Source: Nitrospirota bacterium
GTDB lineage: Bacteria; Nitrospirota; Thermodesulfovibrionia; Thermodesulfovibrionales; JdFR-88
Reading direction: 5' to 3'
Assembly: GCA_021789215.1 (NCBI GenBank)
Contig: JAJYJS010000010.1
Location: 1-64,000, forward strand
Length of the DNA stretch: 64,000 bases
The position numbers and the translations under genes were made by a program. Below the pieces are notes generated by a model that saw only the letters and a list, made by a program, of their open reading frames with translations, did not search any database and had not been told where the DNA came from. Each line of letters begins with the position of its first letter. Positions within the stretch are counted from its first letter, which is position 1. Shown here piece by piece: positions 1-64,000 of the stretch.

Positions 1-1
1 G

Positions 2-106
2 CTTGCCGCGCCCAAAGGCCAGGGGTATATAAGGTTTGCCGTAAAAGGCGGAAGAGAAAACGCCATGCTGATGAGGGGGATTGAGGAATGGGAGAAGGGG
101 GATTAA
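2..106 (+). CDS. C-terminal end of a PLP-dependent aminotransferase-like protein (partial)
   Basis: Only the last 34 residues lie in the window. They read through a GYIRFAVKGGREN motif to a stop at 104-106. A glycine-x-IRxAVK stretch followed by an ENxxL helix is typical of the last strand and helix of fold-type I aminotransferases, especially the HisC/CobD group (histidinol-phosphate aminotransferase or threonine-phosphate decarboxylase). The active-site lysine and cofactor-binding parts are upstream of the window, so the substrate cannot be decided. The family assignment is an inference from a short tail. Confidence 0.4.
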   Translation, partial: LAAPKGQGYIRFAVKGGRENAMLMRGIEEWEKGD

Positions 107-163
107 AGGCTAAGGCAACGGCATTTTCTCATTCCCGCCTGGCCACCCCTTTCAGATGTATTG

Positions 164-181
164 GGGGCGCGACTGCGCCCC
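164..181. other. GC-rich hairpin downstream of the partial aminotransferase gene
   Basis: GGGGCGC and GCGCCCC form a perfect 7-bp stem with a GACT loop, about 58 bases after the upstream stop codon. No T-run follows on either strand, so it is not a canonical intrinsic terminator. It may still mark the transcript end or be a decayed palindromic repeat. Confidence 0.35.
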
Positions 182-265
182 GCCCCTGAGTAGGTAAGGT
201 GCATACTAAAGTACGGCCTAAACACCGCACTTCTCTGTTAAAATTGTGCATGTTTCGACCGGCAC

Positions 266-481
266 TTGATATCACATGGAGCAAGTTTTACTCGATACGC
301 GTCTTACCCGGAGGATCTGAGGACCGGCCTGATTGTCATTCACCAGAAAGATACCTCCTGTTTTAATTGCGGTGGGAAGTGTAGGCATAAGCATCAGGGA
401 ATTTTCCCTTGCCTTGAAAATATCTCTGCCGCGTGGGTACAGGAGGTTATCTTAAATAATCTTGATGCCAAATTCCGGTGA
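266..481 (+). pseudogene. Short cysteine-rich ORF, possible remnant of a glycosyltransferase 9 tail
   Basis: This 71-codon frame opens with TTG and has no clear ribosome-binding site. Its middle carries CFNCGGKCRH, followed by CLENIS and a valine-rich helix. Pairs of cysteines followed by CL-x-x-IS and a V-x-x-x-I helix resemble the C-terminus of ADP-heptose:LPS heptosyltransferase (GT9) proteins. No body of such an enzyme exists upstream because a stop occurs at 239-241. It could be a decayed 3' fragment, a genuine small metal-binding protein, or chance. No function is claimed. Confidence 0.25.
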
Positions 482-552
482 CAATACCTAATTGTTGACA
501 TGACTTTCCTTACTGCCAAGAACACACATTTGGGGAAGGCCAAAAGTGGACT

Positions 553-861
553 TCAGGCGCTCTTCAGCTTCAATATCTTCACCTCTTTTTCCAACCGGAT
601 GGCCAGTTTGTCCTTCTCGACCTCAAGGTCATGGCGGGACTGAAGGTTGAGCCAAAACCGTTCTGAAAGTCCGAAATAACGGGAAAGCCTCAGGGCCGTG
701 TCGGCGGTAATTGCCCTTTTCCCATGGACAATCTCGTTAACGCGGCGGGGCGGCACGCCAATATCTTTGGATAATCTATACTGGCTGATTCCAAGGGGTT
801 TTAGAAATTCCTCAAGCAATATTTCGCCGGGATGTACAGGGCTTGTTTTGCTGGCGCTCAT
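553..861 (-). CDS. higA: HigA-family antitoxin (XRE helix-turn-helix)
   Basis: This is the antitoxin of a type II toxin-antitoxin pair. It neutralises HigB and represses the operon by binding its promoter. The protein begins MSASKTSPVHPGEIL, and the HPGEILLEEFL opening followed by an XRE helix-turn-helix and RFWLNLQ is diagnostic of the HigA/VapI family. I chose the ATG at 859-861 because an AGGAGG Shine-Dalgarno lies 8 bases upstream at 870-875. A longer TTG frame from 879 would place that signal inside the gene. About 102 residues is normal for the family. higB ends 14 bases upstream, so the order is toxin first and antitoxin second, as in classical higBA. Confidence 0.9.
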   Translation of the reverse strand: MSASKTSPVHPGEILLEEFLKPLGISQYRLSKDIGVPPRRVNEIVHGKRAITADTALRLSRYFGLSERFWLNLQSRHDLEVEKDKLAIRLEKEVKILKLKSA

Positions 862-875
862 ATTTTTTTCCTCCT

Positions 876-1157
876 TCAATGATAACCGGTTATCTCAACG
901 TCATAGGCATCCCTAAGATGCCAGCGGAAACATATTCCCCATTGACTGTTTATTCGAATGCTATGCTGTCCAGCGCGATTGCCGGAGAGCTTCTCCAAAT
1001 GGTTCCCCGGCGGCACACGCATGTCTTCAAGGCGCTCCGCGCCATCCACGATCAGTAATTTCCTCAAAGCGCTTCGCTGTATTTGCGGTGGGAATTTTGG
1101 TGATATCTTTCTATGGAAGAGCCCTTCCGTATCTTTACAGCGAAAGCTCTTTATCAT
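876..1157 (-). CDS. higB: HigB-family toxin (RelE superfamily mRNA interferase)
   Basis: HigB toxins are ribosome-dependent mRNA endonucleases. The 93-residue protein opens MIKSFR. It carries the family landmarks of a basic IQRSALRKL helix, the PPGNHLEKLSGNRAGQHSIRIN core and a C-terminal YDVEITGYH, where the terminal aspartate/tyrosine-histidine pattern is conserved in HigB. It is first in the operon and is followed by higA. An inverted repeat just upstream of the ATG (1164-1200) is a likely HigA operator. Nothing looks truncated, so an active pair is likely. Confidence 0.9.
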   Translation of the reverse strand: MIKSFRCKDTEGLFHRKISPKFPPQIQRSALRKLLIVDGAERLEDMRVPPGNHLEKLSGNRAGQHSIRINSQWGICFRWHLRDAYDVEITGYH

Positions 1158-1163
1158 ATTTTA

Positions 1164-1200
1164 TAATAACGCATTTCGTTAATAATGCCAAGCGTTATTA
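1164..1200 (-). promoter_or_regulatory. Inverted repeat upstream of higBA, probable HigA operator
   Basis: TAATAACGC (1164-1172) and GCGTTATTA (1192-1200) are perfect reverse complements separated by 19 bases. They lie 7 bases upstream of the higB start. The AT-rich half-sites and the position next to the transcription start fit autoregulation by HigA, which is known for the family. Binding itself is inferred. Confidence 0.5.
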
Positions 1201-1519
1201 AACGGATAGCGAGCGTATCCCCAGTGTTCGTGAGAAGGGGAAATAGGGAGCACGGGAATGACAGATAGAAGACAAAAAGGCGGGCGCAGCAAGCGGCGCC
1301 CCTATGTACAAAATCAATGATTCAACCCGTATTTGCCACAATGGTGGTTTGCCTGCCAGCGCAGGGTATAGGGCGAAACATGATAAAAATGTAAGCGCCT
1401 GCTTGGTGAGGTGTATTGGACTTTAATGTCCTTCACATGTTGCCTCAGGAAGAAATTTTTTGTTTTCCGGGGGCGCGGGGGCGGAGCCCCCGGCCGATAA
1501 AGGGCGGGGGGGCGGGAAA
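1201..1519. other. Intergenic stretch without a supportable gene
   Basis: No open frame with a start signal was found. The stretch contains small GC-rich hairpins. One has GGGCGC/GCGCCC arms near 1284-1303. The other pairs CCGGGGGC with GCCCCCGG around 1468-1494, just past the 3' end of the diguanylate cyclase gene. The second could end that transcript, but it is followed on the minus strand by an A-rich rather than a U-rich run. Confidence 0.4.
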
Positions 1520-2656
1520 CTAAATAATAACCGTCTTCTCCTCCGCGAGGGCGTTTGCGTGCAGCACGCGGTTTTTCCCCTTCCGCTTGGCAAGGTACAG
1601 GGCGCTGTCGGCCTCTTTTACAAGGCTGTCCTTGTCGGAGGCGTCAAGAGGGTAGGAGGCCACGCCAATGCTCACGGTAAGGTTTTTGTCTTTTCCCCCG
1701 GGGCCTCCGGGGAAGAAACCGCGGGTTTCGACCGACTGGCGTATCCTGTCCGCCGTCCGCATGGCCGCCTCCTGAGAGCTTTCCACCAGTATCACCACGA
1801 ACTCCTCCCCGCCGTACCGCGCGGCGAAGTCCGCCTGCCTTACGTTCTGCGTTATGATTTCCGCTATGGCCTTCAGCGCCTCATCGCCCGCCTGGTGGCC
1901 GTAGGCGTCGTTATAGAGCTTGAAGTCGTCCGCGTCTATCATCAGAATGCCAAGCGTGTGGTTGAACCTGCGGGAGCGCTCCATCTCGAAGGAGAGCTTG
2001 TCCTGAAAGGCCCTGTGGTTATACAGCCTGGTAAGGCCGTCCTTTACGGCAAGCTCCTGCACTTCCTCGTAAAGCGCTGTCTTCTTGATGGCCAGCGCCG
2101 CGTGAAAACCCAGCGTAAGCAGGGCCTCCTCGTCCTGGCCGGCAAAAAACCCGTCTTTCCCGTTGAAGGCCATCAACTCCCCTATCTGCTCATCGCGCAG
2201 CATTATGGGCGCCATAAGGGCGTTTCTGATGCCGCCAAAACCCGGATGGAACCGCGACAGCCCCTTGAGTCCGGGCATTTCCAGCGGAGAAGACACCCTG
2301 ACCGGCGCACCGTGATGGACAAACCTCTGCGGCAGTTCCTGCGCCCTTACCCTCCGCCCTTCCGACTGCTCCAGGGAGGTATAGAAGCCGCGCATGTTTT
2401 CGCTCCCGTAAAGCAGCATCGCGGAGAACTCCGCCCCGATCAGGTCCCTTGCCCCCTCAAGCAGCGCCTCGGTAAGGGAGGCCATGTTGAGGCAGGAGGC
2501 AAGCGTGGAGGCCGTGTCGCAGAGGAACGCCTTCCGCCTTTCCGCCATGCGCAGGGCGCTGAGCCTCCTTTCGAGAAACCTCACCCTGAGCGCGGAAAAG
2601 ATGCAATAGACAAGGAGCAGTCCGCTGAAAACAATAAGCCAATATGAAAGTCTCAT
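1520..2656 (-). CDS. Diguanylate cyclase: membrane anchor, GAF domain, GGDEF domain
   Basis: Predicted to make cyclic di-GMP from two GTP at the inner membrane. Residues 4-22 form one hydrophobic anchor. Residues about 45-192 resemble a GAF sensor domain. The GGDEF domain follows, with DGLTRLYNHR near 206 and the active-site GGEEF at 282-286. An RQAD motif at 273-276, five residues before GGEEF, matches the RxxD inhibitory site, so product inhibition is likely. There is no EAL or HD-GYP partner nearby. The 378-residue length is normal. The GAF ligand is unknown. Confidence 0.9.
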   Translation of the reverse strand: MRLSYWLIVFSGLLLVYCIFSALRVRFLERRLSALRMAERRKAFLCDTASTLASCLNMASLTEALLEGARDLIGAEFSAMLLYGSENMRGFYTSLEQSEGRRVRAQELPQRFVHHGAPVRVSSPLEMPGLKGLSRFHPGFGGIRNALMAPIMLRDEQIGELMAFNGKDGFFAGQDEEALLTLGFHAALAIKKTALYEEVQELAVKDGLTRLYNHRAFQDKLSFEMERSRRFNHTLGILMIDADDFKLYNDAYGHQAGDEALKAIAEIITQNVRQADFAARYGGEEFVVILVESSQEAAMRTADRIRQSVETRGFFPGGPGGKDKNLTVSIGVASYPLDASDKDSLVKEADSALYLAKRKGKNRVLHANALAEEKTVII

Positions 2657-2704
2657 GGCCTGGTCTGACCCTTAAAAAATTTTTTTTATTCCTGTAAAGT
2701 CACT

Positions 2705-2730
2705 GGATGCCGGCTTCTGCCGGTATGACA
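2705..2730. repeat. Short dispersed palindromic repeat (CCGGC-type)
   Basis: The sequence is palindromic around GCCGGCTTCTGCCGG and ends in TATGACA. A second copy in the opposite orientation lies at 34314-34338. Such GGATGCCGG...TGACA elements are common dispersed repeats in several bacterial phyla. Here it sits between the hydrolase stop codon and the diguanylate cyclase start. Confidence 0.6.
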
Positions 2731-2764
2731 GACAAAAAAGGCGGACATTAATATGCAGTCCTCG

Positions 2765-3694
2765 TTAGTTGAATGAAACTATCCGCTCGACGAGGGCCTG
2801 CCTGACCCTTTTATCCAGGACCACCTCTACATGGTTCACGGGGAAATCAAGGTGCTCCTCCGCATGGGGGTAGATGGCGCTTCTTGCCGAAACGAGGCCG
2901 TCCCCCCGTCCGGGCCTTATCTCATCAGGAAGGATTTTCCCCGCGGGCAGGATTTTTCCCATGACGCCGGGAAAATCCATCCCCATGACGCTGAAGAGGT
3001 GCGGGTCCGTCCCGCCGGCCGATATGCTCTTGCACTTTACGGACGGGCTGCCGAGGCTGGAAAAGAACTCCGAGCCCGGCAGAAGCTCCCTGAAAACGGG
3101 GCTTCCCATGAATTTCAATATCCTTCTTGCCGCAGTTGGGATTTTGGCCCTGGACTGCCCGCTCACAAGCGGGCCCAGGAACCTTGCGGCGGGTTTTACG
3201 AATTCGGCCCACTTTGCGAGTGAGGAGCCGTGGTGCGGGGCCGAAAGGCTCACGTAGCCGGTTATGAACGGCTCCGCCTTTTCCAGGTATTTCCTTGCTA
3301 TCAGCCCTCCCCTGCTGTGCCCGATAAGCACGACGGCCTCGGGCCTTTCGGTGTCCCTGAGAAACCCCATCAGGCCCTCCAGCTCCCGCACGGCGAAGGC
3401 CATCTCCTGCGCGGGCCTTTCGATGTCCCACGTGAGCGTTGAATAGCCAAGCTCCGAGAGGTCATGAAAAAGGGATTTTTCCCTCCCTCCCGGCATGCAA
3501 TTCTCCCTGATTATTGAACTCACGGTAAAAAGGCCTCCAAGAATGCGGGTTTGAGAGGGGTCGTCCCATATCTCCCTGCCGACCCCCAGCCCGTGGATGA
3601 ACACCGCCCAGGGCATCCCTTTTCTGCCGCGGACTATCTTCAGGTCTTTAGGAAAGGGCATGGTCTCTATGATGGTATTGATGCCCTGCTGCAC
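2765..3694 (-). CDS. Alpha/beta-hydrolase of the lipase/PGAP1 type
   Basis: Likely a serine ester hydrolase. It shows the oxyanion-hole motif VFIHGLG near residue 31. The nucleophile elbow GHSRGG has Ser127. SAPHHGS follows the next strand, as in lipase-type and PGAP1-like hydrolases. A GRGDGLVS stretch with Asp265 and NHVEVV with His288 complete a plausible triad. No signal peptide is evident, so it probably acts in the cytoplasm. The substrate is unknown. It stands alone, more than 100 bases from its neighbours. Confidence 0.75.
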   Translation of the reverse strand: MQQGINTIIETMPFPKDLKIVRGRKGMPWAVFIHGLGVGREIWDDPSQTRILGGLFTVSSIIRENCMPGGREKSLFHDLSELGYSTLTWDIERPAQEMAFAVRELEGLMGFLRDTERPEAVVLIGHSRGGLIARKYLEKAEPFITGYVSLSAPHHGSSLAKWAEFVKPAARFLGPLVSGQSRAKIPTAARRILKFMGSPVFRELLPGSEFFSSLGSPSVKCKSISAGGTDPHLFSVMGMDFPGVMGKILPAGKILPDEIRPGRGDGLVSARSAIYPHAEEHLDFPVNHVEVVLDKRVRQALVERIVSFN

Positions 3695-3835
3695 GGCTTT
3701 TTGAACCTTGGATTAATGATAGCACCTTATCCGGGTTAGTCAAATCAGGCAAAAAGGGAGCGGAAGCGGGCTGTAATGGCGTCCTGAAAAATAATTGCAG
3801 CAGGTGCATTCAGATCGAAATGAAGAGTCCCCGGA

Positions 3836-3872
3836 GTGAGATTGCTTCGGGACAAAAACCCCTCGCAATGAC
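3836..3872. repeat. Degenerate fragment of the GATTGCTTCG / CGCAATGAC dispersed element
   Basis: GAGATTGCTTCG and CCTCGCAATGACA occur as an inverted pair. The same core motifs form the inner arms of the long palindromic elements at 23336, 24993 and 37505. The outer GCAGGTTGCTGAAAAA termini are missing, so this is a shorter relative or a decayed copy. Confidence 0.5.
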
Positions 3873-3893
3873 AGGTAGAAAAAAATTCCCGCA

Positions 3894-4301
3894 TTACCGG
3901 GGGGGCGCCGACTTTATCGCCTCCTTGGAGAGGGCGTCGGCCTCCTTGTTCAGTTCGCGTGGCACATGCCGGACGGAGTATTTCCTGAACCCGCGCAGAA
4001 GCGATACGGCCCTGGCGTAAAGGGGTTTTATGTTTTCGTGCCTCACCTGATACTGGCCGTTTATCTGCTTCACGGCAAGCTCGGAGTCCAGATAGACATC
4101 CACCTCTTCCGCCCCGGCCTCCGCGGCTTTCTTCAGCGCCTCGATGAGCGCCGTGTATTCGGCCACGTTGTTGGTGGTGATCCCTATGTAGCGGGATATC
4201 TCATAGGTCTTGCCCCCCATTTCCACGACCACCCCGATGCCTGATCTCCCCGGGTTGCCGCTGGAGGCCCCGTCGGAATGGATGCGGGCCTTTTTTGTCA
4301 T
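3894..4301 (-). CDS. rnhA: Ribonuclease HI family protein
   Basis: Hydrolyses the RNA strand of RNA-DNA hybrids. The four acidic residues of the RNase H fold are visible: Asp10 in the SDGASSGNPG opening, Glu48 in NNVAEYTAL, Asp72 in LDSELAV and Asp122 in NKEADALSKEA. At 135 residues it is a short RNase HI-like protein that lacks the basic protrusion of the E. coli enzyme. Its start overlaps the stop of the zinc-ribbon gene upstream by four bases (ATGA), so the two are translationally coupled. Confidence 0.88.
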   Translation of the reverse strand: MTKKARIHSDGASSGNPGRSGIGVVVEMGGKTYEISRYIGITTNNVAEYTALIEALKKAAEAGAEEVDVYLDSELAVKQINGQYQVRHENIKPLYARAVSLLRGFRKYSVRHVPRELNKEADALSKEAIKSAPPR

Positions 4302-5026
4302 TCAACAGGCTCTTCTACGGCCTCTTCCTTATAAAAGAGAATCCTGTCGCACTGGGGGCACTGGTTAATCTGCTCGTTCTTGCGTATCTCGACAAAGAGC
4401 TGGGGCATTATGTTCATGTTGCACCCCTTGCACACCTCTCCCCTGGCCTCGGCGACCGCAAGCCCGTTGTGCTTTTTGAGCTGGTGCATGTAAAGCGCGT
4501 AAACGTCGGGCTCTATGGACTTGACGAACTCCGTCCGCTTTGCCTTAAGCCCCTCAAGCTCCTTCTCGGCCCCGGCCTTCCGGATATCCAGCTCCCTGCG
4601 CATGGCGTCGAGCTTTGCATCTTCCTCCTTCACTGAGGCGCCCTCGGTCCTGAGGGCCTTTTCGGAGGCCTCTATCTGCTCCATGATGGCCAGTATGCCG
4701 TCTTCGTAGCTGAAACGCTCCTTTTCAGCCGCCTCTATCTCCTTGAGGTGCGCCTGGTATTCCTTGTTGGTCTTTATCTCGGAGGTCCTGCCCTTGAGCT
4801 TTTTTATCTTCTGGTCCATCTCCTCAAGCTCCAGGTCCTTTGTCTTCTTCTGTTTCAGCAGGGCGTCATGCTCCCTGCGTTTCGCTTCGAGCGCCGCCTG
4901 CGCTTCCTTCAGCGGCTTTTCCCTGGTGAGTATCTGCCGGGGTATCTGCTTCACAAGGGAGTTCTTTTCGATTATGAGGGTGTCCATCTCCTGAAGCTCT
5001 ATCAGCAACTTAAGCTGGGCGTTCAA
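4298..5026 (-). CDS. Coiled-coil protein with C-terminal C4 zinc ribbon (zf-RING_7 family)
   Basis: Residues about 10-180 are charged heptad-like helices predicted to form a long antiparallel coiled coil. The C-terminus has CKGC (199-202) and CPQC (223-226), which together make a four-cysteine zinc ribbon. This architecture is the CT398/zf-RING_7 family, reported in other bacteria to associate with transcription or envelope components; the role here is unknown. It lies directly downstream of the CAU tRNA and is coupled to rnhA. Confidence 0.82.
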   Translation of the reverse strand: MNAQLKLLIELQEMDTLIIEKNSLVKQIPRQILTREKPLKEAQAALEAKRREHDALLKQKKTKDLELEEMDQKIKKLKGRTSEIKTNKEYQAHLKEIEAAEKERFSYEDGILAIMEQIEASEKALRTEGASVKEEDAKLDAMRRELDIRKAGAEKELEGLKAKRTEFVKSIEPDVYALYMHQLKKHNGLAVAEARGEVCKGCNMNIMPQLFVEIRKNEQINQCPQCDRILFYKEEAVEEPVE

Positions 5027-5054
5027 AAAACCAAAGACCTCCCGAAGAGAAAAG

Positions 5055-5130
5055 TGGTGGGCCCACCAGGACTCGAACCTGGGACCAACCGGTTATGAGC
5101 CGGTAGCTCTACCAGCTGAGCTATGGGCCC
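5055..5130 (-). tRNA. tRNA with CAU anticodon (Ile2 or elongator Met), CCA encoded
   Basis: The minus strand folds as a complete 76-nt cloverleaf. It has a 7-bp acceptor stem starting GGGCCCA and a D-arm AGCTCAGCTGGTAGAGCT. The anticodon stem ACCGG/CCGGT carries loop CTCATAA (anticodon CAT), the T-arm is GGTTCGAGTCC, and a 3' CCA is encoded. It lacks initiator features because the first acceptor pair is matched. The CGGCTCATAACCG arm resembles tRNA-Ile2, whose C34 is changed to lysidine, as much as elongator Met, so identity is left open. It lies 47 bases after rpoD. Confidence 0.93.
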
Positions 5131-5177
5131 GGCAAAACGAATTACTATCTTAAAAGTTTACCGGCCGCGGAGTCAAG

Positions 5178-6626
5178 TCAGGGCTTCTCGATGAAGTCCC
5201 TGAGCCATTTGCTCCTCGACGGATGCCTCAGTTTCCGGAGCGCCTTCACCTCTATCTGCCTTATCCTCTCGCGGGTGACGGAGAACTCCTTGCCGACCTC
5301 CTCCAGGGTGTGGGGGTCGTCGCCTATGCCGAACCGCTTTTTTATTATTATCTGCTCCTTCGGGTTCAGCGACTCTATCACCTTCGATATCTGTTTTTTG
5401 AGGTCGTCCAGTATCACGTCGTCCAGCGGGGAAGGCGCGGCCTTGTCCTCGATGAAGTCCCTGAGGTGGCTGTCCTCTTCCTCTCCCACCGGGGTCTCCA
5501 GCGAGATGGGCTCCTTGGCCACCTTGAGTATCGATTTCACCTTGTCGGCGGGGAGCTTGAGCCTTGAGGCGACCTCCTCCGGCTGGGGCTCCTTGCCGTA
5601 TTCCTGCACGAGTTCCCTCGAAATCCTCGTTATGCGGTTTATGGTCTCCACCATGTGGACGGGTATCCTTATGGTGCGGGACTGGTCCGCCAGGGCGCGG
5701 GTTATCGCCTGCCTTATCCACCAGGTGGCATAGGTGGAAAACTTGTATCCCCTCTGGTACTCGAACTTGTCCACCGCGCGCATAAGGCCGATGTTGCCCT
5801 CCTGGATGAGGTCCGGAAGGCTCAGGCCCTTGCCCATGTAGCGCTTGGCTATGCTTATGACAAGCCGCAGGTTGCTCTCGATGAGCTGGCGTTTGGCGTC
5901 CATCAGCTCGTCCTCGGAGCCGGATATCTCCCTGAGCTTTCCCCTCATCTCCCCGGTGCCGATGCCGAAGGTCTCGACCAGGTGGTCAACCTCCTTCTTT
6001 TCAAGGATTTGTTTCTTGCGCCTGGGGCCCTTGTGCTGCCTGAGCTGGTCATCGAGTTCCAGGACCTTTTCAATCAGCCTTGTCATCTCCTCGGAGAAAA
6101 GAAGGATGGTCTCTTCCCTGAGTTTCAGCTCGTCTATCTTTTCCCTTATCCCGGCCTCTATCTTCTCCGTGTTCCCAGGCTTTTTCTGCCCTTCCGCCCT
6201 TGCCTTTGCCGATACGAGCCTGCGCCAGAGCTTTTTCATCTCCTGCGTAAGCTCAAAGAACCTCTGCCGCTCCGAAAAAAGCTCCTCGTCCTCGATGTCC
6301 TCCCCGTTTTGTATGAGCTCGCCCAGCGGGGCCTCGCCTTTTTCCACCAGCTCGCCCAGCGTGATTATCTTCCTCATGGCAAAAGGTATGGAGAAAACCG
6401 AGCTTGCCAGCCTCTGCCTGGCGCTCTCTATCCGCTTGGCTATTACCACTTCCCCTTCCTTTGTCAGCAGGGGGACATTGGACATCTCCTTCAGGTAAAA
6501 CTTTATGGGTTCGTATTCGCCCTCAATGGAAGATTCCGCTTCTTCCTCTTTCTTTTCAGGTTCCTCCTCGACCGCCACATCAAAGGGTTCTCCGGTTGCG
6601 ATCTCGTCGTACTCGTTTTTAATCAT
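5178..6626 (-). CDS. rpoD: RNA polymerase primary sigma factor RpoD (sigma-70)
   Basis: The housekeeping sigma factor recruits RNA polymerase to -10/-35 promoters. After an acidic N-terminal segment (residues about 15-38) comes region 1.2 with FYLKEM and a long charged non-conserved region. Region 2 has the [16 protein letters not shown] opening and the [10 protein letters not shown] -10-reading helix. Region 3 has [11 protein letters not shown], and region 4 has [20 protein letters not shown]. At 482 residues it is shorter than E. coli RpoD, mainly because the N-terminal region 1.1 is reduced. It starts 5 bases before the dnaG stop codon ends, so it is coupled to dnaG in the macromolecular-synthesis operon. 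Confidence 0.97.
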
Positions 6627-8298
6627 GCTGTCTGCCTCCTTTGAGTATCTCTTTCTCGCTGTAAAGGGCCTTGAGCAGTGCGGGGTCGGCCTTTTTGCCC
6701 GCCTCCCGTATCCGCTCTGCGAGCCCCCTCAGCCTTATCTTCCTGACGCAGTCCTCAACAAGCCTGTCCGTGTCGGGCGGGTCGAAACCGGGCTCAATCG
6801 AGAGCTTCGCCAAAAGGCCGTTCTCTTGTTCCGTTGATGTCCCGTCTTCCCGTTTCCCGAAAATCAGGCCTCTTACAAGAGGGTCTTCCACGTCTTCCGG
6901 GCCAATCTCTCTAAGGATATCACTTTTTTTGCCGGGTTGATTAATAAAAATGCTTAAAAGCAGGATTTCCTCCCTGCGTATCTTTTTGGCCGGTTTCAGG
7001 GTTGTTTTTTCCGGCCCGCGGATTTCTTTTCCGCCCCATTCCGCGGCGCGGCCCATTTTGCCGACCTCCTGCCTGACCGCCTCTTCCTTTATCCTGCCCC
7101 GCTCCGAAAGCTCCCTTATCAGCTCCTCCCTGGCTATGGGGTCCGGCACCCTGGCCGCAAGCCCCGCCGCCTCCCGTAGCAGGTCGACCCTCGCCCCCCC
7201 CGCCCTGAGGATGAATTCCACCGGCGTGAAAGAGCCCCCGATGATTTTTTTGAAGTGGTTTGCGCCCCTGGCCCTGAGAAAACTGTCCGGGTCCTCCCCG
7301 GCGGGCAGCAGCGCAACCTTGACCCCGAAGTCCTGCTCCAGCGCAAGCCCGACAGACCTTCTGGCCGCCCCGATGCCTGCCTGGTCTCCGTCAAACACCA
7401 GCACCACCTTGTTCGTGAACCTGCCTATCTTCCTCAGGTGTGCGGCAGTAAGCGCCGTGCCAAGCGGGGCCACCGCGTTGTCAAAGCCGTACTGGTGGCA
7501 CATTATGACATCCAGATACCCCTCCGTCAAAATAATATAGCCCTTCTTGCGGATGCCTTCCTTTGCCAGGTCGAGGCCGTAAAGGGTTTCGCCCTTCCTG
7601 AAGAGTGCCGTGTCGGAGGAGTTGATGTATTTGGGGAGCCTCTTGTCCATGAACCTGCCGCCAAAAGCGATGACCTCCCCGCCAGCGTCGTTTATCGGGA
7701 AAATGACCCTCTCCCTGAGCATGTCGTAAACGCCCTTCTGGCCCTTCTGGATGATGCCTGAATGGAGCATCAGGTCCTCCGGATAGCCTTTGGCCTTCAG
7801 GTATCCGGAGAGGTTGTGCCAGCCCTCCGGCGCATAGCCCAGCGAGAATTTTTTTACCGTCTCGGGCGACAAACCCCTGCCGGAGAGATAACCAGGAGCT
7901 GTGGGACTGCCCTCAAGCCCCTTCAGATAAAAATCCCGCGCGGCCCTGAGAAGCGCCTTAAGGTTCTTCCTTTCATCGGAATGGGCCCTGCCGCCGTATG
8001 TGCCCTCGAAGTCCGCCGGGTCCAGCCCCGCCTTTTCGGCAAGGAACCTCAACGCCTCCGGGAATTCCATGGACTCGTATTTCATCACAAACCCGATTGC
8101 GTCCCCCCCGGCCCCGCAGCCGAAACAATGGAACACCTGTTTCTCAGGGTTTATCACAAAAGACGGGGTTTTTTCGCTGTGAAACGGGCAGAGCGCCTTG
8201 TAATTCTGTCCAGCCCTCTTTATTGAGATGTAACCGGAGATTACGTCAACGATGTCGAGCCTGGACTTGATTGACTCCAGCAGGTCCTTAGACATCAT
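6619..8298 (-). CDS. dnaG: DNA primase DnaG
   Basis: Makes RNA primers for chromosome replication. The N-terminal zinc-binding domain has CPFH (37-40) and CFGC (58-61). The central TOPRIM domain shows TEGYLDVI and LVFDGDQAG, which supply the metal-binding acidic residues. The C-terminal part would contact DnaB helicase. At 559 residues it is of usual size. It sits between the NIF3-like gene and rpoD, the classical position in the rpsU-dnaG-rpoD operon. Confidence 0.96.
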
Positions 8299-8372
8299 TT
8301 GTAATTATAGTAAAGATTTTTTATAAACAAAACCCTTTTTTTGCTTAAACAAACATAGGGGAAAACGATTGA

Positions 8373-9329
8373 TTAAACCCTGCTGACTCTTCTGAAGCCA
8401 GAGCACTCGATGATTTCGAGAGGCGAGTCCCCGGTGATCCGGTCGAACAGGAGGTTCATCCCCAGGTTGTCGCTGGCTATGTGCCCGGCTATTACCGCGT
8501 TTATATGGTTTTTTTCGGCCTCCTTGCGGTGCTCCTCGCTCAGGTGCATGGCGACCACCGTGCCTATGCCGCTTGAGGCCATGCTCTGGAATATCTCTTT
8601 CGCGCCCTCGGTGCCGCCTGTCATGTCCACATAGACCTTCCCTGCCTTGCGCTTTTCGGAGCCAATCAATATATTGGGGCCAGCGCCGTTCAGTGCGCCC
8701 TCATGGTACTCGGGTATTTCCCTGAGCAGTTCCATCACGTCCGAAAGTGAATACGGCTTCTTGCCGTCGAACATGTTCTGAAGGTAGCTGCTGACCATGT
8801 TGTCCGCCACCGTATGACAGCAGATGAAGGGGATTCCCAGAAGCCTTGCGGCGTCCACCGGCCTCGTATGGTTCACAGGCATGAGCCTGCGCTGCACCTC
8901 TTTCACCCTGCCATCCATGAGGTCCTCGGCAACGTTTATCGGAACGCCGTACCTGTTGAGGATGTCGGCCTGCATACCCATCACCTGATAAAGGTTGGCA
9001 TAGGCCCTGCCCTCCGGGTGGTGTGAGATGACCGCGTCCACCTTCTTTCCCCTTGCTCTGAGGGCGTCCGCAAGGAGGATTTCCGCCGTCTCCATGTCGA
9101 TCCCGGCTATCACGGCGCCTATCTCCTCGTCCCCTGCGCCCGAGAGGATGCGCGTGTCGGCATACGGGTTGACGAGGGACTCCATATCGAACAAGGCTTT
9201 ATCTTTTTCCTTGAGCGCCTCGAAGTCCTTCTTTTTGGACTCAAGGAACTTCAGGACGGTCTCCTTACCCCTGGGGTCGTTCTCCATCCCGGCGGCAACG
9301 GCCTTCTTGTATATGTCCCGCAGTTTCAT
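8373..9329 (-). CDS. NIF3-like dinuclear metal-centre protein (YbgI/DUF34 family)
   Basis: NIF3/DUF34 proteins bind two metal ions; their reaction is not settled. The metal-ligand motifs AVISHHPEG, MHLSEEH and AGHIASDNLGMN are visible. At 318 residues it has an N-terminal helical extension (about 55 residues) before the core. Its ATG shares one base with the yqeY stop (TAATG). Placement inside the rpsU-dnaG-rpoD operon is unusual compared with E. coli and suggests co-expression with replication and transcription genes. Confidence 0.85.
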   Translation of the reverse strand: MKLRDIYKKAVAAGMENDPRGKETVLKFLESKKKDFEALKEKDKALFDMESLVNPYADTRILSGAGDEEIGAVIAGIDMETAEILLADALRARGKKVDAVISHHPEGRAYANLYQVMGMQADILNRYGVPINVAEDLMDGRVKEVQRRLMPVNHTRPVDAARLLGIPFICCHTVADNMVSSYLQNMFDGKKPYSLSDVMELLREIPEYHEGALNGAGPNILIGSEKRKAGKVYVDMTGGTEGAKEIFQSMASSGIGTVVAMHLSEEHRKEAEKNHINAVIAGHIASDNLGMNLLFDRITGDSPLEIIECSGFRRVSRV

Positions 9330-9790
9330 TATTTTTTGCCCTCCAAGGCGGAAAGGGCCTCTTTGACCTTGCCGTTCACAAGTTTGCCGTCGGCGGCCCC
9401 TTTGGTTTTTGGCATTATAAGGCGCATCACCTTGCCCATGTCCTTCATCCCCTGGGCGCCGCTCTCCCGGACGGCCCCGGACACGATTGCGTCCAGTTCC
9501 TCCGGCGTGAGCTGCCTGGGGAGATAGACCTTGAGGATGTCAATCTCCTGCTCCTCTTTTCGGGCAAGATCCTCCCTGCCTGCCTTGCGGAACTGCTCCA
9601 CACTCTCCCTGCGCTGCTTCGAGAGCGAGCCGATGATGGACACTACATCCTCGTCCGCAAGCTGGCCGCCTTTTTCTATCTGCTTGTATTTCAAGGCCGA
9701 TTTCAGCATCCTGAGGGTCTCCAGCCTGAGCTTCTCGCCCGCCTTGAGGGCCCCTTTCAGGTCCGCATCTATCTGTTCGGCAAGAGGCAT
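9329..9790 (-). CDS. yqeY: GatB/YqeY domain protein
   Basis: This is a small protein homologous to the C-terminal tRNA-binding domain of the amidotransferase subunit GatB. The sequence shows LRMLKSALKYKQIE, LSKQRRESVEQF and a PRQLTPEEL middle, then MGKVM near the end, all typical of YqeY. At 153 residues it is full length. The family is often found beside rpsU and dnaG, as here. Its precise role is not established. Confidence 0.92.
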   Translation of the reverse strand: MPLAEQIDADLKGALKAGEKLRLETLRMLKSALKYKQIEKGGQLADEDVVSIIGSLSKQRRESVEQFRKAGREDLARKEEQEIDILKVYLPRQLTPEELDAIVSGAVRESGAQGMKDMGKVMRLIMPKTKGAADGKLVNGKVKEALSALEGKK

Positions 9791-9794
9791 CTAT

Positions 9795-9995
9795 TTACCT
9801 GCCTCCATACGATCTCTGCCGCTTGACGGCCTTTTTGCGGGCCGCTATGGCCTTTTTCTTTTTCTTGACACTGGGCTTTTCATAGTGCTCCCTTTTCTTC
9901 ACTTCGGAAAGGATACCCTCGCGCTCGCACTGCTTCTTGAACTTCTTGAGGGCATTTTCAAAGGACTCACCATCGCCCACCCTGATTAAGGGCAT
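9795..9995 (-). CDS. rpsU: 30S ribosomal protein S21
   Basis: A 66-residue, strongly basic protein of the small subunit that helps mRNA recognition near the anti-Shine-Dalgarno region. The sequence opens [20 protein letters not shown] and ends in an arginine/lysine-rich helix, the S21 pattern. It is the first gene of the operon leading to dnaG and rpoD, 4 bases before yqeY. A perfect palindrome overlaps its probable promoter. Confidence 0.95.
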
Positions 9996-10036
9996 TACTG
10001 TCTCAACTCCTTTCAGCTCTAAATCGGAAAAACCAA

Positions 10037-10054
10037 GGTAAATTTAAATTTACC
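10037..10054. promoter_or_regulatory. 18-bp perfect palindrome between rpsU and the sulfur-relay operon
   Basis: GGTAAATTTAAATTTACC is its own reverse complement. It overlaps the -10 position of the probable rpsU promoter and lies 67 bases upstream of the -35 of the divergent sulfur-relay operon. It looks like an operator for a dimeric regulator. Which operon it controls, and which protein binds, is unknown. Confidence 0.5.
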
Positions 10055-10076
10055 AGTTAGTACATTCCATAGTCAA
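10047..10076 (-). promoter_or_regulatory. Probable sigma-70 promoter of the rpsU-rpoD operon
   Basis: On the minus strand TTGACT (10076-10071) is followed after 18 bases by TAAATT (10052-10047). The matches are 5/6 and 4/6 to the consensus. The predicted start lies about 45 bases before the rpsU ATG. Confidence 0.4.
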
Positions 10077-10120
10077 GAGGTTAAAAATAAGATTATAAGG
10101 AATCTTTATAAGGTCTTTTA

Positions 10121-10150
10121 TTGACAAGCCGCTTCAAATATTGGTATACA
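10121..10150 (+). promoter_or_regulatory. Probable sigma-70 promoter of the sulfur-relay operon
   Basis: A perfect TTGACA (10121-10126) and TATACA (10145-10150) are separated by 18 bases. The start codon of the first gene is 45 bases downstream. Two copies of TTATAAGG about 13 bases apart lie just upstream, near 10094 and 10107, and could be activator sites. Confidence 0.5.
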
Positions 10151-10194
10151 TTAATACTCTTTTCCTAAAAAAAGCGCCAGAAAGGGAGGTGTTT

Positions 10195-10491
10195 ATGAAA
10201 CTAGGCATTTTCGTAAGCGATTATAAGATTCCCGTTGATACCCTGGACAGGCTGAAAGGCGACGACCTGGGCATCATACTTGTCCTTAATGGGGTTTATC
10301 ACGCCACCATCAAGGAAGCAGGCAAGGCTTCTGACCTGCTCGGGAAGTATTCGCGTGTTTACGCGCTCTCGGAAGACCTTCAGACAAGGGGCCTTACGCC
10401 GGAGCAGGTGGACAGCAAGGTGAAGGTCGTGGACTACGCGGGTCTCGTGGATGTCATCTTCAACGATTTTGAAAAAATAGCTTGGCTCTAG
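10195..10491 (+). CDS. DsrH/TusB-like sulfur-relay protein
   Basis: DsrH/TusB is one of three related subunits of the DsrEFH/TusBCD complex that carries persulfide sulfur. This 98-residue protein matches the fold pattern in LGIILVLNGVYHAT and YALSEDLQTRGL. I chose the ATG at 10195 because AGGGAGGT lies just before it. It contains no cysteine at all, whereas DsrH of sulfur oxidisers has one conserved cysteine. It may therefore be structural only, or belong to a distinct branch. It is the first gene of a four-gene operon with DsrE-, DsrF- and TusA-like partners. Confidence 0.75.
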   Translation: MKLGIFVSDYKIPVDTLDRLKGDDLGIILVLNGVYHATIKEAGKASDLLGKYSRVYALSEDLQTRGLTPEQVDSKVKVVDYAGLVDVIFNDFEKIAWL

Positions 10492-10501
10492 GAGGGCAAA
10501 A

Positions 10502-10861
10502 ATGGGCAAATTGGCAATGGGCGTATATCCCGGCCTCGTGGGCTCGGCCTGCTATGACTTCGCTCTGAAGCTCGCCGACGCCGCCGCGAATAAAGGCCAC
10601 AAGGTAAGCATCTGGTTTTCCGGCAACGCGACCGGTTCCGTAAAGGCTCACCAGAAGCATCTCAAGGACTATTCCACTGGAGAAAAGTACCTCACCTCCC
10701 TTCTGGAGCGCGGGGTCGAAATCTGCACATGCGAGGCCTGCACCATAGCCAGGGGTGTCCAGAAACCCGAGGGCATCGAGAAGATCAAGTGGAGCGCGAT
10801 GCACTGGTACCTGGGTTCCATCCACGCGGCGGACAGGGTCCTCCACATAGGAGGTGAATAA
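10502..10861 (+). CDS. DsrE/TusD-like sulfurtransferase subunit
   Basis: Carries a persulfide in sulfur-relay complexes. The 119-residue protein has the DsrE-type nucleotide-binding-like fold. The cysteine cluster CTCEAC (C75, C77, C80) lies where DsrE and TusD have their active cysteine. It starts 11 bases after the DsrH-like gene and shares an ATGA-type junction with the next gene. Cytoplasmic. Partnering with DsrC and TusA is inferred from the family and from the dsrMKJOP operon 1.2 kb away. Confidence 0.8.
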   Translation: MGKLAMGVYPGLVGSACYDFALKLADAAANKGHKVSIWFSGNATGSVKAHQKHLKDYSTGEKYLTSLLERGVEICTCEACTIARGVQKPEGIEKIKWSAMHWYLGSIHAADRVLHIGGE

Positions 10862-11271
10862 TGGGAGACGTAAAATGCGCATTTCTGGTCCAGAGGCCCC
10901 AGTACAAGGGCGAGACCTCAAGGCTTGCACTCACGCACGCCCTTGCGTATCAGACGGTCGAGATATTGCTTGAGGACGGAGACACCGTCACCCCCACCCT
11001 CAACTTCGTAGGCGAGGGCGTCCTGGGGCTCACGAAGGGGCAGAAGGCGATGGAGGCCTACGGCATCACATCGACTGAGTCCCATCTCAAGAACTGCCTC
11101 CTGGTCGACCTCGACATCTATGTCTGCAAGGAAGACCTCGACAGGTTCGGCATAAAAGAGGACCAGCTCCCCGATGCCGACGAAATGGGCGCCGAGAAGA
11201 AGATAAACGTCGTGCCGTTTTCGACGATACAGAAGAACATGGAAGAGGCAAACCACGTCCTCTTCTTTTAA
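10861..11271 (+). CDS. DsrF/TusC-like DsrE-family protein
   Basis: Third member of the DsrE-fold set. The 136-residue protein shows a first strand VKCAFLVQRP, a helix-rich middle and LLVDLDIYVCKEDLDRFG with Cys89, the position where DsrE-family proteins often carry a cysteine. Its start overlaps the previous stop by one base. In DsrEFH the F subunit is mainly structural; whether that holds here is unknown. Confidence 0.72.
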   Translation: MGDVKCAFLVQRPQYKGETSRLALTHALAYQTVEILLEDGDTVTPTLNFVGEGVLGLTKGQKAMEAYGITSTESHLKNCLLVDLDIYVCKEDLDRFGIKEDQLPDADEMGAEKKINVVPFSTIQKNMEEANHVLFF

Positions 11272-11292
11272 AAACCAAAAGGAGGAATCAAA

Positions 11293-11544
11293 ATGGGCGA
11301 ACTGATTGACGCGACTCCGACCGAGACCTTGGATACGCTGGGCAGGGTCTGCCCCTATCCGCTCGTGCTTACGAAAAAGGCCATTGAAAAACTCGGCAGC
11401 GGCTCCATACTCAAGGTCCTCTGCGACGCTCCGGCGTCCGCGGAAGACACCATCCCCAGGTGGGCCGAGAAGCAGGGATTCGGCTTCGAGATGAGAAAGC
11501 TCGAAGACAAGGGGTACTGGGAGCTTTTCATCCAGAAGAAATAA
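11293..11544 (+). CDS. tusA: TusA-family sulfur carrier protein
   Basis: A small cytoplasmic sulfur carrier that passes persulfide between enzymes. The 83-residue protein has LDTLGRVCPYPLVLTKKAI with the essential Cys20 in the CPxP motif that defines TusA. An AGGAGG signal lies upstream. It is the last gene of the operon and is followed by a strong terminator. In sulfur oxidisers TusA and DsrEFH work together to load DsrC, so the same chain is plausible here. Confidence 0.88.
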   Translation: MGELIDATPTETLDTLGRVCPYPLVLTKKAIEKLGSGSILKVLCDAPASAEDTIPRWAEKQGFGFEMRKLEDKGYWELFIQKK

Positions 11545-11563
11545 GACCCTCCGAGGACAAAAT

Positions 11564-11604
11564 AAAAAGGGGAATGCCAAAAAACATTCCCCTTTTTATT
11601 TTTT
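11564..11604. terminator. Bidirectional intrinsic terminator between tusA and the ferredoxin gene
   Basis: AAAAAGGGGAATG (11564-11576) and CATTCCCCTTTTT (11585-11597) make a 13-bp stem with an 8-base loop. The stem is followed by ATTTTTTTT on the plus strand and by TTTTTATTTT on the minus strand. It can end both converging operons. Confidence 0.92.
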
Positions 11605-11615
11605 TTATTTCTGCC

Positions 11616-11801
11616 TTACATCTCGGTAATCGTTATAGCTCCAGACGGGCAAACGCCGATGCAGCTCTCGCAGAAAACGCACTCAGAGGCCTGGTGCGGG
11701 TCGGACTTGCCGTCGACCATCTGAAAAACGCTGTTCGGGCAGACGTTGGCGCACTCCTCACACCCCTCGCACTTGCTGACGTCAACACTCACCAGATACA
11801 T
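11616..11801 (-). CDS. Two-cluster [4Fe-4S] ferredoxin
   Basis: A 61-residue electron carrier with two cysteine groups, CEGCEECANVCP and CVFCESCIGVCP, each of CxxCxxCxxxCP type. Two 4Fe-4S clusters are therefore expected. It has a strong AGGAGGTG site before the ATG. It lies downstream of dsrP but has its own likely promoter (11891-11919) and is separated from dsrP by a terminator. It may feed electrons to the sulfur pathway; this rests on position only. Confidence 0.9.
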   Translation of the reverse strand: MYLVSVDVSKCEGCEECANVCPNSVFQMVDGKSDPHQASECVFCESCIGVCPSGAITITEM

Positions 11802-11890
11802 ACCTTTTCACCTCCTGGGTTTTATTTGGAGGGGGCGCCTATCACTCCGACCGCCCCCAGAGCGGTCTCAAAAGCCGCTTCAGCTTTTTT

Positions 11891-11919
11891 ATTATCCATC
11901 ATCAGCCCTTTTTTTGCAA
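11891..11919 (-). promoter_or_regulatory. Probable sigma-70 promoter of the ferredoxin gene
   Basis: On the minus strand TTGCAA (11919-11914) and GATAAT (11896-11891) are separated by exactly 17 bases, with 4/6 and 5/6 matches. It lies about 90 bases upstream of the ferredoxin start and downstream of the dsrP terminator. Confidence 0.5.
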
Positions 11920-12005
11920 GACTCGCAGGACCTGCCGCGCAAATACGCGTCCCTGGCCGCGGAGGCCCGGCAAACGGCCATCCCAGGCGCCCGTGCCGGG
12001 CGCAC

Positions 12006-12036
12006 AAAAAAAGGCGGGATTTTGCAATCCCGCCTT
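12006..12036 (-). terminator. Intrinsic terminator after dsrP
   Basis: AAGGCGGGATT and AATCCCGCCTT form an 11-bp stem with a 4-base loop. On the minus strand the stem is followed by a run of seven U. It ends the dsrMKJOP transcript 21 bases after the dsrP stop. Confidence 0.9.
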
Positions 12037-12057
12037 CCGGAAAAAAGCTTCTTTCTC

Positions 12058-13260
12058 CTACTTGGATACGGCCTGGCCCGCGGGCTCTATCTTCTTGTAA
12101 GCGGCCCCTTCGACGTCTTCCTTGACCGATATAGCCACTTTGTAGAGCACGGTCAGCACGAGGAAGCCCAGGGCGTAAACGCCCACGGTGATAATCGTCT
12201 CAGGCAGCGTGGGCCAGTATTCGACGACGTGCTCCATCGGGTTCGGGATGAAGCCGCCGATAACAAGGCCGAAACCCTTGTCTATCCAGAGCGAAATGAA
12301 GACCGCTATGCAGGCCATCAGCAGGAGGTTCTCTTTGGCCCTTATTTTCGGGAATATGAGCATGGCCATCGAGACCACGGCCAGTATGCTCGAAGTCCAC
12401 ATGAGGGGCACCAGCCTGGAGTGGCCGTCAAGCCCCGCATAGAGGTACTTGAACGAGGCCATTTCCCCTGGTATGTTGCTGTAAAACGCGGTAAAGACCT
12501 CCAGGAGCATGAAGAACACGTTTAAGAACATCGCATAGGTGACTATCTTGCCAAGGGTCTGGACGGCCTCCTTGCCGGGGTCGAATTTGGTCAGCTTTCT
12601 CACCAGAAGCGAGAGGATGAGCAGGAATGAAGGGCCTCCGGCAAATGCCGAGGCAAGGAACCTGGCGGCCATTATCGCGCTTAGCCAGAAATGCCTTCCG
12701 GGAAGACCTGCGTACAGGAACGCCGTGACCGTGTGGATGCTGACCGCCCACGGGACGGAAAGGTATATCAGGGGTTTCACCCACTTTGGCGGCGGCACGG
12801 CCCTGCGCTCCGCGCCAAGGGTCGTCCACCCTATGACGATGTTGAGCAGGAGGTAGCCGCTCAGCACCATCGAGTCCCAGAACATGACGGAATTGGGCCT
12901 CGGGTGCAGGATGACGTTCATTATCCTCATCGGCTGGCCCATGTCAACAAAGATGAACGTGACGCACATTATGACCGCGGAGACCGCCAGGAACTCCCCG
13001 AGTATGACGATCCTTCCGAAGGTCTTGTAATGGTGGAGGTAGTAGGGTATGACGAGCATGACGGCCGAGGCCGCAACGCCGACAAGGAACGTGAACTGGC
13101 CTATGTAGAGCCCCCAGGAGACGTCCCTGCTCATGCCTGTCAGGCCGAGGCCGTAGCTGAACTGCTTGAGATAGGCCAGGGTGCCGGCGCCTATCAATGC
13201 AAGCAGGAAAAACACCCAGGCCCAGTATCTTTTGCTTCCGGTTAGCGCTTTCTCAAGCAT
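12058..13260 (-). CDS. dsrP: DsrP, NrfD-type integral membrane subunit of DsrMKJOP
   Basis: A quinone-interacting membrane protein. At 400 residues it has about ten hydrophobic helices typical of the NrfD/PsrC family. It lacks cofactor motifs, as expected. It starts 8 bases before the dsrO stop, is the last gene of the dsr operon and is followed by a terminator. In the family model DsrP exchanges electrons between menaquinone and the periplasmic DsrO/DsrJ subunits. Confidence 0.93.
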   Translation of the reverse strand: MLEKALTGSKRYWAWVFFLLALIGAGTLAYLKQFSYGLGLTGMSRDVSWGLYIGQFTFLVGVAASAVMLVIPYYLHHYKTFGRIVILGEFLAVSAVIMCVTFIFVDMGQPMRIMNVILHPRPNSVMFWDSMVLSGYLLLNIVIGWTTLGAERRAVPPPKWVKPLIYLSVPWAVSIHTVTAFLYAGLPGRHFWLSAIMAARFLASAFAGGPSFLLILSLLVRKLTKFDPGKEAVQTLGKIVTYAMFLNVFFMLLEVFTAFYSNIPGEMASFKYLYAGLDGHSRLVPLMWTSSILAVVSMAMLIFPKIRAKENLLLMACIAVFISLWIDKGFGLVIGGFIPNPMEHVVEYWPTLPETIITVGVYALGFLVLTVLYKVAISVKEDVEGAAYKKIEPAGQAVSK

Positions 13261-14056
13261 TGTTTTCGCTGCCTCCTATCACATAGAAGATGCTGGGCTC
13301 AGTACCCAGTTCGGGCTTGCGGCGTATGGTGTAGGTGGTGGCCAGTATCTTCCTGATTTCCGAGTTGGGGTCCATGAGGTCCCCGTAAACCATCGCCCCG
13401 TTCGAGGCCTCAGCGCAGGCAGGCCCCTGCCCCTTGGCGAGCCTCTCCACGCAGAAGGTGCATTTCTCCACGACGCCTTTCATCCTTGTGGGATACTCGG
13501 GGTTGACCTGCTTTATGAACGGGCGCGGGTCGCGCCAGTTGAAGCTCCTTGCGCCAAACGGGCATGCGGCCATGCAGAACCGGCAGCCGATGCAGCGGTG
13601 ATAGTCCATCACCACTATGCCGTCGGGCCTCTTGAAGGTGGCCTTCGTGGGGCAGACCCTCACGCAGGCCGGGAATTCACAGTGGTTGCACATGAGGAGA
13701 AAGGGCTTCTCCTTGTATGTCTGGTCCATGAACGGGTTTTCAGCGGAGGGGAACGTGTGCTCGTAGTCGTCCGTCCATATCCACTTCACCTCGTCCTTGG
13801 CTTCTCCGAAGTCCGGCACGTTGTGGATGCTGTGGCAGGCCTTGATTATCCTTTTATAGTCCTCTCCGGTCTTTATCTTGCCGGCATCGATGACCATGCC
13901 CCACCGCTTGGCCTCGATGGCATTCGGGCCCTGCTCATACCGGGGCCCCGCTCCGAGCCCGGCATGGCCCGCCTTGTCTATGATAAGCGAGCCCCCAATG
14001 CCCAGCACGGCGGAGAGACCGGCTATCTTCATGAATTGTCTTCTATCCATGCTCAT
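13253..14056 (-). CDS. dsrO: DsrO, periplasmic iron-sulfur subunit of DsrMKJOP (Tat exported)
   Basis: A ferredoxin-like electron carrier with several [4Fe-4S] clusters. The N-terminus has DRRQFMKIAG followed by a hydrophobic stretch, a twin-arginine export signal. Cysteine groups occur as CNHCEFPACVRVCP, CIGCRFCMAACPFG and CTFCVERL, the pattern of NrfC/DsrO proteins. It overlaps dsrJ by four bases and dsrP by eight, so it is translationally coupled. 267 residues is normal. Confidence 0.95.
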   Translation of the reverse strand: MSMDRRQFMKIAGLSAVLGIGGSLIIDKAGHAGLGAGPRYEQGPNAIEAKRWGMVIDAGKIKTGEDYKRIIKACHSIHNVPDFGEAKDEVKWIWTDDYEHTFPSAENPFMDQTYKEKPFLLMCNHCEFPACVRVCPTKATFKRPDGIVVMDYHRCIGCRFCMAACPFGARSFNWRDPRPFIKQVNPEYPTRMKGVVEKCTFCVERLAKGQGPACAEASNGAMVYGDLMDPNSEIRKILATTYTIRRKPELGTEPSIFYVIGGSENNA

Positions 14057-14460
14057 TGGACATTCTCCTTCGGTTGTAAGTGGCAGTCAAAGCAGTAGGG
14101 GTGCACCGCCATGTAGTTATGGCACTCGTCGCAGAACTTCTTCTTGTTGGAATGACAGTGCAGGCATGTGTTCTGCAGGCTGATATTGTACTTCTCCCCC
14201 GTAGAGCTTACATACTCCCTGTTGCCCTGACGCAGGGCCTCGTTCCTCCAGTCGTTCAGGAGCTGCATGTGCTCGGCCCTCATGAACGCCTTCGGTTCGA
14301 CGCAGTGCTTCACGGCCATCTGCCGGATGACCGGCGTGTCAAGCTTAAGGTCCGGCTGGCGGTCGGCTTGCCCGATGTTGTAGAGGAACGGGAAAGTCAC
14401 CAGTCCGGCGAAAACGGCCAGGCCCAGAATTATCTTGCCCCCGTTATACATCCGATTCAC
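14053..14460 (-). CDS. dsrJ: DsrJ, triheme cytochrome c subunit of DsrMKJOP
   Basis: A periplasmic membrane-anchored cytochrome. A hydrophobic anchor spans residues about 9-27. Three heme-binding sites follow: CLHCH, CDECH and CFDCH. A lone cysteine in the KHCVEP segment before the hemes fits the unusual cysteine heme ligand known for DsrJ of Allochromatium. At 135 residues it is typical. It overlaps dsrK by 17 bases. Confidence 0.94.
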   Translation of the reverse strand: MNRMYNGGKIILGLAVFAGLVTFPFLYNIGQADRQPDLKLDTPVIRQMAVKHCVEPKAFMRAEHMQLLNDWRNEALRQGNREYVSSTGEKYNISLQNTCLHCHSNKKKFCDECHNYMAVHPYCFDCHLQPKENVQ

Positions 14461-16063
14461 CTCCCGCGTTTGGTAGAGGTTCGCCGCGCAGGTCGGTTGT
14501 CCTGGGCTTCTCGCCTTTCATGACCAGCGCGTTTGCGACCAGTTCATGAACGCCCGTCACCCCCACGCCGGGAACCCAGTAATTCATGGACGTGGTGAGG
14601 GCCGCCCTGTCGATGGCGCAGATATTGGCGAGCATGTTCACCCCGTACTTGTCCCGCACGAACTTGACGGCATTGGCCCTCGGCAGGCCGCCCCTCATCC
14701 TCAGGTCCATGTCCTCGCCGGCGTTCAGGCCCGAGCCCGAGCCGCAGCAGAACGTCTTTTCCCTGATGGTGTCCTCCGGCATCTCGTAGAAGTTGTTGCA
14801 CACGGCCTTCGCCACGAAGCGGGGCTCCTCGAAGAAGCCCATGCCCCTGGCCGTGTTGCAGGAGTCGTGGAATGTGACCTTGAGGTGGTCGTTCCTGCTC
14901 GGGTCGAGCTTCAGCTTGCCGTTCTTTATGAGGTCCGCCGTGAACTCCACTATGTGCACCATCTTGGTGGACTTCGTGTTTTCGAAGACGGTGCCGGTTA
15001 TGGGCGACTTGGGGACCTCCAGGAAGTCCGCGGGGCCGTTCCAGGTGTCCATGTACTGGTTCAGGACCCTCCACATGTGGCCGCACTCGCCGCCGATGAT
15101 GTACTTGACGCCAAGCCTCTTGGCCTCGGCGTATATCTTGGAGTTGAGCCTCTTTGCCATCTCGTTGGAGGTGAAGAAGCCGAAGTTCCCGCCCTCCGAG
15201 GCGTATGTGCTCCAGGTGTAATCGAGTCCGAGCTCGTGGAAGAGCATCAGGTACCCCATGCAGGTGTATGTGCCCGGGTCCGCGAAGAGGTCGCCCGAAG
15301 GGGTGACGAAGAGTATCTCCGCGCCCTTCCTGTTGAAGGAGGGGTTTACCTTTATGCCCGTTATGGTCTCTATGTCGTCGAGCATGAACTCTATGTTGCT
15401 TGTGATGGTATGGGGCTCAAGGCCGAGGTGGTTGCCCTTCATGTAGCAGGCCGCCACGGGGCCCATCGTCCACTCGATGTTGAGGCCCAGGAGGTTCATG
15501 AGCTCCCTGCCCATTATCGTTATCTCCGCCGTGTCTATGCCGTAGGGGCAGAAGACCGAGCAGCGGCGGCACTCCGTGCACTGGAAGAAGTAGTACCACC
15601 ACTCCTTGAGGACGTTGATGTCCAGGTCCCTGGCGCCGGCCAGCTTGCCCAGCATCTTGCCGGGGGTGGTGAAATACCTCCTGTAAACCGACCTCATCAG
15701 CTCCGCCCTCAGGACGGGCATGTTCTTGGGGTCGCCCGAGCCTATGTAGAAATGGCACTTGTCCGCGCAGGCCCCGCACCTCACGCATATGTCCATGAAA
15801 AGCCTGAAGGAGCGGTACTTCTTGAGCCTGTCGGCTATGCCTTCTAGGACCGTCCCCTGCCAGTTCTCGGGCAGCTTCCAGTCCTCCTCGCCAGGGTTCC
15901 AGTCCCTCGCGTTCGGGAATCCCACGGTGTTGATGCTCTTGGCCTTCGCGCCCCAGCAGAACATCCCTGGCTTTATCTGGACGGGGGTGCTCATCCAGTC
16001 CGTCTTTGGCGGATTGTAGTCTATTGAGCCTATTATCTCATTGGGTTTCATTTCCTTGGCCAT
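14444..16063 (-). CDS. dsrK: DsrK, HdrD-like catalytic iron-sulfur subunit of DsrMKJOP
   Basis: The cytoplasm-facing subunit thought to reduce or oxidise the DsrC disulfide/trisulfide at a special [4Fe-4S] cluster. Two ferredoxin motifs, CVRCGACADKCH and CTECRRCSVFCP, are followed by two CCG-type modules with HDSCNTARG and FCCGSGSG, as in heterodisulfide reductase HdrD. 539 residues is the usual length. It lies 3 bases after dsrM. Confidence 0.95.
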   Translation of the reverse strand: MAKEMKPNEIIGSIDYNPPKTDWMSTPVQIKPGMFCWGAKAKSINTVGFPNARDWNPGEEDWKLPENWQGTVLEGIADRLKKYRSFRLFMDICVRCGACADKCHFYIGSGDPKNMPVLRAELMRSVYRRYFTTPGKMLGKLAGARDLDINVLKEWWYYFFQCTECRRCSVFCPYGIDTAEITIMGRELMNLLGLNIEWTMGPVAACYMKGNHLGLEPHTITSNIEFMLDDIETITGIKVNPSFNRKGAEILFVTPSGDLFADPGTYTCMGYLMLFHELGLDYTWSTYASEGGNFGFFTSNEMAKRLNSKIYAEAKRLGVKYIIGGECGHMWRVLNQYMDTWNGPADFLEVPKSPITGTVFENTKSTKMVHIVEFTADLIKNGKLKLDPSRNDHLKVTFHDSCNTARGMGFFEEPRFVAKAVCNNFYEMPEDTIREKTFCCGSGSGLNAGEDMDLRMRGGLPRANAVKFVRDKYGVNMLANICAIDRAALTTSMNYWVPGVGVTGVHELVANALVMKGEKPRTTDLRGEPLPNAGGESDV

Positions 16064-16066
16064 GCG

Positions 16067-17062
16067 CTACTCCTTTTCCACCGGGATTCCGGCCGTTTTC
16101 ATTTTCTCCCTGAAGTCGTTTTCGTATTCCTCATATGTGTGGACCTTCACGGGATAGTTCCAGGGATTTACGTGCCTTACCATGCGGCTGTTGTTGGCCA
16201 GGTTCCTCGTGGGGCTCAGGAAAACCCCGCCCATGTGCACAAGCTTGCTGAACGGGAAATACGCAAACAGCGCGCTTATAAGGAAAAGGTGCACATAGAA
16301 TATCGTCCCCGGTCCGTCCTTGGGTATCGCCGGGCTGAAGCTCACAAGGCTCATGGTAAGCTCTTTCACGCCCACAACGTCCGTCTTGATGAAATACCTC
16401 ATGAGCACCCCGCTTACGCCGATGCCCAGTATCAGAAAGAGCGGGAAGTAATCGGCTGCAAGGGAGATATACTTGACCTGCGGGATGGTGAACCTCCTTA
16501 TGAGGAGGAACGTCACGGCCGCAAGGAATATCACGTCCGTTATGTAGAGCAGCGGGAGGCCTATCTGCAGGAAGCTGTCCAGGTGCTCAAGCATCTGCAC
16601 GGGGATGGGCACGTTCTGCGTGAAGAACCTCAGGTGCCTTATCAGTATGAGCAGGAACGTCCAGTGGAAGGAAAGCCCCGCAAGCCAGAGCCACTTGTCG
16701 GAGCCGTACGAAAGCTGCGGCCCCTCCCTCAGCTCCGTCTTCAGGTTCCTGAACAGGGAGCGGAAGAGAAACACTTCCAGCAGCATCCTTGTGATGACGC
16801 CGGCCGATGTGGTCGGGTTCTCTATCCTGCTCTGCTTTATCCACGGAAGGGTCTTCTGCTGGCCGCAGGTCGTGGGGATGCGGAACGGCACGGGAACGCG
16901 CCCCCAGCTCACCACCTTGTAAATGACCCCGGCCAGGAAAATAGCTGCGGCCGCATAGGGTATCACAACCCCGAAGAGGAACTGCAGGTTGGCCGCCTCT
17001 ACCCCCACGATGGCAAGCAGAACGAGAACTATGACTGTTATGAAAGGTAATAAAGCTCTCAT
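16067..17062 (-). CDS. dsrM: DsrM, NarI/HdrE-like membrane cytochrome b subunit
   Basis: Five to six hydrophobic helices carry histidines placed to bind b-type heme, for example in LSFHWTFLLILIRHLRFF and FYVHLFLISALF. It pairs with DsrK and links it to the quinone pool. 331 residues is normal for DsrM. It starts the dsrMKJOP series and is preceded by the RsbRD-domain gene, 24 bases upstream. Confidence 0.94.
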   Translation of the reverse strand: MRALLPFITVIVLVLLAIVGVEAANLQFLFGVVIPYAAAAIFLAGVIYKVVSWGRVPVPFRIPTTCGQQKTLPWIKQSRIENPTTSAGVITRMLLEVFLFRSLFRNLKTELREGPQLSYGSDKWLWLAGLSFHWTFLLILIRHLRFFTQNVPIPVQMLEHLDSFLQIGLPLLYITDVIFLAAVTFLLIRRFTIPQVKYISLAADYFPLFLILGIGVSGVLMRYFIKTDVVGVKELTMSLVSFSPAIPKDGPGTIFYVHLFLISALFAYFPFSKLVHMGGVFLSPTRNLANNSRMVRHVNPWNYPVKVHTYEEYENDFREKMKTAGIPVEKE

Positions 17063-17086
17063 CTGGTTACCTCTTTCCTTTAGTGG

Positions 17087-17653
17087 TTATTCTCCTCGAT
17101 CGAGGTCTTTCTTCTCCTCATCGACCTCGCAAATCAGGTTCGCCTGCTGCAAAAGCCTGAAAGTCCTTTTTTCGATCTCCTCCGCCCTCAGGGCATAAAT
17201 CTTCTCGCGGCACTGCATGTAGATGTCAAAGGCCGCGAGGGCAAGCCCGTCCACCATGGAATCGAATTTCTCCAGCCCGGCGCGGATGTCCCCGGACTCC
17301 CGCACAGAAGACTCCAGCGCGCTCCTGACGGCTTTTTTCAGGGCAAACACGAACCCTACCGCACGGGAGGCGGTGAAGTCCTGGACCGCCCTCACCCTTA
17401 TGATGTTGTCCAGAAACGGGGCAATCTCTTCGGCGCCGGTCCCGCGCCCGGACGCATAGCCTTCGAGGAGCTTGTCAAAAATCTCCCCGGTGCCATGCAG
17501 GATGGCATGTCCGACGGGGTTATGGAAACGGTTCTTCTGTTTCTTAAGAAATAGGGATGTGTCCGCTGGATAGGTGTCGATTATCTCATCGAACCAGATA
17601 TTCAAGATATCCGGTTTCTTTTCCGACAGGAGATCCTTTAAGCTCACGTTCAA
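17087..17653 (-). CDS. RsbRD N-terminal-domain protein associated with dsr genes
   Basis: A 188-residue soluble helical protein. It matches the RsbRD_N (RsbT co-antagonist N-terminal, globin-like) family in LIWFDEII-type helix 1, the FHNPVGHAI segment and a C-terminal charged helix ending in acidic residues. Members are frequently encoded directly upstream of dsrM in sulfate reducers, as here. The domain is used as a sensor in stressosome proteins, but no STAS domain is attached in this one. A sensing or assembly role for the Dsr complex is plausible but unproven. Confidence 0.75.
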   Translation of the reverse strand: MNVSLKDLLSEKKPDILNIWFDEIIDTYPADTSLFLKKQKNRFHNPVGHAILHGTGEIFDKLLEGYASGRGTGAEEIAPFLDNIIRVRAVQDFTASRAVGFVFALKKAVRSALESSVRESGDIRAGLEKFDSMVDGLALAAFDIYMQCREKIYALRAEEIEKRTFRLLQQANLICEVDEEKKDLDRGE

Positions 17654-17686
17654 CTCTTACTCTCAAAAAGTCCTTCACTTATTATA

Positions 17687-17726
17687 AGACAAAACACGGG
17701 CAACGGGTTATGCCCGTTGCCCGTGT
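17687..17726 (-). terminator. Strong hairpin terminator between dsrC and the RsbRD-dsrM operon
   Basis: ACACGGGCAACGGG (17694-17707) and CCCGTTGCCCGTGT (17713-17726) form a perfect 14-bp stem with a 5-base loop. A short U-rich tail TTTTGTC follows on the minus strand. It should let dsrC be expressed as a separate abundant transcript with partial read-through into dsrM. Confidence 0.85.
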
Positions 17727-17744
17727 CCGCCTTTTTGCCCTTCT

Positions 17745-18086
17745 TTATACGCACCCTGTAGGCTTCGGAAGACCGGCATAACGGCATGCCTGCTTCGCGG
17801 GACCGGCCGGGTAAAGCTCGTAAAGGTATTTGGTGTTGCCCTTCTCCGGGCCAAGCGACTTCGCGATCTCCTTGACCAGGATCTTGATCATGGGGGCAAT
17901 CTGGTATTTCTGGTAGTAGTCCCTCAGGAAATTGATGACCTCCCAGTGCGCCTCGGTGAGGGTCATCCCATCCTGCCCCGACATCCATGTGGCAAGTTCG
18001 GGTACCCAGTCAGCCAGGTTGATAAGATAACCGTCGTCATCCACCTCGATCTGCTTGCCTTGAAACTCAATATTCGGCATCTTCAC
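17745..18086 (-). CDS. dsrC: DsrC, sulfur-carrier protein with both redox cysteines
   Basis: The central soluble partner of dissimilatory sulfite reductase and DsrMKJOP. The 113-residue protein ends QACRYAGLPKPTGCV. Cys101 and Cys112 are ten residues apart, with Cys112 penultimate. This flexible arm defines true DsrC and separates it from TusE proteins with one cysteine. AGGAGG-like bases lie before the ATG, and a perfect TATAAT lies 33-38 bases upstream. It leads the dsr gene set but is insulated by a terminator. Confidence 0.97.
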   Translation of the reverse strand: MKMPNIEFQGKQIEVDDDGYLINLADWVPELATWMSGQDGMTLTEAHWEVINFLRDYYQKYQIAPMIKILVKEIAKSLGPEKGNTKYLYELYPAGPAKQACRYAGLPKPTGCV

Positions 18087-18118
18087 TCCTCCTTGTTATT
18101 TTTTAAAAACAAGCCTCT

Positions 18119-18124
18119 ATTATA
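18119..18124 (-). promoter_or_regulatory. Probable -10 element of the dsrC promoter
   Basis: TATAAT is perfect on the minus strand, 33 bases before the dsrC ATG. No good -35 was found at 16-18 bases, only AT-rich sequence, so an activator or an extended element may help. A TTGACC about 65 bases further upstream is too distant to pair with it. Confidence 0.4.
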
Positions 18125-18332
18125 CAGGAACAAGACCAGTTTTTAAAAAGGTCGTAAGGCTTTAAAATTAATATAGAGAAGCATACCTGGTCAAATAAAA
18201 AAAATTAATTCACCATTTAGTATTCCTTATGTATTGATTTGATGGCTGTAAATTGACTTTTCAGCCCCCGGATACGCCCTTCAGATGCCGGAGTTTGACT
18301 TTTTCACAAAAAAAGATATTAAAATAGGACTT

Positions 18333-18950
18333 ATGGAAATTAGCCCGTTGCAGATGATCCTTCAGGCCGGGGCGCTCGTAAAAACGATTCTCTCCATACT
18401 TTTCACTTTCTCGGTTGTGTCCTGGGCCATCATCTTCTACAAGTTCAGGTATCTTTCGAAGGCCGAAAAGCAGAACGGGATGTTTGTGAGGGCACTGAGT
18501 TCGGGGGACGCCAAGGGGATACTCCACCAGGCCAAACTGCTGGAGACGAGCCCCGCGGCAAACCTGTACAGGAGCGCCTATGCGGAGGCCGGCAACCCCG
18601 GCGCGCTGAAAAGGGTGCTCAAGAGCCAGGAAGTGATGGAGACCGGCAAGCTTGAGAGCCATCTCAATTTCCTGGCCACGACAGGCTCCACGACCCCGTT
18701 CATAGGCCTCTTCGGCACGGTATGGGGCATAATGAACTCCTTCAGCGGCATCGGCATGAGGGGCAGCGCCTCCCTGGCCGTGGTCGCACCGGGCATCGCG
18801 GAGGCCCTCATAGCTACGGCCTTCGGGCTTGCGGCCGCCATTCCCGCCGTCATAGCCTACAACTACTACCTTGGCAGGACGAGGCGGATAATCTCCGAGA
18901 TGGAAAGCATTTCTGAAGAGATAGAGGCCCTGCTGGAAGTGCGCCCGTGA
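18333..18950 (+). CDS. tolQ: TolQ, proton-channel subunit of the Tol-Pal system
   Basis: An inner-membrane MotA/TolQ/ExbB family protein that uses proton flow to energise TolA. Three membrane helices are visible: residues about 15-35, then FIGLFGTVWGIMNSF with the conserved threonine region, then GIAEALIATAFGLAAAIPAVIAYN. I placed the start at ATG 18333 with an AGGA just upstream; an in-frame ATG at 18285 lacks a signal. About 205 residues. It overlaps tolR by four bases. Confidence 0.93.
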   Translation: MEISPLQMILQAGALVKTILSILFTFSVVSWAIIFYKFRYLSKAEKQNGMFVRALSSGDAKGILHQAKLLETSPAANLYRSAYAEAGNPGALKRVLKSQEVMETGKLESHLNFLATTGSTTPFIGLFGTVWGIMNSFSGIGMRGSASLAVVAPGIAEALIATAFGLAAAIPAVIAYNYYLGRTRRIISEMESISEEIEALLEVRP

Positions 18951-19348
18951 AGAACGCCAGACCCGGGGGTACGCTCTCAGAGATAAACGTGACCCCGCTG
19001 GTTGACGTCATGCTCGTGCTGCTTGTCATCTTCATGGTGACCGCCCCGCTCATGCAGCAGGGGATGGACATAAACCTGCCGCAGGCACGGGGGAAGGCCC
19101 TTGCCGCCGAAGAAAGGGTCCAGGTCGAGATCAAAAAGGACGGCTCGCTTTATTTGAACGGCGCTTCCGTAAGCCTGGCACAGATGAAGGCCCGGCTCGA
19201 AATGATGAGCAAGAGCAACCCCAACGTGTTCCTCAGGGCCGACAGGGATGCGTCTTACGGGGATGTGGCCCGCGTGATGGGAGAAGTCAAGGAGGCGGGG
19301 ATCGAACGGCTTGGCATCGTGACCGAGCCAATCAGCGAAAAACGATAA
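18947..19348 (+). CDS. tolR: TolR/ExbD-family protein
   Basis: Partner of TolQ. It has a single membrane helix with INVTPLVDVMLVLLVIFMV, in which the aspartate is the known proton-carrying residue. A periplasmic domain follows, with VFLRADRDASYGDVARVMGEVKEAG, the ExbD/TolR signature. 133 residues. It starts within the tolQ stop and is followed 19 bases later by the TolA-like gene. Confidence 0.94.
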   Translation: MKNARPGGTLSEINVTPLVDVMLVLLVIFMVTAPLMQQGMDINLPQARGKALAAEERVQVEIKKDGSLYLNGASVSLAQMKARLEMMSKSNPNVFLRADRDASYGDVARVMGEVKEAGIERLGIVTEPISEKR

Positions 19349-19367
19349 AGGCGGGCCGTGAGAAAAA

Positions 19368-20108
19368 ATGACTTTTTTCCAGAAAACCATCCTGCTGTCC
19401 TTCGTTTTTCACCTGCTCGTCCTGGCCGCCTTCACCGTCACCTTCAGAAGGAATTTCGTGGTCCCAAGGGATGTCTTCCACGTGGACCTCGTCATGCCCG
19501 AAGAGAGCAATAACGGGAAAACGGCGCCGCAGGCCGCAGAGGCCCCAAGGCCGGAGAAAAAAGAAATACCTGTTCAAAAAGATGTGCGGAAAAAATCCGG
19601 AATGCCGCCCGTAAAGCCGGAGGCCAAGCCAAAAAGCGCCCCCGCGCAACAGGCCCTGAAGCCCTCGGGGACAAACACATCCTATGCCAGTCAGGACATA
19701 AGCGATGCCCTGGCCAGGCTCGCGGCCGTCGCAAGGATAAAAAAGAAAGTCAGGCTCAAGCAGACGGTCCTTGTAAGCACGAAAAGCGGCGGACAGGCCG
19801 CAAAAGCCATGAACTCCTCCAACAGCGCCGCGGCACAGGGCAATCCCGCGCTCAGCGCCGTTATAGGCATTCTCCAGGAGAAGGTAAGACAGGGCTGGTA
19901 CTTCCCCGATATAAAATCGCGGAACCTCGAAGCCGTCATATCCGTAACCATACTCAAGGACGGCACTGTGGTAATGGGGGATTTTGAAAAACACTCCGGA
20001 AACGCGCTCTTCGACCAGTCCGCCGTGAGGGCGCTTGAACGGGTGAGGAAGATACCCCCGCCGCCCTTTGAGATCGAATTCGGGCTAAGGTTCATCCCCG
20101 AGGGATGA
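19368..20108 (+). CDS. TolA/TonB-like energy transducer
   Basis: Spans the periplasm to transmit TolQR energy. A hydrophobic anchor occupies residues about 7-25. A proline/lysine/alanine-rich extended region covers roughly 50-110. A C-terminal TonB-type domain has VRQGWYFPD, AVISVTILKDGTVVMG and FDQSAVRALERVRKIPPPP. The C-domain is of the TonB_C type and the position between tolR and tolB makes it the functional TolA, although it is only 246 residues. Confidence 0.85.
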   Translation: MTFFQKTILLSFVFHLLVLAAFTVTFRRNFVVPRDVFHVDLVMPEESNNGKTAPQAAEAPRPEKKEIPVQKDVRKKSGMPPVKPEAKPKSAPAQQALKPSGTNTSYASQDISDALARLAAVARIKKKVRLKQTVLVSTKSGGQAAKAMNSSNSAAAQGNPALSAVIGILQEKVRQGWYFPDIKSRNLEAVISVTILKDGTVVMGDFEKHSGNALFDQSAVRALERVRKIPPPPFEIEFGLRFIPEG

Positions 20109-20140
20109 GAAAGGGCGGCAAATAAAGAACATCTGGAAAA

Positions 20141-21394
20141 ATGCGAAAAAAACACATAATTTCTTCAATATTGTTTTTTATTATCGTGCTCATGCCGGCC
20201 CTGGCCGCAGCCAAGATTTACATAGACATAACTTCTCCCGAGAGGCGGGTGCCGATAGCGATAAGCCCGCTTGCGGGTCTTTCCGGCGGCGAGATTTCGT
20301 CGGTTGTAAAGGACGACCTCGACGCAACCGGGCTGTTCGTCTTCCTGGACGAAAAGGGTTTTACCGAATCCCCCACCCAGCCCTTCAACAGGAACAACTG
20401 GCTCTCCACGTCAGTCGTATGCGTCCTTAAGGGCAAGGTGAATTTTAGTCCGGACGGCCAGCTTGAGGCCGTTGCAAGCCTGTACGACGTGCAGACCGGC
20501 GGCGCGCTTTTCACAAAGAGATACAATGCCCCGGTCGAGATGCTGAGGCCTCTTGCCCACGCGATAGCCAGCGACGTCTACACGGAGCTGACAGGCTCCA
20601 AAACAAGCCCTTTCAGGAGCAGGCTCTCGTTCATAGTGGAGCACAAGGGGATAAAGGACATGGAGATAGCGGACTGGGACGGCAAGCGCGCCCGCCCGCT
20701 TGGGTTCAAGGAAAGGATGCTGATGCCGCCCAGGTGGTCCAGGGACGGCGAAACCCTCTATTATTCGGCCTCCAGGGGGATGGGCTGGAAGATATACTCC
20801 ATCAGCCTCAAGAGTATGAAGGAAAAACTCGTCTTCGCCAAGCCGGGCACCGGCATCATGGGGGATGTGGACGCGGCGGGCGACATCGTCTTTTCGTCTT
20901 CATTCCAGGGCTCCCCCAACATCTACGTTTTGAAGCCGGGCGGAACGCTCCAGAGATTGACAAAATCCTACGGCATAGATGTTTCACCCGCTTACTCTCC
21001 GGACGGCAGGAGGATAGCTTATGTATCGGACAGGGAAGGCACTCCGCAGATTTACATCATGGATGCCGGCGGCTATAATAGTGCAAGAATTTCGTTCAGT
21101 GGAAACTATAACACTTCGCCTTCATGGTCCCCCGACGGGGAAAGGATTGTGTTTGCCGGAAGGTACCAGGGGTTGAACCAGATATTCACGGTCAAGGCGG
21201 ACGGTTCGGATCCGATGATGCTCACATCCGCCGGTGACAACGAAGACCCCTGCTTCTCTCCCGACGGCAGCATGATTGCGTTCACATCAAAAAGGGACGG
21301 CCGCAGGGCCGTCTATATCATGAGAGCAAACGGCGAGGGGCAGAAGAGAATAACCCCTCCAGGGGTAGTGGCGTACGGGCCTAAATGGCACTAA
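20141..21394 (+). CDS. tolB: TolB, periplasmic beta-propeller protein
   Basis: A signal peptide is clear (basic start, hydrophobic stretch, ALAAAK cleavage region near residue 24). The N-terminal domain is followed by a six-bladed propeller recognised by repeated YSPDGRRIAYVSDREG, WSPDGERIVFAGR and FSPDGSMIAFTSKRDG motifs. TolB binds Pal and links the inner and outer parts of the Tol system. 417 residues is standard. Confidence 0.94.
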   Translation: MRKKHIISSILFFIIVLMPALAAAKIYIDITSPERRVPIAISPLAGLSGGEISSVVKDDLDATGLFVFLDEKGFTESPTQPFNRNNWLSTSVVCVLKGKVNFSPDGQLEAVASLYDVQTGGALFTKRYNAPVEMLRPLAHAIASDVYTELTGSKTSPFRSRLSFIVEHKGIKDMEIADWDGKRARPLGFKERMLMPPRWSRDGETLYYSASRGMGWKIYSISLKSMKEKLVFAKPGTGIMGDVDAAGDIVFSSSFQGSPNIYVLKPGGTLQRLTKSYGIDVSPAYSPDGRRIAYVSDREGTPQIYIMDAGGYNSARISFSGNYNTSPSWSPDGERIVFAGRYQGLNQIFTVKADGSDPMMLTSAGDNEDPCFSPDGSMIAFTSKRDGRRAVYIMRANGEGQKRITPPGVVAYGPKWH

Positions 21395-21427
21395 ACATAA
21401 AAAATTTTGGAACTCAGGAGGTAGCAG

Positions 21428-22015
21428 ATGAAGACGTTCAAGGTAGTGGCTTTGTTGGCCGTGGCGGCTTTCGTTTTTGCAGGGTGCTCGCAGAAGAAGG
21501 TTACAACAGAGCCCTATGCCAAAGCACAGCAGCAGGTGAACTCCGAGAGCAAGGCGGCCCAGGAGTCCGGCAAGAACGCGCCCGGACAGAACGGCGTTAA
21601 TTCGGAGTCCCTGAAACAGGAAAACACCGCAAAAGCGGAAACCGTTCCCCAGAAGGCCGAGGAGACGGTAAAGGGCGGCGATTTCGCGGACATCCATTTT
21701 TCCTTCGACAAGTATGACCTTTCCGCCGATTCCAAGGCCGAACTGAAGGGCCTTGCGGACTGGCTCGATAAGAACAACGGCACGAAGCTCAAGATAGAGG
21801 GCAACTGCGATGAAAGGGGCACGGCCGAATACAACCTGGCGCTTGGCGACAAGAGGGCAAGGGCGGCGATGAACTACCTGGCGGCCCTCGGCGTTTCCGG
21901 GATGAGGATTGAGACCGTCAGCAACGGCAAGGAAAAGCCCCTCTGCGAGGACCACACCGAGGCGTGCTGGGCCAGGAACAGAAGAGACCACTTCGATTTC
22001 GTAAAAGCGGAATGA
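21428..22015 (+). CDS. pal: Pal, peptidoglycan-associated outer-membrane lipoprotein
   Basis: The signal sequence ends in a VFAGC lipobox with lipidated Cys20. An extended linker precedes the OmpA-like domain with IHFSFDKYDLSADSK and CDERGTAEYNLALGDKRA, the peptidoglycan-binding residues. 195 residues, normal. An AGGAGG site precedes the ATG. It overlaps the start of cpoB. Confidence 0.95.
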   Translation: MKTFKVVALLAVAAFVFAGCSQKKVTTEPYAKAQQQVNSESKAAQESGKNAPGQNGVNSESLKQENTAKAETVPQKAEETVKGGDFADIHFSFDKYDLSADSKAELKGLADWLDKNNGTKLKIEGNCDERGTAEYNLALGDKRARAAMNYLAALGVSGMRIETVSNGKEKPLCEDHTEACWARNRRDHFDFVKAE

Positions 22016-22863
22016 AGACCGGGAAACTCATAATACCGGCATTTTTTGCGATGGCGCTGTCGCTGTGGGGCTGCGCCGGCAACGACGCCGTCAAGCAGAA
22101 CATAAACGACCTTGCCAGCCAGACGTACTCGCTGAGGCAGGAGCTTGACTCGCTGAAAGCCGATGTCAACAAGACCAGGCAGGAGGAGCCGTCGAGGGCC
22201 GAGGCCCTTCAGGCCATCAAAGGCTCGCAGGCCGATATTATGGACCAGGTCTCCTCGCTTCAAAAAGACGTTCAATCGCTCAGGAGCAGCTTCGAGGAGG
22301 GGCAGCATACCACCGGGAAGCTGCTCTCCGAGCAGTCCCGGACGGCAACGGCCCTCAGCAACAGGATAGACGTCATCAGCCAGAAGATAGACGGCCAGGG
22401 CAAGCGGATAGACCTGCTTGAGACCTCCCTCAAACAGGTGCAGACACAGCAGCAGCAACAGTCCGTCACCCCGGAGCAGGAGTACGCCAAGGCCCAGGAC
22501 CTCTTCACGCAGGGCAAATATCCTGATGCCAGGGACGCCTTTACGGCTTTCATAAAGAAATACCCTGGCAACAAGCTTGCCGCCAATGCCCAGTTCTGGA
22601 TCGGAGAGACCTATTACAAGGACAAGGACTACGATTCCGCCATACTGGCATACGAGGAAGTCATGAAGAAGTACCCTGACAGCGAGAAGGCCCCGGCGGC
22701 GCTCCTCAAGCAGGGTCTGGCCTTTATGGAAACGGGCGACAACAAGGTGGCGGCTGCCGTGTTCAGCCAGCTCCTGGACAGGTATCCAAAGAGCGGCGAG
22801 GCGGCCACCGCGAAGGAAAAACTCTCGGAGCTGAAAAAGCCCGTGAAGAAAAGGAAGAAATGA
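22012..22863 (+). CDS. cpoB: CpoB/YbgF-like TPR protein of the Tol-Pal system
   Basis: The start was set at 22012, where ATG overlaps the pal stop. Upstream in-frame codons lie inside pal. A lipobox LWGCAG (Cys21) suggests a lipoprotein rather than the soluble periplasmic protein of E. coli. A coiled coil (about 30-155) precedes TPR units with AKAQDLFTQGKYPDARDAF, WIGETYYKDKDYDSAI and YPKSGEAATAKEKL. CpoB coordinates peptidoglycan synthesis with outer-membrane constriction in E. coli. Confidence 0.9.
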   Translation: MKTGKLIIPAFFAMALSLWGCAGNDAVKQNINDLASQTYSLRQELDSLKADVNKTRQEEPSRAEALQAIKGSQADIMDQVSSLQKDVQSLRSSFEEGQHTTGKLLSEQSRTATALSNRIDVISQKIDGQGKRIDLLETSLKQVQTQQQQQSVTPEQEYAKAQDLFTQGKYPDARDAFTAFIKKYPGNKLAANAQFWIGETYYKDKDYDSAILAYEEVMKKYPDSEKAPAALLKQGLAFMETGDNKVAAAVFSQLLDRYPKSGEAATAKEKLSELKKPVKKRKK

Positions 22864-23339
22864 CCCGTCTTACCCACATCGACAGCAAGGGCAGCGCCCG
22901 GATGGTGGACGTCAGCGAAAAACCGAAGACTGCGAGGCGGGCGGCCGCATGCGCCACCATCCGCTTGAACAGGGAGACAATAGAGCTGATAAGGAAGGGC
23001 AAGGTGCCCAAGGGCGATGTGGGGGCGGTGGCGCGCATCGCCGGCATCATGGCCGCCAAGAAGACGCCGGAACTCATCCCGCTTTGCCATCCCCTTTCGC
23101 TCACCTCAGTTCAGGTGGATGTCCGCCTGAACGAAAATGAGAATTCCATCGAGATAGAGGCCTCCGTCAGGACGACCGGCGAGACCGGCGTGGAGATGGA
23201 GGCCCTCACCTCCGCCTCAGTGGCCGCGCTTGCCGTCTACGACATGTGCAAGGCCGTCTGCAGGGAGGCCGTCATATCGGACATAATGCTCCTTGAGAAA
23301 AGCGGCGGCAAAAGCGGGACATTTAAAAGGAAAAGCTAG
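22860..23339 (+). CDS. moaC: MoaC, cyclic pyranopterin monophosphate synthase
   Basis: Second step of molybdenum cofactor biosynthesis, forming cPMP from the MoaA product. Conserved IPLCHPL and TGVEMEALTSASVAALAVYDMCKA contain the active-site histidine and the aspartate/lysine region. 159 residues is typical. It starts inside the cpoB stop (ATGA), so it is translated from the tol-pal transcript, an uncommon partner. Its own TAG stop (23337-23339) lies inside the palindromic repeat that begins at 23336. Confidence 0.95.
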   Translation: MTRLTHIDSKGSARMVDVSEKPKTARRAAACATIRLNRETIELIRKGKVPKGDVGAVARIAGIMAAKKTPELIPLCHPLSLTSVQVDVRLNENENSIEIEASVRTTGETGVEMEALTSASVAALAVYDMCKAVCREAVISDIMLLEKSGGKSGTFKRKS

Positions 23340-23484
23340 CAGGTTGCTGAAAAACTGTTTCGGCTGTCATTGCGAGCGGAGCGAAGCAATCACGTCTTTA
23401 GAAAAATCGATTACTTATGAGATTGCTTCGTCGCTTGCGCTCCTCGCAATGACCAAAATGAGGACTTTTTCAGCAACCTGCTAG
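23336..23484. repeat. MITE-like palindromic element, copy A
   Basis: 149 bp bounded by CTAGCAGGTTGCTGAAAAA and its exact reverse complement, giving 19-bp perfect terminal inverted repeats. Inside lie inverted arms GTCATTGCGAGC...GAAGCAATC and GATTGCTTCG...CTCGCAATGAC. The whole element could fold into one long hairpin. It is identical to copy B except for three bases in the last 11. Confidence 0.85.
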
Positions 23485-24992
23485 TCTTACTGTGTCATAA
23501 ATATTCATAGCTATCCGCCTATCTTCTGAATTCCCTGTGGCAGCAGGGGCAGCGGAATAAGAGTTCCGAAAGGGCGACGATGAGGCGGCGGTGTATTGTC
23601 GCCAGGGACCATGGGACATGCCGCTCGCTGCGAAGCGGAACCCCTCGGCTTGAAACCTTTGGGTACGGCAGGCGCTTTGAAGAATATCTTGGCATCTCCT
23701 GAGGGGAAAAAAGAAAAACGGGCGCAGACCAGAAAGGCATAGGCAGCGATGCAGAGACTTGCATGGTGATGAAATCCGTTCCATCCCCGCCCCTCGAAAT
23801 GTCCCAGCCCGATTTCCTGCTTGAGTTCCTGATAATCCCGCTCAATCATCCAGCGCATCTTGATCGTGAGTATCATCTCGATGAACCCAATCTCTGGCTT
23901 CATAGTTGAAAGCCAATATTTAATGGGTTCTGCTTCGCCTGAAGGCCATTCAATTACTAGCCATTCTTCCTGGCGAAGTTCGCTTCTCCATTGGTCCCGA
24001 TGAGATGCACGAACACGCAGCCGCGCAAATCGGGACGTCATTTCTCCAGCAACTCCCTCCCTCCAGGTTATATTCTTCCATGCCTTTCGCGGCAGGCTGG
24101 CGGCAAGATCGGCAACTGATACCGGCGAATGGTTCTTATCCCGTATAAGTAGCTTGCGGGGCCGACCCTTGCCTTGGTAGGCAAGCGGCTGAAGTGGAGC
24201 AGATGCGCCAGCCCAGACATTCGTATTCTTCTGAATGCCTACAGCATAGACAACCTTTAGCTTGTTCAACTTCTCCCGGAAATCCGTATCATTTCCATAA
24301 CCCGCATCCGCAAGCACAATTGCGCGGGGGATATCTTCATCGAGCGCTTTCTTTACAAGCTCGATGGCAATTTCCGGCTTCGTCTGAAATTCAATTGAAT
24401 CGGGAATTTCCGCCTGCGCTCTTTTTTCGGTATCTTCCGCCCATTCTTTGGGCAGGTACAGGCGATATCCAATGGGAAGGCTTGCACGTCCCGTGGCAAT
24501 TGAAAGGCTTACCGCCACCTGGCAATTGTCCTGCTTCCCAAGTTGTCCGCAATACTGCCGGGCAACCCCTACGGAATGCTTCCCTTTCTTGGGAAATCCG
24601 GTATCGTCTATGATCCATGCCTTCACCATATCTTTTGCGGTGAGTCGCGGAATTGCCCATTTCCGGACAGCTTTCATTAAATATTCGTCGCTCCAGGCTG
24701 ATTTTGCGACAAAATGATGCATCCGTTGGTGAGCTGTCCCGGTCCGCCTCGGCTCTATGGCCGCCGCCATTGGTTCCACGCTCTTGCGCTCAAGCGGAAG
24801 CAGCAGTCCCGTCATATACTCGCGCAGCGGCGCCTTCCGGTCGGCATGCCCAATCGCTCCACCGATCTCTTCCACGTACTGCCTGAAGGCCCCCTCCATG
24901 TCGAGACGCTTTGCCATCCTTTGTCCCTCCGCAAAAGATTTTAACGTCTCGAAAGTATAACATATTTAAATATATTTTATGACACAGTAGTA
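23485..24992 (-). mobile_element. IS701-family insertion sequence (complete)
   Basis: 1,508 bp with imperfect terminal inverted repeats. The left end starts TCTTACTGTGTCATAAA and the right end, read on the minus strand, starts TACTACTGTGTCATAAA (15 of 17 match). CTAG occurs directly outside both ends (23481-23484 and 24993-24996) and fits a 4-bp target duplication of CTAG, in keeping with the YTAR preference I recall for the family. It encodes one intact transposase. Base composition is lower in GC than its surroundings. Confidence 0.9.
23511..24917 (-). CDS. IS701-family DDE transposase
   Basis: A 468-residue transposase. The first catalytic aspartate lies in the strongly conserved IIDDTGFPKKGKHSVGVARQY segment, the second in VLADAGYGND, and the glutamate in ERDYQELKQEIGLGHFEGR, the DDE triad of the family. 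No frameshift or stop interrupts it, so the element may still be active. The C-terminal tail of about 60 residues is arginine/proline-rich. Confidence 0.94.
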   Translation of the reverse strand: MAKRLDMEGAFRQYVEEIGGAIGHADRKAPLREYMTGLLLPLERKSVEPMAAAIEPRRTGTAHQRMHHFVAKSAWSDEYLMKAVRKWAIPRLTAKDMVKAWIIDDTGFPKKGKHSVGVARQYCGQLGKQDNCQVAVSLSIATGRASLPIGYRLYLPKEWAEDTEKRAQAEIPDSIEFQTKPEIAIELVKKALDEDIPRAIVLADAGYGNDTDFREKLNKLKVVYAVGIQKNTNVWAGASAPLQPLAYQGKGRPRKLLIRDKNHSPVSVADLAASLPRKAWKNITWREGVAGEMTSRFARLRVRASHRDQWRSELRQEEWLVIEWPSGEAEPIKYWLSTMKPEIGFIEMILTIKMRWMIERDYQELKQEIGLGHFEGRGWNGFHHHASLCIAAYAFLVCARFSFFPSGDAKIFFKAPAVPKGFKPRGSASQRAACPMVPGDNTPPPHRRPFGTLIPLPLLPQGIQKIGG

Positions 24993-25141
24993 CTAGCAGG
25001 TTGCTGAAAAACTGTTTCGGCTGTCATTGCGAGCGGAGCGAAGCAATCACGTCTTTAGAAAAATCGATTACTTATGAGATTGCTTCGTCGCTTGCGCTCC
25101 TCGCAATGACCAAAATGAGGACTTTTTCAGCATCCTGTTAG
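24993..25141. repeat. MITE-like palindromic element, copy B
   Basis: 149 bp, identical to copy A up to TTTTTCAGCA. It then reads TCCTGTTAG instead of ACCTGCTAG. It follows the IS701 element directly, sharing the CTAG of the target duplication. Its right end reaches the TAA stop of the DUF4388 gene (25138-25140), so the element pair fills the space between convergent genes and may act as a bidirectional terminator. Confidence 0.85.
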
Positions 25142-26670
25142 TTCTCCAATTGCCGGAGCCCGATGCGGGCCTTCTGGTTGGAGGGCTCTATGGCCAGGGA
25201 CTTTTCGAACTGCCTTCTCGCCTTCTCGGGCATTTCCTCTTTAAGATAAAGCAGCCCCAGGTTGGCGTAATAGTCGCCTTTTGTCGGGTCGAGCCTTATG
25301 GCCTCAAGCATCGCGTGCTCGGCCTCCCCGAACCCGTCTCCAGTCCTGCTCACCGCAAAGGCCAGATGGCTCCAGTAGGAGGGCTTGTTCCCGTCAAGCC
25401 TTACGGCCTCGCGGAAGTGGCCGAGGGCGGCTTCTATGTCGCCTCTTTTGAGCGCGTCCTGCCCCTCCCTGGATTCCTGGGCGGCCCTGGCCTGAAGCGC
25501 CACGCTTGTCTCCGCGGATTCGCTGAACAGCCCCGATGCGGCGCTCTCTATCTCCGCCTCAACCGGCTCCCCGTCCTGCACCGTCTCTTCCGCATTCAGC
25601 GACTCGAAAGAGCTTCCATCATCCGGGCCGCCGTCCCCGGGAAACGGCCCGTCCTCCGCAAAGATGTCCTTCCTCAATTCATTGTATGCGCCTGTTATGG
25701 CGTCGAAGACCGCCTGGAGCTTGTCCTTCAGGGACATGTCATCGGAGTCAAAAAACCTGTCCGGATGAAACTCCTTTGCGAGCCGGTAATAGTTCTTCTT
25801 TATCTCCTCCTGGGTAGAGGAAGCAGTGGCTTCAAGGAGGCCATAGGCGTCCAGGGCTGAAAGCCTCTGATAGAGTTCGTCCACCTTCCGCCTGAGCGTC
25901 TCCTCCCCCTCGGGAATCGGCTTGAATATCTCCTCCACGGGCATACCCGCCCCCTCGACCTTGTTCCCGGTGATTATCCCTATCGACCACAGGACGTAGA
26001 GTATCTTGGTGGCCTCGAAGCTGTTGAGCCAGGAGTCCTCTATTATCTGCTTTATGGTCCTTGTGCCCTCCACAAGCGAGATTATCTTTTTGTCCTGCGT
26101 GGTGAACTCAACGTCCTGAAAGAGACTCAGCGGATCGTCGTTGAGTTTCATCAAGGTCCCGGTGCCCGGCATCTCCCGCCTGATGCGGGTCCAGTTGTCG
26201 ATCCTTTTCACGCCCTCGTAGATAAGGTTGCCCATGCTCATCTTGAGGGTTATGACCTCGTTCGGGATGACCCCGTCCTCGAAGGCGTATTCCCCCTGGT
26301 CGCAGGAAAAGAGGCTGTAGATTATCTCGCGCACCTGGTACTTCACGCCCCAGAAAAGCTCCTTGGGTGTAAGGTATCCAAGCTCCACCAGTATGGCGCC
26401 CTGCCTCCTGCCGGTCTTTTTCAGCAGCTCCACGGAGCGGTCGTACTGCTCCATCGTTATCTTGCCCGATTTTACGAGCATCTCGCCGAGGCGGTCGTCT
26501 TCGTATGTGGAGGAGGCGAATATCGCATCGCCTTTCCTGAAATAAATCCTTTTTACTATCCCGTCGACAAAAAAGGACAGGGTGCCCGAGACCCTCTGCC
26601 TGTTCAGGGACATGAGCAGCTTCGGGAAGGCTATGCAGGACAGATTGCCGTTTGCCGGGAATTCGCTCAT
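25138..26670 (-). CDS. DUF4388 (PATAN)-J domain-TPR protein
   Basis: A 510-residue multidomain cytoplasmic protein. Residues about 1-165 match DUF4388/PATAN, with [26 protein letters not shown] and [13 protein letters not shown], a domain seen in bacterial signalling proteins. A J domain follows at about 280-345 with HPD in FHPDRFF, and two to three TPR units lie at the C-terminus ([34 protein letters not shown]). It may recruit DnaK to a signalling complex; function unknown. It overlaps the AMMECR1 gene by four bases. Confidence 0.8.
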
Positions 26671-27176
26671 TTGAACCGTTTCACCTCGAACCTGCTTATC
26701 TCGATATCGGCGTCACCGGGGTCTATGCCAGCCTTCGCCTTTGCTATCCTCAGCTGTTCCTGGACGGTGTCAACCCCTTCTATGCACGGCAGCAGCAGCC
26801 CCTTCCTATTGCCTTTCCTGACTATCACCCCGTATCTGGAGGGGTCAAGCCCGGACAGGCTGGTTATCTTTTCCGGCGGGCAGAGGACATCCACGGTATA
26901 TTCAAGCCCTGGAAGCTCGTGCTCTTCAACAGGCAGAAAACGCGGGTCTTCGGTGGCCGAGGCGATGGCGTTCCTGACGGCCTCCTCGGTCACGCACCCC
27001 GTCAGGGGCTCGATGGTCCCGATACAGCCCCTCAACTGGCCGTCCTTTTTGAGGCACACAAATACCCCGGCCCGCTCACTCATCTGCCTGGAAAGCTCCT
27101 CGTCCGAGGATATTACCTGCCCTTTCCTCACGAACTGCTCAACCGCCTTTTTCACCAGCGCCACAAGCGGGTGCAT
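26667..27176 (-). CDS. AMMECR1-domain protein (AmmeMemoRadiSam system A-like)
   Basis: The diagnostic AMMECR1 motif [10 protein letters not shown] is present in a 169-residue single-domain protein, with later EYTVDVL and [16 protein letters not shown] segments. In many bacteria it is linked to Memo and radical-SAM proteins (AmmeMemoRadiSam), which are not in the window. The biochemical role is unknown. It overlaps its neighbours on both sides by one to four bases, so it belongs to the operon from mtnA to the DUF4388 gene. Confidence 0.88.
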
Positions 27177-28168
27177 CAGTGCTCTCTTTGCAGGGCGTAA
27201 TCGGCAAGCGTGAACAGTTCCTGCTTTTCAGGGCAGTCCTCAAATACATCGAGCATGGCCTTTGCCTCGGTCAGGAGCCCTTCCGCCCTGCCAAGCGCCT
27301 TTTCAAGCACATTGTACTTCTTGAAAAGCCCCAGTATCCTTCCAAGGCCCTCCTCGGAGGGGCCGTTTTCTATTATTTTCGCTATCTCCGTGCGCTCCGT
27401 GGCATCCGATTCCCTGAGCAGATATATGAGCGGCAGGGTAATCTTGCCCTCTTCCAGGTCCTTGCCCAGCTTCTTTCCGAAACCGTCGCCGGCGGCCATG
27501 TAGTCAAGGACGTCATCGGTCACCTGGAAGGTCATGCCGGCCTTGAGCCCGAAAGAGGCAAGCGCGTCTGTTTTTCCCGGATCCAGGCCGCCCAGAATCC
27601 CCCCTATCCGGCAGGCGGAAGACATCAGCACCCCGGTCTTGGACGAGGCTATCCTGAAGTATTCCTCCTCCGCTATCTCCACGTCGCCGGACTTGCCAAG
27701 CTGCAGGAGCTCCCCCTCCGTCATGGAGGTGACCGCCTGGGAGAGAGCGCCAACTATGTCGATATTCCGGAAGGAGACCGCCTTCCTCAGGGCGTTCGAG
27801 TAGAGATAATCGCCCACGAGCACCACTACCTGATTGCCCCAGAGCATGTGGGCCGCGGACCTTCCCCTTCTCAGCTCGGCCCCGTCCACGATATCGTCAT
27901 GGAGGAGCGATGCCGTGTGGATGGACTCTATGACCGCCGCGAGAGGGACATGGTCCTGCCCCTTGTAGCCGGCCAGCTTCGCGCTTATGAGCAGGAAAAG
28001 CGGCCTGATCCTCTTTCCGCCGCCGTCTATCAGATAGCGGCCGATCAGGGGTATAAGGAAGACGTTGCTCTCGAAAAGCTCCCTCAGGCTTTTTTCAACC
28101 AGTTCAAGGCCGCCGTCGTAATCCTCGAATATCTTTTTTATCTTTGTGCCAGTCTGGTTCACTATCAT
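27176..28168 (-). CDS. ispB: Trans-polyprenyl diphosphate synthase (octaprenyl/heptaprenyl type)
   Basis: Chain elongation of isopentenyl units for the quinone side chain. The first and second aspartate-rich motifs are LLHDDIVD and VTDDVLDY, with GGGKRIRP before and the [17 protein letters not shown] segment after, typical of long-chain synthases. 330 residues. Product length cannot be read from sequence alone. It overlaps mtnA by four bases. Confidence 0.9.
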
Positions 28169-29268
28169 TTTTTCCCTGGCAGATATCTTATTTTTTCAAG
28201 CTCTTTCGCGTCCTTCGCCTTGCCGTCAGCCAGCTTTTTCAGGTTGGCCGGGCTGAAGGCCCCAAGCTCCGTGATTATCGCGGTAACGTATTTGGCGGGC
28301 GTGACGTCGAAAGCCATGTTCAGGGCGCATACGCCCTTGGGCGCAACCCTGCTGCCGCCAATGCAGGTGACCTCTTCGGCCGCCCTTTCCTCTATGGGGA
28401 TGCTGTCTCCTGAGGCCATATTGAAATCTATGCTGCTAAGCGGCGCGGCCACATAGAAAGGCACGCCGTTTTCCCTGCACAGCACGGCAACTGAATAAGT
28501 CCCTATCTTGTTGGCCACGTCGCCGTTGCGCGCCGTCCTGTCCGTGCCCACTATGGCCAGGTCTATCTCCCCCCTGCGCAGGAGCGCACCAGCGGAGTTG
28601 TCAGTTATCAGCGTCATGGGGATGCCCGCCTCCTTCATTTCAAGCGCGGTAAGCCTTGCGCCCTGGAGCACGGGCCTGGTCTCGTCCACCATCACATGTA
28701 TTTTCCTGCCCTGCTCATGAGCGACGAAAATGGCAGCGGTCGCGGTGCCATATCCTCCCGTGGCAAGCGCCCCCGCGTTGCAATGCGTGAGCACCACATC
28801 GCCGTCCTTGATGAACTGGGCGCCCCACTGGCCTATCGTCCTGTTAATCCTTATGTCTTCCTCGTGTATGAGGTCCGCCTCACGCCAGAGCGCTTCCTTT
28901 ATTTCAGAAACCGGCAAACCGCGCGACAGGACAAGTCTTGCCCTCATCCTGTCCAGCGCCCATTTAAGGTTGACCGCCGTCGGTCTGGTCGCGTTCAGTC
29001 CCCTGAAAACAGGCTCAAGCGATTTGGCCAGGCCCTCATATCCCCCGGCCCTTACGGACCCGGCCCCAAGGGCCACTCCCATGGCTGCTGCTATGCCTAT
29101 GGCCGGGGCGCCCCTTATCTTCAGTCTCTCGATGCACCTTGCGACCTGCTGCCACCTGGCGCACTCGATGTCCTTTATTTCATGGGGAAGCCTGCTCTGG
29201 TCGAGAATGAGGATTTTATTGCTTTTTTTGCCTTTTTTGTCTTTTTTCCGCTCGATGGACCTAAGCAT
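28165..29268 (-). CDS. mtnA: MtnA, methylthioribose-1-phosphate isomerase
   Basis: Methionine salvage: converts methylthioribose-1-phosphate to the ribulose form. Signature segments are IRGAPAIGIAAAMG, THCNAGALATGGYGTA with the catalytic cysteine, TDNSAG, and GTDRTARNGDVANKIGTY with the catalytic aspartate. 367 residues is normal, although the first 20 residues are very lysine-rich. No other mtn gene is close, so the rest of the pathway lies elsewhere or the enzyme serves another aldose phosphate. Confidence 0.93.
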   Translation of the reverse strand: MLRSIERKKDKKGKKSNKILILDQSRLPHEIKDIECARWQQVARCIERLKIRGAPAIGIAAAMGVALGAGSVRAGGYEGLAKSLEPVFRGLNATRPTAVNLKWALDRMRARLVLSRGLPVSEIKEALWREADLIHEEDIRINRTIGQWGAQFIKDGDVVLTHCNAGALATGGYGTATAAIFVAHEQGRKIHVMVDETRPVLQGARLTALEMKEAGIPMTLITDNSAGALLRRGEIDLAIVGTDRTARNGDVANKIGTYSVAVLCRENGVPFYVAAPLSSIDFNMASGDSIPIEERAAEEVTCIGGSRVAPKGVCALNMAFDVTPAKYVTAIITELGAFSPANLKKLADGKAKDAKELEKIRYLPGKK

Positions 29269-29329
29269 GATTTTTCAATTAAAACAGTTTTGGGCGGGTT
29301 TTTGCAACAGAGCGCCTTCAGGGCGCGGT

Positions 29330-29773
29330 CTATTTGATGCCGAGTTTCTTTATCAGAAGACCTGAATATTTATTGAGGAAATGGTCCCTGCGGAGGAAGC
29401 GGAAGACGGGGGTCCTCCTGGTGCCCAGTTTCTCAAGGAACTCCTCGGCCTCGGGCAGGGGGCCTTGCCGGAGGCCCTGCCTTACCACCTCGATGGCTTC
29501 CTTCTTCTTCCCCCCCCTTATGTACAGCTTGCCAAGGTTAAGGTATATGGCGGGCTCTTCCGGGGTTTTTGCCACAATCTCCTCAAGCGTCTTCACGGAC
29601 CTGCCCATCTGGCCCCGTTCCGTTGCGGTAAGGAGGGCTATGTAGGATTTGCAGAGCAGGCTTGTGCTGTCCAGGCTATAGGATTTTTCGAAGTTGTAGA
29701 GCGCTCCGAGGGCGTCTCCCCTGCGCAGGAACTCAAGCCCCTTTATAAAGTACTCCCGTGCGGATTCGTTCAT
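29330..29773 (-). CDS. Small TPR protein
   Basis: A 147-residue soluble protein with TPR units, for example EYFIKGLEFLRRGDALGALYNFEKSYSLD and PAIYLNLGKLYIRGGKKKEAIEVV in its first 110 residues, then a basic tail. It probably mediates protein-protein contacts. It lies 61 bases upstream of mtnA on the same strand and may share its transcript. Partners unknown. Confidence 0.75.
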   Translation of the reverse strand: MNESAREYFIKGLEFLRRGDALGALYNFEKSYSLDSTSLLCKSYIALLTATERGQMGRSVKTLEEIVAKTPEEPAIYLNLGKLYIRGGKKKEAIEVVRQGLRQGPLPEAEEFLEKLGTRRTPVFRFLRRDHFLNKYSGLLIKKLGIK

Positions 29774-29920
29774 ATGCTGCCCGCGGCCATCATCTTTCCT
29801 GCTCCCTCCATGATGTACGAGCGTCCAATTCCCGGGCTACCCGGTTGTTTTACACTATGGGATGCCTTGCGGTCAATCTTCAGGACAGGCTTTTTCCTTT
29901 TTCCTGCACGCAATCCCTGT

Positions 29921-29941
29921 GGAAATTCTATCAGAATTTCC
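29921..29941. repeat. 9-3-9 inverted repeat upstream of the TPR gene
   Basis: GGAAATTCT and AGAATTTCC flank ATC, a perfect 9-bp inverted repeat in the 222-base gap between the uvrA stop and the TPR gene start. It could be an operator or a small hairpin. A 65-codon open frame through it has no ribosome-binding site and is not called as a gene. Confidence 0.4.
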
Positions 29942-29995
29942 GCCCGGGACATACGATTGGTTCCCACGTGCGGTTTTTTTCCAGAGGCCGGGATA

Positions 29996-32728
29996 TCAGG
30001 ACAGATAACTCTTCAGGTAACGGGCCGTGTACGATCTGGCGTCTTTCAGCAGGGCTTCGGGAGTCCCCTGAAAGATAATGCCGCCGCCGTTCTTCCCGCC
30101 TTCGGGGCCCATGTCGACGACCCAGTCCGCGGCGTTTATGACATCCAGGTTATGTTCCACCACGACCAGGGAGTTGCCCGCGTCCACAAGCTTTTGGAGC
30201 ATGGCGAGCAGGGCCTGGACGTCGTGGTGATGGAGCCCCACCGTGGGCTCATCCAGCATGTAAAGGAGGCCCGCCCTCTGGGCCGTGCCCAGTTCCGCGC
30301 ATATCTTGAGCCTTTGCGCCTCGCCGCCGGAGAGGGTCGTCGCGGGCTGCCCCAGCCGCAGGTATCCCAACCCTATTTCCCTCATCTGGCCGAATTTTTC
30401 AGCAAGCGAGGGCGCATCCCTGAAAAACTGGAAGGCCTCGTCCACGGTCATCTCCAGGACGGAGCTGATGTCCTTGTCCCTGTAATGCACATTCAGGGCC
30501 GCGGAAGTATAGCGTTTGCCGCCGCAGTCCTCGCATTTGACGTAAAGGTCTTCGAAGAAATACATCTCCAGTTTCTGATATCCCTCGCCGTCGCAGGTCG
30601 GGCACCTGCCGCCCGGGACATTGAAAGAGAAGAACCCCGGCCCGTAGCCGTGCGCCCTCGCCTCCGGCTGGGAGGCGAAAAGCTTCCTTATGCCGTCGAA
30701 TATCTTCAGATAAGTCACGGGATTGGAGCGCGGAGTCCTGCCGATGGGGCTCTGGTCTATCAGCTTCACGCCCTTTATATTCTCTACCCCCTTTATCGCC
30801 GAATAGGGCAACGGGGACTCGGGCTCTATCCTAAGGTGCTTTGAAAGGGCCCGGTAGAGCGTTTCCACTATCAGGCTGCTTTTGCCCGAGCCGGAAACCC
30901 CGGAAACAGCGGTAAACGTCCCAAGAGGGACCTTCAGGTCCACGTCCCTGAGATTATGCCCCTTTGCCCCGTAAAGAGTCAGATACCCATGCGGCTTTCT
31001 CCTTGCGGGGGCGGCCTTTATCCGGTCCTCACCCCTCATGAACCTGGCTGTGAGCGTTTCCGCCTTCATGAATTCGTCCATGCTGCCGGAAAAGACGGTC
31101 TCCCCGCCCAGATGGCCCCCGCCCGGGCCAAGTTCCACTATCCAGTCGGCGGACTCTATTATGCTCTTGTCGTGCTCGACAACGATAAGCGTGTTCCCCA
31201 GGGCGGAAAGCTCCCTCATGATGGAGGCAACCATGTCCGTGTCCCTGGGATGGAGGCCGACCGTCGGCTCGTCCAGGACATAGAGCGTTCCGGTCAGGCG
31301 GGATGCAAGCTGGTTCGAGAGGTTCACCCTCTGGTACTCCCCGCCGGAAAGCGTCCTCGCCTCCCGGCCCAGGTCCAGGTAATCGAGCCCCACCCTCACC
31401 AGGAACCCGAGCTTGAGGCCCACCTGCCTCAGCGGCTCCCTGGCTATCTCCGCCTTCTCGGGCGGCAGCCTCAGGTTTTTAAAAAATTCCAGAAGCTCGC
31501 CGGAGGGCATCGCGGAAAGCTCCGCTATGTCCTTTCCCTCTATCCTGTATGCGAGCGCCTCCGGCCGCAGGCGTTTCCCGCCGCAGACGGGGCAGGTCTC
31601 CCCCTTGCGGTAGCGCGACAGAAAAACCCTTACGTGGAGTTTGTAGCGCTTGCCCTCAAGCTCCTCAAAGAAATCGTTTATGCCGTAAAAACCCTTCCCG
31701 CCCTTGAAAAGGAGTTCTTTTTCATCCTTCGCGAGCCCGTTCCACGGCTTGTCCAGCGGGAAGCCGGTGCCCTTCAGCGCCTTGAGCATCTGCCTGCCCC
31801 ACCACCTGTAGGAAGGCTTCTGCCAGGGTTCTATCGCCCCCTCCGAAAGCGAGAGATACGGGTCCGGCACGATGAGTTCCTCTGAATATTTGAGTATGTT
31901 TCCAAACCCCTTGCAGACCGGGCATGCCCCGACCGGATGGTTGAACGAGAAAAGGAGCGGGGAAGGCTCCGGCACTTCCGCCCCGCAGGCATCGCAAACG
32001 CTGCCGTGGCTGAAGCGCAGTTCCGGCCCGTCCACAATTATCACCCTTATCCGCTCGCCGCCCTGCCTGAAGGCCATTTCCACCGAATCCGCAAGCCTGG
32101 GCTCATCCCGTATGACAAGCCTGTCCAGCACGACCTGATAAGGAGGCCCGGCGGGCGGCGCTTCAGCTCCGGGCGAATCCAGCTCGAAGACCCTGCCTTC
32201 TTCTGAAAAAAGCCTGTAAAAACCCTTTCTTTTAAGCTCCTCTATCCTGTCCCCGGACTCAAACAATATGAATGCCCGTTTGCCGGCCTGGGTTTCGAGC
32301 AGTCCCCTGACAATGGCCGAGGGCGACCAGCTTACGATGGGCGCCCCGCAGCGCGGGCAGTACGGGGAGGAAATCTTTGAATAAAGGAGCCGGAAATAGT
32401 CGTAAATCTCCGTCGTGGTGCCGACGGTGGAGCGGGAGCCCCTTACGGGGTTTCTCTGCTCGAGCGCGATGGCCGGGCGGATGTTGCGTATAGAGTCCAC
32501 GGCAGGCCTGTCCATCTTTTCGAGGAAGAGGCGGGCATAGGTGGAGAGCGACTCTATGAACCTCCATTGCCCCTCGGCAAATATCGTGTCGAACGCGAGG
32601 GAGGACTTTCCCGACCCGGAGACCCCCGTTACGGCTATGAACTTGTCGTGGGGCAATGTGATGCTTATGTTCTTGAGGTTGTTCTGTCTGGCCCCTTCGA
32701 TTATCAACTCATCGTAAGACATCAGCAT
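29996..32728 (-). CDS. uvrA: UvrA, excinuclease ABC subunit A
   Basis: The damage-recognition ATPase of nucleotide excision repair. It has two ABC modules: Walker A GVSGSGKSSLAFDTI near residue 34 and GVSGSGKSSLIVETL in the second half, with LSGGEYQRVNLSNQL and LSGGEAQRLKICAEL signatures and LYVLDEPTVGLHPRD / LYMLDEPTVGLHHHD Walker B regions. Zinc-binding cysteine pairs (CDAC...CPVC, CPVC, CPTC...CEDC) and the UvrB-binding region are present. At 910 residues it is slightly shorter than most, with an atypical ALEQRNPVRGSRSTVGT segment. Confidence 0.95.
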   Translation of the reverse strand: MLMSYDELIIEGARQNNLKNISITLPHDKFIAVTGVSGSGKSSLAFDTIFAEGQWRFIESLSTYARLFLEKMDRPAVDSIRNIRPAIALEQRNPVRGSRSTVGTTTEIYDYFRLLYSKISSPYCPRCGAPIVSWSPSAIVRGLLETQAGKRAFILFESGDRIEELKRKGFYRLFSEEGRVFELDSPGAEAPPAGPPYQVVLDRLVIRDEPRLADSVEMAFRQGGERIRVIIVDGPELRFSHGSVCDACGAEVPEPSPLLFSFNHPVGACPVCKGFGNILKYSEELIVPDPYLSLSEGAIEPWQKPSYRWWGRQMLKALKGTGFPLDKPWNGLAKDEKELLFKGGKGFYGINDFFEELEGKRYKLHVRVFLSRYRKGETCPVCGGKRLRPEALAYRIEGKDIAELSAMPSGELLEFFKNLRLPPEKAEIAREPLRQVGLKLGFLVRVGLDYLDLGREARTLSGGEYQRVNLSNQLASRLTGTLYVLDEPTVGLHPRDTDMVASIMRELSALGNTLIVVEHDKSIIESADWIVELGPGGGHLGGETVFSGSMDEFMKAETLTARFMRGEDRIKAAPARRKPHGYLTLYGAKGHNLRDVDLKVPLGTFTAVSGVSGSGKSSLIVETLYRALSKHLRIEPESPLPYSAIKGVENIKGVKLIDQSPIGRTPRSNPVTYLKIFDGIRKLFASQPEARAHGYGPGFFSFNVPGGRCPTCDGEGYQKLEMYFFEDLYVKCEDCGGKRYTSAALNVHYRDKDISSVLEMTVDEAFQFFRDAPSLAEKFGQMREIGLGYLRLGQPATTLSGGEAQRLKICAELGTAQRAGLLYMLDEPTVGLHHHDVQALLAMLQKLVDAGNSLVVVEHNLDVINAADWVVDMGPEGGKNGGGIIFQGTPEALLKDARSYTARYLKSYLS

Positions 32729-32782
32729 ATTTTAACCCGTATCTGAAAAAATTCTCCATTTCTGGTATAAAATCTAATAACC

Positions 32783-34269
<1,487 letters not shown>

Positions 34270-34313
34270 CCAGGTCCCGGAAATAAGCTTAATAAGAATC
34301 CTCTTAATGTTTT

Positions 34314-34338
34314 GTCATACCGGCGAAAGCCGGCATCC
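34314..34338. repeat. Dispersed palindromic repeat (CCGGCGAAAGCCGG)
   Basis: Same family as 2705-2730 but in the opposite orientation: TGTCATACCGGC, GAAA loop, GCCGGCATCC. It lies between the convergent argB and the unknown gene at 34351 and may help terminate both. Confidence 0.65.
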
Positions 34339-34350
34339 CCACACTGGAAC

Positions 34351-35157
34351 TCATCTGTGCGCCAGTTGCAGCAGCCAAAGCTTCTCCTGCTCGAATTCCC
34401 CGGGGCTGTTGTATTTGAAATCCCTCATGCTGCCTTTTTCGAGGGCGGTCACCCCCCTGTTGCGCAGGGTGGTTTCTCCCGGCAAAAACCCCACTACATC
34501 CAAGGCCAGCTTCCGGAAATTGAGGAGCGCGGTAAATTCCTTTCTGCCCGCGAGATAGCCGTAATCGAACAGGCTGCCGGTTATCCTGAAGCTTTCATGT
34601 CCCCTTTTGCCAATGATGTCCAGATGGCAGGCAAAGCTGCTTTTTTGCACCTCTTTCTCTTCCCCTTTTTTGGACTTGGGTTTGAGTCCGGCCGGGATGC
34701 CGGTTGCGGCCGCAAGGGCCACCCCGGCGATTATCTTTCCTATGTCCATTTCCGGGCGGCCTTTCTCTTTGGATAAATGCGTCTCCTCCATCTCCCCGGC
34801 GCACAGGAGGGAGAACCGCCCCCAGGGGACAAGCTGCCCGTTGCCGCCGGAGTCGTACCAGAAAAACCCCTCCGGTTTGGGAACGGCCTTTCTGACCTGC
34901 CTGAACGGGGGGATGGGGGCCAATTGCGCGGACGGGAGGATAAACGTCTCCACCCCCTCCCTGCCGAGTCTTTCCTTCAGGGTTTCCGCCTCCTTAAGGT
35001 CGCCAGTCCTGTGGAGAATGCCTTTATTTCTGGCAAGCCTGGCAGCGGAGTCGATGCGCGGGATTGACAGGGCGCGGCCCAGGCAATCCGCAAGCCCGGC
35101 CATGTTGAAGTCCTGCACGCGGGCAAGCACGACGCAATAAAAAAGCCCTTCCGTCAT
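34351..35157 (-). CDS. Hypothetical protein, 268 residues
   Basis: I do not recognise this protein. The first 75 residues (FYCVVLARVQDF..., LKERLGREGVETFILPS) look like an alpha/beta module that may sense or bind a small ligand. A short hydrophobic segment lies near residues 135-152 (KIIAGVALAAATGIPAG). The rest, with SFACHLDIIG and GYLAGRKEFTALLNFRKLALDV, is globular. It follows serS by 20 bases on the same strand, so it is probably cotranscribed. No function assigned. Confidence 0.6.
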   Translation of the reverse strand: MTEGLFYCVVLARVQDFNMAGLADCLGRALSIPRIDSAARLARNKGILHRTGDLKEAETLKERLGREGVETFILPSAQLAPIPPFRQVRKAVPKPEGFFWYDSGGNGQLVPWGRFSLLCAGEMEETHLSKEKGRPEMDIGKIIAGVALAAATGIPAGLKPKSKKGEEKEVQKSSFACHLDIIGKRGHESFRITGSLFDYGYLAGRKEFTALLNFRKLALDVVGFLPGETTLRNRGVTALEKGSMRDFKYNSPGEFEQEKLWLLQLAHR

Positions 35158-35177
35158 GGGACTGCTTTAATACACCC

Positions 35178-36455
<1,278 letters not shown>

Positions 36456-36460
36456 TCATA

Positions 36461-36516
36461 AGGAATTTGCATTGGATAAGAACAAATTAGGAATTTGCAT
36501 TGGATAAGAACAAATT
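36461..36516. repeat. Exact 28-bp tandem duplication over the start of the glycosylase gene
   Basis: Bases 36461-36488 and 36489-36516 are identical. Each unit contains an AGGA ribosome site and TTGGATAAGAACAAATT, so ribosome site plus start codon are duplicated. Only the second copy leads into the long reading frame; the first gives a short out-of-frame peptide. Confidence 0.9.
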
Positions 36517-37165
36517 GAAGAAAATCTACAAAAGGCTTTACCGGCGGTTCGGGCCGCAGCACTGGTGGCCGGGGGACAGCCCGTTCGAAGTGGCGGCCAG
36601 CGCCATCCTCACACAGAACACCAATTGGGGGAACGTGGAAAAGGCCATTGCAAACCTGAAAAGGGCCGGCGCCATGTCCGCATACGGGATCCACAGGATG
36701 CCCGCGGAAAAGCTTGCGGAGCTTATCCGCCCTTCGGGCTACTTCAACATCAAGGCCGGAAGGCTGAAGGAGTTCGTAAAATTCCTGGCCGGGCAATATA
36801 ACGGGAAGATAGAAGACATGGCGTGTGAAGAAACGGATGTGTTGAGGGAAAAACTCCTCGGCATCAGGGGCATAGGCCCTGAGACGGCAGACTCCATACT
36901 GCTGTACGCGCTTGGGAAGCCGGTCTTCGTGATAGACGCCTACACGAAAAGGGCGCTCTCCCGGCATGGCCTCTTGCCGCCGGATGAAAGCTATGAGCGG
37001 TTTCAGGGGCTTTTCCATTCGAGCCTCGATGCCGACACCGCGCTCTTCAATGAATACCACGCATTATTCGTAGCGCTGGGCAAGAATTTTTGCAGGCCCA
37101 GACCGGCCTGCGATGCCTGTCCATTAAACGGAGGAGGCCCGGGAAAAAATGGTCCTGCTGCTTAA
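36500..37165 (+). CDS. Endonuclease III-fold DNA glycosylase (HhH-GPD, MagIII-like)
   Basis: Base-excision repair glycosylase. It has an HhH motif LLGIRGIGPETADSILLYAL and the catalytic aspartate in VIDAYTKRAL. The lysine of true endonuclease III (in GVGRKTA) is replaced by glutamate here (GIGPETA), as in the monofunctional MagIII-type 3-methyladenine glycosylase. The cysteine cluster is CRPRPACDACPL and lacks the fourth cysteine of the usual 4Fe-4S loop. 221 residues. Start TTG at 36500 with AGGA seven bases upstream. Overlaps the next gene. Confidence 0.82.
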   Translation: MDKNKLKKIYKRLYRRFGPQHWWPGDSPFEVAASAILTQNTNWGNVEKAIANLKRAGAMSAYGIHRMPAEKLAELIRPSGYFNIKAGRLKEFVKFLAGQYNGKIEDMACEETDVLREKLLGIRGIGPETADSILLYALGKPVFVIDAYTKRALSRHGLLPPDESYERFQGLFHSSLDADTALFNEYHALFVALGKNFCRPRPACDACPLNGGGPGKNGPAA

Positions 37166-37508
37166 AATAGCAATGAGCGCCGTCTCGCTTGCGGTGGCCG
37201 TGAACATCGTGGAGGGAATAACGTTTACCGGCAGATGGTGGATGATGCTGGTGGTTGCCGTCATCTTCGGTCTCGTGAACACGATAATCAAGCCGCTGGT
37301 AAAGCTGTTCACTTTTCCGTTCCTGATACTCACGCTTGGGCTTTTCACCCTGGTGATAAACGCGCTGATGCTGGAGCTTACGGCTTATTTTTCGGACTTT
37401 TTCGACCTGGGCCTGAGGATTCAGGGCTTCTGGCCCGCCTTCAAGGGCGCGATAATCGTGAGCTTCCTGAACATATTCCTTCACTGGGCGACAGGGCTGG
37501 AGAGATAG
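37149..37508 (+). CDS. Phage-holin-family (YvlD-type) small membrane protein
   Basis: A 119-residue protein with four hydrophobic helices. The motifs VNTIIKPLVKLFTFPFLILTLGLFTLVINALML are typical of the bacterial YvlD/DUF360 holin-like family found in many chromosomes without phage. Function unknown, possibly envelope related. It overlaps the glycosylase gene by 17 bases. Its TAG stop is the first TAG of palindromic element copy C. Confidence 0.85.
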   Translation: MVLLLKIAMSAVSLAVAVNIVEGITFTGRWWMMLVVAVIFGLVNTIIKPLVKLFTFPFLILTLGLFTLVINALMLELTAYFSDFFDLGLRIQGFWPAFKGAIIVSFLNIFLHWATGLER

Positions 37509-37685
37509 CAGGCTGCTGAAAAAGTCCATTTCGAGTCATTGCGAGGAGCTTAAAGCGCCGGCTGGCGCAAGCGGCGAAGCAACCTCATAACTTGCTGATT
37601 AATATGAAAACGGGATTGCTTCGCTTTGCAATATTCATTGTTTCGCTCGCAATGACAATTAAAATGTTTTTCAGCATACTGATAG
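37505..37685. repeat. MITE-like palindromic element, copy C (diverged)
   Basis: 181 bp starting ATAGCAGGCTGCTGAAAAA and ending TTTTTCAGCATACTGATAG. Inner arms GTCATTGCGAGG and CGCAATGACA match those of copies A and B. It fills the space between two convergent genes, as the A/B pair does, and its 5' end again supplies the TAG stop of the plus-strand gene. Confidence 0.75.
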
Positions 37686-37694
37686 TTTTTTCCT

Positions 37695-39293
37695 CTATCT
37701 CAAGACGGTCTTTGTTATCTCCTCGAACGCGGTTATCGCGGCCAGCGTGCCCTGCGAGACGGCAACGGTTATCTGCTTTTCGCTTCCCGTAACGTCCCCC
37801 GCCGCATAGACGAATGGCACAGACGTCCTCATCTTCTCATCAACCCTGATGTAGCCCTCTGAATCCATTTCCAGGCCGATTATCTTCCCCAGTTCCCCGG
37901 CAGGCTCGTAGCCCACGGCGATAAATGCCCCGTCTATCCTGATGTCCCTCCGGTTGCCGTCGCCCGCGTCCTCCACCCGTATCTTTTCGAGTTTCTTGTC
38001 CCCGAGCAACTCGTCGACCTTCGTATTCCACAGGACGGGGATGTTCCGCTGGAAAAGGCTCTGCTTGAGCTTGTCCTCCGCTTTCAGGTTTTTTGTCCGG
38101 TGGATGAGCGTGACATGGGCGCCAATGCTGTCAAGATACAGGGCGCCGGTAACGGCGGTGTTGCCGCCCCCTATGACGGCGACCGTCTTGCCGTCCTTGA
38201 ACAGATAGCCGTCGCAGGTGGCGCAGTAGCTTATCCCCCTGCCGGCCAGCCGGTCTTCGCCCGGCACGTTCAGTTTCCTGTAGCTTGCGCCGGTGGCGAT
38301 TATCACGGCCCTGGCCTTGTAGAGGCCCCCCGTGGAGACGACCTCGAAAGTGCCGTCGGTCTTCCTTACGTCCTTGACGGAGACGCCCTGCTTTATCCTT
38401 GCATACTGGGCCGCCTGCCGGAGCATCATGTCCACAAGCGTCTTGCCCGGGACCGCCTGAAATCCGGGATAGTTCTCCACAACGGGGGTGATGGCGACCT
38501 GGCCGCCAACGTTGCCCTTTTCGAGCACGATGCTCTTGAGCCCGCTCCTTCCGGCATATATCGCGGCCGTGAGCCCGGCCGGGCCCGCGCCTATGATTAC
38601 GATGTCCAGGCCCTCCTCTTCCTGCTCCTCTTTCCACCAGGCGGCCTCGGCGGATTCCCCCGAAACGAGCGAGCTGATGAACTCGTCCTCGGCCTCCAGC
38701 GAGGCCGCGGTAAGCTCGCCGTTTATGTAGGTCTTGGGCACGGACATGGCCGCGTATTTTTCCGCGAGGTCCAGGTTTTCGTATATCTCGATTATCTCCG
38801 TGGAGACAAGCTCCGGCATGGCAACCGCGGCGGATATCGCGTAAATGGCCTGCTGGGGGCAGTAAGGGCAGGTGGGGCTCACAAAGACCTTCACCTCGCG
38901 GTTTTGCCTGAGGGCCTCAAGCCTTTTAGCGGAATTTTTCGACAGGAGAGGCTTGCCCCTTGACGCCATGAGGACCGCCGCGATGAACGAGCGCCCTTCC
39001 TCTCCCAGCGGCGCCCCCGTATATCTTATCCTGTATTTTTCGGGGCTCACGAGCAGCGAGGGGGACCTCTGGACCTTGTATTTTTCCGAAGCCTCGCCTC
39101 CGATCTCGTGGAAGAAAGGCTTTATCCTGCCGTCCACCCTGGAGATGCCGTTCACCAGGTTCACGAGGACCTCGTTGAACTGGTCATTCCGGCCCTTTTT
39201 TGTGAACGCGTGGAGGGTGACCTCGCCCTCAAGCTCGCGGAACGTTTCGGCTAGTATCCTGGCTATCTCCGGCGTGATAACCTCTTCGGGCAT
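37695..39293 (-). CDS. Protein disulfide oxidoreductase-thioredoxin reductase fusion
   Basis: Residues 1-215 are two thioredoxin folds like protein disulfide oxidoreductase (PDO/AhpF N-terminal type). The first has no CxxC (HAFTKKGR), the second has TCPYC at 142-145. Residues about 229-532 are a low-molecular-weight thioredoxin reductase: FAD-binding IIGAGPAGLTAA, active-site CATC (357-360), NAD(P)-binding VIGGGNTAVTGA and YAAGDVTG. Electrons could pass from NAD(P)H through FAD to CPYC in one chain. Cytosolic redox control or peroxide defence is likely. Confidence 0.9.
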   Translation of the reverse strand: MPEEVITPEIARILAETFRELEGEVTLHAFTKKGRNDQFNEVLVNLVNGISRVDGRIKPFFHEIGGEASEKYKVQRSPSLLVSPEKYRIRYTGAPLGEEGRSFIAAVLMASRGKPLLSKNSAKRLEALRQNREVKVFVSPTCPYCPQQAIYAISAAVAMPELVSTEIIEIYENLDLAEKYAAMSVPKTYINGELTAASLEAEDEFISSLVSGESAEAAWWKEEQEEEGLDIVIIGAGPAGLTAAIYAGRSGLKSIVLEKGNVGGQVAITPVVENYPGFQAVPGKTLVDMMLRQAAQYARIKQGVSVKDVRKTDGTFEVVSTGGLYKARAVIIATGASYRKLNVPGEDRLAGRGISYCATCDGYLFKDGKTVAVIGGGNTAVTGALYLDSIGAHVTLIHRTKNLKAEDKLKQSLFQRNIPVLWNTKVDELLGDKKLEKIRVEDAGDGNRRDIRIDGAFIAVGYEPAGELGKIIGLEMDSEGYIRVDEKMRTSVPFVYAAGDVTGSEKQITVAVSQGTLAAITAFEEITKTVLR

Positions 39294-39379
39294 ACAAATA
39301 TACTATAATAAAAAACGAGGGGGTGAAAGATATTTTCCCCCGGCTTTTTTATTTGGAATCCCGTAAGGAGTTTTTTCTT

Positions 39380-39589
39380 ATGGAAGCAGGAATAGCCCAG
39401 GCAATCCTTGCAGTGACACTCGCATTCGGCATGCTTATGATGCTGCCCAAGGCGCTCATGCTGCTGAGGGCGGGAAGAAGGTCCAAAGGCATCATGTACC
39501 TCCTGATGACCTTTATCTTCGCCTTTTTCACCACGCTCGCCATTTCCTATTCCGTGGGGTCTTTCATGAAGTATTATGGAAAGTTTTAA
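39380..39589 (+). CDS. Hypothetical small membrane protein, 69 residues
   Basis: I chose ATG 39380 with TAAGGAG upstream. Two hydrophobic helices (about 4-28 and 37-58) separated by a basic turn [10 protein letters not shown] indicate a helical hairpin in the inner membrane. The 3' end overlaps uvrB by 14 bases, so the two are cotranscribed. No family recognised. Confidence 0.65.
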
Positions 39590-41567
39590 CCTCGTCCCGA
39601 GTTTCAAACCGAGCGGCGACCAGCCCAAGGCGATAGAAAAACTGACGGCCGGCATCCTGAAAGGCAAAAGGCACCAGGTGCTTTTGGGCGTTACCGGCTC
39701 CGGCAAGACCTTCACCATAGCAAACACCATCGCAAGGCTGAACAGGCCCGCGCTGGTCATCGCGCACAACAAGACCCTCGCCGCCCAGCTCTTCGGAGAG
39801 TTCAAGGAGCTTTTCCCGGAAAACGCAGTCGAGTATTTCGTGAGCTATTACGACTATTACCAGCCGGAGGCCTACCTGCCCGCAAGCGATACGTACATAG
39901 AGAAGGACTCCGCGATAAACGACGACATAGACAGGCTCCGGCACTCCGCCACAAGGGCGGTGCTCATGAGGAGGGACACCATCGTCGTGGCCTCCGTCTC
40001 CTGCATATACGGCATAGGCTCTCCCGAAGACTACATGGAGATGCACCTCATACTTGAGGAGGGGATGCACACCGAGCGGAACGCCATCCTGAAAAGGCTC
40101 GTGGAGATGCAGTACGCGCGGGCTGAACTTGAGTTCAAGCGTGGGACTTTCCGCGCGCGGGGCGACACCGTGGAGGTGTTCCCGTCCTTCTCGGCGGACA
40201 AGGCCCTGAGGATAGAGTTCTTCGGGGACGACATAGACGCGCTCTGGGAATTCGACCCGCTCACGGGCGGCAGGCTGAAGCGGTTCACCAAATTCCCGCT
40301 CTTCCCCAACAGCCACTGGATAACGCCCAGAGAGAGGCTTTACCCGGCGATCGAGGGCATTGAGGACGAGCTGAGGGAACGCATACAGTTCTTCAACGGG
40401 CAGGGCAGGAAGGTGGAGGCGCAGAGGATAGAGCAGAGGACGCTTTTCGACCTGGAGATGCTCAAGGAGTTCGGCTACTGCCACGGGATAGAAAACTACT
40501 CGCGCCATCTCAGCGGCAGGGCCCCCGGCGAGCCCCCATATAGCCTTATAGACTATTTCCCCGAAGACTTCCTGATAGTGATAGACGAGTCCCACGTGAC
40601 GGTGCCCCAGATAGGCGGGATGTACGAGGGCGACCGCTCCCGGAAACGGACCCTTGTGGACTACGGCTTCAGGCTCCCCTCGGCCCTCGACAACCGCCCG
40701 CTTACGTTCACGGAATTCGAGCACAGGCAGAAGCAGACGATATATGTCTCCGCCACGCCCGCCGCATACGAGCTGAAGCAGGCCGCGGGGGCCGTCGTGG
40801 AGCAGATAGTGAGGCCAACGGGGCTTCTCGACCCCAGGATAACCGTGAAGCCCGCAAGGGGACAGGTGGACGACCTCCTGGGGGAGATAAGGAAACGGAT
40901 AAAAAACGGCGAGCGTGTGCTCATAACGACGCTCACCAAGAAGATGGCCGAAGACCTCACGGACCACTACGCGGATTTGGGCATAAAGGTCCGCTACCTG
41001 CACTCCGATATTGATACCCTGGAGCGCATAGAGATCGTGCGCGACCTGCGCCTTGGCGTCTTTGATGTGCTTGTGGGCGTAAACCTCCTGAGGGAGGGGC
41101 TCGACCTCCCCGAGGTCTCGCTTGTTGCAATCCTTGACGCGGACAAGGAGGGGTTCCTCCGCTCGGAGCGCTCCCTTATCCAGACGGCGGGCAGGGCCGC
41201 GAGGCACTTAAACGGCGAGGTCGTATTCTACGCCGGCAGGACAACAGGCTCCATGCGGAAGGCGATCGACGAGACAGCCCGCAGAAGGCAGATACAGGAG
41301 GCGTTCAACCGGATGCACAAGATTACGCCCGCCTCGATAAAGTCCAGCATCAAGGACATACTTGGCAGCATTTACGAGCGGGACTACTTTACCGTGGCGG
41401 AGGAGCCGAAGGTTGAATACACCGCCCTCAATGAGGAGTCTCTGAGGACCCTTGAGGGGCAGATGAAGGACGCGGCGGCCAAGCTCGAATTCGAGAAGGC
41501 CGCGGCGATAAGGGACAAGATAAAAGAGATGAAGTCGCGCATGCTGGAGCTTGGGATAAAGGCATAG
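39576..41567 (+). CDS. uvrB: UvrB, excinuclease ABC subunit B
   Basis: The helicase-like damage-verification subunit. It has Walker [14 protein letters not shown], the beta-hairpin region [21 protein letters not shown], a DEAD-type VIDESHVT, helicase motif [12 protein letters not shown] and a C-terminal UVR motif ([24 protein letters not shown]). 663 residues. It lies about 7 kb from uvrA on the opposite strand. Complete. Confidence 0.97.
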
Positions 41568-41625
41568 GTTTAAGCGCAGGGGCCGCCCCCGGGGGGAACC
41601 GGGCCGTTTCAAAACCAGATTTTCC

Positions 41626-41654
41626 TTGACTAAAGCAGGCGCTTTGAATAGAAT
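41626..41654 (+). promoter_or_regulatory. Sigma-70 promoter of feoB
   Basis: TTGACT (41626-41631) and TAGAAT (41649-41654) are separated by exactly 17 bases, each matching the consensus at 5 of 6 positions. The predicted start falls in the palindrome at 41657-41675. Confidence 0.65.
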
Positions 41655-41656
41655 AA

Positions 41657-41675
41657 ATTGAAACTGAGTCTCAAT
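41657..41675. promoter_or_regulatory. Fur-like 19-bp palindromic operator of feoB
   Basis: ATTGAAACTGAGTCTCAAT is a near-perfect palindrome. Its core TGAAACTGAGTCTCA fits the 7-1-7 Fur consensus TGANAATNATTNTCA at 10 of 12 defined positions. It covers the predicted transcription start, where a bound repressor would block initiation. The DtxR-type regulator encoded downstream is the alternative binder. Confidence 0.6.
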
Positions 41676-41705
41676 ATTAAAAGGCCGGTCCCGGCTGGAG
41701 GTCAA

Positions 41706-43691
41706 ATGGCAGCGGCTGCAAACAAGGTGGATGGCGAGGGCGCTCCGCAGGCGCTTAAAAGGGTCGCCCTGATAGGCAACCCGAATGTGGGCAAGAGCGT
41801 TATTTTCGGGCTCCTCACCGGCAAATACACGACGGTTTCCAATTATCCGGGCACTACGGTGGAGGTCTCTTACGGCAACATAAGCCTGGACGGCAACCGC
41901 TTCCTGCTGGTGGACACCCCTGGCGTGAACAGCCTCCTGCCCATGAGCGAGGACGAGAAGGTCACGCGGGACATCCTGCTGGCCGAAAGGCCCGCAGTCG
42001 TGGTGCAGGTGGGAGACGCGAAGAACCTGAAACGGACGCTCGTCATCACCATCCAGCTTGCGGAGATGGGCCTGCCCGTCGTGCTGGACCTCAACATGGA
42101 GGACGAGTCCAGGGACAAGGGCATCTCCATAGACAAGGAAAGCCTCTCAAGCCTGCTTGGCATCAGCGTCATAGGCACCGTCGCTCCGGAAAAAAAGGGC
42201 ATTAAGGACCTGAACGCCGCAATCCTGCGCGGCTCCAGGGCGCCCTCCGTCCCGGTCAATTACGGCCCCGTCGTGGAAGAGTACGCTAAAAAGATAGCGG
42301 CGCTCCTGCCCCCGGCAAACATCTCCCGCCGCTCGATTGCATTCATGGTGCTGGCGGGGGACGGCAGCCTTGCCGGATGGCTCAAGACAAACCTGGACGA
42401 AAACACAATCGAGGCCGTGGAGGCGCTCCGGGACGAATGCGCGGTCAAGACAGGCCGCTCCGTCGGACTGCACATAAACGAGGCGCGGCTCAGGAGGGCC
42501 TCCGTGATTGCGGAGTCGGTAATACACAGGTCGGCGGAGAAGGAAAACAAGTTCATGTCGTTTATCGGGCAGGCGAGCATGCACCCGCTCTGGGGCCTGC
42601 CCATACTGCTGCTGGTGCTTTTCTGCATCTACGAGTTCGTGGGCGTCTTCGGGGCCGGCACGCTTGTGAACTTCTTCGAGAAAATAATCTTCGGGCGATA
42701 CCTGAACCCCATGTTCACGAAGCTGGTTGACACCCTCGTCCCCATACAGTTCGTAAGGGACCTGATAGTGGGGCAGTACGGCATAATCACGATGGCGCTG
42801 ACGTACGCCATAGCAATAATACTTCCGATAACGACCACGTTCTTCATAGCCTTCGCCATCCTTGAGGACAGCGGCTACCTGCCGAGGCTTGCCGTAATGA
42901 GCAACAGGGTCTTCAACATCATGGGGCTCAGTGGCAAGGCGGTGCTGCCGATGATACTGGGGCTTGGCTGCGGCACGATGGCGGTGATGACCACCCGCAT
43001 ACTGGAAAGCAGGAGGGACAGGCTCATAGCCACGTTCCTGCTCGCCCTTGCCATACCGTGCTCCGCGCAGCTAGGGGTTATCCTTGGCATGCTAAGCTCC
43101 CTTTCGGCAATGGCGATGGCCATCTGGATAATGTGCGTGCTGGTTGTCCTGCTCTTTTCCGGTTTCCTGGCGGCAAAAATCCTGCCCGGCAAGAGGTCGG
43201 AGTTCTTCCTTGAGATACCGCCGCTCAGAAAACCGGCCCTTGCCAATGTGGCACTCAAGACAATGAACAGGGCCGTGTGGTACCTGAAGGAGGCCGTGCC
43301 CCTCTTCGTCCTGGGCACCCTCGTGCTCTTTGCGCTGGACAAGCTGTCGCTCATCCAGGTAATCGAGAAGGCGTCCTCGCCCGTTATCGTGGGCTTCCTG
43401 GGGCTGCCGGAGAAGGCGACGGAGTCGTTCATAATCGGCTTCCTGCGAAGGGACTACGGCGCGGCGGGGCTTTTTGCCCTTTCGAGGCAGGGGCTCCTTA
43501 CGCCCGTGCAGTCCCTCGTAAGCCTTGTCACCATAACGCTCTTCATCCCGTGCCTTGCCAGCTTCTTCATGATAATAAAAGAGCGCGGGATAAGGACGGC
43601 CGTCTCGATGCTTGTCATAATTACGCCGGTCGCGCTGGCCTTCGGCGGGGCGCTTAACTGGGTGTTGAGGCGTTTCAATATCGGGGTCTGA
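41706..43691 (+). CDS. feoB: FeoB, ferrous iron transporter
   Basis: Takes up Fe(II) across the inner membrane. The N-terminal G domain has GNPNVGKSVIFGLLTG, NYPGTTVE and DTPGVNSLL. Next come a helical GDI-like region and a membrane domain with two Gate modules (GSGYLPRLAVM-like LEDSGYLPRLAVMSNRVF and LGLGCGTMAVMTTRI with a cysteine). In the G4 position it reads LDLNMED rather than the usual NMxD spacing LNMxDE. I set the start at ATG 41706 after GGAGGT; 661 residues. Confidence 0.93.
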   Translation: MAAAANKVDGEGAPQALKRVALIGNPNVGKSVIFGLLTGKYTTVSNYPGTTVEVSYGNISLDGNRFLLVDTPGVNSLLPMSEDEKVTRDILLAERPAVVVQVGDAKNLKRTLVITIQLAEMGLPVVLDLNMEDESRDKGISIDKESLSSLLGISVIGTVAPEKKGIKDLNAAILRGSRAPSVPVNYGPVVEEYAKKIAALLPPANISRRSIAFMVLAGDGSLAGWLKTNLDENTIEAVEALRDECAVKTGRSVGLHINEARLRRASVIAESVIHRSAEKENKFMSFIGQASMHPLWGLPILLLVLFCIYEFVGVFGAGTLVNFFEKIIFGRYLNPMFTKLVDTLVPIQFVRDLIVGQYGIITMALTYAIAIILPITTTFFIAFAILEDSGYLPRLAVMSNRVFNIMGLSGKAVLPMILGLGCGTMAVMTTRILESRRDRLIATFLLALAIPCSAQLGVILGMLSSLSAMAMAIWIMCVLVVLLFSGFLAAKILPGKRSEFFLEIPPLRKPALANVALKTMNRAVWYLKEAVPLFVLGTLVLFALDKLSLIQVIEKASSPVIVGFLGLPEKATESFIIGFLRRDYGAAGLFALSRQGLLTPVQSLVSLVTITLFIPCLASFFMIIKERGIRTAVSMLVIITPVALAFGGALNWVLRRFNIGV

Positions 43692-43770
43692 AAAAAACAT
43701 GGAGCAAAAATGTTACAATTTTTCAGTTCTCATGAGAGGAGTTTTTGCTTTTTAAAGGGGACAGCCAGAA

Positions 43771-44463
43771 ATGCCTGAAGAACCGTGCAGGATGAGGGCC
43801 GAACCGGCCACCGAAAAAAAGCAGTTCGAGGACGAGGCCCTTGAGACGATATGGGAGCTTCTGGAAAAAGGCCCGGACGTCCACCTCTCCCAGCTGAGCA
43901 GCGAGCTTAAAAACGAGCAGGCGCTCATCGGGATGGAGGCTGATGGACTCATAAAGATAACCGGCAGCAAGGTGGAGTTCACCGAACAGGGCAGGCTCAG
44001 GGCGCGGGACATCACCCGCAGGCACAGGCTTGCCGAAAGGCTCTTTGCGGACGTGCTTGCGCTCAACGAATACGAGGAGGACGCATGCAGGCTGGAGCAC
44101 GTCATAAGCACAGAGGTGGAAGAGGCCATCTGCACCTTCCTGGGCCATCCGCCCACCTGCCCGCACGGCAGGCCGATACCGCGCGGCAAGTGCTGCAAGC
44201 TCTATGCAAGGAACGTCACGCCGCTTGTGGTCTCACTTGCGGACGCCCACGTGGGGGACGATTTCAGGGTCGTCTTCCTGAGGACCCCGATGATAGACAG
44301 GCTGGCCTCGATAGGGCTTGTCGCGGGCTCCACGATAAAACTGTTCCAGAAGAAACCGTCTTATGTCATAAAAATAGATGAGACCACCATCGCGATAGAC
44401 GAAGAGGTGGCAAGGGGGATTTTCGTAAAGAAACATGAGCGCAGACCGGAAGAGTTCAGCTAA
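43771..44463 (+). CDS. DtxR/MntR-family metal-dependent regulator with FeoA domain
   Basis: An N-terminal winged helix (residues about 20-80) is followed by a dimerisation/metal domain containing CRLEHVIS with Cys106, Glu109 and His110, the DtxR ligand set, and HPPTCPHG. The C-terminal 75 residues ([18 protein letters not shown]...) form an SH3-like FeoA domain. Downstream of feoB with no free feoA nearby, it probably controls iron uptake. Its second half overlaps queF by 29 bases. Confidence 0.88.
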
Positions 44464-44863
44464 AAAAAACAAAAAGGGGAAAACGCTCCGCTACGGAGAG
44501 AAGGCTATAGGCAAGGCCGGGCTTGAGCTTTGGGACAACCCAAGCCCGGAGCGGGCTTACGAGATAAGCATAGACTTCCCCGAGTTCACCTGCCTCTGTC
44601 CGCGCTCCGGCTATCCGGATTTCGCGGTGATAAGAATACTGTACGTCCCCGATGAAAAGATAGTGGAGCTGAAGGCGCTCAAGCTCTATCTCAATTCATT
44701 CCGGGACGTTTACATCTCGCACGAGGAAGTTACCAATAAAATCTTTGACGACCTCGCCCGGAGCCTGAAACCCCGCTTCCTTGAGGTCACCGGAGACTTC
44801 AACCCCCGCGGGAACGTGAAGACCATTATCCGCGTGGCTACGCCCCTGAGGGAACAGCCCTGA
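44435..44863 (+). CDS. queF: QueF, NADPH-dependent 7-cyano-7-deazaguanine reductase
   Basis: Converts preQ0 to preQ1 in queuosine synthesis. [17 protein letters not shown] contains catalytic Cys55 and Asp62, the same numbering as the B. subtilis enzyme, and [21 protein letters not shown] is the QueF NADPH-binding motif. 142 residues indicates the short unimodular type. It is coupled to the regulator gene by overlap. Confidence 0.95.
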
Positions 44864-44923
44864 GCGGAACGAAGCACGCCCCGGCTTTCCAGCCTCAACG
44901 GAAAGATTCGCCAAATTAAAAAC

Positions 44924-46582
44924 TCATTTTGCCCGCCCGGTATGCATCCGGTCCTCATGGAACATGGGCCATGAACCGCCGGCAGGCGCGGGGCTGCCCG
45001 GCAGGGCATAAAGATAACCGTCAACAGAGCCCACGTACAATGTCCCGTTGCCGCCCGGCATCGGCGGGGAAATCACCTGATTGCCGGTCTGATACTTCCA
45101 TTTGAGGGTGCCATCGGGGTTAATGGCGTAAACATAGTGGTCGAGGGAACCAGCATAGATTATGCCGTCGCTGCCAACGGCCGGGGAAGAGTTTACCGCA
45201 TCGCCCGTCGGGAATTCCCATTTGAGCGTCCCGTCAGGGTTCAGGGCATAAAGGTATTTATCCCCGGAACCCACGTACACAGTCCCGCTGGCATCCACCG
45301 CAGGGGATGAAAACACCGTCCCGCCGGTCGGATACTTCCATTTGAGGGTGCCGTCCGGATTCACGGCATAGACGTAATCGTCATTAGAGCCTACATACAC
45401 GGTCCCGTCAGGGCCGATTGCCGGGGATGAAAATATCTTGCCCCCTGTCGGATAGGTCCATTTAAGGGAGCCGTCGGGGTTTATGGCGTAGAGGTCCATA
45501 TCGAAAGAGCCTACGTATACGGTCCCGTCAGTCCCGATGGCGGGGGAGGAATATATGTTTAACCCGGCCAGATACGCCCACTTGAGCGTGCCGTCGGGGT
45601 TCAGGGCGTATAGATGGTGATTGCATGAGCCCACATAGATCGTCCCGTCCGCCGCTATGGCCGGAGATGAGTGCACCCAGTCGGGCCAGCTCGAATCATT
45701 GGACGCCTTGTATTTCCATTTGAGCGTCCCGTCGGGGTTTATGGCATAGAGGTTGTAATCCCGCGAGCCCACATAGACCGTCCCGTCCGCGCCAACGGCG
45801 GGGGAAGAGATTATATAGTCGTAGGTTTCAAACGCCCATTTCATTGAACCGTCCGGGTTCAGGGCATAAAGATAATGGTCATACGAGGTCACATAGACCG
45901 TCCCGTCCGCCCCTATCGCGGCTGCCGAATGTATCTCCGCGCCCGTCTGGAACCTCCACGTGAGGGACGGGGAAGGATAGCACGCCACGGCCACATTTGT
46001 AATATCGACATCGGAGACGGTCCCCGTGCCATTAGCCACCGAGCACGTCTGCCCTGCGGGCTGTGTCCTGACCGTCACATTGTAAACCGCGCCCTGGGCC
46101 AGCGCAGTCGCGAAGGTAAACTGGCCATCGCCCGATATGCCCATGTCATCCGTTCCGTTGTCCTGAAGGACAAGCCCCGCACCCGTAAGCCCGCTCGCTG
46201 TCCCGCCAACGCTATAGCTGTTTGCGGAGCATGTGAGGACCACGCTCGAGACGTTTTCGCCCGAGATGGTACCCGTTCCGTTAGCCACCGAGCACGTCTG
46301 ACCGGAGGGCTGCGCCTTGACGGTGACGCTGTAGGCCGCGCCGTCGGCCAGGGCCGTCGCAAAAACAAACCGGCCGTTGCCCGATATGCCCAGGTCATCC
46401 GTTCCGTTGTCCTGAAGGACAAGCCCCGTACCCGCAAGCCCGTTTACTGCGCCGCCGACCGCATGGCTGCTGGTTGTCGAGCCTTTGCTGTTATTGGTGG
46501 GATTTGAACTGCTCCCTCCCCCGCAGGCGGCAAGCATGAATAATAAGATGATAACGCCGGAGATTAAGCCTGAACGTTTCAT
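44924..46582 (-). CDS. Lipoprotein with two tandem repeat domains and an eight-bladed PQQ-like propeller
   Basis: A signal ending in MLAACGGG gives a lipidated cysteine. Two nearly identical repeats of about 85 residues follow, each with GLVLQDNGTDD and QTCSVANGTGT. The rest is eight units of about 40 residues with YLYALNPDGTLKW and SSPAVGADGTVYVGS, a PQQ/BamB-type propeller lacking evident catalytic residues. It ends WPMFHEDRMHTG, common in secreted propellers. Probably a cell-surface binding protein. Function unknown. Confidence 0.85.
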   Translation of the reverse strand: MKRSGLISGVIILLFMLAACGGGSSSNPTNNSKGSTTSSHAVGGAVNGLAGTGLVLQDNGTDDLGISGNGRFVFATALADGAAYSVTVKAQPSGQTCSVANGTGTISGENVSSVVLTCSANSYSVGGTASGLTGAGLVLQDNGTDDMGISGDGQFTFATALAQGAVYNVTVRTQPAGQTCSVANGTGTVSDVDITNVAVACYPSPSLTWRFQTGAEIHSAAAIGADGTVYVTSYDHYLYALNPDGSMKWAFETYDYIISSPAVGADGTVYVGSRDYNLYAINPDGTLKWKYKASNDSSWPDWVHSSPAIAADGTIYVGSCNHHLYALNPDGTLKWAYLAGLNIYSSPAIGTDGTVYVGSFDMDLYAINPDGSLKWTYPTGGKIFSSPAIGPDGTVYVGSNDDYVYAVNPDGTLKWKYPTGGTVFSSPAVDASGTVYVGSGDKYLYALNPDGTLKWEFPTGDAVNSSPAVGSDGIIYAGSLDHYVYAINPDGTLKWKYQTGNQVISPPMPGGNGTLYVGSVDGYLYALPGSPAPAGGSWPMFHEDRMHTGRAK

Positions 46583-46920
46583 GGTCCCTCCTTTTCAGTC
46601 CTGAAAGGCGGATTTATATCAAAGCCGCAGGCATGCAGAGCAACCGCCGTGCCATCCCGGAGGTCCCCGCCAAACCCTTGATTTATCATTTGCATCACTT
46701 CTTGCCGAGGGCAACCGCCTGATAGACCAAACGCATTGAATACAAAGAAATATCCTGAACGGAAAAAAACGCCAGGCCCAACTAATTGCGCAATGCCTTA
46801 ATTTATAAAAGAACTTCCGGCCGGGAAAATGCTTTCAGTATCCGGAGGGGGAATGTTGCATCCGGAATCAGGCTGTATCCTTTGGATACATGGAAAAAGG
46901 ACACAGGGGCGGGGCGCTTT
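46583..46920. other. Intergenic stretch between the propeller lipoprotein and trpF
   Basis: 338 bases without a supportable gene. GCAACCGCC occurs twice, near 46649 and 46710, and the flanking GC-rich segments can pair, suggesting a structured leader for the lipoprotein gene. I compared it by eye with c-di-GMP and cobalamin riboswitches and found no match. Nothing else of note. Confidence 0.3.
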
Positions 46921-47553
46921 TCAGGGCACGTATCCAGGCAGGGGGATCGCCTCTTTTGCCCTCTGTATGAAGAGTCTCATCTTCTCGTGGTCTTTTACGC
47001 CTTTTTCCAGCTCCACCCCGGTGGAGACGTCCACTCCGTATGGCTTCACCATGTGGATGGCGTCGGCCACGTTTTCAGGCGTTAAACCGCCCGCAAGTAT
47101 TATCCTGCCGAAGGGCTTTGCGTCCATTGCGATGCTCCAGTTGAATATCCGCCCTGTGCCGCCGAGCGCTCCGGGGCTGTAAGCGTCAAGCAAAAAGGCG
47201 GACACCTTGTAATGCCTCATGGGCTCCAGGTCGCTTATCTCCTTCACCCTTATGGCCTTTATCGTCCTTCCGGCTATCGCGCAGTCCTCCGGCCTTTCGT
47301 GCCCGTGGAACTGCGCGGCATCGAGCCCGGCCTCCCCCATTATGCGTTCAACGTCCCCTGGCTTCTCGTCCACGAACACGCCCACGGCGGAAACAAACGG
47401 CGGCAGGCGGAGTATTATTTCCCTGGCCTTTTTGGGGGTGATGTACCGGGGGCTTTTCCTGTAGAACATGAACCCAAGCGCGTCGGCCCCGAACTCGGCG
47501 GCGGCCAGCGCGTCGTTAAAATTGGTGATGCCGCAGATCTTAACCTTTACCAT
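46921..47553 (-). CDS. trpF: TrpF, phosphoribosylanthranilate isomerase
   Basis: Third step of tryptophan synthesis. The barrel opens VKVKICGITN with the catalytic cysteine. Next come ADALGFMFYRKSPRYI, HGHE, LLDAYSPGALGGTGRIFNW with the catalytic aspartate, and LAGGLTPENV plus GVDVSTGVE for phosphate binding. 210 residues. Overlaps trpC by 14 bases. Confidence 0.95.
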   Translation of the reverse strand: MVKVKICGITNFNDALAAAEFGADALGFMFYRKSPRYITPKKAREIILRLPPFVSAVGVFVDEKPGDVERIMGEAGLDAAQFHGHERPEDCAIAGRTIKAIRVKEISDLEPMRHYKVSAFLLDAYSPGALGGTGRIFNWSIAMDAKPFGRIILAGGLTPENVADAIHMVKPYGVDVSTGVELEKGVKDHEKMRLFIQRAKEAIPLPGYVP

Positions 47554-48334
47554 TTCGCGTCCCCATAAGCTCGTCCAGCTTCCCGGCCATGTCCGGAGAT
47601 TTCATGATCGAGGTGCCCACAAGGATGGCATCCACCCCGGCCTCCTCAAGCCTGAGCACGTCCGCGCGCGTGTCTATGCCGCTTTCGGACACTACCAGCC
47701 TGTCCGGCGGGATTTCCGCCTTGAGTCTGAATGTGGTACCCAGGTCTATCTCAAGCGTGTCCAGGTCCCTGTTGTTCACGCCGATGACGGGGGCTTCTAT
47801 CCGCAGGGCCTTTTCGAGGTCCCTGGAGTCGTGCGCCTCGAACAGGACGCCCATGCCAAGCTCCCCGGCCATCAGGAGGTATTCCCTCGCCTGACTGGTC
47901 TCCAGTATTGCCGCGATAAGGAGGACCGCGTCCGCGCCCGCCGCGCGGGCTTCATATACCTGGTACTCGTCTATTATGAAGTCTTTTCTGAGGACGGGCC
48001 TGCCGGAGTTTTTTTTCACGATGCCGATATACGGCAATGCCCCCTGGAAAAAGTCCTCCTCGGTGAGCACCGATATCGCGTCCGCCCTGTCCCTGTAAAT
48101 GGCGGCTATCTTTGCCGGGTCGAAATCCGCCCTTATAAGCCCCTTGGAGGGCGAGGCCTTTTTCACCTCCGCTATGAGCCTGATGCCGCCCCCTTTACGC
48201 GCGATCGCCCCGGCAAAATCCAGAGGCGGCTCTGCACCGGCTGCCGCGGCTTTTTGCTCCCTGAGCGGCATTTTCGCCTTCCTTGCGGAGAGCCTCTCTT
48301 TTCTCTTTTGGACAATCATGTCGAGTATCGCCAT
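47540..48334 (-). CDS. trpC: TrpC, indole-3-glycerol phosphate synthase
   Basis: Fourth step of tryptophan synthesis. It has LIAEVKKASPSKG, ISVLTEEDFFQG, PVLRKDFIIDEYQVYEARAAGADAVLLI, IGVNNRDLDT and VSESGI, the complete signature set including the catalytic lysines and glutamate. 264 residues. Together with trpF it forms a two-gene unit; other trp genes are not in the window. Confidence 0.96.
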   Translation of the reverse strand: MAILDMIVQKRKERLSARKAKMPLREQKAAAAGAEPPLDFAGAIARKGGGIRLIAEVKKASPSKGLIRADFDPAKIAAIYRDRADAISVLTEEDFFQGALPYIGIVKKNSGRPVLRKDFIIDEYQVYEARAAGADAVLLIAAILETSQAREYLLMAGELGMGVLFEAHDSRDLEKALRIEAPVIGVNNRDLDTLEIDLGTTFRLKAEIPPDRLVVSESGIDTRADVLRLEEAGVDAILVGTSIMKSPDMAGKLDELMGTRNGKG

Positions 48335-48391
48335 AAGAAGATTTTAACATACGGGGTTTGGGCCTGCCGGGTTTGAAAAATTTTTCCCCGC

Positions 48392-49756
48392 CTACCTGCC
48401 GTTTGCGCGGAGGCCAAGCCCTTCGGCGGGGATTATTCCTTCCCCTGGATTTCCGTCACGGAGGACGTCTTTTATCCCGAGGACGCTCAAAAACAGGCCG
48501 CCCGCACTGACCGGTTCCACACGCCGCACCTCCCTGAGCCCGAACGGAGAGATGGCAACGAAAAACCTTAAAATGGAGGAGATGAGAAGCAGCGTCAGCG
48601 TGCCGTATCCGAAAATGGGCGGCAGCCTGCGCACAATCAGTCCGCCCGTTAGTGCCCCAAGCGAAACGGCCATGCCCGTAACGGCGTTGTAATGGGCTAT
48701 GCACCTTGTCCGCTTTTCAGGGGCCGTTGCGTCATATATGAAATTCGAAGCCGAAAGATTGAAACCCGCCCAGACAAAGCCAGAGAACACCTGGGCCGCC
48801 AGCAGGTAAACGGGGTTGTGATTAAACAGCCAGAACAGGGGCACGAGGACCACCAGCCTTGAAGTCGTCTTCAGGACCTTCATGTTCCCCACCCTGTCGG
48901 CATGAATGCCCCAGCGCTTTATGGTCGCATAGATGGTAAGCACCGATGCGGCGTTTACTGCGGTATACGAGAAATACCCGAAGTGAAAGTCCCTGAGCAT
49001 GAGGACCGGGAAAAAGGGGGCCGGGATGCAGACGGCGAAATTCATGGCCGCGACATACAAAACAAACCGGGCGAAGCTGCTCCTGCGCCAATGGCGGATG
49101 AAGCCCCAGAGCGAGACATGGCCGCCCTCTTCCTCTCTCAGCCGGGGTTCGTGCATCTTGGTCAGGAACCGCCAGGAAATCATCCTGAAGACAAAGGCAA
49201 GCCCGAAGATAATGGCAAAGCCGCCAAGCAGGTTGATTCTGCCGGCCCTGTAAAGGATGAAGCCCGACAGGAAGGCGGCGCCCTCGGCTATGAAGCCAAG
49301 CACCTGGTTTCGCCAGCCGAAATACTCTCCCAGCCTGTCCCCGTCCACCAGGTCTGTCATCAGGCTGCTCCACGCGGGGTTCACAATCGCCCCGCATGCG
49401 GTAAACAGGGAAACCGACAGTATGAAGGCGGCCGGCCCGGCGGACGCCTTCCAGAGGGCCAGCATGCCCATGAACGCCAGCGTCAGGGCCTGAAGAAAGA
49501 CAAAGATGTTTATTATGGCCTTCCTCGATTTAAGGCCCTCGACAAGGCACGGGCTTTTAAGCTGCACTATCGAGGCAAACAGGTTTGGCAGTGCGCCCAG
49601 CAGGCCCACCTGCCCTGTCGTGCCCCCTATTGCAAGCAGGAAAGGCGTAAAATAGTCCTGCGTAAGCCCCGTCATCCCGCTTGCGAACACGCCGTCCAGG
49701 ATGGAAAAGCGCAGGGTCTTTTTCACCCGCGATTGCCTTTGTCCGCTGTCTCCCAT
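48392..49756 (-). CDS. MFS transporter
   Basis: A twelve-helix major facilitator carrier of about 454 residues with internal basic loops (for example HEPRLREEEGGH and KRWGIHADRVGNMK). The substrate is not recognisable. I chose the ATG at 49756; an in-frame GTG at 49792 would add 12 residues, and neither has a strong ribosome site. It lies 57 bases upstream of trpC on the same strand and may share its transcript. Confidence 0.8.
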   Translation of the reverse strand: MGDSGQRQSRVKKTLRFSILDGVFASGMTGLTQDYFTPFLLAIGGTTGQVGLLGALPNLFASIVQLKSPCLVEGLKSRKAIINIFVFLQALTLAFMGMLALWKASAGPAAFILSVSLFTACGAIVNPAWSSLMTDLVDGDRLGEYFGWRNQVLGFIAEGAAFLSGFILYRAGRINLLGGFAIIFGLAFVFRMISWRFLTKMHEPRLREEEGGHVSLWGFIRHWRRSSFARFVLYVAAMNFAVCIPAPFFPVLMLRDFHFGYFSYTAVNAASVLTIYATIKRWGIHADRVGNMKVLKTTSRLVVLVPLFWLFNHNPVYLLAAQVFSGFVWAGFNLSASNFIYDATAPEKRTRCIAHYNAVTGMAVSLGALTGGLIVRRLPPIFGYGTLTLLLISSILRFFVAISPFGLREVRRVEPVSAGGLFLSVLGIKDVLRDGNPGEGIIPAEGLGLRANGR

Positions 49757-49792
49757 TTTCAAGAAATAAATAAAAACCCCTTTGGATTTCAC

Positions 49793-50097
49793 TTTGGATT
49801 TTTTTGCCTGATTCGGCCTTGATGCTTCCCTGACCAGACTTATTCTAACTGCCTGAGACGGGTTTTTCTGTGATCCGGGTCGCAGAAATCATGCGTGGCC
49901 ATTCCCCTTTTTTATTGTCCAAATATGACAACGGAGATTGACAGGGGGCGCCAGCTATGATATTCCATAGGCAAAAGACTCGCTGGTGTCATGTCATTCC
50001 TCATGTTGTTTTTCCCTGTCATTCCGGCTTCGAACAGTGAATAAAAAGGCGGTGACAGCAAAAAGAGGGGCCATCCCCGATAAGAAAGAAGGCAAAA
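49793..50097. other. Divergent intergenic region between the MFS and slp genes
   Basis: 305 bases. A direct repeat AAATCCAAAG occurs twice just upstream of the MFS start. TGTCATTCCGGCTTCGAACAG near 50017 is a decayed dispersed repeat, and GGGGCCATCCCC (50071-50082) is a small hairpin before slp. No additional gene is supported. Confidence 0.35.
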
Positions 50098-50721
50098 ATG
50101 GTGCGTCACAAAAAATTCTTCGGATACCCGCTTTTGGGTATGTATCTGTTAATTTTTGCATCCTCATGCGCCTCCCCGATCTCGAAGCATTACAGACAAG
50201 AGGCCGCGAACGTGACCTTCTCCATGGTTTTTCAGGATCCGAAGGCCTATAAAGGCTCTATCGTGATCTGGGGAGGAGTGATTATCAGGACCGTTAACCT
50301 CAAAAATGGCAGCGAACTCTTTGTCCTCGAGACGCCGCTGGGGTCCAGGGAAAAACCCAAGGATAGCGATTATGCCCAAGGGCGGTTTATCGCCATAAGC
50401 TCATCCTATCTTGACTCTTTGGTGTATCACAAGGGAAGAAAAGTCACGCTGGCGGGCGAGGTTGCCGGCGAAAGGGAAATAGCAAGCCGGACGGGTAAAC
50501 AGTCTTACACTTACCCGGTGGTTATGATTAAAGAGCTTCATCTCTGGGAAAGAGCGCCTATCGGGTATCCGGCCTACTACCCCCCTTATTATTACGGCGG
50601 GTACGCTCCGTTTTACTGGGGTGGCGGCTCTTTTGGGGATGAATTTAACGGTGATGAATTCGGAGACGAGGGAATCGGCGAAGGCAATGAGGAGGGGAAC
50701 GAAGGCGAAGAGGGGCGATGA
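50098..50721 (+). CDS. slp: Slp-family outer-membrane lipoprotein
   Basis: A hydrophobic signal with FASSC gives a lipidated cysteine near residue 24. The YKGSIVIWGGVII and SELFVLETPLG segments, then GRKVTLAGEVAGER, match the Slp starvation-inducible lipoprotein family. An unusual tail follows: a tyrosine/proline/glycine-rich stretch YYPPYYYGGYAP and then a glycine/glutamate-rich acidic end. It overlaps the CPBP gene by four bases. Confidence 0.85.
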   Translation: MVRHKKFFGYPLLGMYLLIFASSCASPISKHYRQEAANVTFSMVFQDPKAYKGSIVIWGGVIIRTVNLKNGSELFVLETPLGSREKPKDSDYAQGRFIAISSSYLDSLVYHKGRKVTLAGEVAGEREIASRTGKQSYTYPVVMIKELHLWERAPIGYPAYYPPYYYGGYAPFYWGGGSFGDEFNGDEFGDEGIGEGNEEGNEGEEGR

Positions 50722-51422
50722 CAAGAGCAGCGGACACAAAAAACCGCAGGGAGCGGTCTCTGGAACTTTGGGTTTTTCTTTTTCTTGTTTTTCCTTCTCT
50801 GGTTTTTTCCTTCTTCGCCGTAAGGCAGGGAACTGTGAGCTTCCTTCTCACAGCCATTGCAACGATTTTGCGCGACCTTTCCCTGATAAGCCTGATTCTT
50901 TTTTTCATCTGGCGCAACAGAGAGCCGGTCATAGCTATTGGCTGGACTGCGCGCAGAATCTGGAAAGAAACAAGCATCGGCATTTGGTTGTTTATTCCCT
51001 TGTTCTTTGCTTCATCCGCGCTTGAAAACTGGCTGCATAAAGCAGGCCTCTCGGCCCCGTCGACCCCGCTGCCCGCATTAACAAGCGAAAAGGGCCCCGC
51101 GGAATTTCTGCTGGCTTTTCTCCTGGTCGTCGTAGTCGCCGTTGCGGAGGAGACCATTTTCCGTGGATATCTCATACTGCGCTTCAAGGCTGTCACATCA
51201 AGCCCCGCCGCCGCAGTATTGCTGTCAGCGGTGATCTTTTCTCTCGGGCACGGCTATGAAGGGACAGCCAGCGTAGTTACCATAGGCGTTATGGGAGCTG
51301 TCCTTGCCCTCGTTTACCTCTGGCGGAAGAGCCTTGCTGCTCCCATCGTAATGCACTTTCTTCAGGATTTTACCGGCATTGTGCTTGTGCCGCTGCTGAA
51401 ACAGTTTAAGTTTATTAACTAG
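50718..51422 (+). CDS. CPBP-family intramembrane protease (CAAX-like)
   Basis: A polytopic membrane protein of 234 residues. The active motifs are AVAEETIFRGYL (Glu144-Glu145), FSLGHGYEG (His178) and VMHFLQDF (His213), matching ABI/CPBP glutamic intramembrane proteases related to Rce1. The substrate is unknown. It is coupled to slp, so the two may be functionally linked, perhaps in envelope stress. Confidence 0.88.
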   Translation: MTRAADTKNRRERSLELWVFLFLVFPSLVFSFFAVRQGTVSFLLTAIATILRDLSLISLILFFIWRNREPVIAIGWTARRIWKETSIGIWLFIPLFFASSALENWLHKAGLSAPSTPLPALTSEKGPAEFLLAFLLVVVVAVAEETIFRGYLILRFKAVTSSPAAAVLLSAVIFSLGHGYEGTASVVTIGVMGAVLALVYLWRKSLAAPIVMHFLQDFTGIVLVPLLKQFKFIN

Positions 51423-51559
51423 CGGGTGCCAAGAGCCCCGCAACAGGCACAAAGGTTTTTTTTGCCGCACAGTCTGAATAAATTGCCGGGGCTGGCGCAA
51501 ATCGCGATTTGGAGAAAGACCGCGCCCGCTCTTCCCAGGCAGTGTGCAAGGAGGTGGGC

Positions 51560-52708
51560 ATGTTTGGCAAGAGTTTCACGCTCTTTAAACTCTTCGGTTT
51601 CAAAGTGCGGATAGACGTTAGCTGGCTGATTATCGCGGTCCTCATCACGTGGACGCTGGCCACCGGACTTTTCCCCCGGTACTACAAGGACCTGCCAGCC
51701 CCGGTCTACTGGTGGATGGGTGTTGCGGGCGCTCTGGGCCTGTTTTTCTCCATCGTCTTCCACGAATTCTTCCACTCCCTGGTGGCCCGCCGTTTCGGAT
51801 TGCCCATGAAAGGCATAACCCTGTTTATTTTTGGCGGCGTGGCTGAAATGAGCGAAGAACCTGAAAATGCAAAGACGGAATTTATGATGGCCATTGCCGG
51901 TCCGTTGTCAAGCATCGCCCTGGGCGTCATTTTCTATGGCATCTTCCGGGCAAGCGCGGCCGCGGGATGGCCCAAACCGGTACAGGGCATTTTTGGCTAT
52001 CTGTCCTATATCAACCTGCTCCTGGCGGCATTCAACCTCCTGCCCGCTTTTCCCCTTGACGGGGGGCGGGTGCTGAGGTCGGCCCTCTGGAAATGGAAGG
52101 GCAGCCTCCGGTGGGCCACCCGGAAAGCCGCGGGCATCGGCTCGCTATCCGGCCTGCTTTTAATCATCCTGGGCGTCGCCAACGTACTGTCCGGGAATTT
52201 TGTTGGCGGTATCTGGTGGTTTCTCATCGGGATGTTCCTGCGCTATGCAGCGCAGTCTTCCTACCAGCAGGTGCTTATACGGAAAGCCCTTGAAGGCACC
52301 CCTGTCAGGAGCATCATGAGGAAAGACCCGGTCACCGTGCCCCCTTCCCTCACCATCGGGGAATTTGTTGAAAACTATATTTACAAGTACCATTTCAAGA
52401 TGTTCCCGGTCCTGGAGGATGGAAAACTCGCGGGCTGCATCACCACGCGGCAGGTGAAGGACGTCCCCCGTCAGGAGTGGGGCCGCCGCAGGGTCGGAGA
52501 GATTGTCTCGCACTGTTCAAACGAAAACTCCGTCAGCCCCGAATATGATGCCGTAAAAGCCCTGGGGCTCATGAGCCGGACAGGCAACAGCCGTATCATG
52601 GTGGTAGAAAACGGACAACTCGTGGGCATCATTTCGAATAAGGATCTCCTGCGCCACATTTCATTAAAGATGGATCTTGAAGGGGAGGAAGGAAAAAATA
52701 CTCAATAA
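51560..52708 (+). CDS. Site-2 protease (M50) with two CBS domains
   Basis: A membrane zinc metalloprotease. HEFFH (68-72) and LLPAFPLDGGR (Asp167) are the two metal-binding motifs of the SpoIVFB-like branch. Two CBS domains fill the C-terminal third (RSIMRKDPVTVPPS, then VSPEYDAVKALGLM, GIISNKDLL) and could sense adenylates. The start at ATG 51560 has an AAGGAGGTG signal. It overlaps the convergent cytochrome gene by 7 bases. Confidence 0.9.
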   Translation: MFGKSFTLFKLFGFKVRIDVSWLIIAVLITWTLATGLFPRYYKDLPAPVYWWMGVAGALGLFFSIVFHEFFHSLVARRFGLPMKGITLFIFGGVAEMSEEPENAKTEFMMAIAGPLSSIALGVIFYGIFRASAAAGWPKPVQGIFGYLSYINLLLAAFNLLPAFPLDGGRVLRSALWKWKGSLRWATRKAAGIGSLSGLLLIILGVANVLSGNFVGGIWWFLIGMFLRYAAQSSYQQVLIRKALEGTPVRSIMRKDPVTVPPSLTIGEFVENYIYKYHFKMFPVLEDGKLAGCITTRQVKDVPRQEWGRRRVGEIVSHCSNENSVSPEYDAVKALGLMSRTGNSRIMVVENGQLVGIISNKDLLRHISLKMDLEGEEGKNTQ

Positions 52709-53586
52709 ATAAAGCTTTTCGGGTCCCGGAGCTTGTGGCACCTGTCGCAGAGGCCGGGGGCCTGTTTTGGCCCAACCTTCCAGCCGTGGGCCTTGTGGCA
52801 GTCCAGGCATTGAAGCCCGGCCTGGTCCATATGGAGCCGGTGCTGGCCCACCTGCACCTCGTTGCCGTGGCAGCGGGCAAGGCAGTCGGCGCTGGTGAGT
52901 TTTATCTTCCCGTGCGGCTTGTGGCAGTCGAAGCACTTTAGCGCGGCCATGGCGCCGGTATTCCGCACATTGCGGTGGCAGCCCATGCACCGCTCCTCGG
53001 AGACCATGGCGACGGCCCCCTTCCCTGTGCCGTAATTATGGCATTTGAGGCAGGAAAGCCCCTCCATGCCCAGCCCGTGCACCAGCTTGTCCTTGTGGCA
53101 TTTGGCGCATGCGGCCTCGTTCGGCGTGAAGTTGTGGCTTGTTCCCGAATGGCATTTGTCGCAGCCGATGTTCTCCATGAAGACGTGGCGCGCGTGCCCG
53201 TAGGAGCGCCTCATCGCGGAACCCTGCTGCATCTGCTCAAGATGGCATTTCCGGCAGGCCTGCCAGGGGGCGGCCCGCCCGTGCATCTGCTTCTGGGGGC
53301 CGGTGGCGCCTTTTGTTATGTACGCCACAACCAGCCGGTTCTGCTCGAAAATGCTCATTTTATGGCACGTCTGGCATTTTATCTGCCAGTGCTTGCTCTT
53401 CTGCCAGGAGATGAATGTGTCCTGCATCATGTGGCAGGTAAGGCAGAATTCCGGCGTGTCCCGGGTGTAGCGGTAATAACGGTAGCCCACGATGGAGCCG
53501 GTAACGGCAATGAGGAGCATTATGAGCACAATGCCCCCGCGGTTTTGCCCGATGAAGTTCTCTATGGCCTTAAGAATCCGCTGCAC
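52702..53586 (-). CDS. Membrane-anchored multiheme cytochrome c (NapC/NirT-like start)
   Basis: One N-terminal membrane helix (about 18-36) anchors a periplasmic domain with ten CxxCH sites and one CxxxCH (CLARCH), so up to 11 hemes in 294 residues. The first site CLTCHMM, with methionine after histidine, resembles NapC/NirT quinol dehydrogenases. It probably passes quinol electrons to periplasmic acceptors. No terminal reductase is next to it. It overlaps the thioesterase gene by 17 bases. Confidence 0.88.
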   Translation of the reverse strand: MQRILKAIENFIGQNRGGIVLIMLLIAVTGSIVGYRYYRYTRDTPEFCLTCHMMQDTFISWQKSKHWQIKCQTCHKMSIFEQNRLVVAYITKGATGPQKQMHGRAAPWQACRKCHLEQMQQGSAMRRSYGHARHVFMENIGCDKCHSGTSHNFTPNEAACAKCHKDKLVHGLGMEGLSCLKCHNYGTGKGAVAMVSEERCMGCHRNVRNTGAMAALKCFDCHKPHGKIKLTSADCLARCHGNEVQVGQHRLHMDQAGLQCLDCHKAHGWKVGPKQAPGLCDRCHKLRDPKSFIY

Positions 53587-53983
53587 CGGTCAGAAAAAGC
53601 TTCGATGTGGCGGTTGCTATCAGTTTGCCCCCGGAGGTCTTCACCTCGGAGGCCGCCCCAATGAGTCTGCGGGGGATTTTCCCCTCATCCTCTATCCATC
53701 CCTCGATGTCCGCCTGTTCCCCTGTGTAAAGCGGGTTTTTGAACCGCACCGTTATTTCAGCCGTAAGCGGCTCAAAACCCTTCCTGATTGCGGCGTGGGC
53801 CATGGCCTCGTCCAGGAGCGTGGTTATGATGCCCCCGTGCACGATGTCCTTGTACCCCTGGTGTTTCTTCTGCGGCGTGAAGGAAGTCCTGACCCCCCTG
53901 CCGCCCGTTTCGAAAACAAGCCGGAGGCCGCCGGGGTTTTCCCGCCCGCAGGCAAAGCAGTAGCTGTCGTCCAGGAGTTTCAT
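53570..53983 (-). CDS. PaaI-family hotdog thioesterase
   Basis: Hydrolyses acyl-CoA thioesters. The hotdog helix VHGGIITTLLDEAMAHAA has the catalytic aspartate/glutamate context, with TAEITVRFKNPLYTG strands. An N-terminal CFACGRENPGG with two cysteines is typical of a subfamily of these enzymes. 137 residues. Four-base overlap with the upstream gene. Confidence 0.87.
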   Translation of the reverse strand: MKLLDDSYCFACGRENPGGLRLVFETGGRGVRTSFTPQKKHQGYKDIVHGGIITTLLDEAMAHAAIRKGFEPLTAEITVRFKNPLYTGEQADIEGWIEDEGKIPRRLIGAASEVKTSGGKLIATATSKLFLTGAADS

Positions 53984-54282
53984 TTCGACACGAGCATGTC
54001 AAAAAATTTGTAGACGAAGAAAGAGAATATGAGCCCCAGCACCGCGCCGAACATCCCCAGTACGCCCAGTATCAGCAGGAAGATGACCAGGACCAAAAGG
54101 CTGTTTTCGCCCACGTGGATGGAAAGGAAGGTGTTCAGGTCCCTGACTATGCTCTGGCGCCAGGAGCCGCCCATCGCGCCCGCATAAAGGAAGTCCATCG
54201 AAAGGGCAATGCCCACGCCCAATACGGCCCCTGCCGCGGCCCCCGCGATCAGAAAGCCCTTGAGCCTGCGGGCATCGTCCAT
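53980..54282 (-). CDS. Hypothetical small membrane protein, 100 residues
   Basis: Two or three hydrophobic helices (about 10-33, 60-90) flank a polar loop. The first helix is glycine/alanine-rich. I do not recognise the family. It lies 1 base after rho and is coupled to the thioesterase gene, so it belongs to the rho transcript. Confidence 0.6.
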   Translation of the reverse strand: MDDARRLKGFLIAGAAAGAVLGVGIALSMDFLYAGAMGGSWRQSIVRDLNTFLSIHVGENSLLVLVIFLLILGVLGMFGAVLGLIFSFFVYKFFDMLVSK

Positions 54283-54283
54283 G

Positions 54284-55543
54284 CTACTGGTTCATCCTCT
54301 CCAGAAATTCCTTGTTCGATTTCGTGCCGCGCAGCTTGTCGAGGAGGAACTCCATGCTCTCCACCGGTCCAAGCGGCGAAAGCACCTTCCTCAGTATCCA
54401 CATCTTCCTCAGCGTGTCCTTGTCCACAAGCAGCTCTTCCTTCCTCGTGCCGGAGGCGTTTATGTCTATGCTTGGGAATATGCGCTTGTCAACGAGCTTG
54501 CGGTCGAGATGGAGCTCACTGTTGCCCGTTCCCTTGAATTCCTCGAAGATTACGTCGTCCATGCGGCTGCCGGTATCGACAAGAGCGGTGGCCAGTATCG
54601 TCAGGCTGCCGCCGCTTTCGATGTTTCGCGCCGTGCCGAAGAACCGCTTGGGCTTCTGGAGGGCGTTGGAATCGAGTCCGCCGGAAAGGACCTTGCCGCT
54701 TGTGGGGATTACGGCGTTGTAGGCCCTTGCAAGCCTGGTTATGCTGTCCAGCAGTATAACGACATCGCGCTTGCCCTCTACCAGCCTCTTGGCCCTCTCT
54801 ATGACCATCTCCGAGACCTGGCAATGCCTCTGCGGCGGCTCGTCGAATGTCGAGCTGATTATCTCGGCTGCGGGCACCTGCCGTTTCCAGTCGGTCACTT
54901 CCTCCGGCCTCTCGTCTATGAGCAGGATTATCAGATGGACCTCGCGGTGGTTTTTCTTTATGGATTTGGCAATGGACTGAAGCAACATCGTCTTGCCGGT
55001 CCTCGGCGCGGCGACGACCATCCCCCTCTGTCCTTTTCCAAGGGGGGTTATCAGCTCCATTACTCTCGTTGAAAAGTCGTTGTGGTCGTACTCAAGCTTG
55101 ATGCGCTCGGTCGGATAATACGGGATGAGGTTGTCGAAAAGCGCCCTGGCCACCGACTCCTCGGGCGGCTCGTGGTTCACGGCCTCCACCTTGAGCAGGG
55201 CGAAATACCTTTCCGCCTCTTTTGGCGGCCTGATGTGGCCCGAAACGAGGTCGCCCGTCCTCAGGTTGAACCTCCTTATCTGCGACGGCGAGACGTATAT
55301 GTCGTCCGGCCCCGGCAGGTAGCTGTAGTCCGGCGACCTGAGAAATCCGAACCCGTCGGGGAGGATTTCGAGAACGCCTTCGCCGAAGACGTTGCCCGTT
55401 TTAAGTGCTTGTGCCTGAAGTATGGCAAAGATGAGGTCCTGCTTCCTCAGGCCGGTTGCCCCTTCCACTTCCATTTCCCTGGCAACCCTGGTCAGCTCCT
55501 CGATTGTTTTTTCCTTGAGTTCGGATATTGAGATGTCCTGCAT
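54284..55543 (-). CDS. rho: Transcription termination factor Rho
   Basis: A hexameric RNA helicase. The N-terminal helical domain and cold-shock-type RNA-binding fold ([43 protein letters not shown]) precede the ATPase core with Walker [14 protein letters not shown], a Q-loop region [21 protein letters not shown] and R-loop SGTRKEELL. 419 residues. It has its own promoter upstream (55720-55749) and an AT-rich leader of about 170 bases. Confidence 0.97.
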
Positions 55544-55719
55544 AGTTTGAATTCTCCTAGTGGATACGCTGGCGGATTTTTTTATTTTTATCCCGGCGGG
55601 TTAAGCCTCTCCAGCAATTTTGTATTTTTGCCGTTCCGCTTTTATATGTGATTTTAAGATTTTTTAAAAATAGAAGTTTTTTAAATTCTTATTTTTGCCG
55701 CGAAACACTTGCCAGATTA

Positions 55720-55749
55720 AAAATACAGGAAATCTTCCTTTTTTGTCAA
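55720..55749 (-). promoter_or_regulatory. Probable rho promoter
   Basis: A perfect TTGACA (55749-55744) is followed after 18 bases by TATTTT (55725-55720; 4/6). The leader of roughly 170 bases to the rho ATG is AT-rich with repeated TTTTTGCC words, and may carry Rho autoregulation. This is inferred. Confidence 0.5.
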
Positions 55750-55817
55750 TGGCAAAAATCTTTTCCTGCTCAATGCGGCTTCTTCTTCGGGGAGCACGTC
55801 CCTTTAGCGGCCGCCCC

Positions 55818-55907
55818 TCAGGTGGGCACCCCCATCCTGGGGAAGATCACAAGTTGCAGCACCAGCCACGCCGCCAGCACACCCAAGCCAATCAACCAGT
55901 CCGGCAT
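55818..55907 (-). CDS. Small membrane protein behind rplQ; possible selenoprotein if UGA is read
   Basis: The ATG at 55905-55907 follows the rplQ stop by 10 bases, with an AGAGGAAAG ribosome site. The 29 residues are one membrane helix (WLIGLGVLAAWLVLQLVIF) and end PRMGVPT before UGA (55820-55818). If UGA were read as selenocysteine, 15 more residues follow, GAAAKGTCSPKKKPH, to a second UGA at 55772-55770. Directly after the first UGA the RNA can fold: GGGG pairs with CCCC 25 bases later, with an apical CUAAAGGGA loop, placed as a bacterial SECIS should be. Reading through is a hypothesis; the 29-residue form is the default. Confidence 0.45.
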   Translation of the reverse strand: MPDWLIGLGVLAAWLVLQLVIFPRMGVPT

Positions 55908-55917
55908 GGTCTTTCCT

Positions 55918-56367
55918 CTACCCCTCTTTTTCCTTCCCCTTTTCCTTCTTCCCTGCCTCTTTCTCCTGTTTGCCGACGGCCTCTTCGGGCTTCTTCCCGG
56001 CCTTCACTTCCTCGTAGTCCACAAACTCTATGACGGCCATCGGGGCCCTGTCGTTCTGCCTCTGCCGCGTCTGCACTATCCTGAGATAGCCCCCGTTGCG
56101 GCCCTGAAGCCTCGGGGCTATGCTCCCGAAGAGCTTCGAAACGACCTCTTTGTTCCCGACTCCCGACAGCGCGACCCTCCTTGAATTGAGGTCTCCCCTG
56201 ATGCCCAGGGTGACAAGCCTTTCGGCTATGGCCCGCGCCTCTTTGGCCCTCGCCAGAGTGGTCTCTATCCTCTCGTGCAGTATAAGGGAGCTGACGATGC
56301 CCCTCAGCAGGGCCTTTCTCTGGTTCGCCGTCCTCCCGAAATGTCTTCCAGCCTTCTTATGCCGCAT
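55918..56367 (-). CDS. rplQ: 50S ribosomal protein L17
   Basis: MRHKKAGRHFGRTANQRKALLRG is the L17 start, and TLARAKEARAIAERLVTLG completes the conserved core. The C-terminus has a lysine/glutamate-rich extension of about 25 residues, making it 149 residues long. Overlaps rpoA by 11 bases. Confidence 0.96.
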   Translation of the reverse strand: MRHKKAGRHFGRTANQRKALLRGIVSSLILHERIETTLARAKEARAIAERLVTLGIRGDLNSRRVALSGVGNKEVVSKLFGSIAPRLQGRNGGYLRIVQTRQRQNDRAPMAVIEFVDYEEVKAGKKPEEAVGKQEKEAGKKEKGKEKEG

Positions 56368-57388
56368 TTCCGCCCCCCAGCTTTACCTGCATGGTCTCGG
56401 GGTCCACTTTCATCCCGAACCTGAGTCCCATGCTGTTTAATATTTCCTTTATCTCGTTCAATGATTTTCTGCCGAAATTCTTGGTCTTCAGCATATCGTG
56501 CTCGGTCTTCATGACAAGTTCCGCTATCGTCTTTATACTGGCGTTCTTGAGGCAGTTCTGCGCCCGCACGCTAAGCTCCAGCTCCTCAACGCTCTTTGTG
56601 AGGTTCTCGTTGAGCAGGGCCTCGTCCTCATATCCGCCCGCAATCGAGGAGGACATGGACATCTTCTGTTCCTTCTCGTCGTCATCGTCCTTTTCGAAGA
56701 TGAAGAAGTTCAGGTGCTCTATCAGGATCGAAGCCGACTGGGAAATGGCCTTTTCCGGGTTGATGCTGCCGTCCGTCCAGAACTCCAGCACGAGCCTGTC
56801 GTAATCCGTCGACCTGCCCACGCGGGCCTTCTCCACCCAGAAGTTCACCTTCTTGACCGGGCTGTAAACGGAATCCACCGCCATCGCGTCCACCGGAAGG
56901 TTCTCGTCCTTGTTCTGGTCGGCAGGCACATACCCCTTACCCTTCTTGAGGTATACCTCCGCCTCGAACGTGGCGCCCTTGTCCAGGGTGGCTATCGGCT
57001 GCTCCAGCGTGAGTATGTCTATATCGCCCTCTGGCTTTATGTCCGCACCGGTCACAACGCCCGGCCCCTTGACGTTTATGCTGGCCATCTTCACGCCGTC
57101 GCCGTGCATCACGAACCTGAGTTTTTTCATGTTGAGGATAATGTTCATCATATCCTCTTTTACGCCTTCTACCGAGGAGAATTCATGGACCGCCCCCTTG
57201 ATCCGAACGGCCGAGACGGCGGCACCCTCCAGAGAGGAAATCAGCACCCGCCTCAGGGAGTTCCCCAGTGTAGTGCCGTACCCTCTTTCCAAAGGCTCGG
57301 CTATAAGCTTTCCGTATGTATCGGTCAGGGTTTCTTCGTCAAATCTTATCTTCTCCGGCAACTGAAAACCCTTTTTCTTTAGATCCAT
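56357..57388 (-). CDS. rpoA: RNA polymerase alpha subunit
   Basis: N-terminal dimerisation and assembly domain (TLGNSLRRVLISSLEGAAV) and C-terminal DNA-binding domain (ELSVRAQNCLKNASIKTIAELV, LGRKSLNEIKEIL-type NFGRKSLNEIKEIL). 343 residues. The linker contains a short acidic insert DDDDEKEQ. Confidence 0.97.
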   Translation of the reverse strand: MDLKKKGFQLPEKIRFDEETLTDTYGKLIAEPLERGYGTTLGNSLRRVLISSLEGAAVSAVRIKGAVHEFSSVEGVKEDMMNIILNMKKLRFVMHGDGVKMASINVKGPGVVTGADIKPEGDIDILTLEQPIATLDKGATFEAEVYLKKGKGYVPADQNKDENLPVDAMAVDSVYSPVKKVNFWVEKARVGRSTDYDRLVLEFWTDGSINPEKAISQSASILIEHLNFFIFEKDDDDEKEQKMSMSSSIAGGYEDEALLNENLTKSVEELELSVRAQNCLKNASIKTIAELVMKTEHDMLKTKNFGRKSLNEIKEILNSMGLRFGMKVDPETMQVKLGGGNAA

Positions 57389-57437
57389 AAGGCCTCCTCT
57401 ATGACCCCCGTTTTTAACCTGAATTTATTGAAAATTT

Positions 57438-58067
57438 TTACTTGGAATACAGCTCCACGATAAGCTGCTCCTGCACCTCGAGGGGTATCTCCTCCCTTGC
57501 GGGTATGTGCAGGACCTTCCCCTTGCGGTTGTCCGCGTCCACGTCGAGCCACTCGGGACGCCCCCTGTGCTCAGCTTTCGCGAGATTTTCCTCTATATAA
57601 AGATGGTTCTTCTTGGATTCGACAACCTCGATGATCTCCCCGGGCTTCACCTGGTAGGAGGGTATGCTCACCTTCCTGCCGTTCACGGCGAAAAACCCGT
57701 GGCCGACGAACTGCCTCGCCTGGGTCCTGTTGTTGGCAAAACCCATGCGGAACACTATGTTGTCCAGCCTGCGCTCCAGGAACTGCAGGAGGGTTTCACC
57801 CGTTGACCCGCCTTTTTTCCCGGCGGCTTTCTCGAAGTAGTTCCTGAACTGCTTTTCGAGCAGGCCGTAGATGTTCTTCACCTTCTGTTTCTCCCTGAGC
57901 TGCACGCCGTAGTCGGAGAGCTTTCCCCTCCTCTGGCCATGCTGGCCCGCGGGATATTTCCGCCTCTCAACCGAGCACTTCTCCGTAAAGCACCTGTCTC
58001 CCTTAAGGAAAAGCTTCTGCCCTTCCCTGCGGCACTGTCTGCAATCCGCTCCGGTATACCTGGCCAT
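57438..58067 (-). CDS. rpsD: 30S ribosomal protein S4
   Basis: Primary 16S rRNA binder. The zinc-binding version with four cysteines is present (CRQC...CFTEKC). The S4 domain [32 protein letters not shown] is intact. 209 residues. The start overlaps rpsK's stop by one base. Confidence 0.97.
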
Positions 58068-58453
58068 CAGACCCTCCTCCTTTTAGGCGGCCTGCAGCCG
58101 TTATGGGGCACCGGCGTGACATCCTTTATCAGGTTTATCTCGAGGCCCGCGGCCTGGAGCGCCCTTATGGCGGCCTCCCTGCCCACGCCCGGCCCCTTCA
58201 CATAGACGTCAACCTGCTTCATGCCGTATTCGAGGACCTTTTTGGCGGCGGTCTCCGCGGCCATCTGCGCCGCGTAAAGCGTGCCTTTCCTCGATCCCTT
58301 GAACCCCAGGCTGCCCGCGCTGCTCCACGAGAGCACGCCGCCATTGGGGTCGGTTATCGTGACTATCGTATTGTTGAAGCTCGCCTGTATATGGGCCGCT
58401 CCGTAGGGTATGTTCTTTCTTTCCTTCTTGCCTGTCTTTCTTCTCTGTGCCAT
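58067..58453 (-). CDS. rpsK: 30S ribosomal protein S11
   Basis: Platform protein of the small subunit. [26 protein letters not shown] and the C-terminal [18 protein letters not shown] are the S11 signature. 128 residues. Located between rpsM and rpsD as in the alpha operon. Confidence 0.97.
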
Positions 58454-58470
58454 ATCTTATGCAAGCCCCC

Positions 58471-58839
58471 TTACTTCTTCTTTCCTGCTATGGATTTACG
58501 GGGGCCTTTCCTAGTCCTGGCGTTGGTGCGCGTCCTCTGCCCCCTGGCAGGAAGCCCCATCCTGTGCCTCTGTCCTCTGTATGCGCCGATGTCCTGGAGC
58601 CTTTTTATGTTCATCGCGATCTCGCGCCTCAGGTCGCCCTCGACCTTGTAGTCGCGATCGAGGATCGTCCTTATCTTGACTATATCGTCGTCCTTCAGGT
58701 CCTTGACCCTGACGTTCGGGTCCACCCCGGTCTCGTCCAGGATCTTCTGCGAAAGGGCCCTGCCGACGCCGAATATCCTCGTAAGGCCTATCTCAACCCT
58801 CTCGTTCTTCGGTAAATCTACGCCAGCCAATCTTGCCAT
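58471..58839 (-). CDS. rpsM: 30S ribosomal protein S13
   Basis: Head protein contacting the P-site t[29 protein letters not shown] and the end [17 protein letters not shown] are typical. 122 residues, intact. Confidence 0.97.
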
Positions 58840-58842
58840 CGT

Positions 58843-58956
58843 CTATCCCTGCCTCTGTTTGTGCCTTGGGTTCTCGCATATGACCCGCACGACACCTTTT
58901 CTTTTTATGACCTTGCATTTCTGGCACACCGGTTTCACGGATGACCGCACTTTCAT
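58843..58956 (-). CDS. rpmJ: 50S ribosomal protein L36
   Basis: A 37-residue protein, [16 protein letters not shown]..., with zinc ligands Cys11, Cys14, Cys27 and His32, so the zinc-binding form. The TAG stop is at 58843-58845, 3 bases before rpsM. Too short for routine ORF calling but clear. Confidence 0.96.
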
Positions 58957-59080
58957 GATATAAGACTCCTTCCTGCTATTGAAGGTCCGATGCAGCATGC
59001 TGCATGGGCCTTAAATGTAAGAATCCCTGTTTTTTCCATTCGCCTGCCCCCCGCATAAAGCCACGAATTGCGTCGGCAGC

Positions 59081-59299
59081 TCATTTGAACCTGTATGTTA
59101 TCCTTCCCCTTGTAAGGTCATACGGGGAAAGCTCAACCAGCACCTTGTCCCCGGGAAGTATCTTGATGAAGTGCATCCTCATCTTCCCGGACACGTACGC
59201 GAGCACCACCTGCCCGCTCTCCAGCTCCACGCGGAAGGTGGCGTTGGGCAGCGTCTCCAGGACCGTGCCCTGTATCTCTATGTTTTCTTCTTTAGGCAT
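59081..59299 (-). CDS. infA: Translation initiation factor IF-1
   Basis: A 72-residue OB-fold protein: [33 protein letters not shown]-like [18 protein letters not shown] and [15 protein letters not shown]. It binds the A site during initiation. A 124-base gap follows before rpmJ, in which I see no gene. Confidence 0.97.
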
Positions 59300-59339
59300 C
59301 GTTATCTTCTTCCGGCATCGGGAAATTGATATTTTACTT

Positions 59340-60092
59340 TCATTTAGTCAGTTTAGTCAAGATTTTTGGTTCGCCGTCCGTAACGATTACCGTATGCTCA
59401 TAATGCGCTGAGAGGCTCCGGTCGGCCGTAACGGCCGTCCAGCCGTCATCAAGCACGTTCACCCGCCATCCGCCGGCATTGACCATCGGTTCGATGGCCA
59501 GCGCCATGCCCCTGGCAAGCCTCGCTCCCTTGCCGGGCGGCCCGAAGTTGGGCACCTGCGGCTCCTCATGGAGCTGCCTGCCTATGCCGTGGCCCACAAA
59601 CGTCCTCACCACCGAAAAACCGTTGGCCTCCACATGCCTCTGCACGGCGTTCGAGATGTCCGACACCCTGTTGCCCTCAACAGCCTGGGCTATGCCAAGC
59701 CACAGGGACTCCTCAGTCACCCGCATCAGCCTGAGGGCTTCCGCGCTGGCGCTGCCCACCGCCACGGTAAGCGCCGCATCGCCGTAGTAGCCCTTATAAT
59801 ATACACCAAGGTCGATGCTTAGTATATCGCCGTCTTTCAGCTTGCGCTCCGAGGGTATGCCGTGCACGACCTGGTCGTTCACGGAGGCGCAGATGCTGGC
59901 CGGATAGCCCCTGTAACCCTTGAAGGCGGGTTTGCCCCCTTTTTTAACCATAAGCCCCTCGGCGAGCCTTTCAAGCTCGATGGTGCTTACGCCCGGGGCG
60001 GCCTCGCCCTTCAGTTCCTCAAGGGTTTCCGCCACAATCCTCCCCGCCTCGGCCATGAGCGCTATCTCATCAGCCGATTTCACTAAAATCAT
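59340..60092 (-). CDS. map: Methionine aminopeptidase type I
   Basis: Removes the N-terminal methionine. The metal ligands are visible in order: [20 protein letters not shown] (two aspartates), [13 protein letters not shown] (histidine), [10 protein letters not shown] (glutamate) and YEHTVIVT (glutamate). 250 residues. It lies 38 bases after secY; adk, often between them, is absent. Confidence 0.96.
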
Positions 60093-60130
60093 GGGCGCCT
60101 TTTTTCTATCAAAGAGCTTTTTCTCTATTC

Positions 60131-61438
<1,308 letters not shown>

Positions 61439-61439
61439 C

Positions 61440-61877
61440 TCAGATTACCTCGGCCTTGCCGCCGGCCTCGGCTATCTTCTTCATTGCAGTATCGCTGAAC
61501 ACATTGGCCTTCACGTTCAGGGCCTTCTTCAACTCGCCGTCGCCAAGCACCTTCAGGCCGTCCTTCAGAGAGCTGAGCACGCCCGTCTCGACGAGTTTCT
61601 CCGGCGTGATGTCAGTCATCTCAAGCGCGGCAAGCCTGCCGACGTTTATTATAGCGTATTCCCTATGGTTTCTGTTTTTGAAGCCCCTCTTGGGGAGCCT
61701 CCTCTGAAGCGGCATCTGCCCGCCTTCAAACCCCGCGCCCTTTGTGCCGCCGGAGCGAGCCTTCTGCCCCTTGTGGCCCTTCGTCGCGGTCTTGCCGTGC
61801 CCGGAACCCGGCCCTCTTCCTACCCTCTTGTCCTTCTTCCTGCTACCGGGAGCCGGCTTTAACTCCTCTATCCTCAT
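61440..61877 (-). CDS. rplO: 50S ribosomal protein L15
   Basis: [39 protein letters not shown] is the L15 start. 145 residues. The first 35 bases overlap the end of rpsE; rpmD, which normally lies between them, is missing. Confidence 0.96.
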
Positions 61878-62394
61878 CGGTCTTCTCCTTGTCAGATGAT
61901 AATTCCTCTTCGCCTCTGCCCCTGACCCTCATGACGCTGTCGAAATCCTTCAGCTTCATGAGGCCGTCGAGCGTTGCACGGACTGTATTATACGGGTTGT
62001 GGCTGCCCAGGGACTTGGCCACGATGTCGTGTATGCCGGAGACCTCGAGGATGGCCCTCACCGGCCCTCCGGCGATAAGGCCCGTACCCTTCTTGGCCGG
62101 GTTCATTACAACGTTTATGGAACCGTATGTGCCCACCACCCTGTGCGGTATGGATCCTTCCTTGAGGGGGAACTTCACAAGCGATTTCTTCGCGCTCTCG
62201 ATGGCCTTCCTTATGGCCTCAGGCACCTCGGACGCCTTGCCCTTGCCCATGCCGACCGTGCCCTCGCTGTCACCGATGACGACAAGCGCGCTGAAGGAAA
62301 AACGCCTTCCGCCTTTCACGACCTTGGCCACCCTGTTTATGAAAACTACCTTGTCTTTAAGATTAAGCCCCTCAGGGTCTATTCTTCCCACCAT
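61843..62394 (-). CDS. rpsE: 30S ribosomal protein S5
   Basis: Small-subunit fidelity protein. [27 protein letters not shown] and [23 protein letters not shown] are the S5 domains. 183 residues with a charged C-terminal tail that runs into rplO. Confidence 0.96.
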
Positions 62395-62425
62395 ACCTCC
62401 TTAAATGATGTCGAATGAATCCGTT

Positions 62426-62791
62426 TTAAAATTCAAGGCCGCCCTCCCTGGCCCCTTCGGCCAGTTCCTTTATGCAGCCGTGATATTTGTAGCCGCTCCT
62501 GTCGAACACCGCCTTGCTGACCCCTTTGTCCCTGGCCCTCTTCGCAAGCAGCGCGCCGACCTTCCTGGCCATCTCCTTGTTGCCCCGGTTCTTCCCGCCG
62601 GATGCGGAAAAATCCTTCTCTATGCTTGAGGCGGCCGCGACCGTGGCGCCCTTCTCGTCATCTATGAGCTGAGCGTATACGTACTTGAGGCTCCTGTAAA
62701 CGGATATCCTCGGCCTTTCGGCTGAGCCGCTCAGTTTCTTCCTGACCCGTTCGTGCCTTCTATCCTTGGCTATAAGCGTCTTGACCGTCAA
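62426..62791 (-). CDS. rplR: 50S ribosomal protein L18
   Basis: 5S rRNA binder. [35 protein letters not shown] and the end [24 protein letters not shown] are typical. 121 residues. Confidence 0.96.
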
Positions 62792-62806
62792 TTGGACCCT
62801 CCGTCT

Positions 62807-63349
62807 CTATTTCTTCCCGGTCTTGCCGGCCTTGAGCTTGATGCGCTCGCCCGCATACCGTATGCCTTTGCCCTTGTACGCGTCCGGCGACCTGAGCGCC
62901 TTGATGTCCGCCGCAACCTGTCCCAGTTTCTGCTTGTCTATGCCGGTGAGCGTCAGGGCCGTCTGCTTCTTGTCCACCTCGGCGCTGATCCCCGCCGGGA
63001 GCGCATACTCCACAGGGTGCGAATACCCCAGCGAGAATACGATCTTGCCGCCCTGCACCTGCGCCCTGTATCCGACGCCGACTATCTCCATCGCCTTCGT
63101 GTACCCCTGGGAGACACCGGTCACCATGTTGGACACAAGACTCCTGGAAAGCCCGTGAAGGGCCTTGTTCTGCCTGGAGTCGTCCGGGCGCTCGATCACG
63201 AGCCTGCCGTCGGCCTCCTTTATCTCCATCCTGCCCGGCAGCTCCCAGGAAAGCTCGCCCTTGGGCCCCTTGACGGAGACGCTCCTGCCGCTTATCTTTA
63301 TGTTCACGCCCTTGGGGACGTCTATGGGTTTCTTGCCTATTCTTGACAT
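62807..63349 (-). CDS. rplF: 50S ribosomal protein L6
   Basis: MSRIGKKPIDVPKGVNI is the L6 start. I placed it at ATG 63349 after GTGAGGAGAAA; the open frame runs further upstream without a signal. Two L6 repeats with GVSQGYTKAMEIVGVGYRA and PDAYKGKGIRY. 180 residues. Confidence 0.96.
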   Translation of the reverse strand: MSRIGKKPIDVPKGVNIKISGRSVSVKGPKGELSWELPGRMEIKEADGRLVIERPDDSRQNKALHGLSRSLVSNMVTGVSQGYTKAMEIVGVGYRAQVQGGKIVFSLGYSHPVEYALPAGISAEVDKKQTALTLTGIDKQKLGQVAADIKALRSPDAYKGKGIRYAGERIKLKAGKTGKK

Positions 63350-63362
63350 TTTCTCCTCACCC

Positions 63363-63755
63363 CTACCATATATAGCAGAGCAGCTCGCCGCCAACCTTGT
63401 CTCTGCGGCATGACTTGTCTGAAAGCACGCCGCGAGGGGTCGTGAGAACGGCCGTGCCCACCCCGCCCATGACTTTTGGAATATCTTTACAGCCCACATA
63501 CAGCCTGCGGCCGGGTTTGCTGACCTTCTGGAGGTCCGTTATGACAGAATCCCCGTCCACGTACTTGAGGTTTATTCTCAATATGCCCTGCCTGCGGTCC
63601 TTTATGACCTTGTAGGCCCTTATATACCCCTCCTCCTTCATTATCTTCGCTATCTCCAGCTTCATCTTGGAGGCGGGTATGTCCACCTTCTCCGACCTCA
63701 CGCGGATGGCGTTCCTTACTCTAGTCAGCATGTCTGCTACAGGGTCTGTAAGCAT
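63363..63755 (-). CDS. rpsH: 30S ribosomal protein S8
   Basis: MLTDPVADMLTRVRNAIRVRSE and GGVGTAVLTTPRGVLSDKSCRRDKVGGELLCYIW are the S8 start and end. 130 residues. Confidence 0.97.
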   Translation of the reverse strand: MLTDPVADMLTRVRNAIRVRSEKVDIPASKMKLEIAKIMKEEGYIRAYKVIKDRRQGILRINLKYVDGDSVITDLQKVSKPGRRLYVGCKDIPKVMGGVGTAVLTTPRGVLSDKSCRRDKVGGELLCYIW

Positions 63756-63768
63756 CTCACTCCTTCTC

Positions 63769-63954
63769 CTACCAGCTTGATTTGGCCACGCCAGGGATCT
63801 GGCCCTTCAGCGCCAGGTTCCTGAAGCAGATCCTGCAGATGCCGAACTGCCTCATGTAGGCCCGCGGCCTGCCGCAGATATTGCAGCGGTTGTGCGCCCT
63901 CACTCCGAACTTGGGCGGCCTCTTGGATTTCTCTATCATCGAAGTTCTTGCCAT
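63769..63954 (-). CDS. rpsN: 30S ribosomal protein S14, zinc-binding type
   Basis: A 61-residue short S14 (type Z) with CNICGRPR and CRICF, a four-cysteine zinc site. The short form is common in anaerobes and Gram-positive bacteria. Lies between rplE and rpsH. Confidence 0.97.
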
Positions 63955-63963
63955 TTCTGCTCC

Positions 63964-64000
63964 TTATCTCCTGAACGGCACGCCCAGGTGCCTGAGAAGG
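63964..64000 (-). CDS. rplE: 50S ribosomal protein L5, C-terminal fragment
   Basis: The last eleven residues LLRHLGVPFRR before TAA (63966-63964) match the conserved L5 tail (LLRxLGMPFR). The rest of the gene lies outside the window. Position before rpsN fits the spc operon. Confidence 0.8.
   Translation of the reverse strand, partial: LLRHLGVPFRR

Follow-up and report, generated by a model that had tools for sequence, protein, structure and literature searches.

The window, by which we mean the whole 64,000-nucleotide stretch analyzed here, carries on its minus strand the gene for ribosomal protein L17 (rplQ, 55918..56367), followed on the same strand by a short gene at 55770..55907 that encodes MPDWLIGLGVLAAWLVLQLVIFPRMGVPT-U-GAAAKGTCSPKKKPH; the latter assignment comes from reading the ORF together with its homologues. 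The rplQ stop ends at 55918 and the ATG of the short gene lies at 55907, which leaves a gap of 10 nt (55908..55917, minus strand). The ribosome-binding stretch, AGAGGAAAG, is rich in purines and extends from the stop codon of rplQ into this gap; both were read directly from the sequence. The product contains one hydrophobic stretch, approximately WLIGLGVLAAWLVLQLVIFP (55839..55898, minus strand), which is predicted to form a single transmembrane helix and is conserved in all homologues. It is followed by PRMGVPT and then by an in-frame UGA at codon 30 (55818..55820, minus strand). The 15 codons past this UGA encode the Lys-rich tail GAAAKGTCSPKKKPH (55773..55817, minus strand), which has a Cys at residue 38, and the 45-codon gene is terminated by a second UGA at 55772-55770. 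When the sequence was re-read, the coordinates, the 10-nt gap, the one hydrophobic helix, the position of the first UGA with its 15 following codons, and the Cys eight residues past it all agreed with the original prediction, in which the first UGA was proposed to encode selenocysteine (Sec).

Matches were obtained in 85 of the 101 genomes of the window's order in a search of 100 relatives, and the true homologues were then read as sequence. The proteins are approximately 43-61 residues long, and in most cases rplQ lies upstream on the same strand. TGA directly follows a G-[VIL]-x-[TS] motif, or a variant of it, in 79 of 79 homologues, and no TAA or TAG stands at this position. At the ends of these genes the stops are mixed (30 TGA, 24 TAG, and 24 TAA), so the uniform TGA is not due to a general preference for this codon. 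Past the TGA, the tail follows the consensus K-[GE]-[ST]-[CG]-[ST]-[PS]-K and often ends in KKKC. Third positions of the tail codons vary about twice as often as the other two (differences of 0.65 and 0.55 versus 0.21-0.37 at positions 1 and 2), and all 143 scored tails are open for at least 13 codons. The tail codons evolve like coding sequence, and the expectation that relatives would be conserved past the UGA, instead of ending there with TAA or TAG, was thus borne out. Two small groups depart from the usual pattern. In L091 and L093, TSFYR replaces GVPT before the UGA and the tail is typical (K[GR]SCTPKK), and L270 and L274 are divergent second copies with KPPTSF[SG]CPT-UGA-ATK[KR]PHSAGR, in which the UGA lies several residues further downstream and a Cys is found three residues before it.

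The original prediction had also paired the Sec with the Cys eight residues later as a possible redox couple. This part did not hold: within the order, either Cys or Gly occupies position +8, and the pairing is not conserved. We rejected a fixed Sec-Cys pair at +8 as a general feature, since the sequence CG[GU]G required of the RNA loop dictates letters of the codons there and makes the Cys/Gly alternation in part an RNA constraint. A Cys is present somewhere in 146 of 159 tails.

The window's genome (2.2 Mb, 89% complete) contains a tRNA-Sec with anticodon TCA and a full-length selB (378 bits), so the check for Sec machinery that had been proposed gave a positive answer for these two components. 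SelB scores above the cutoff in 93 of the 101 genomes of the order and in 31 of 38 owners of the family tested in other phyla. A few genomes are SelB-negative at the threshold despite having a TGA gene (for example, G010, G041, G087, G088, and G100), and several of these are incomplete. The converse is also found, as some genomes have selB and no family gene, for example in family f9. Genus g14 of that family has selB and no confident copy of the gene, though most others of the order carry it. At L325:4081-5448 in the window's own genome (G000:C36), approximately 40 nt separate the tRNA-Sec from the end of an integrase-like gene, and a resolvase-like gene lies further up, an arrangement suggestive of an integration site at the tRNA-Sec.

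A search for homologues with Cys at the UGA position, which the original prediction had suggested, yielded three acidobacterial proteins, G878 (TGT), G1094 (TGC), and G1074 (TGT). Among the 25 acidobacterial genomes compared, these three and no others are devoid of selB, and 22 of 22 TGA genomes have it (Fisher p = 1/2300, 0.0004); SelB was also found in 11 of 11 further TGA owners. The Cys replacements look independent because the closest match of each Cys protein is a Sec protein rather than another Cys protein. The hairpin has been lost in two of the three, and the third keeps a GC-rich stem and has the tail closest to a Sec relative. This exchange between Sec and Cys, which tracks selB, is the classical signature of selenocysteine and provides a clean natural experiment. 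Only these three clear Cys forms were found among a few hundred members. Of the weak stop-free matches, G625 and G497 proved on reading to be TGA forms, G373 and G761 do not resemble homologues, and two more, G811 and the Cys-containing fragment G221, are too weak to assign.

A bacterial SECIS (bSECIS) is expected to place its loop 16-37 nt after the UGA with a G among the first two loop bases. The original prediction had drawn a hairpin after the UGA with four GC pairs at its base and a G-rich apical loop. The minimum free energy fold of the isolated window segment (GGGG/CCCC base, AAAG loop) is no better than that of shuffled sequences (z -0.6 to +0.4), and the single-sequence fold was set aside in favor of comparative evidence. 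The tails were aligned by protein alignment, independent of structure, before covariation was scored. The conserved covarying element is a short inner hairpin, GGGA-CGUGC-UCCC (55789..55802, minus strand), whose loop begins C-G-U-G and starts 19 nt past the UGA, and which we take to be the putative SelB-binding element. Its stem is paired in 80% of cells versus 61% (maximum 65%) with shuffled partners, and its covariation score is 0.53 versus 0.19 (maximum 0.25) for shuffles and at most 0.29 for slid controls. The innermost pair is seen as UA, AU, CG, GC, UG, and GU. The loop CG[GU]G is kept across relatives and matches the published bSECIS pattern (PMC13188914). Of 146 unique members, 77% have a hairpin with bSECIS geometry and a ΔG of -4 or lower; the rate is 22% for shuffles and 18.5% for random TGAs. 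Loop spacings cluster at 16-23 nt. The bSECIS rule describes the family as a whole, and the window fits its geometry (19 nt, loop CGUGC); its own minimal stem of 4 bp (-3.5 kcal/mol) falls short of the published bSECIS energy limit of -7.5. The case for the window's hairpin rests on relatives, as its own stem is short and not exceptional alone. A search of the window's genome with the Rfam SECIS_1 model gave no match anywhere, with controls likewise unmatched, and an Rfam scan of the locus gave none. The predicted hairpin is real, of SECIS type, and covarying, but it lies in the inner element rather than in the fold first drawn.

Taken together, the tRNA-Sec and selB, the invariant TGA, the conserved tail, the covarying hairpin, and the Cys homologues without selB support the Sec reading of the UGA, and we conclude from this comparison of sequences that the 45-residue, one-helix protein behind rplQ is almost certainly a selenoprotein. 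Some UGA readthrough is to be expected, and a truncated product could arise when selenium is short, yet insertion of another residue such as Trp, or regulated readthrough with two products, is hard to credit: selB and a SelB-type hairpin go with the UGA, Cys codons are its only replacements, and UGA recurs as the window gene's own terminal codon. Plain termination, in which a 29-residue membrane peptide ends at the UGA and the downstream conservation reflects a structured RNA element or a terminator, appears very improbable: UGA ordinarily acts as a stop, the hairpin of the window itself is weak, and microproteins near ribosomal genes exist, but the absence of TAA and TAG, the codon-like divergence of uniformly open tails, and above all the in-frame Cys codon found only in selB-free relatives already contradict it.

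The family extends well beyond the order. GTDB genomes were scanned with a pattern open to TGA, TGC, or TGT; this gave at least 80 loci, and all 80 of those listed have TGA. The matches listed come from Nitrospirota (contigs of Thermodesulfovibrionales and other Nitrospirae MAGs among them), Acidobacteriota, Geobacter, Desulfobacterales, Anaeromyxobacter, KSB1, Planctomycetota, Neomarinimicrobiota, and others. Profile searches placed the family in the Geobacter phylum (145 of 345 genomes) and the Acidobacteriota phylum (80 of 347). It extends to Myxococcota and others as well. The tails differ by phylum, with UMSNSC in Geobacter and UAVPNPAGGR in many Acidobacteriota, and most of them across phyla specify a hairpin whose loop contains a G. 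Plasmids and phages were both searched, and no homologues were found in them. One genome, Geobacter sp. L1geo, has two selenoprotein paralogues (L166 and L211).

Outside Nitrospirota, the gene has recurrent partners. The operon order in Acidobacteriota is P-II-like, ArsR, selenoprotein, FmdB-type zinc ribbon, and DUF302, with every gene on one strand. Across 26 Acidobacteriota loci, the P-II-like gene is present at 17, the zinc ribbon at 14, DUF302 at 12, and ArsR at 15, where it lies directly upstream of the selenoprotein gene, mostly within a few nucleotides. In other phyla, the zinc ribbon and DUF302 are again present, each at 6 of 28 loci. The FmdB-family and DUF302 proteins share operons with the selenoprotein gene in several phyla as neighbors and are not homologous to its product. 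We found no description of this operon, which occurs in Acidobacteriota and in parts in other phyla (L135, L137, L150, L153, L154, L156, L161, L206, L209, L212, and others). None of the four partners was found at 26 Nitrospirota loci, where the gene would have been separated from them and mostly rides behind rplQ.

These findings suggest a working mechanism. In the first step, which the comparison strongly supports, codon 30 would be read as Sec through the hairpin approximately 19 nt downstream with its CG[GU]G loop, SelB, and tRNA-Sec. The hydrophobic stretch and the positive-inside rule further predict that the short acidic N-terminus lies outside, that one helix crosses the inner membrane, and that the Sec and the basic, probably disordered tail sit at the cytoplasmic face. 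We regard it as highly probable, on sequence grounds, that this decoding and this topology hold jointly. The selenol may then carry out thiol/selenol chemistry at the membrane surface, where a Cys of the same tail could act as a resolving partner or second ligand in most members. The recurrent operon partners suggest a role in stress from thiol-reactive metals, metalloids, or reactive sulfur, in which the protein might act together with the DUF302 and FmdB-type zinc-ribbon proteins, with an ArsR-type regulator in control. Selenol chemistry at the membrane together with this stress role is a tentative proposal; the lack of operon context at the Nitrospirota loci and the 13 of 159 tails without Cys both count against a stress function. 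The same protein could instead provide a housekeeping membrane selenol for peroxide repair or a disulfide relay. Nitrospirota mostly keep the gene in the ribosomal operon behind rplQ, which suggests constitutive expression, and most characterized selenoproteins are redox enzymes; against such a role stand the recurrent ArsR, FmdB, and DUF302 partners in Acidobacteriota and others and the absence of a thioredoxin-type fold or fixed redox motif, and we consider it possible rather than probable. The conserved operon makes the function testable.

Neither the window protein nor 10 diverse members matched any Pfam or NCBIfam model (June 2026) above the cutoff. A 2026 catalogue of 119 prokaryotic selenoprotein families lists no one-helix architecture with G[VI]PTU, and the families it credits to Haft and Tolstoy 2025 carry NCBIfam or Pfam models, which were among those scanned here (PMC13188914). 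On these two grounds we take the family to be unreported, with some residual chance of a prior description. Three features probably explain why it has been missed: annotated genes end at the UGA, the product has only approximately 45 residues, and discovery tools depend on Cys homologues. According to the authors of deep-Sep, a Cys homologue seems to exist for every known selenoprotein, and a family lacking one may be lost to filtering (PMC12013277). The family described here is large, apparently undescribed, and present in many bacterial phyla, nearly always with Sec and rarely with Cys. It adds one of the smallest selenoprotein families and, given its presence in 145 of the 345 Geobacter-phylum genomes sampled, may rank among the more widespread selenoproteins in its phyla. 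To the best of our knowledge, it is the first bacterial selenoprotein family in which a single helix serves as the membrane anchor of a Sec tail. We consider it likely that these membrane microproteins form a large unreported family, found in a sizable share of Desulfobacterota-type, Acidobacteriota, and Nitrospirota genomes and almost exclusively in the Sec form, and that they supply the membrane component of a stress operon (ArsR/P-II/FmdB/DUF302) that is itself undescribed.

The eukaryotic proteins SELENOK and SELENOS have a single membrane helix with a short N-terminus outside and a disordered cytosolic tail in which Sec lies near the end. The family shares this one-helix architecture and Sec tail and, in the case of SelS, also a partner Cys; the comparison is an analogy and concerns architecture. 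For SelS, a selenosulfide between Sec188 and Cys174 is proposed (PMC3628699). With the known bacterial selenoprotein families (PMC13188914), the family shares the UGA, the bSECIS-type hairpin, and Cys homologues in relatives that lack Sec, but it has no conserved UxxC or CxxU motif and no thioredoxin fold. Compared with SELENOK and SELENOS, its members are much shorter, the Sec follows directly after the helix, and a bacterial-type SECIS lies inside the reading frame.
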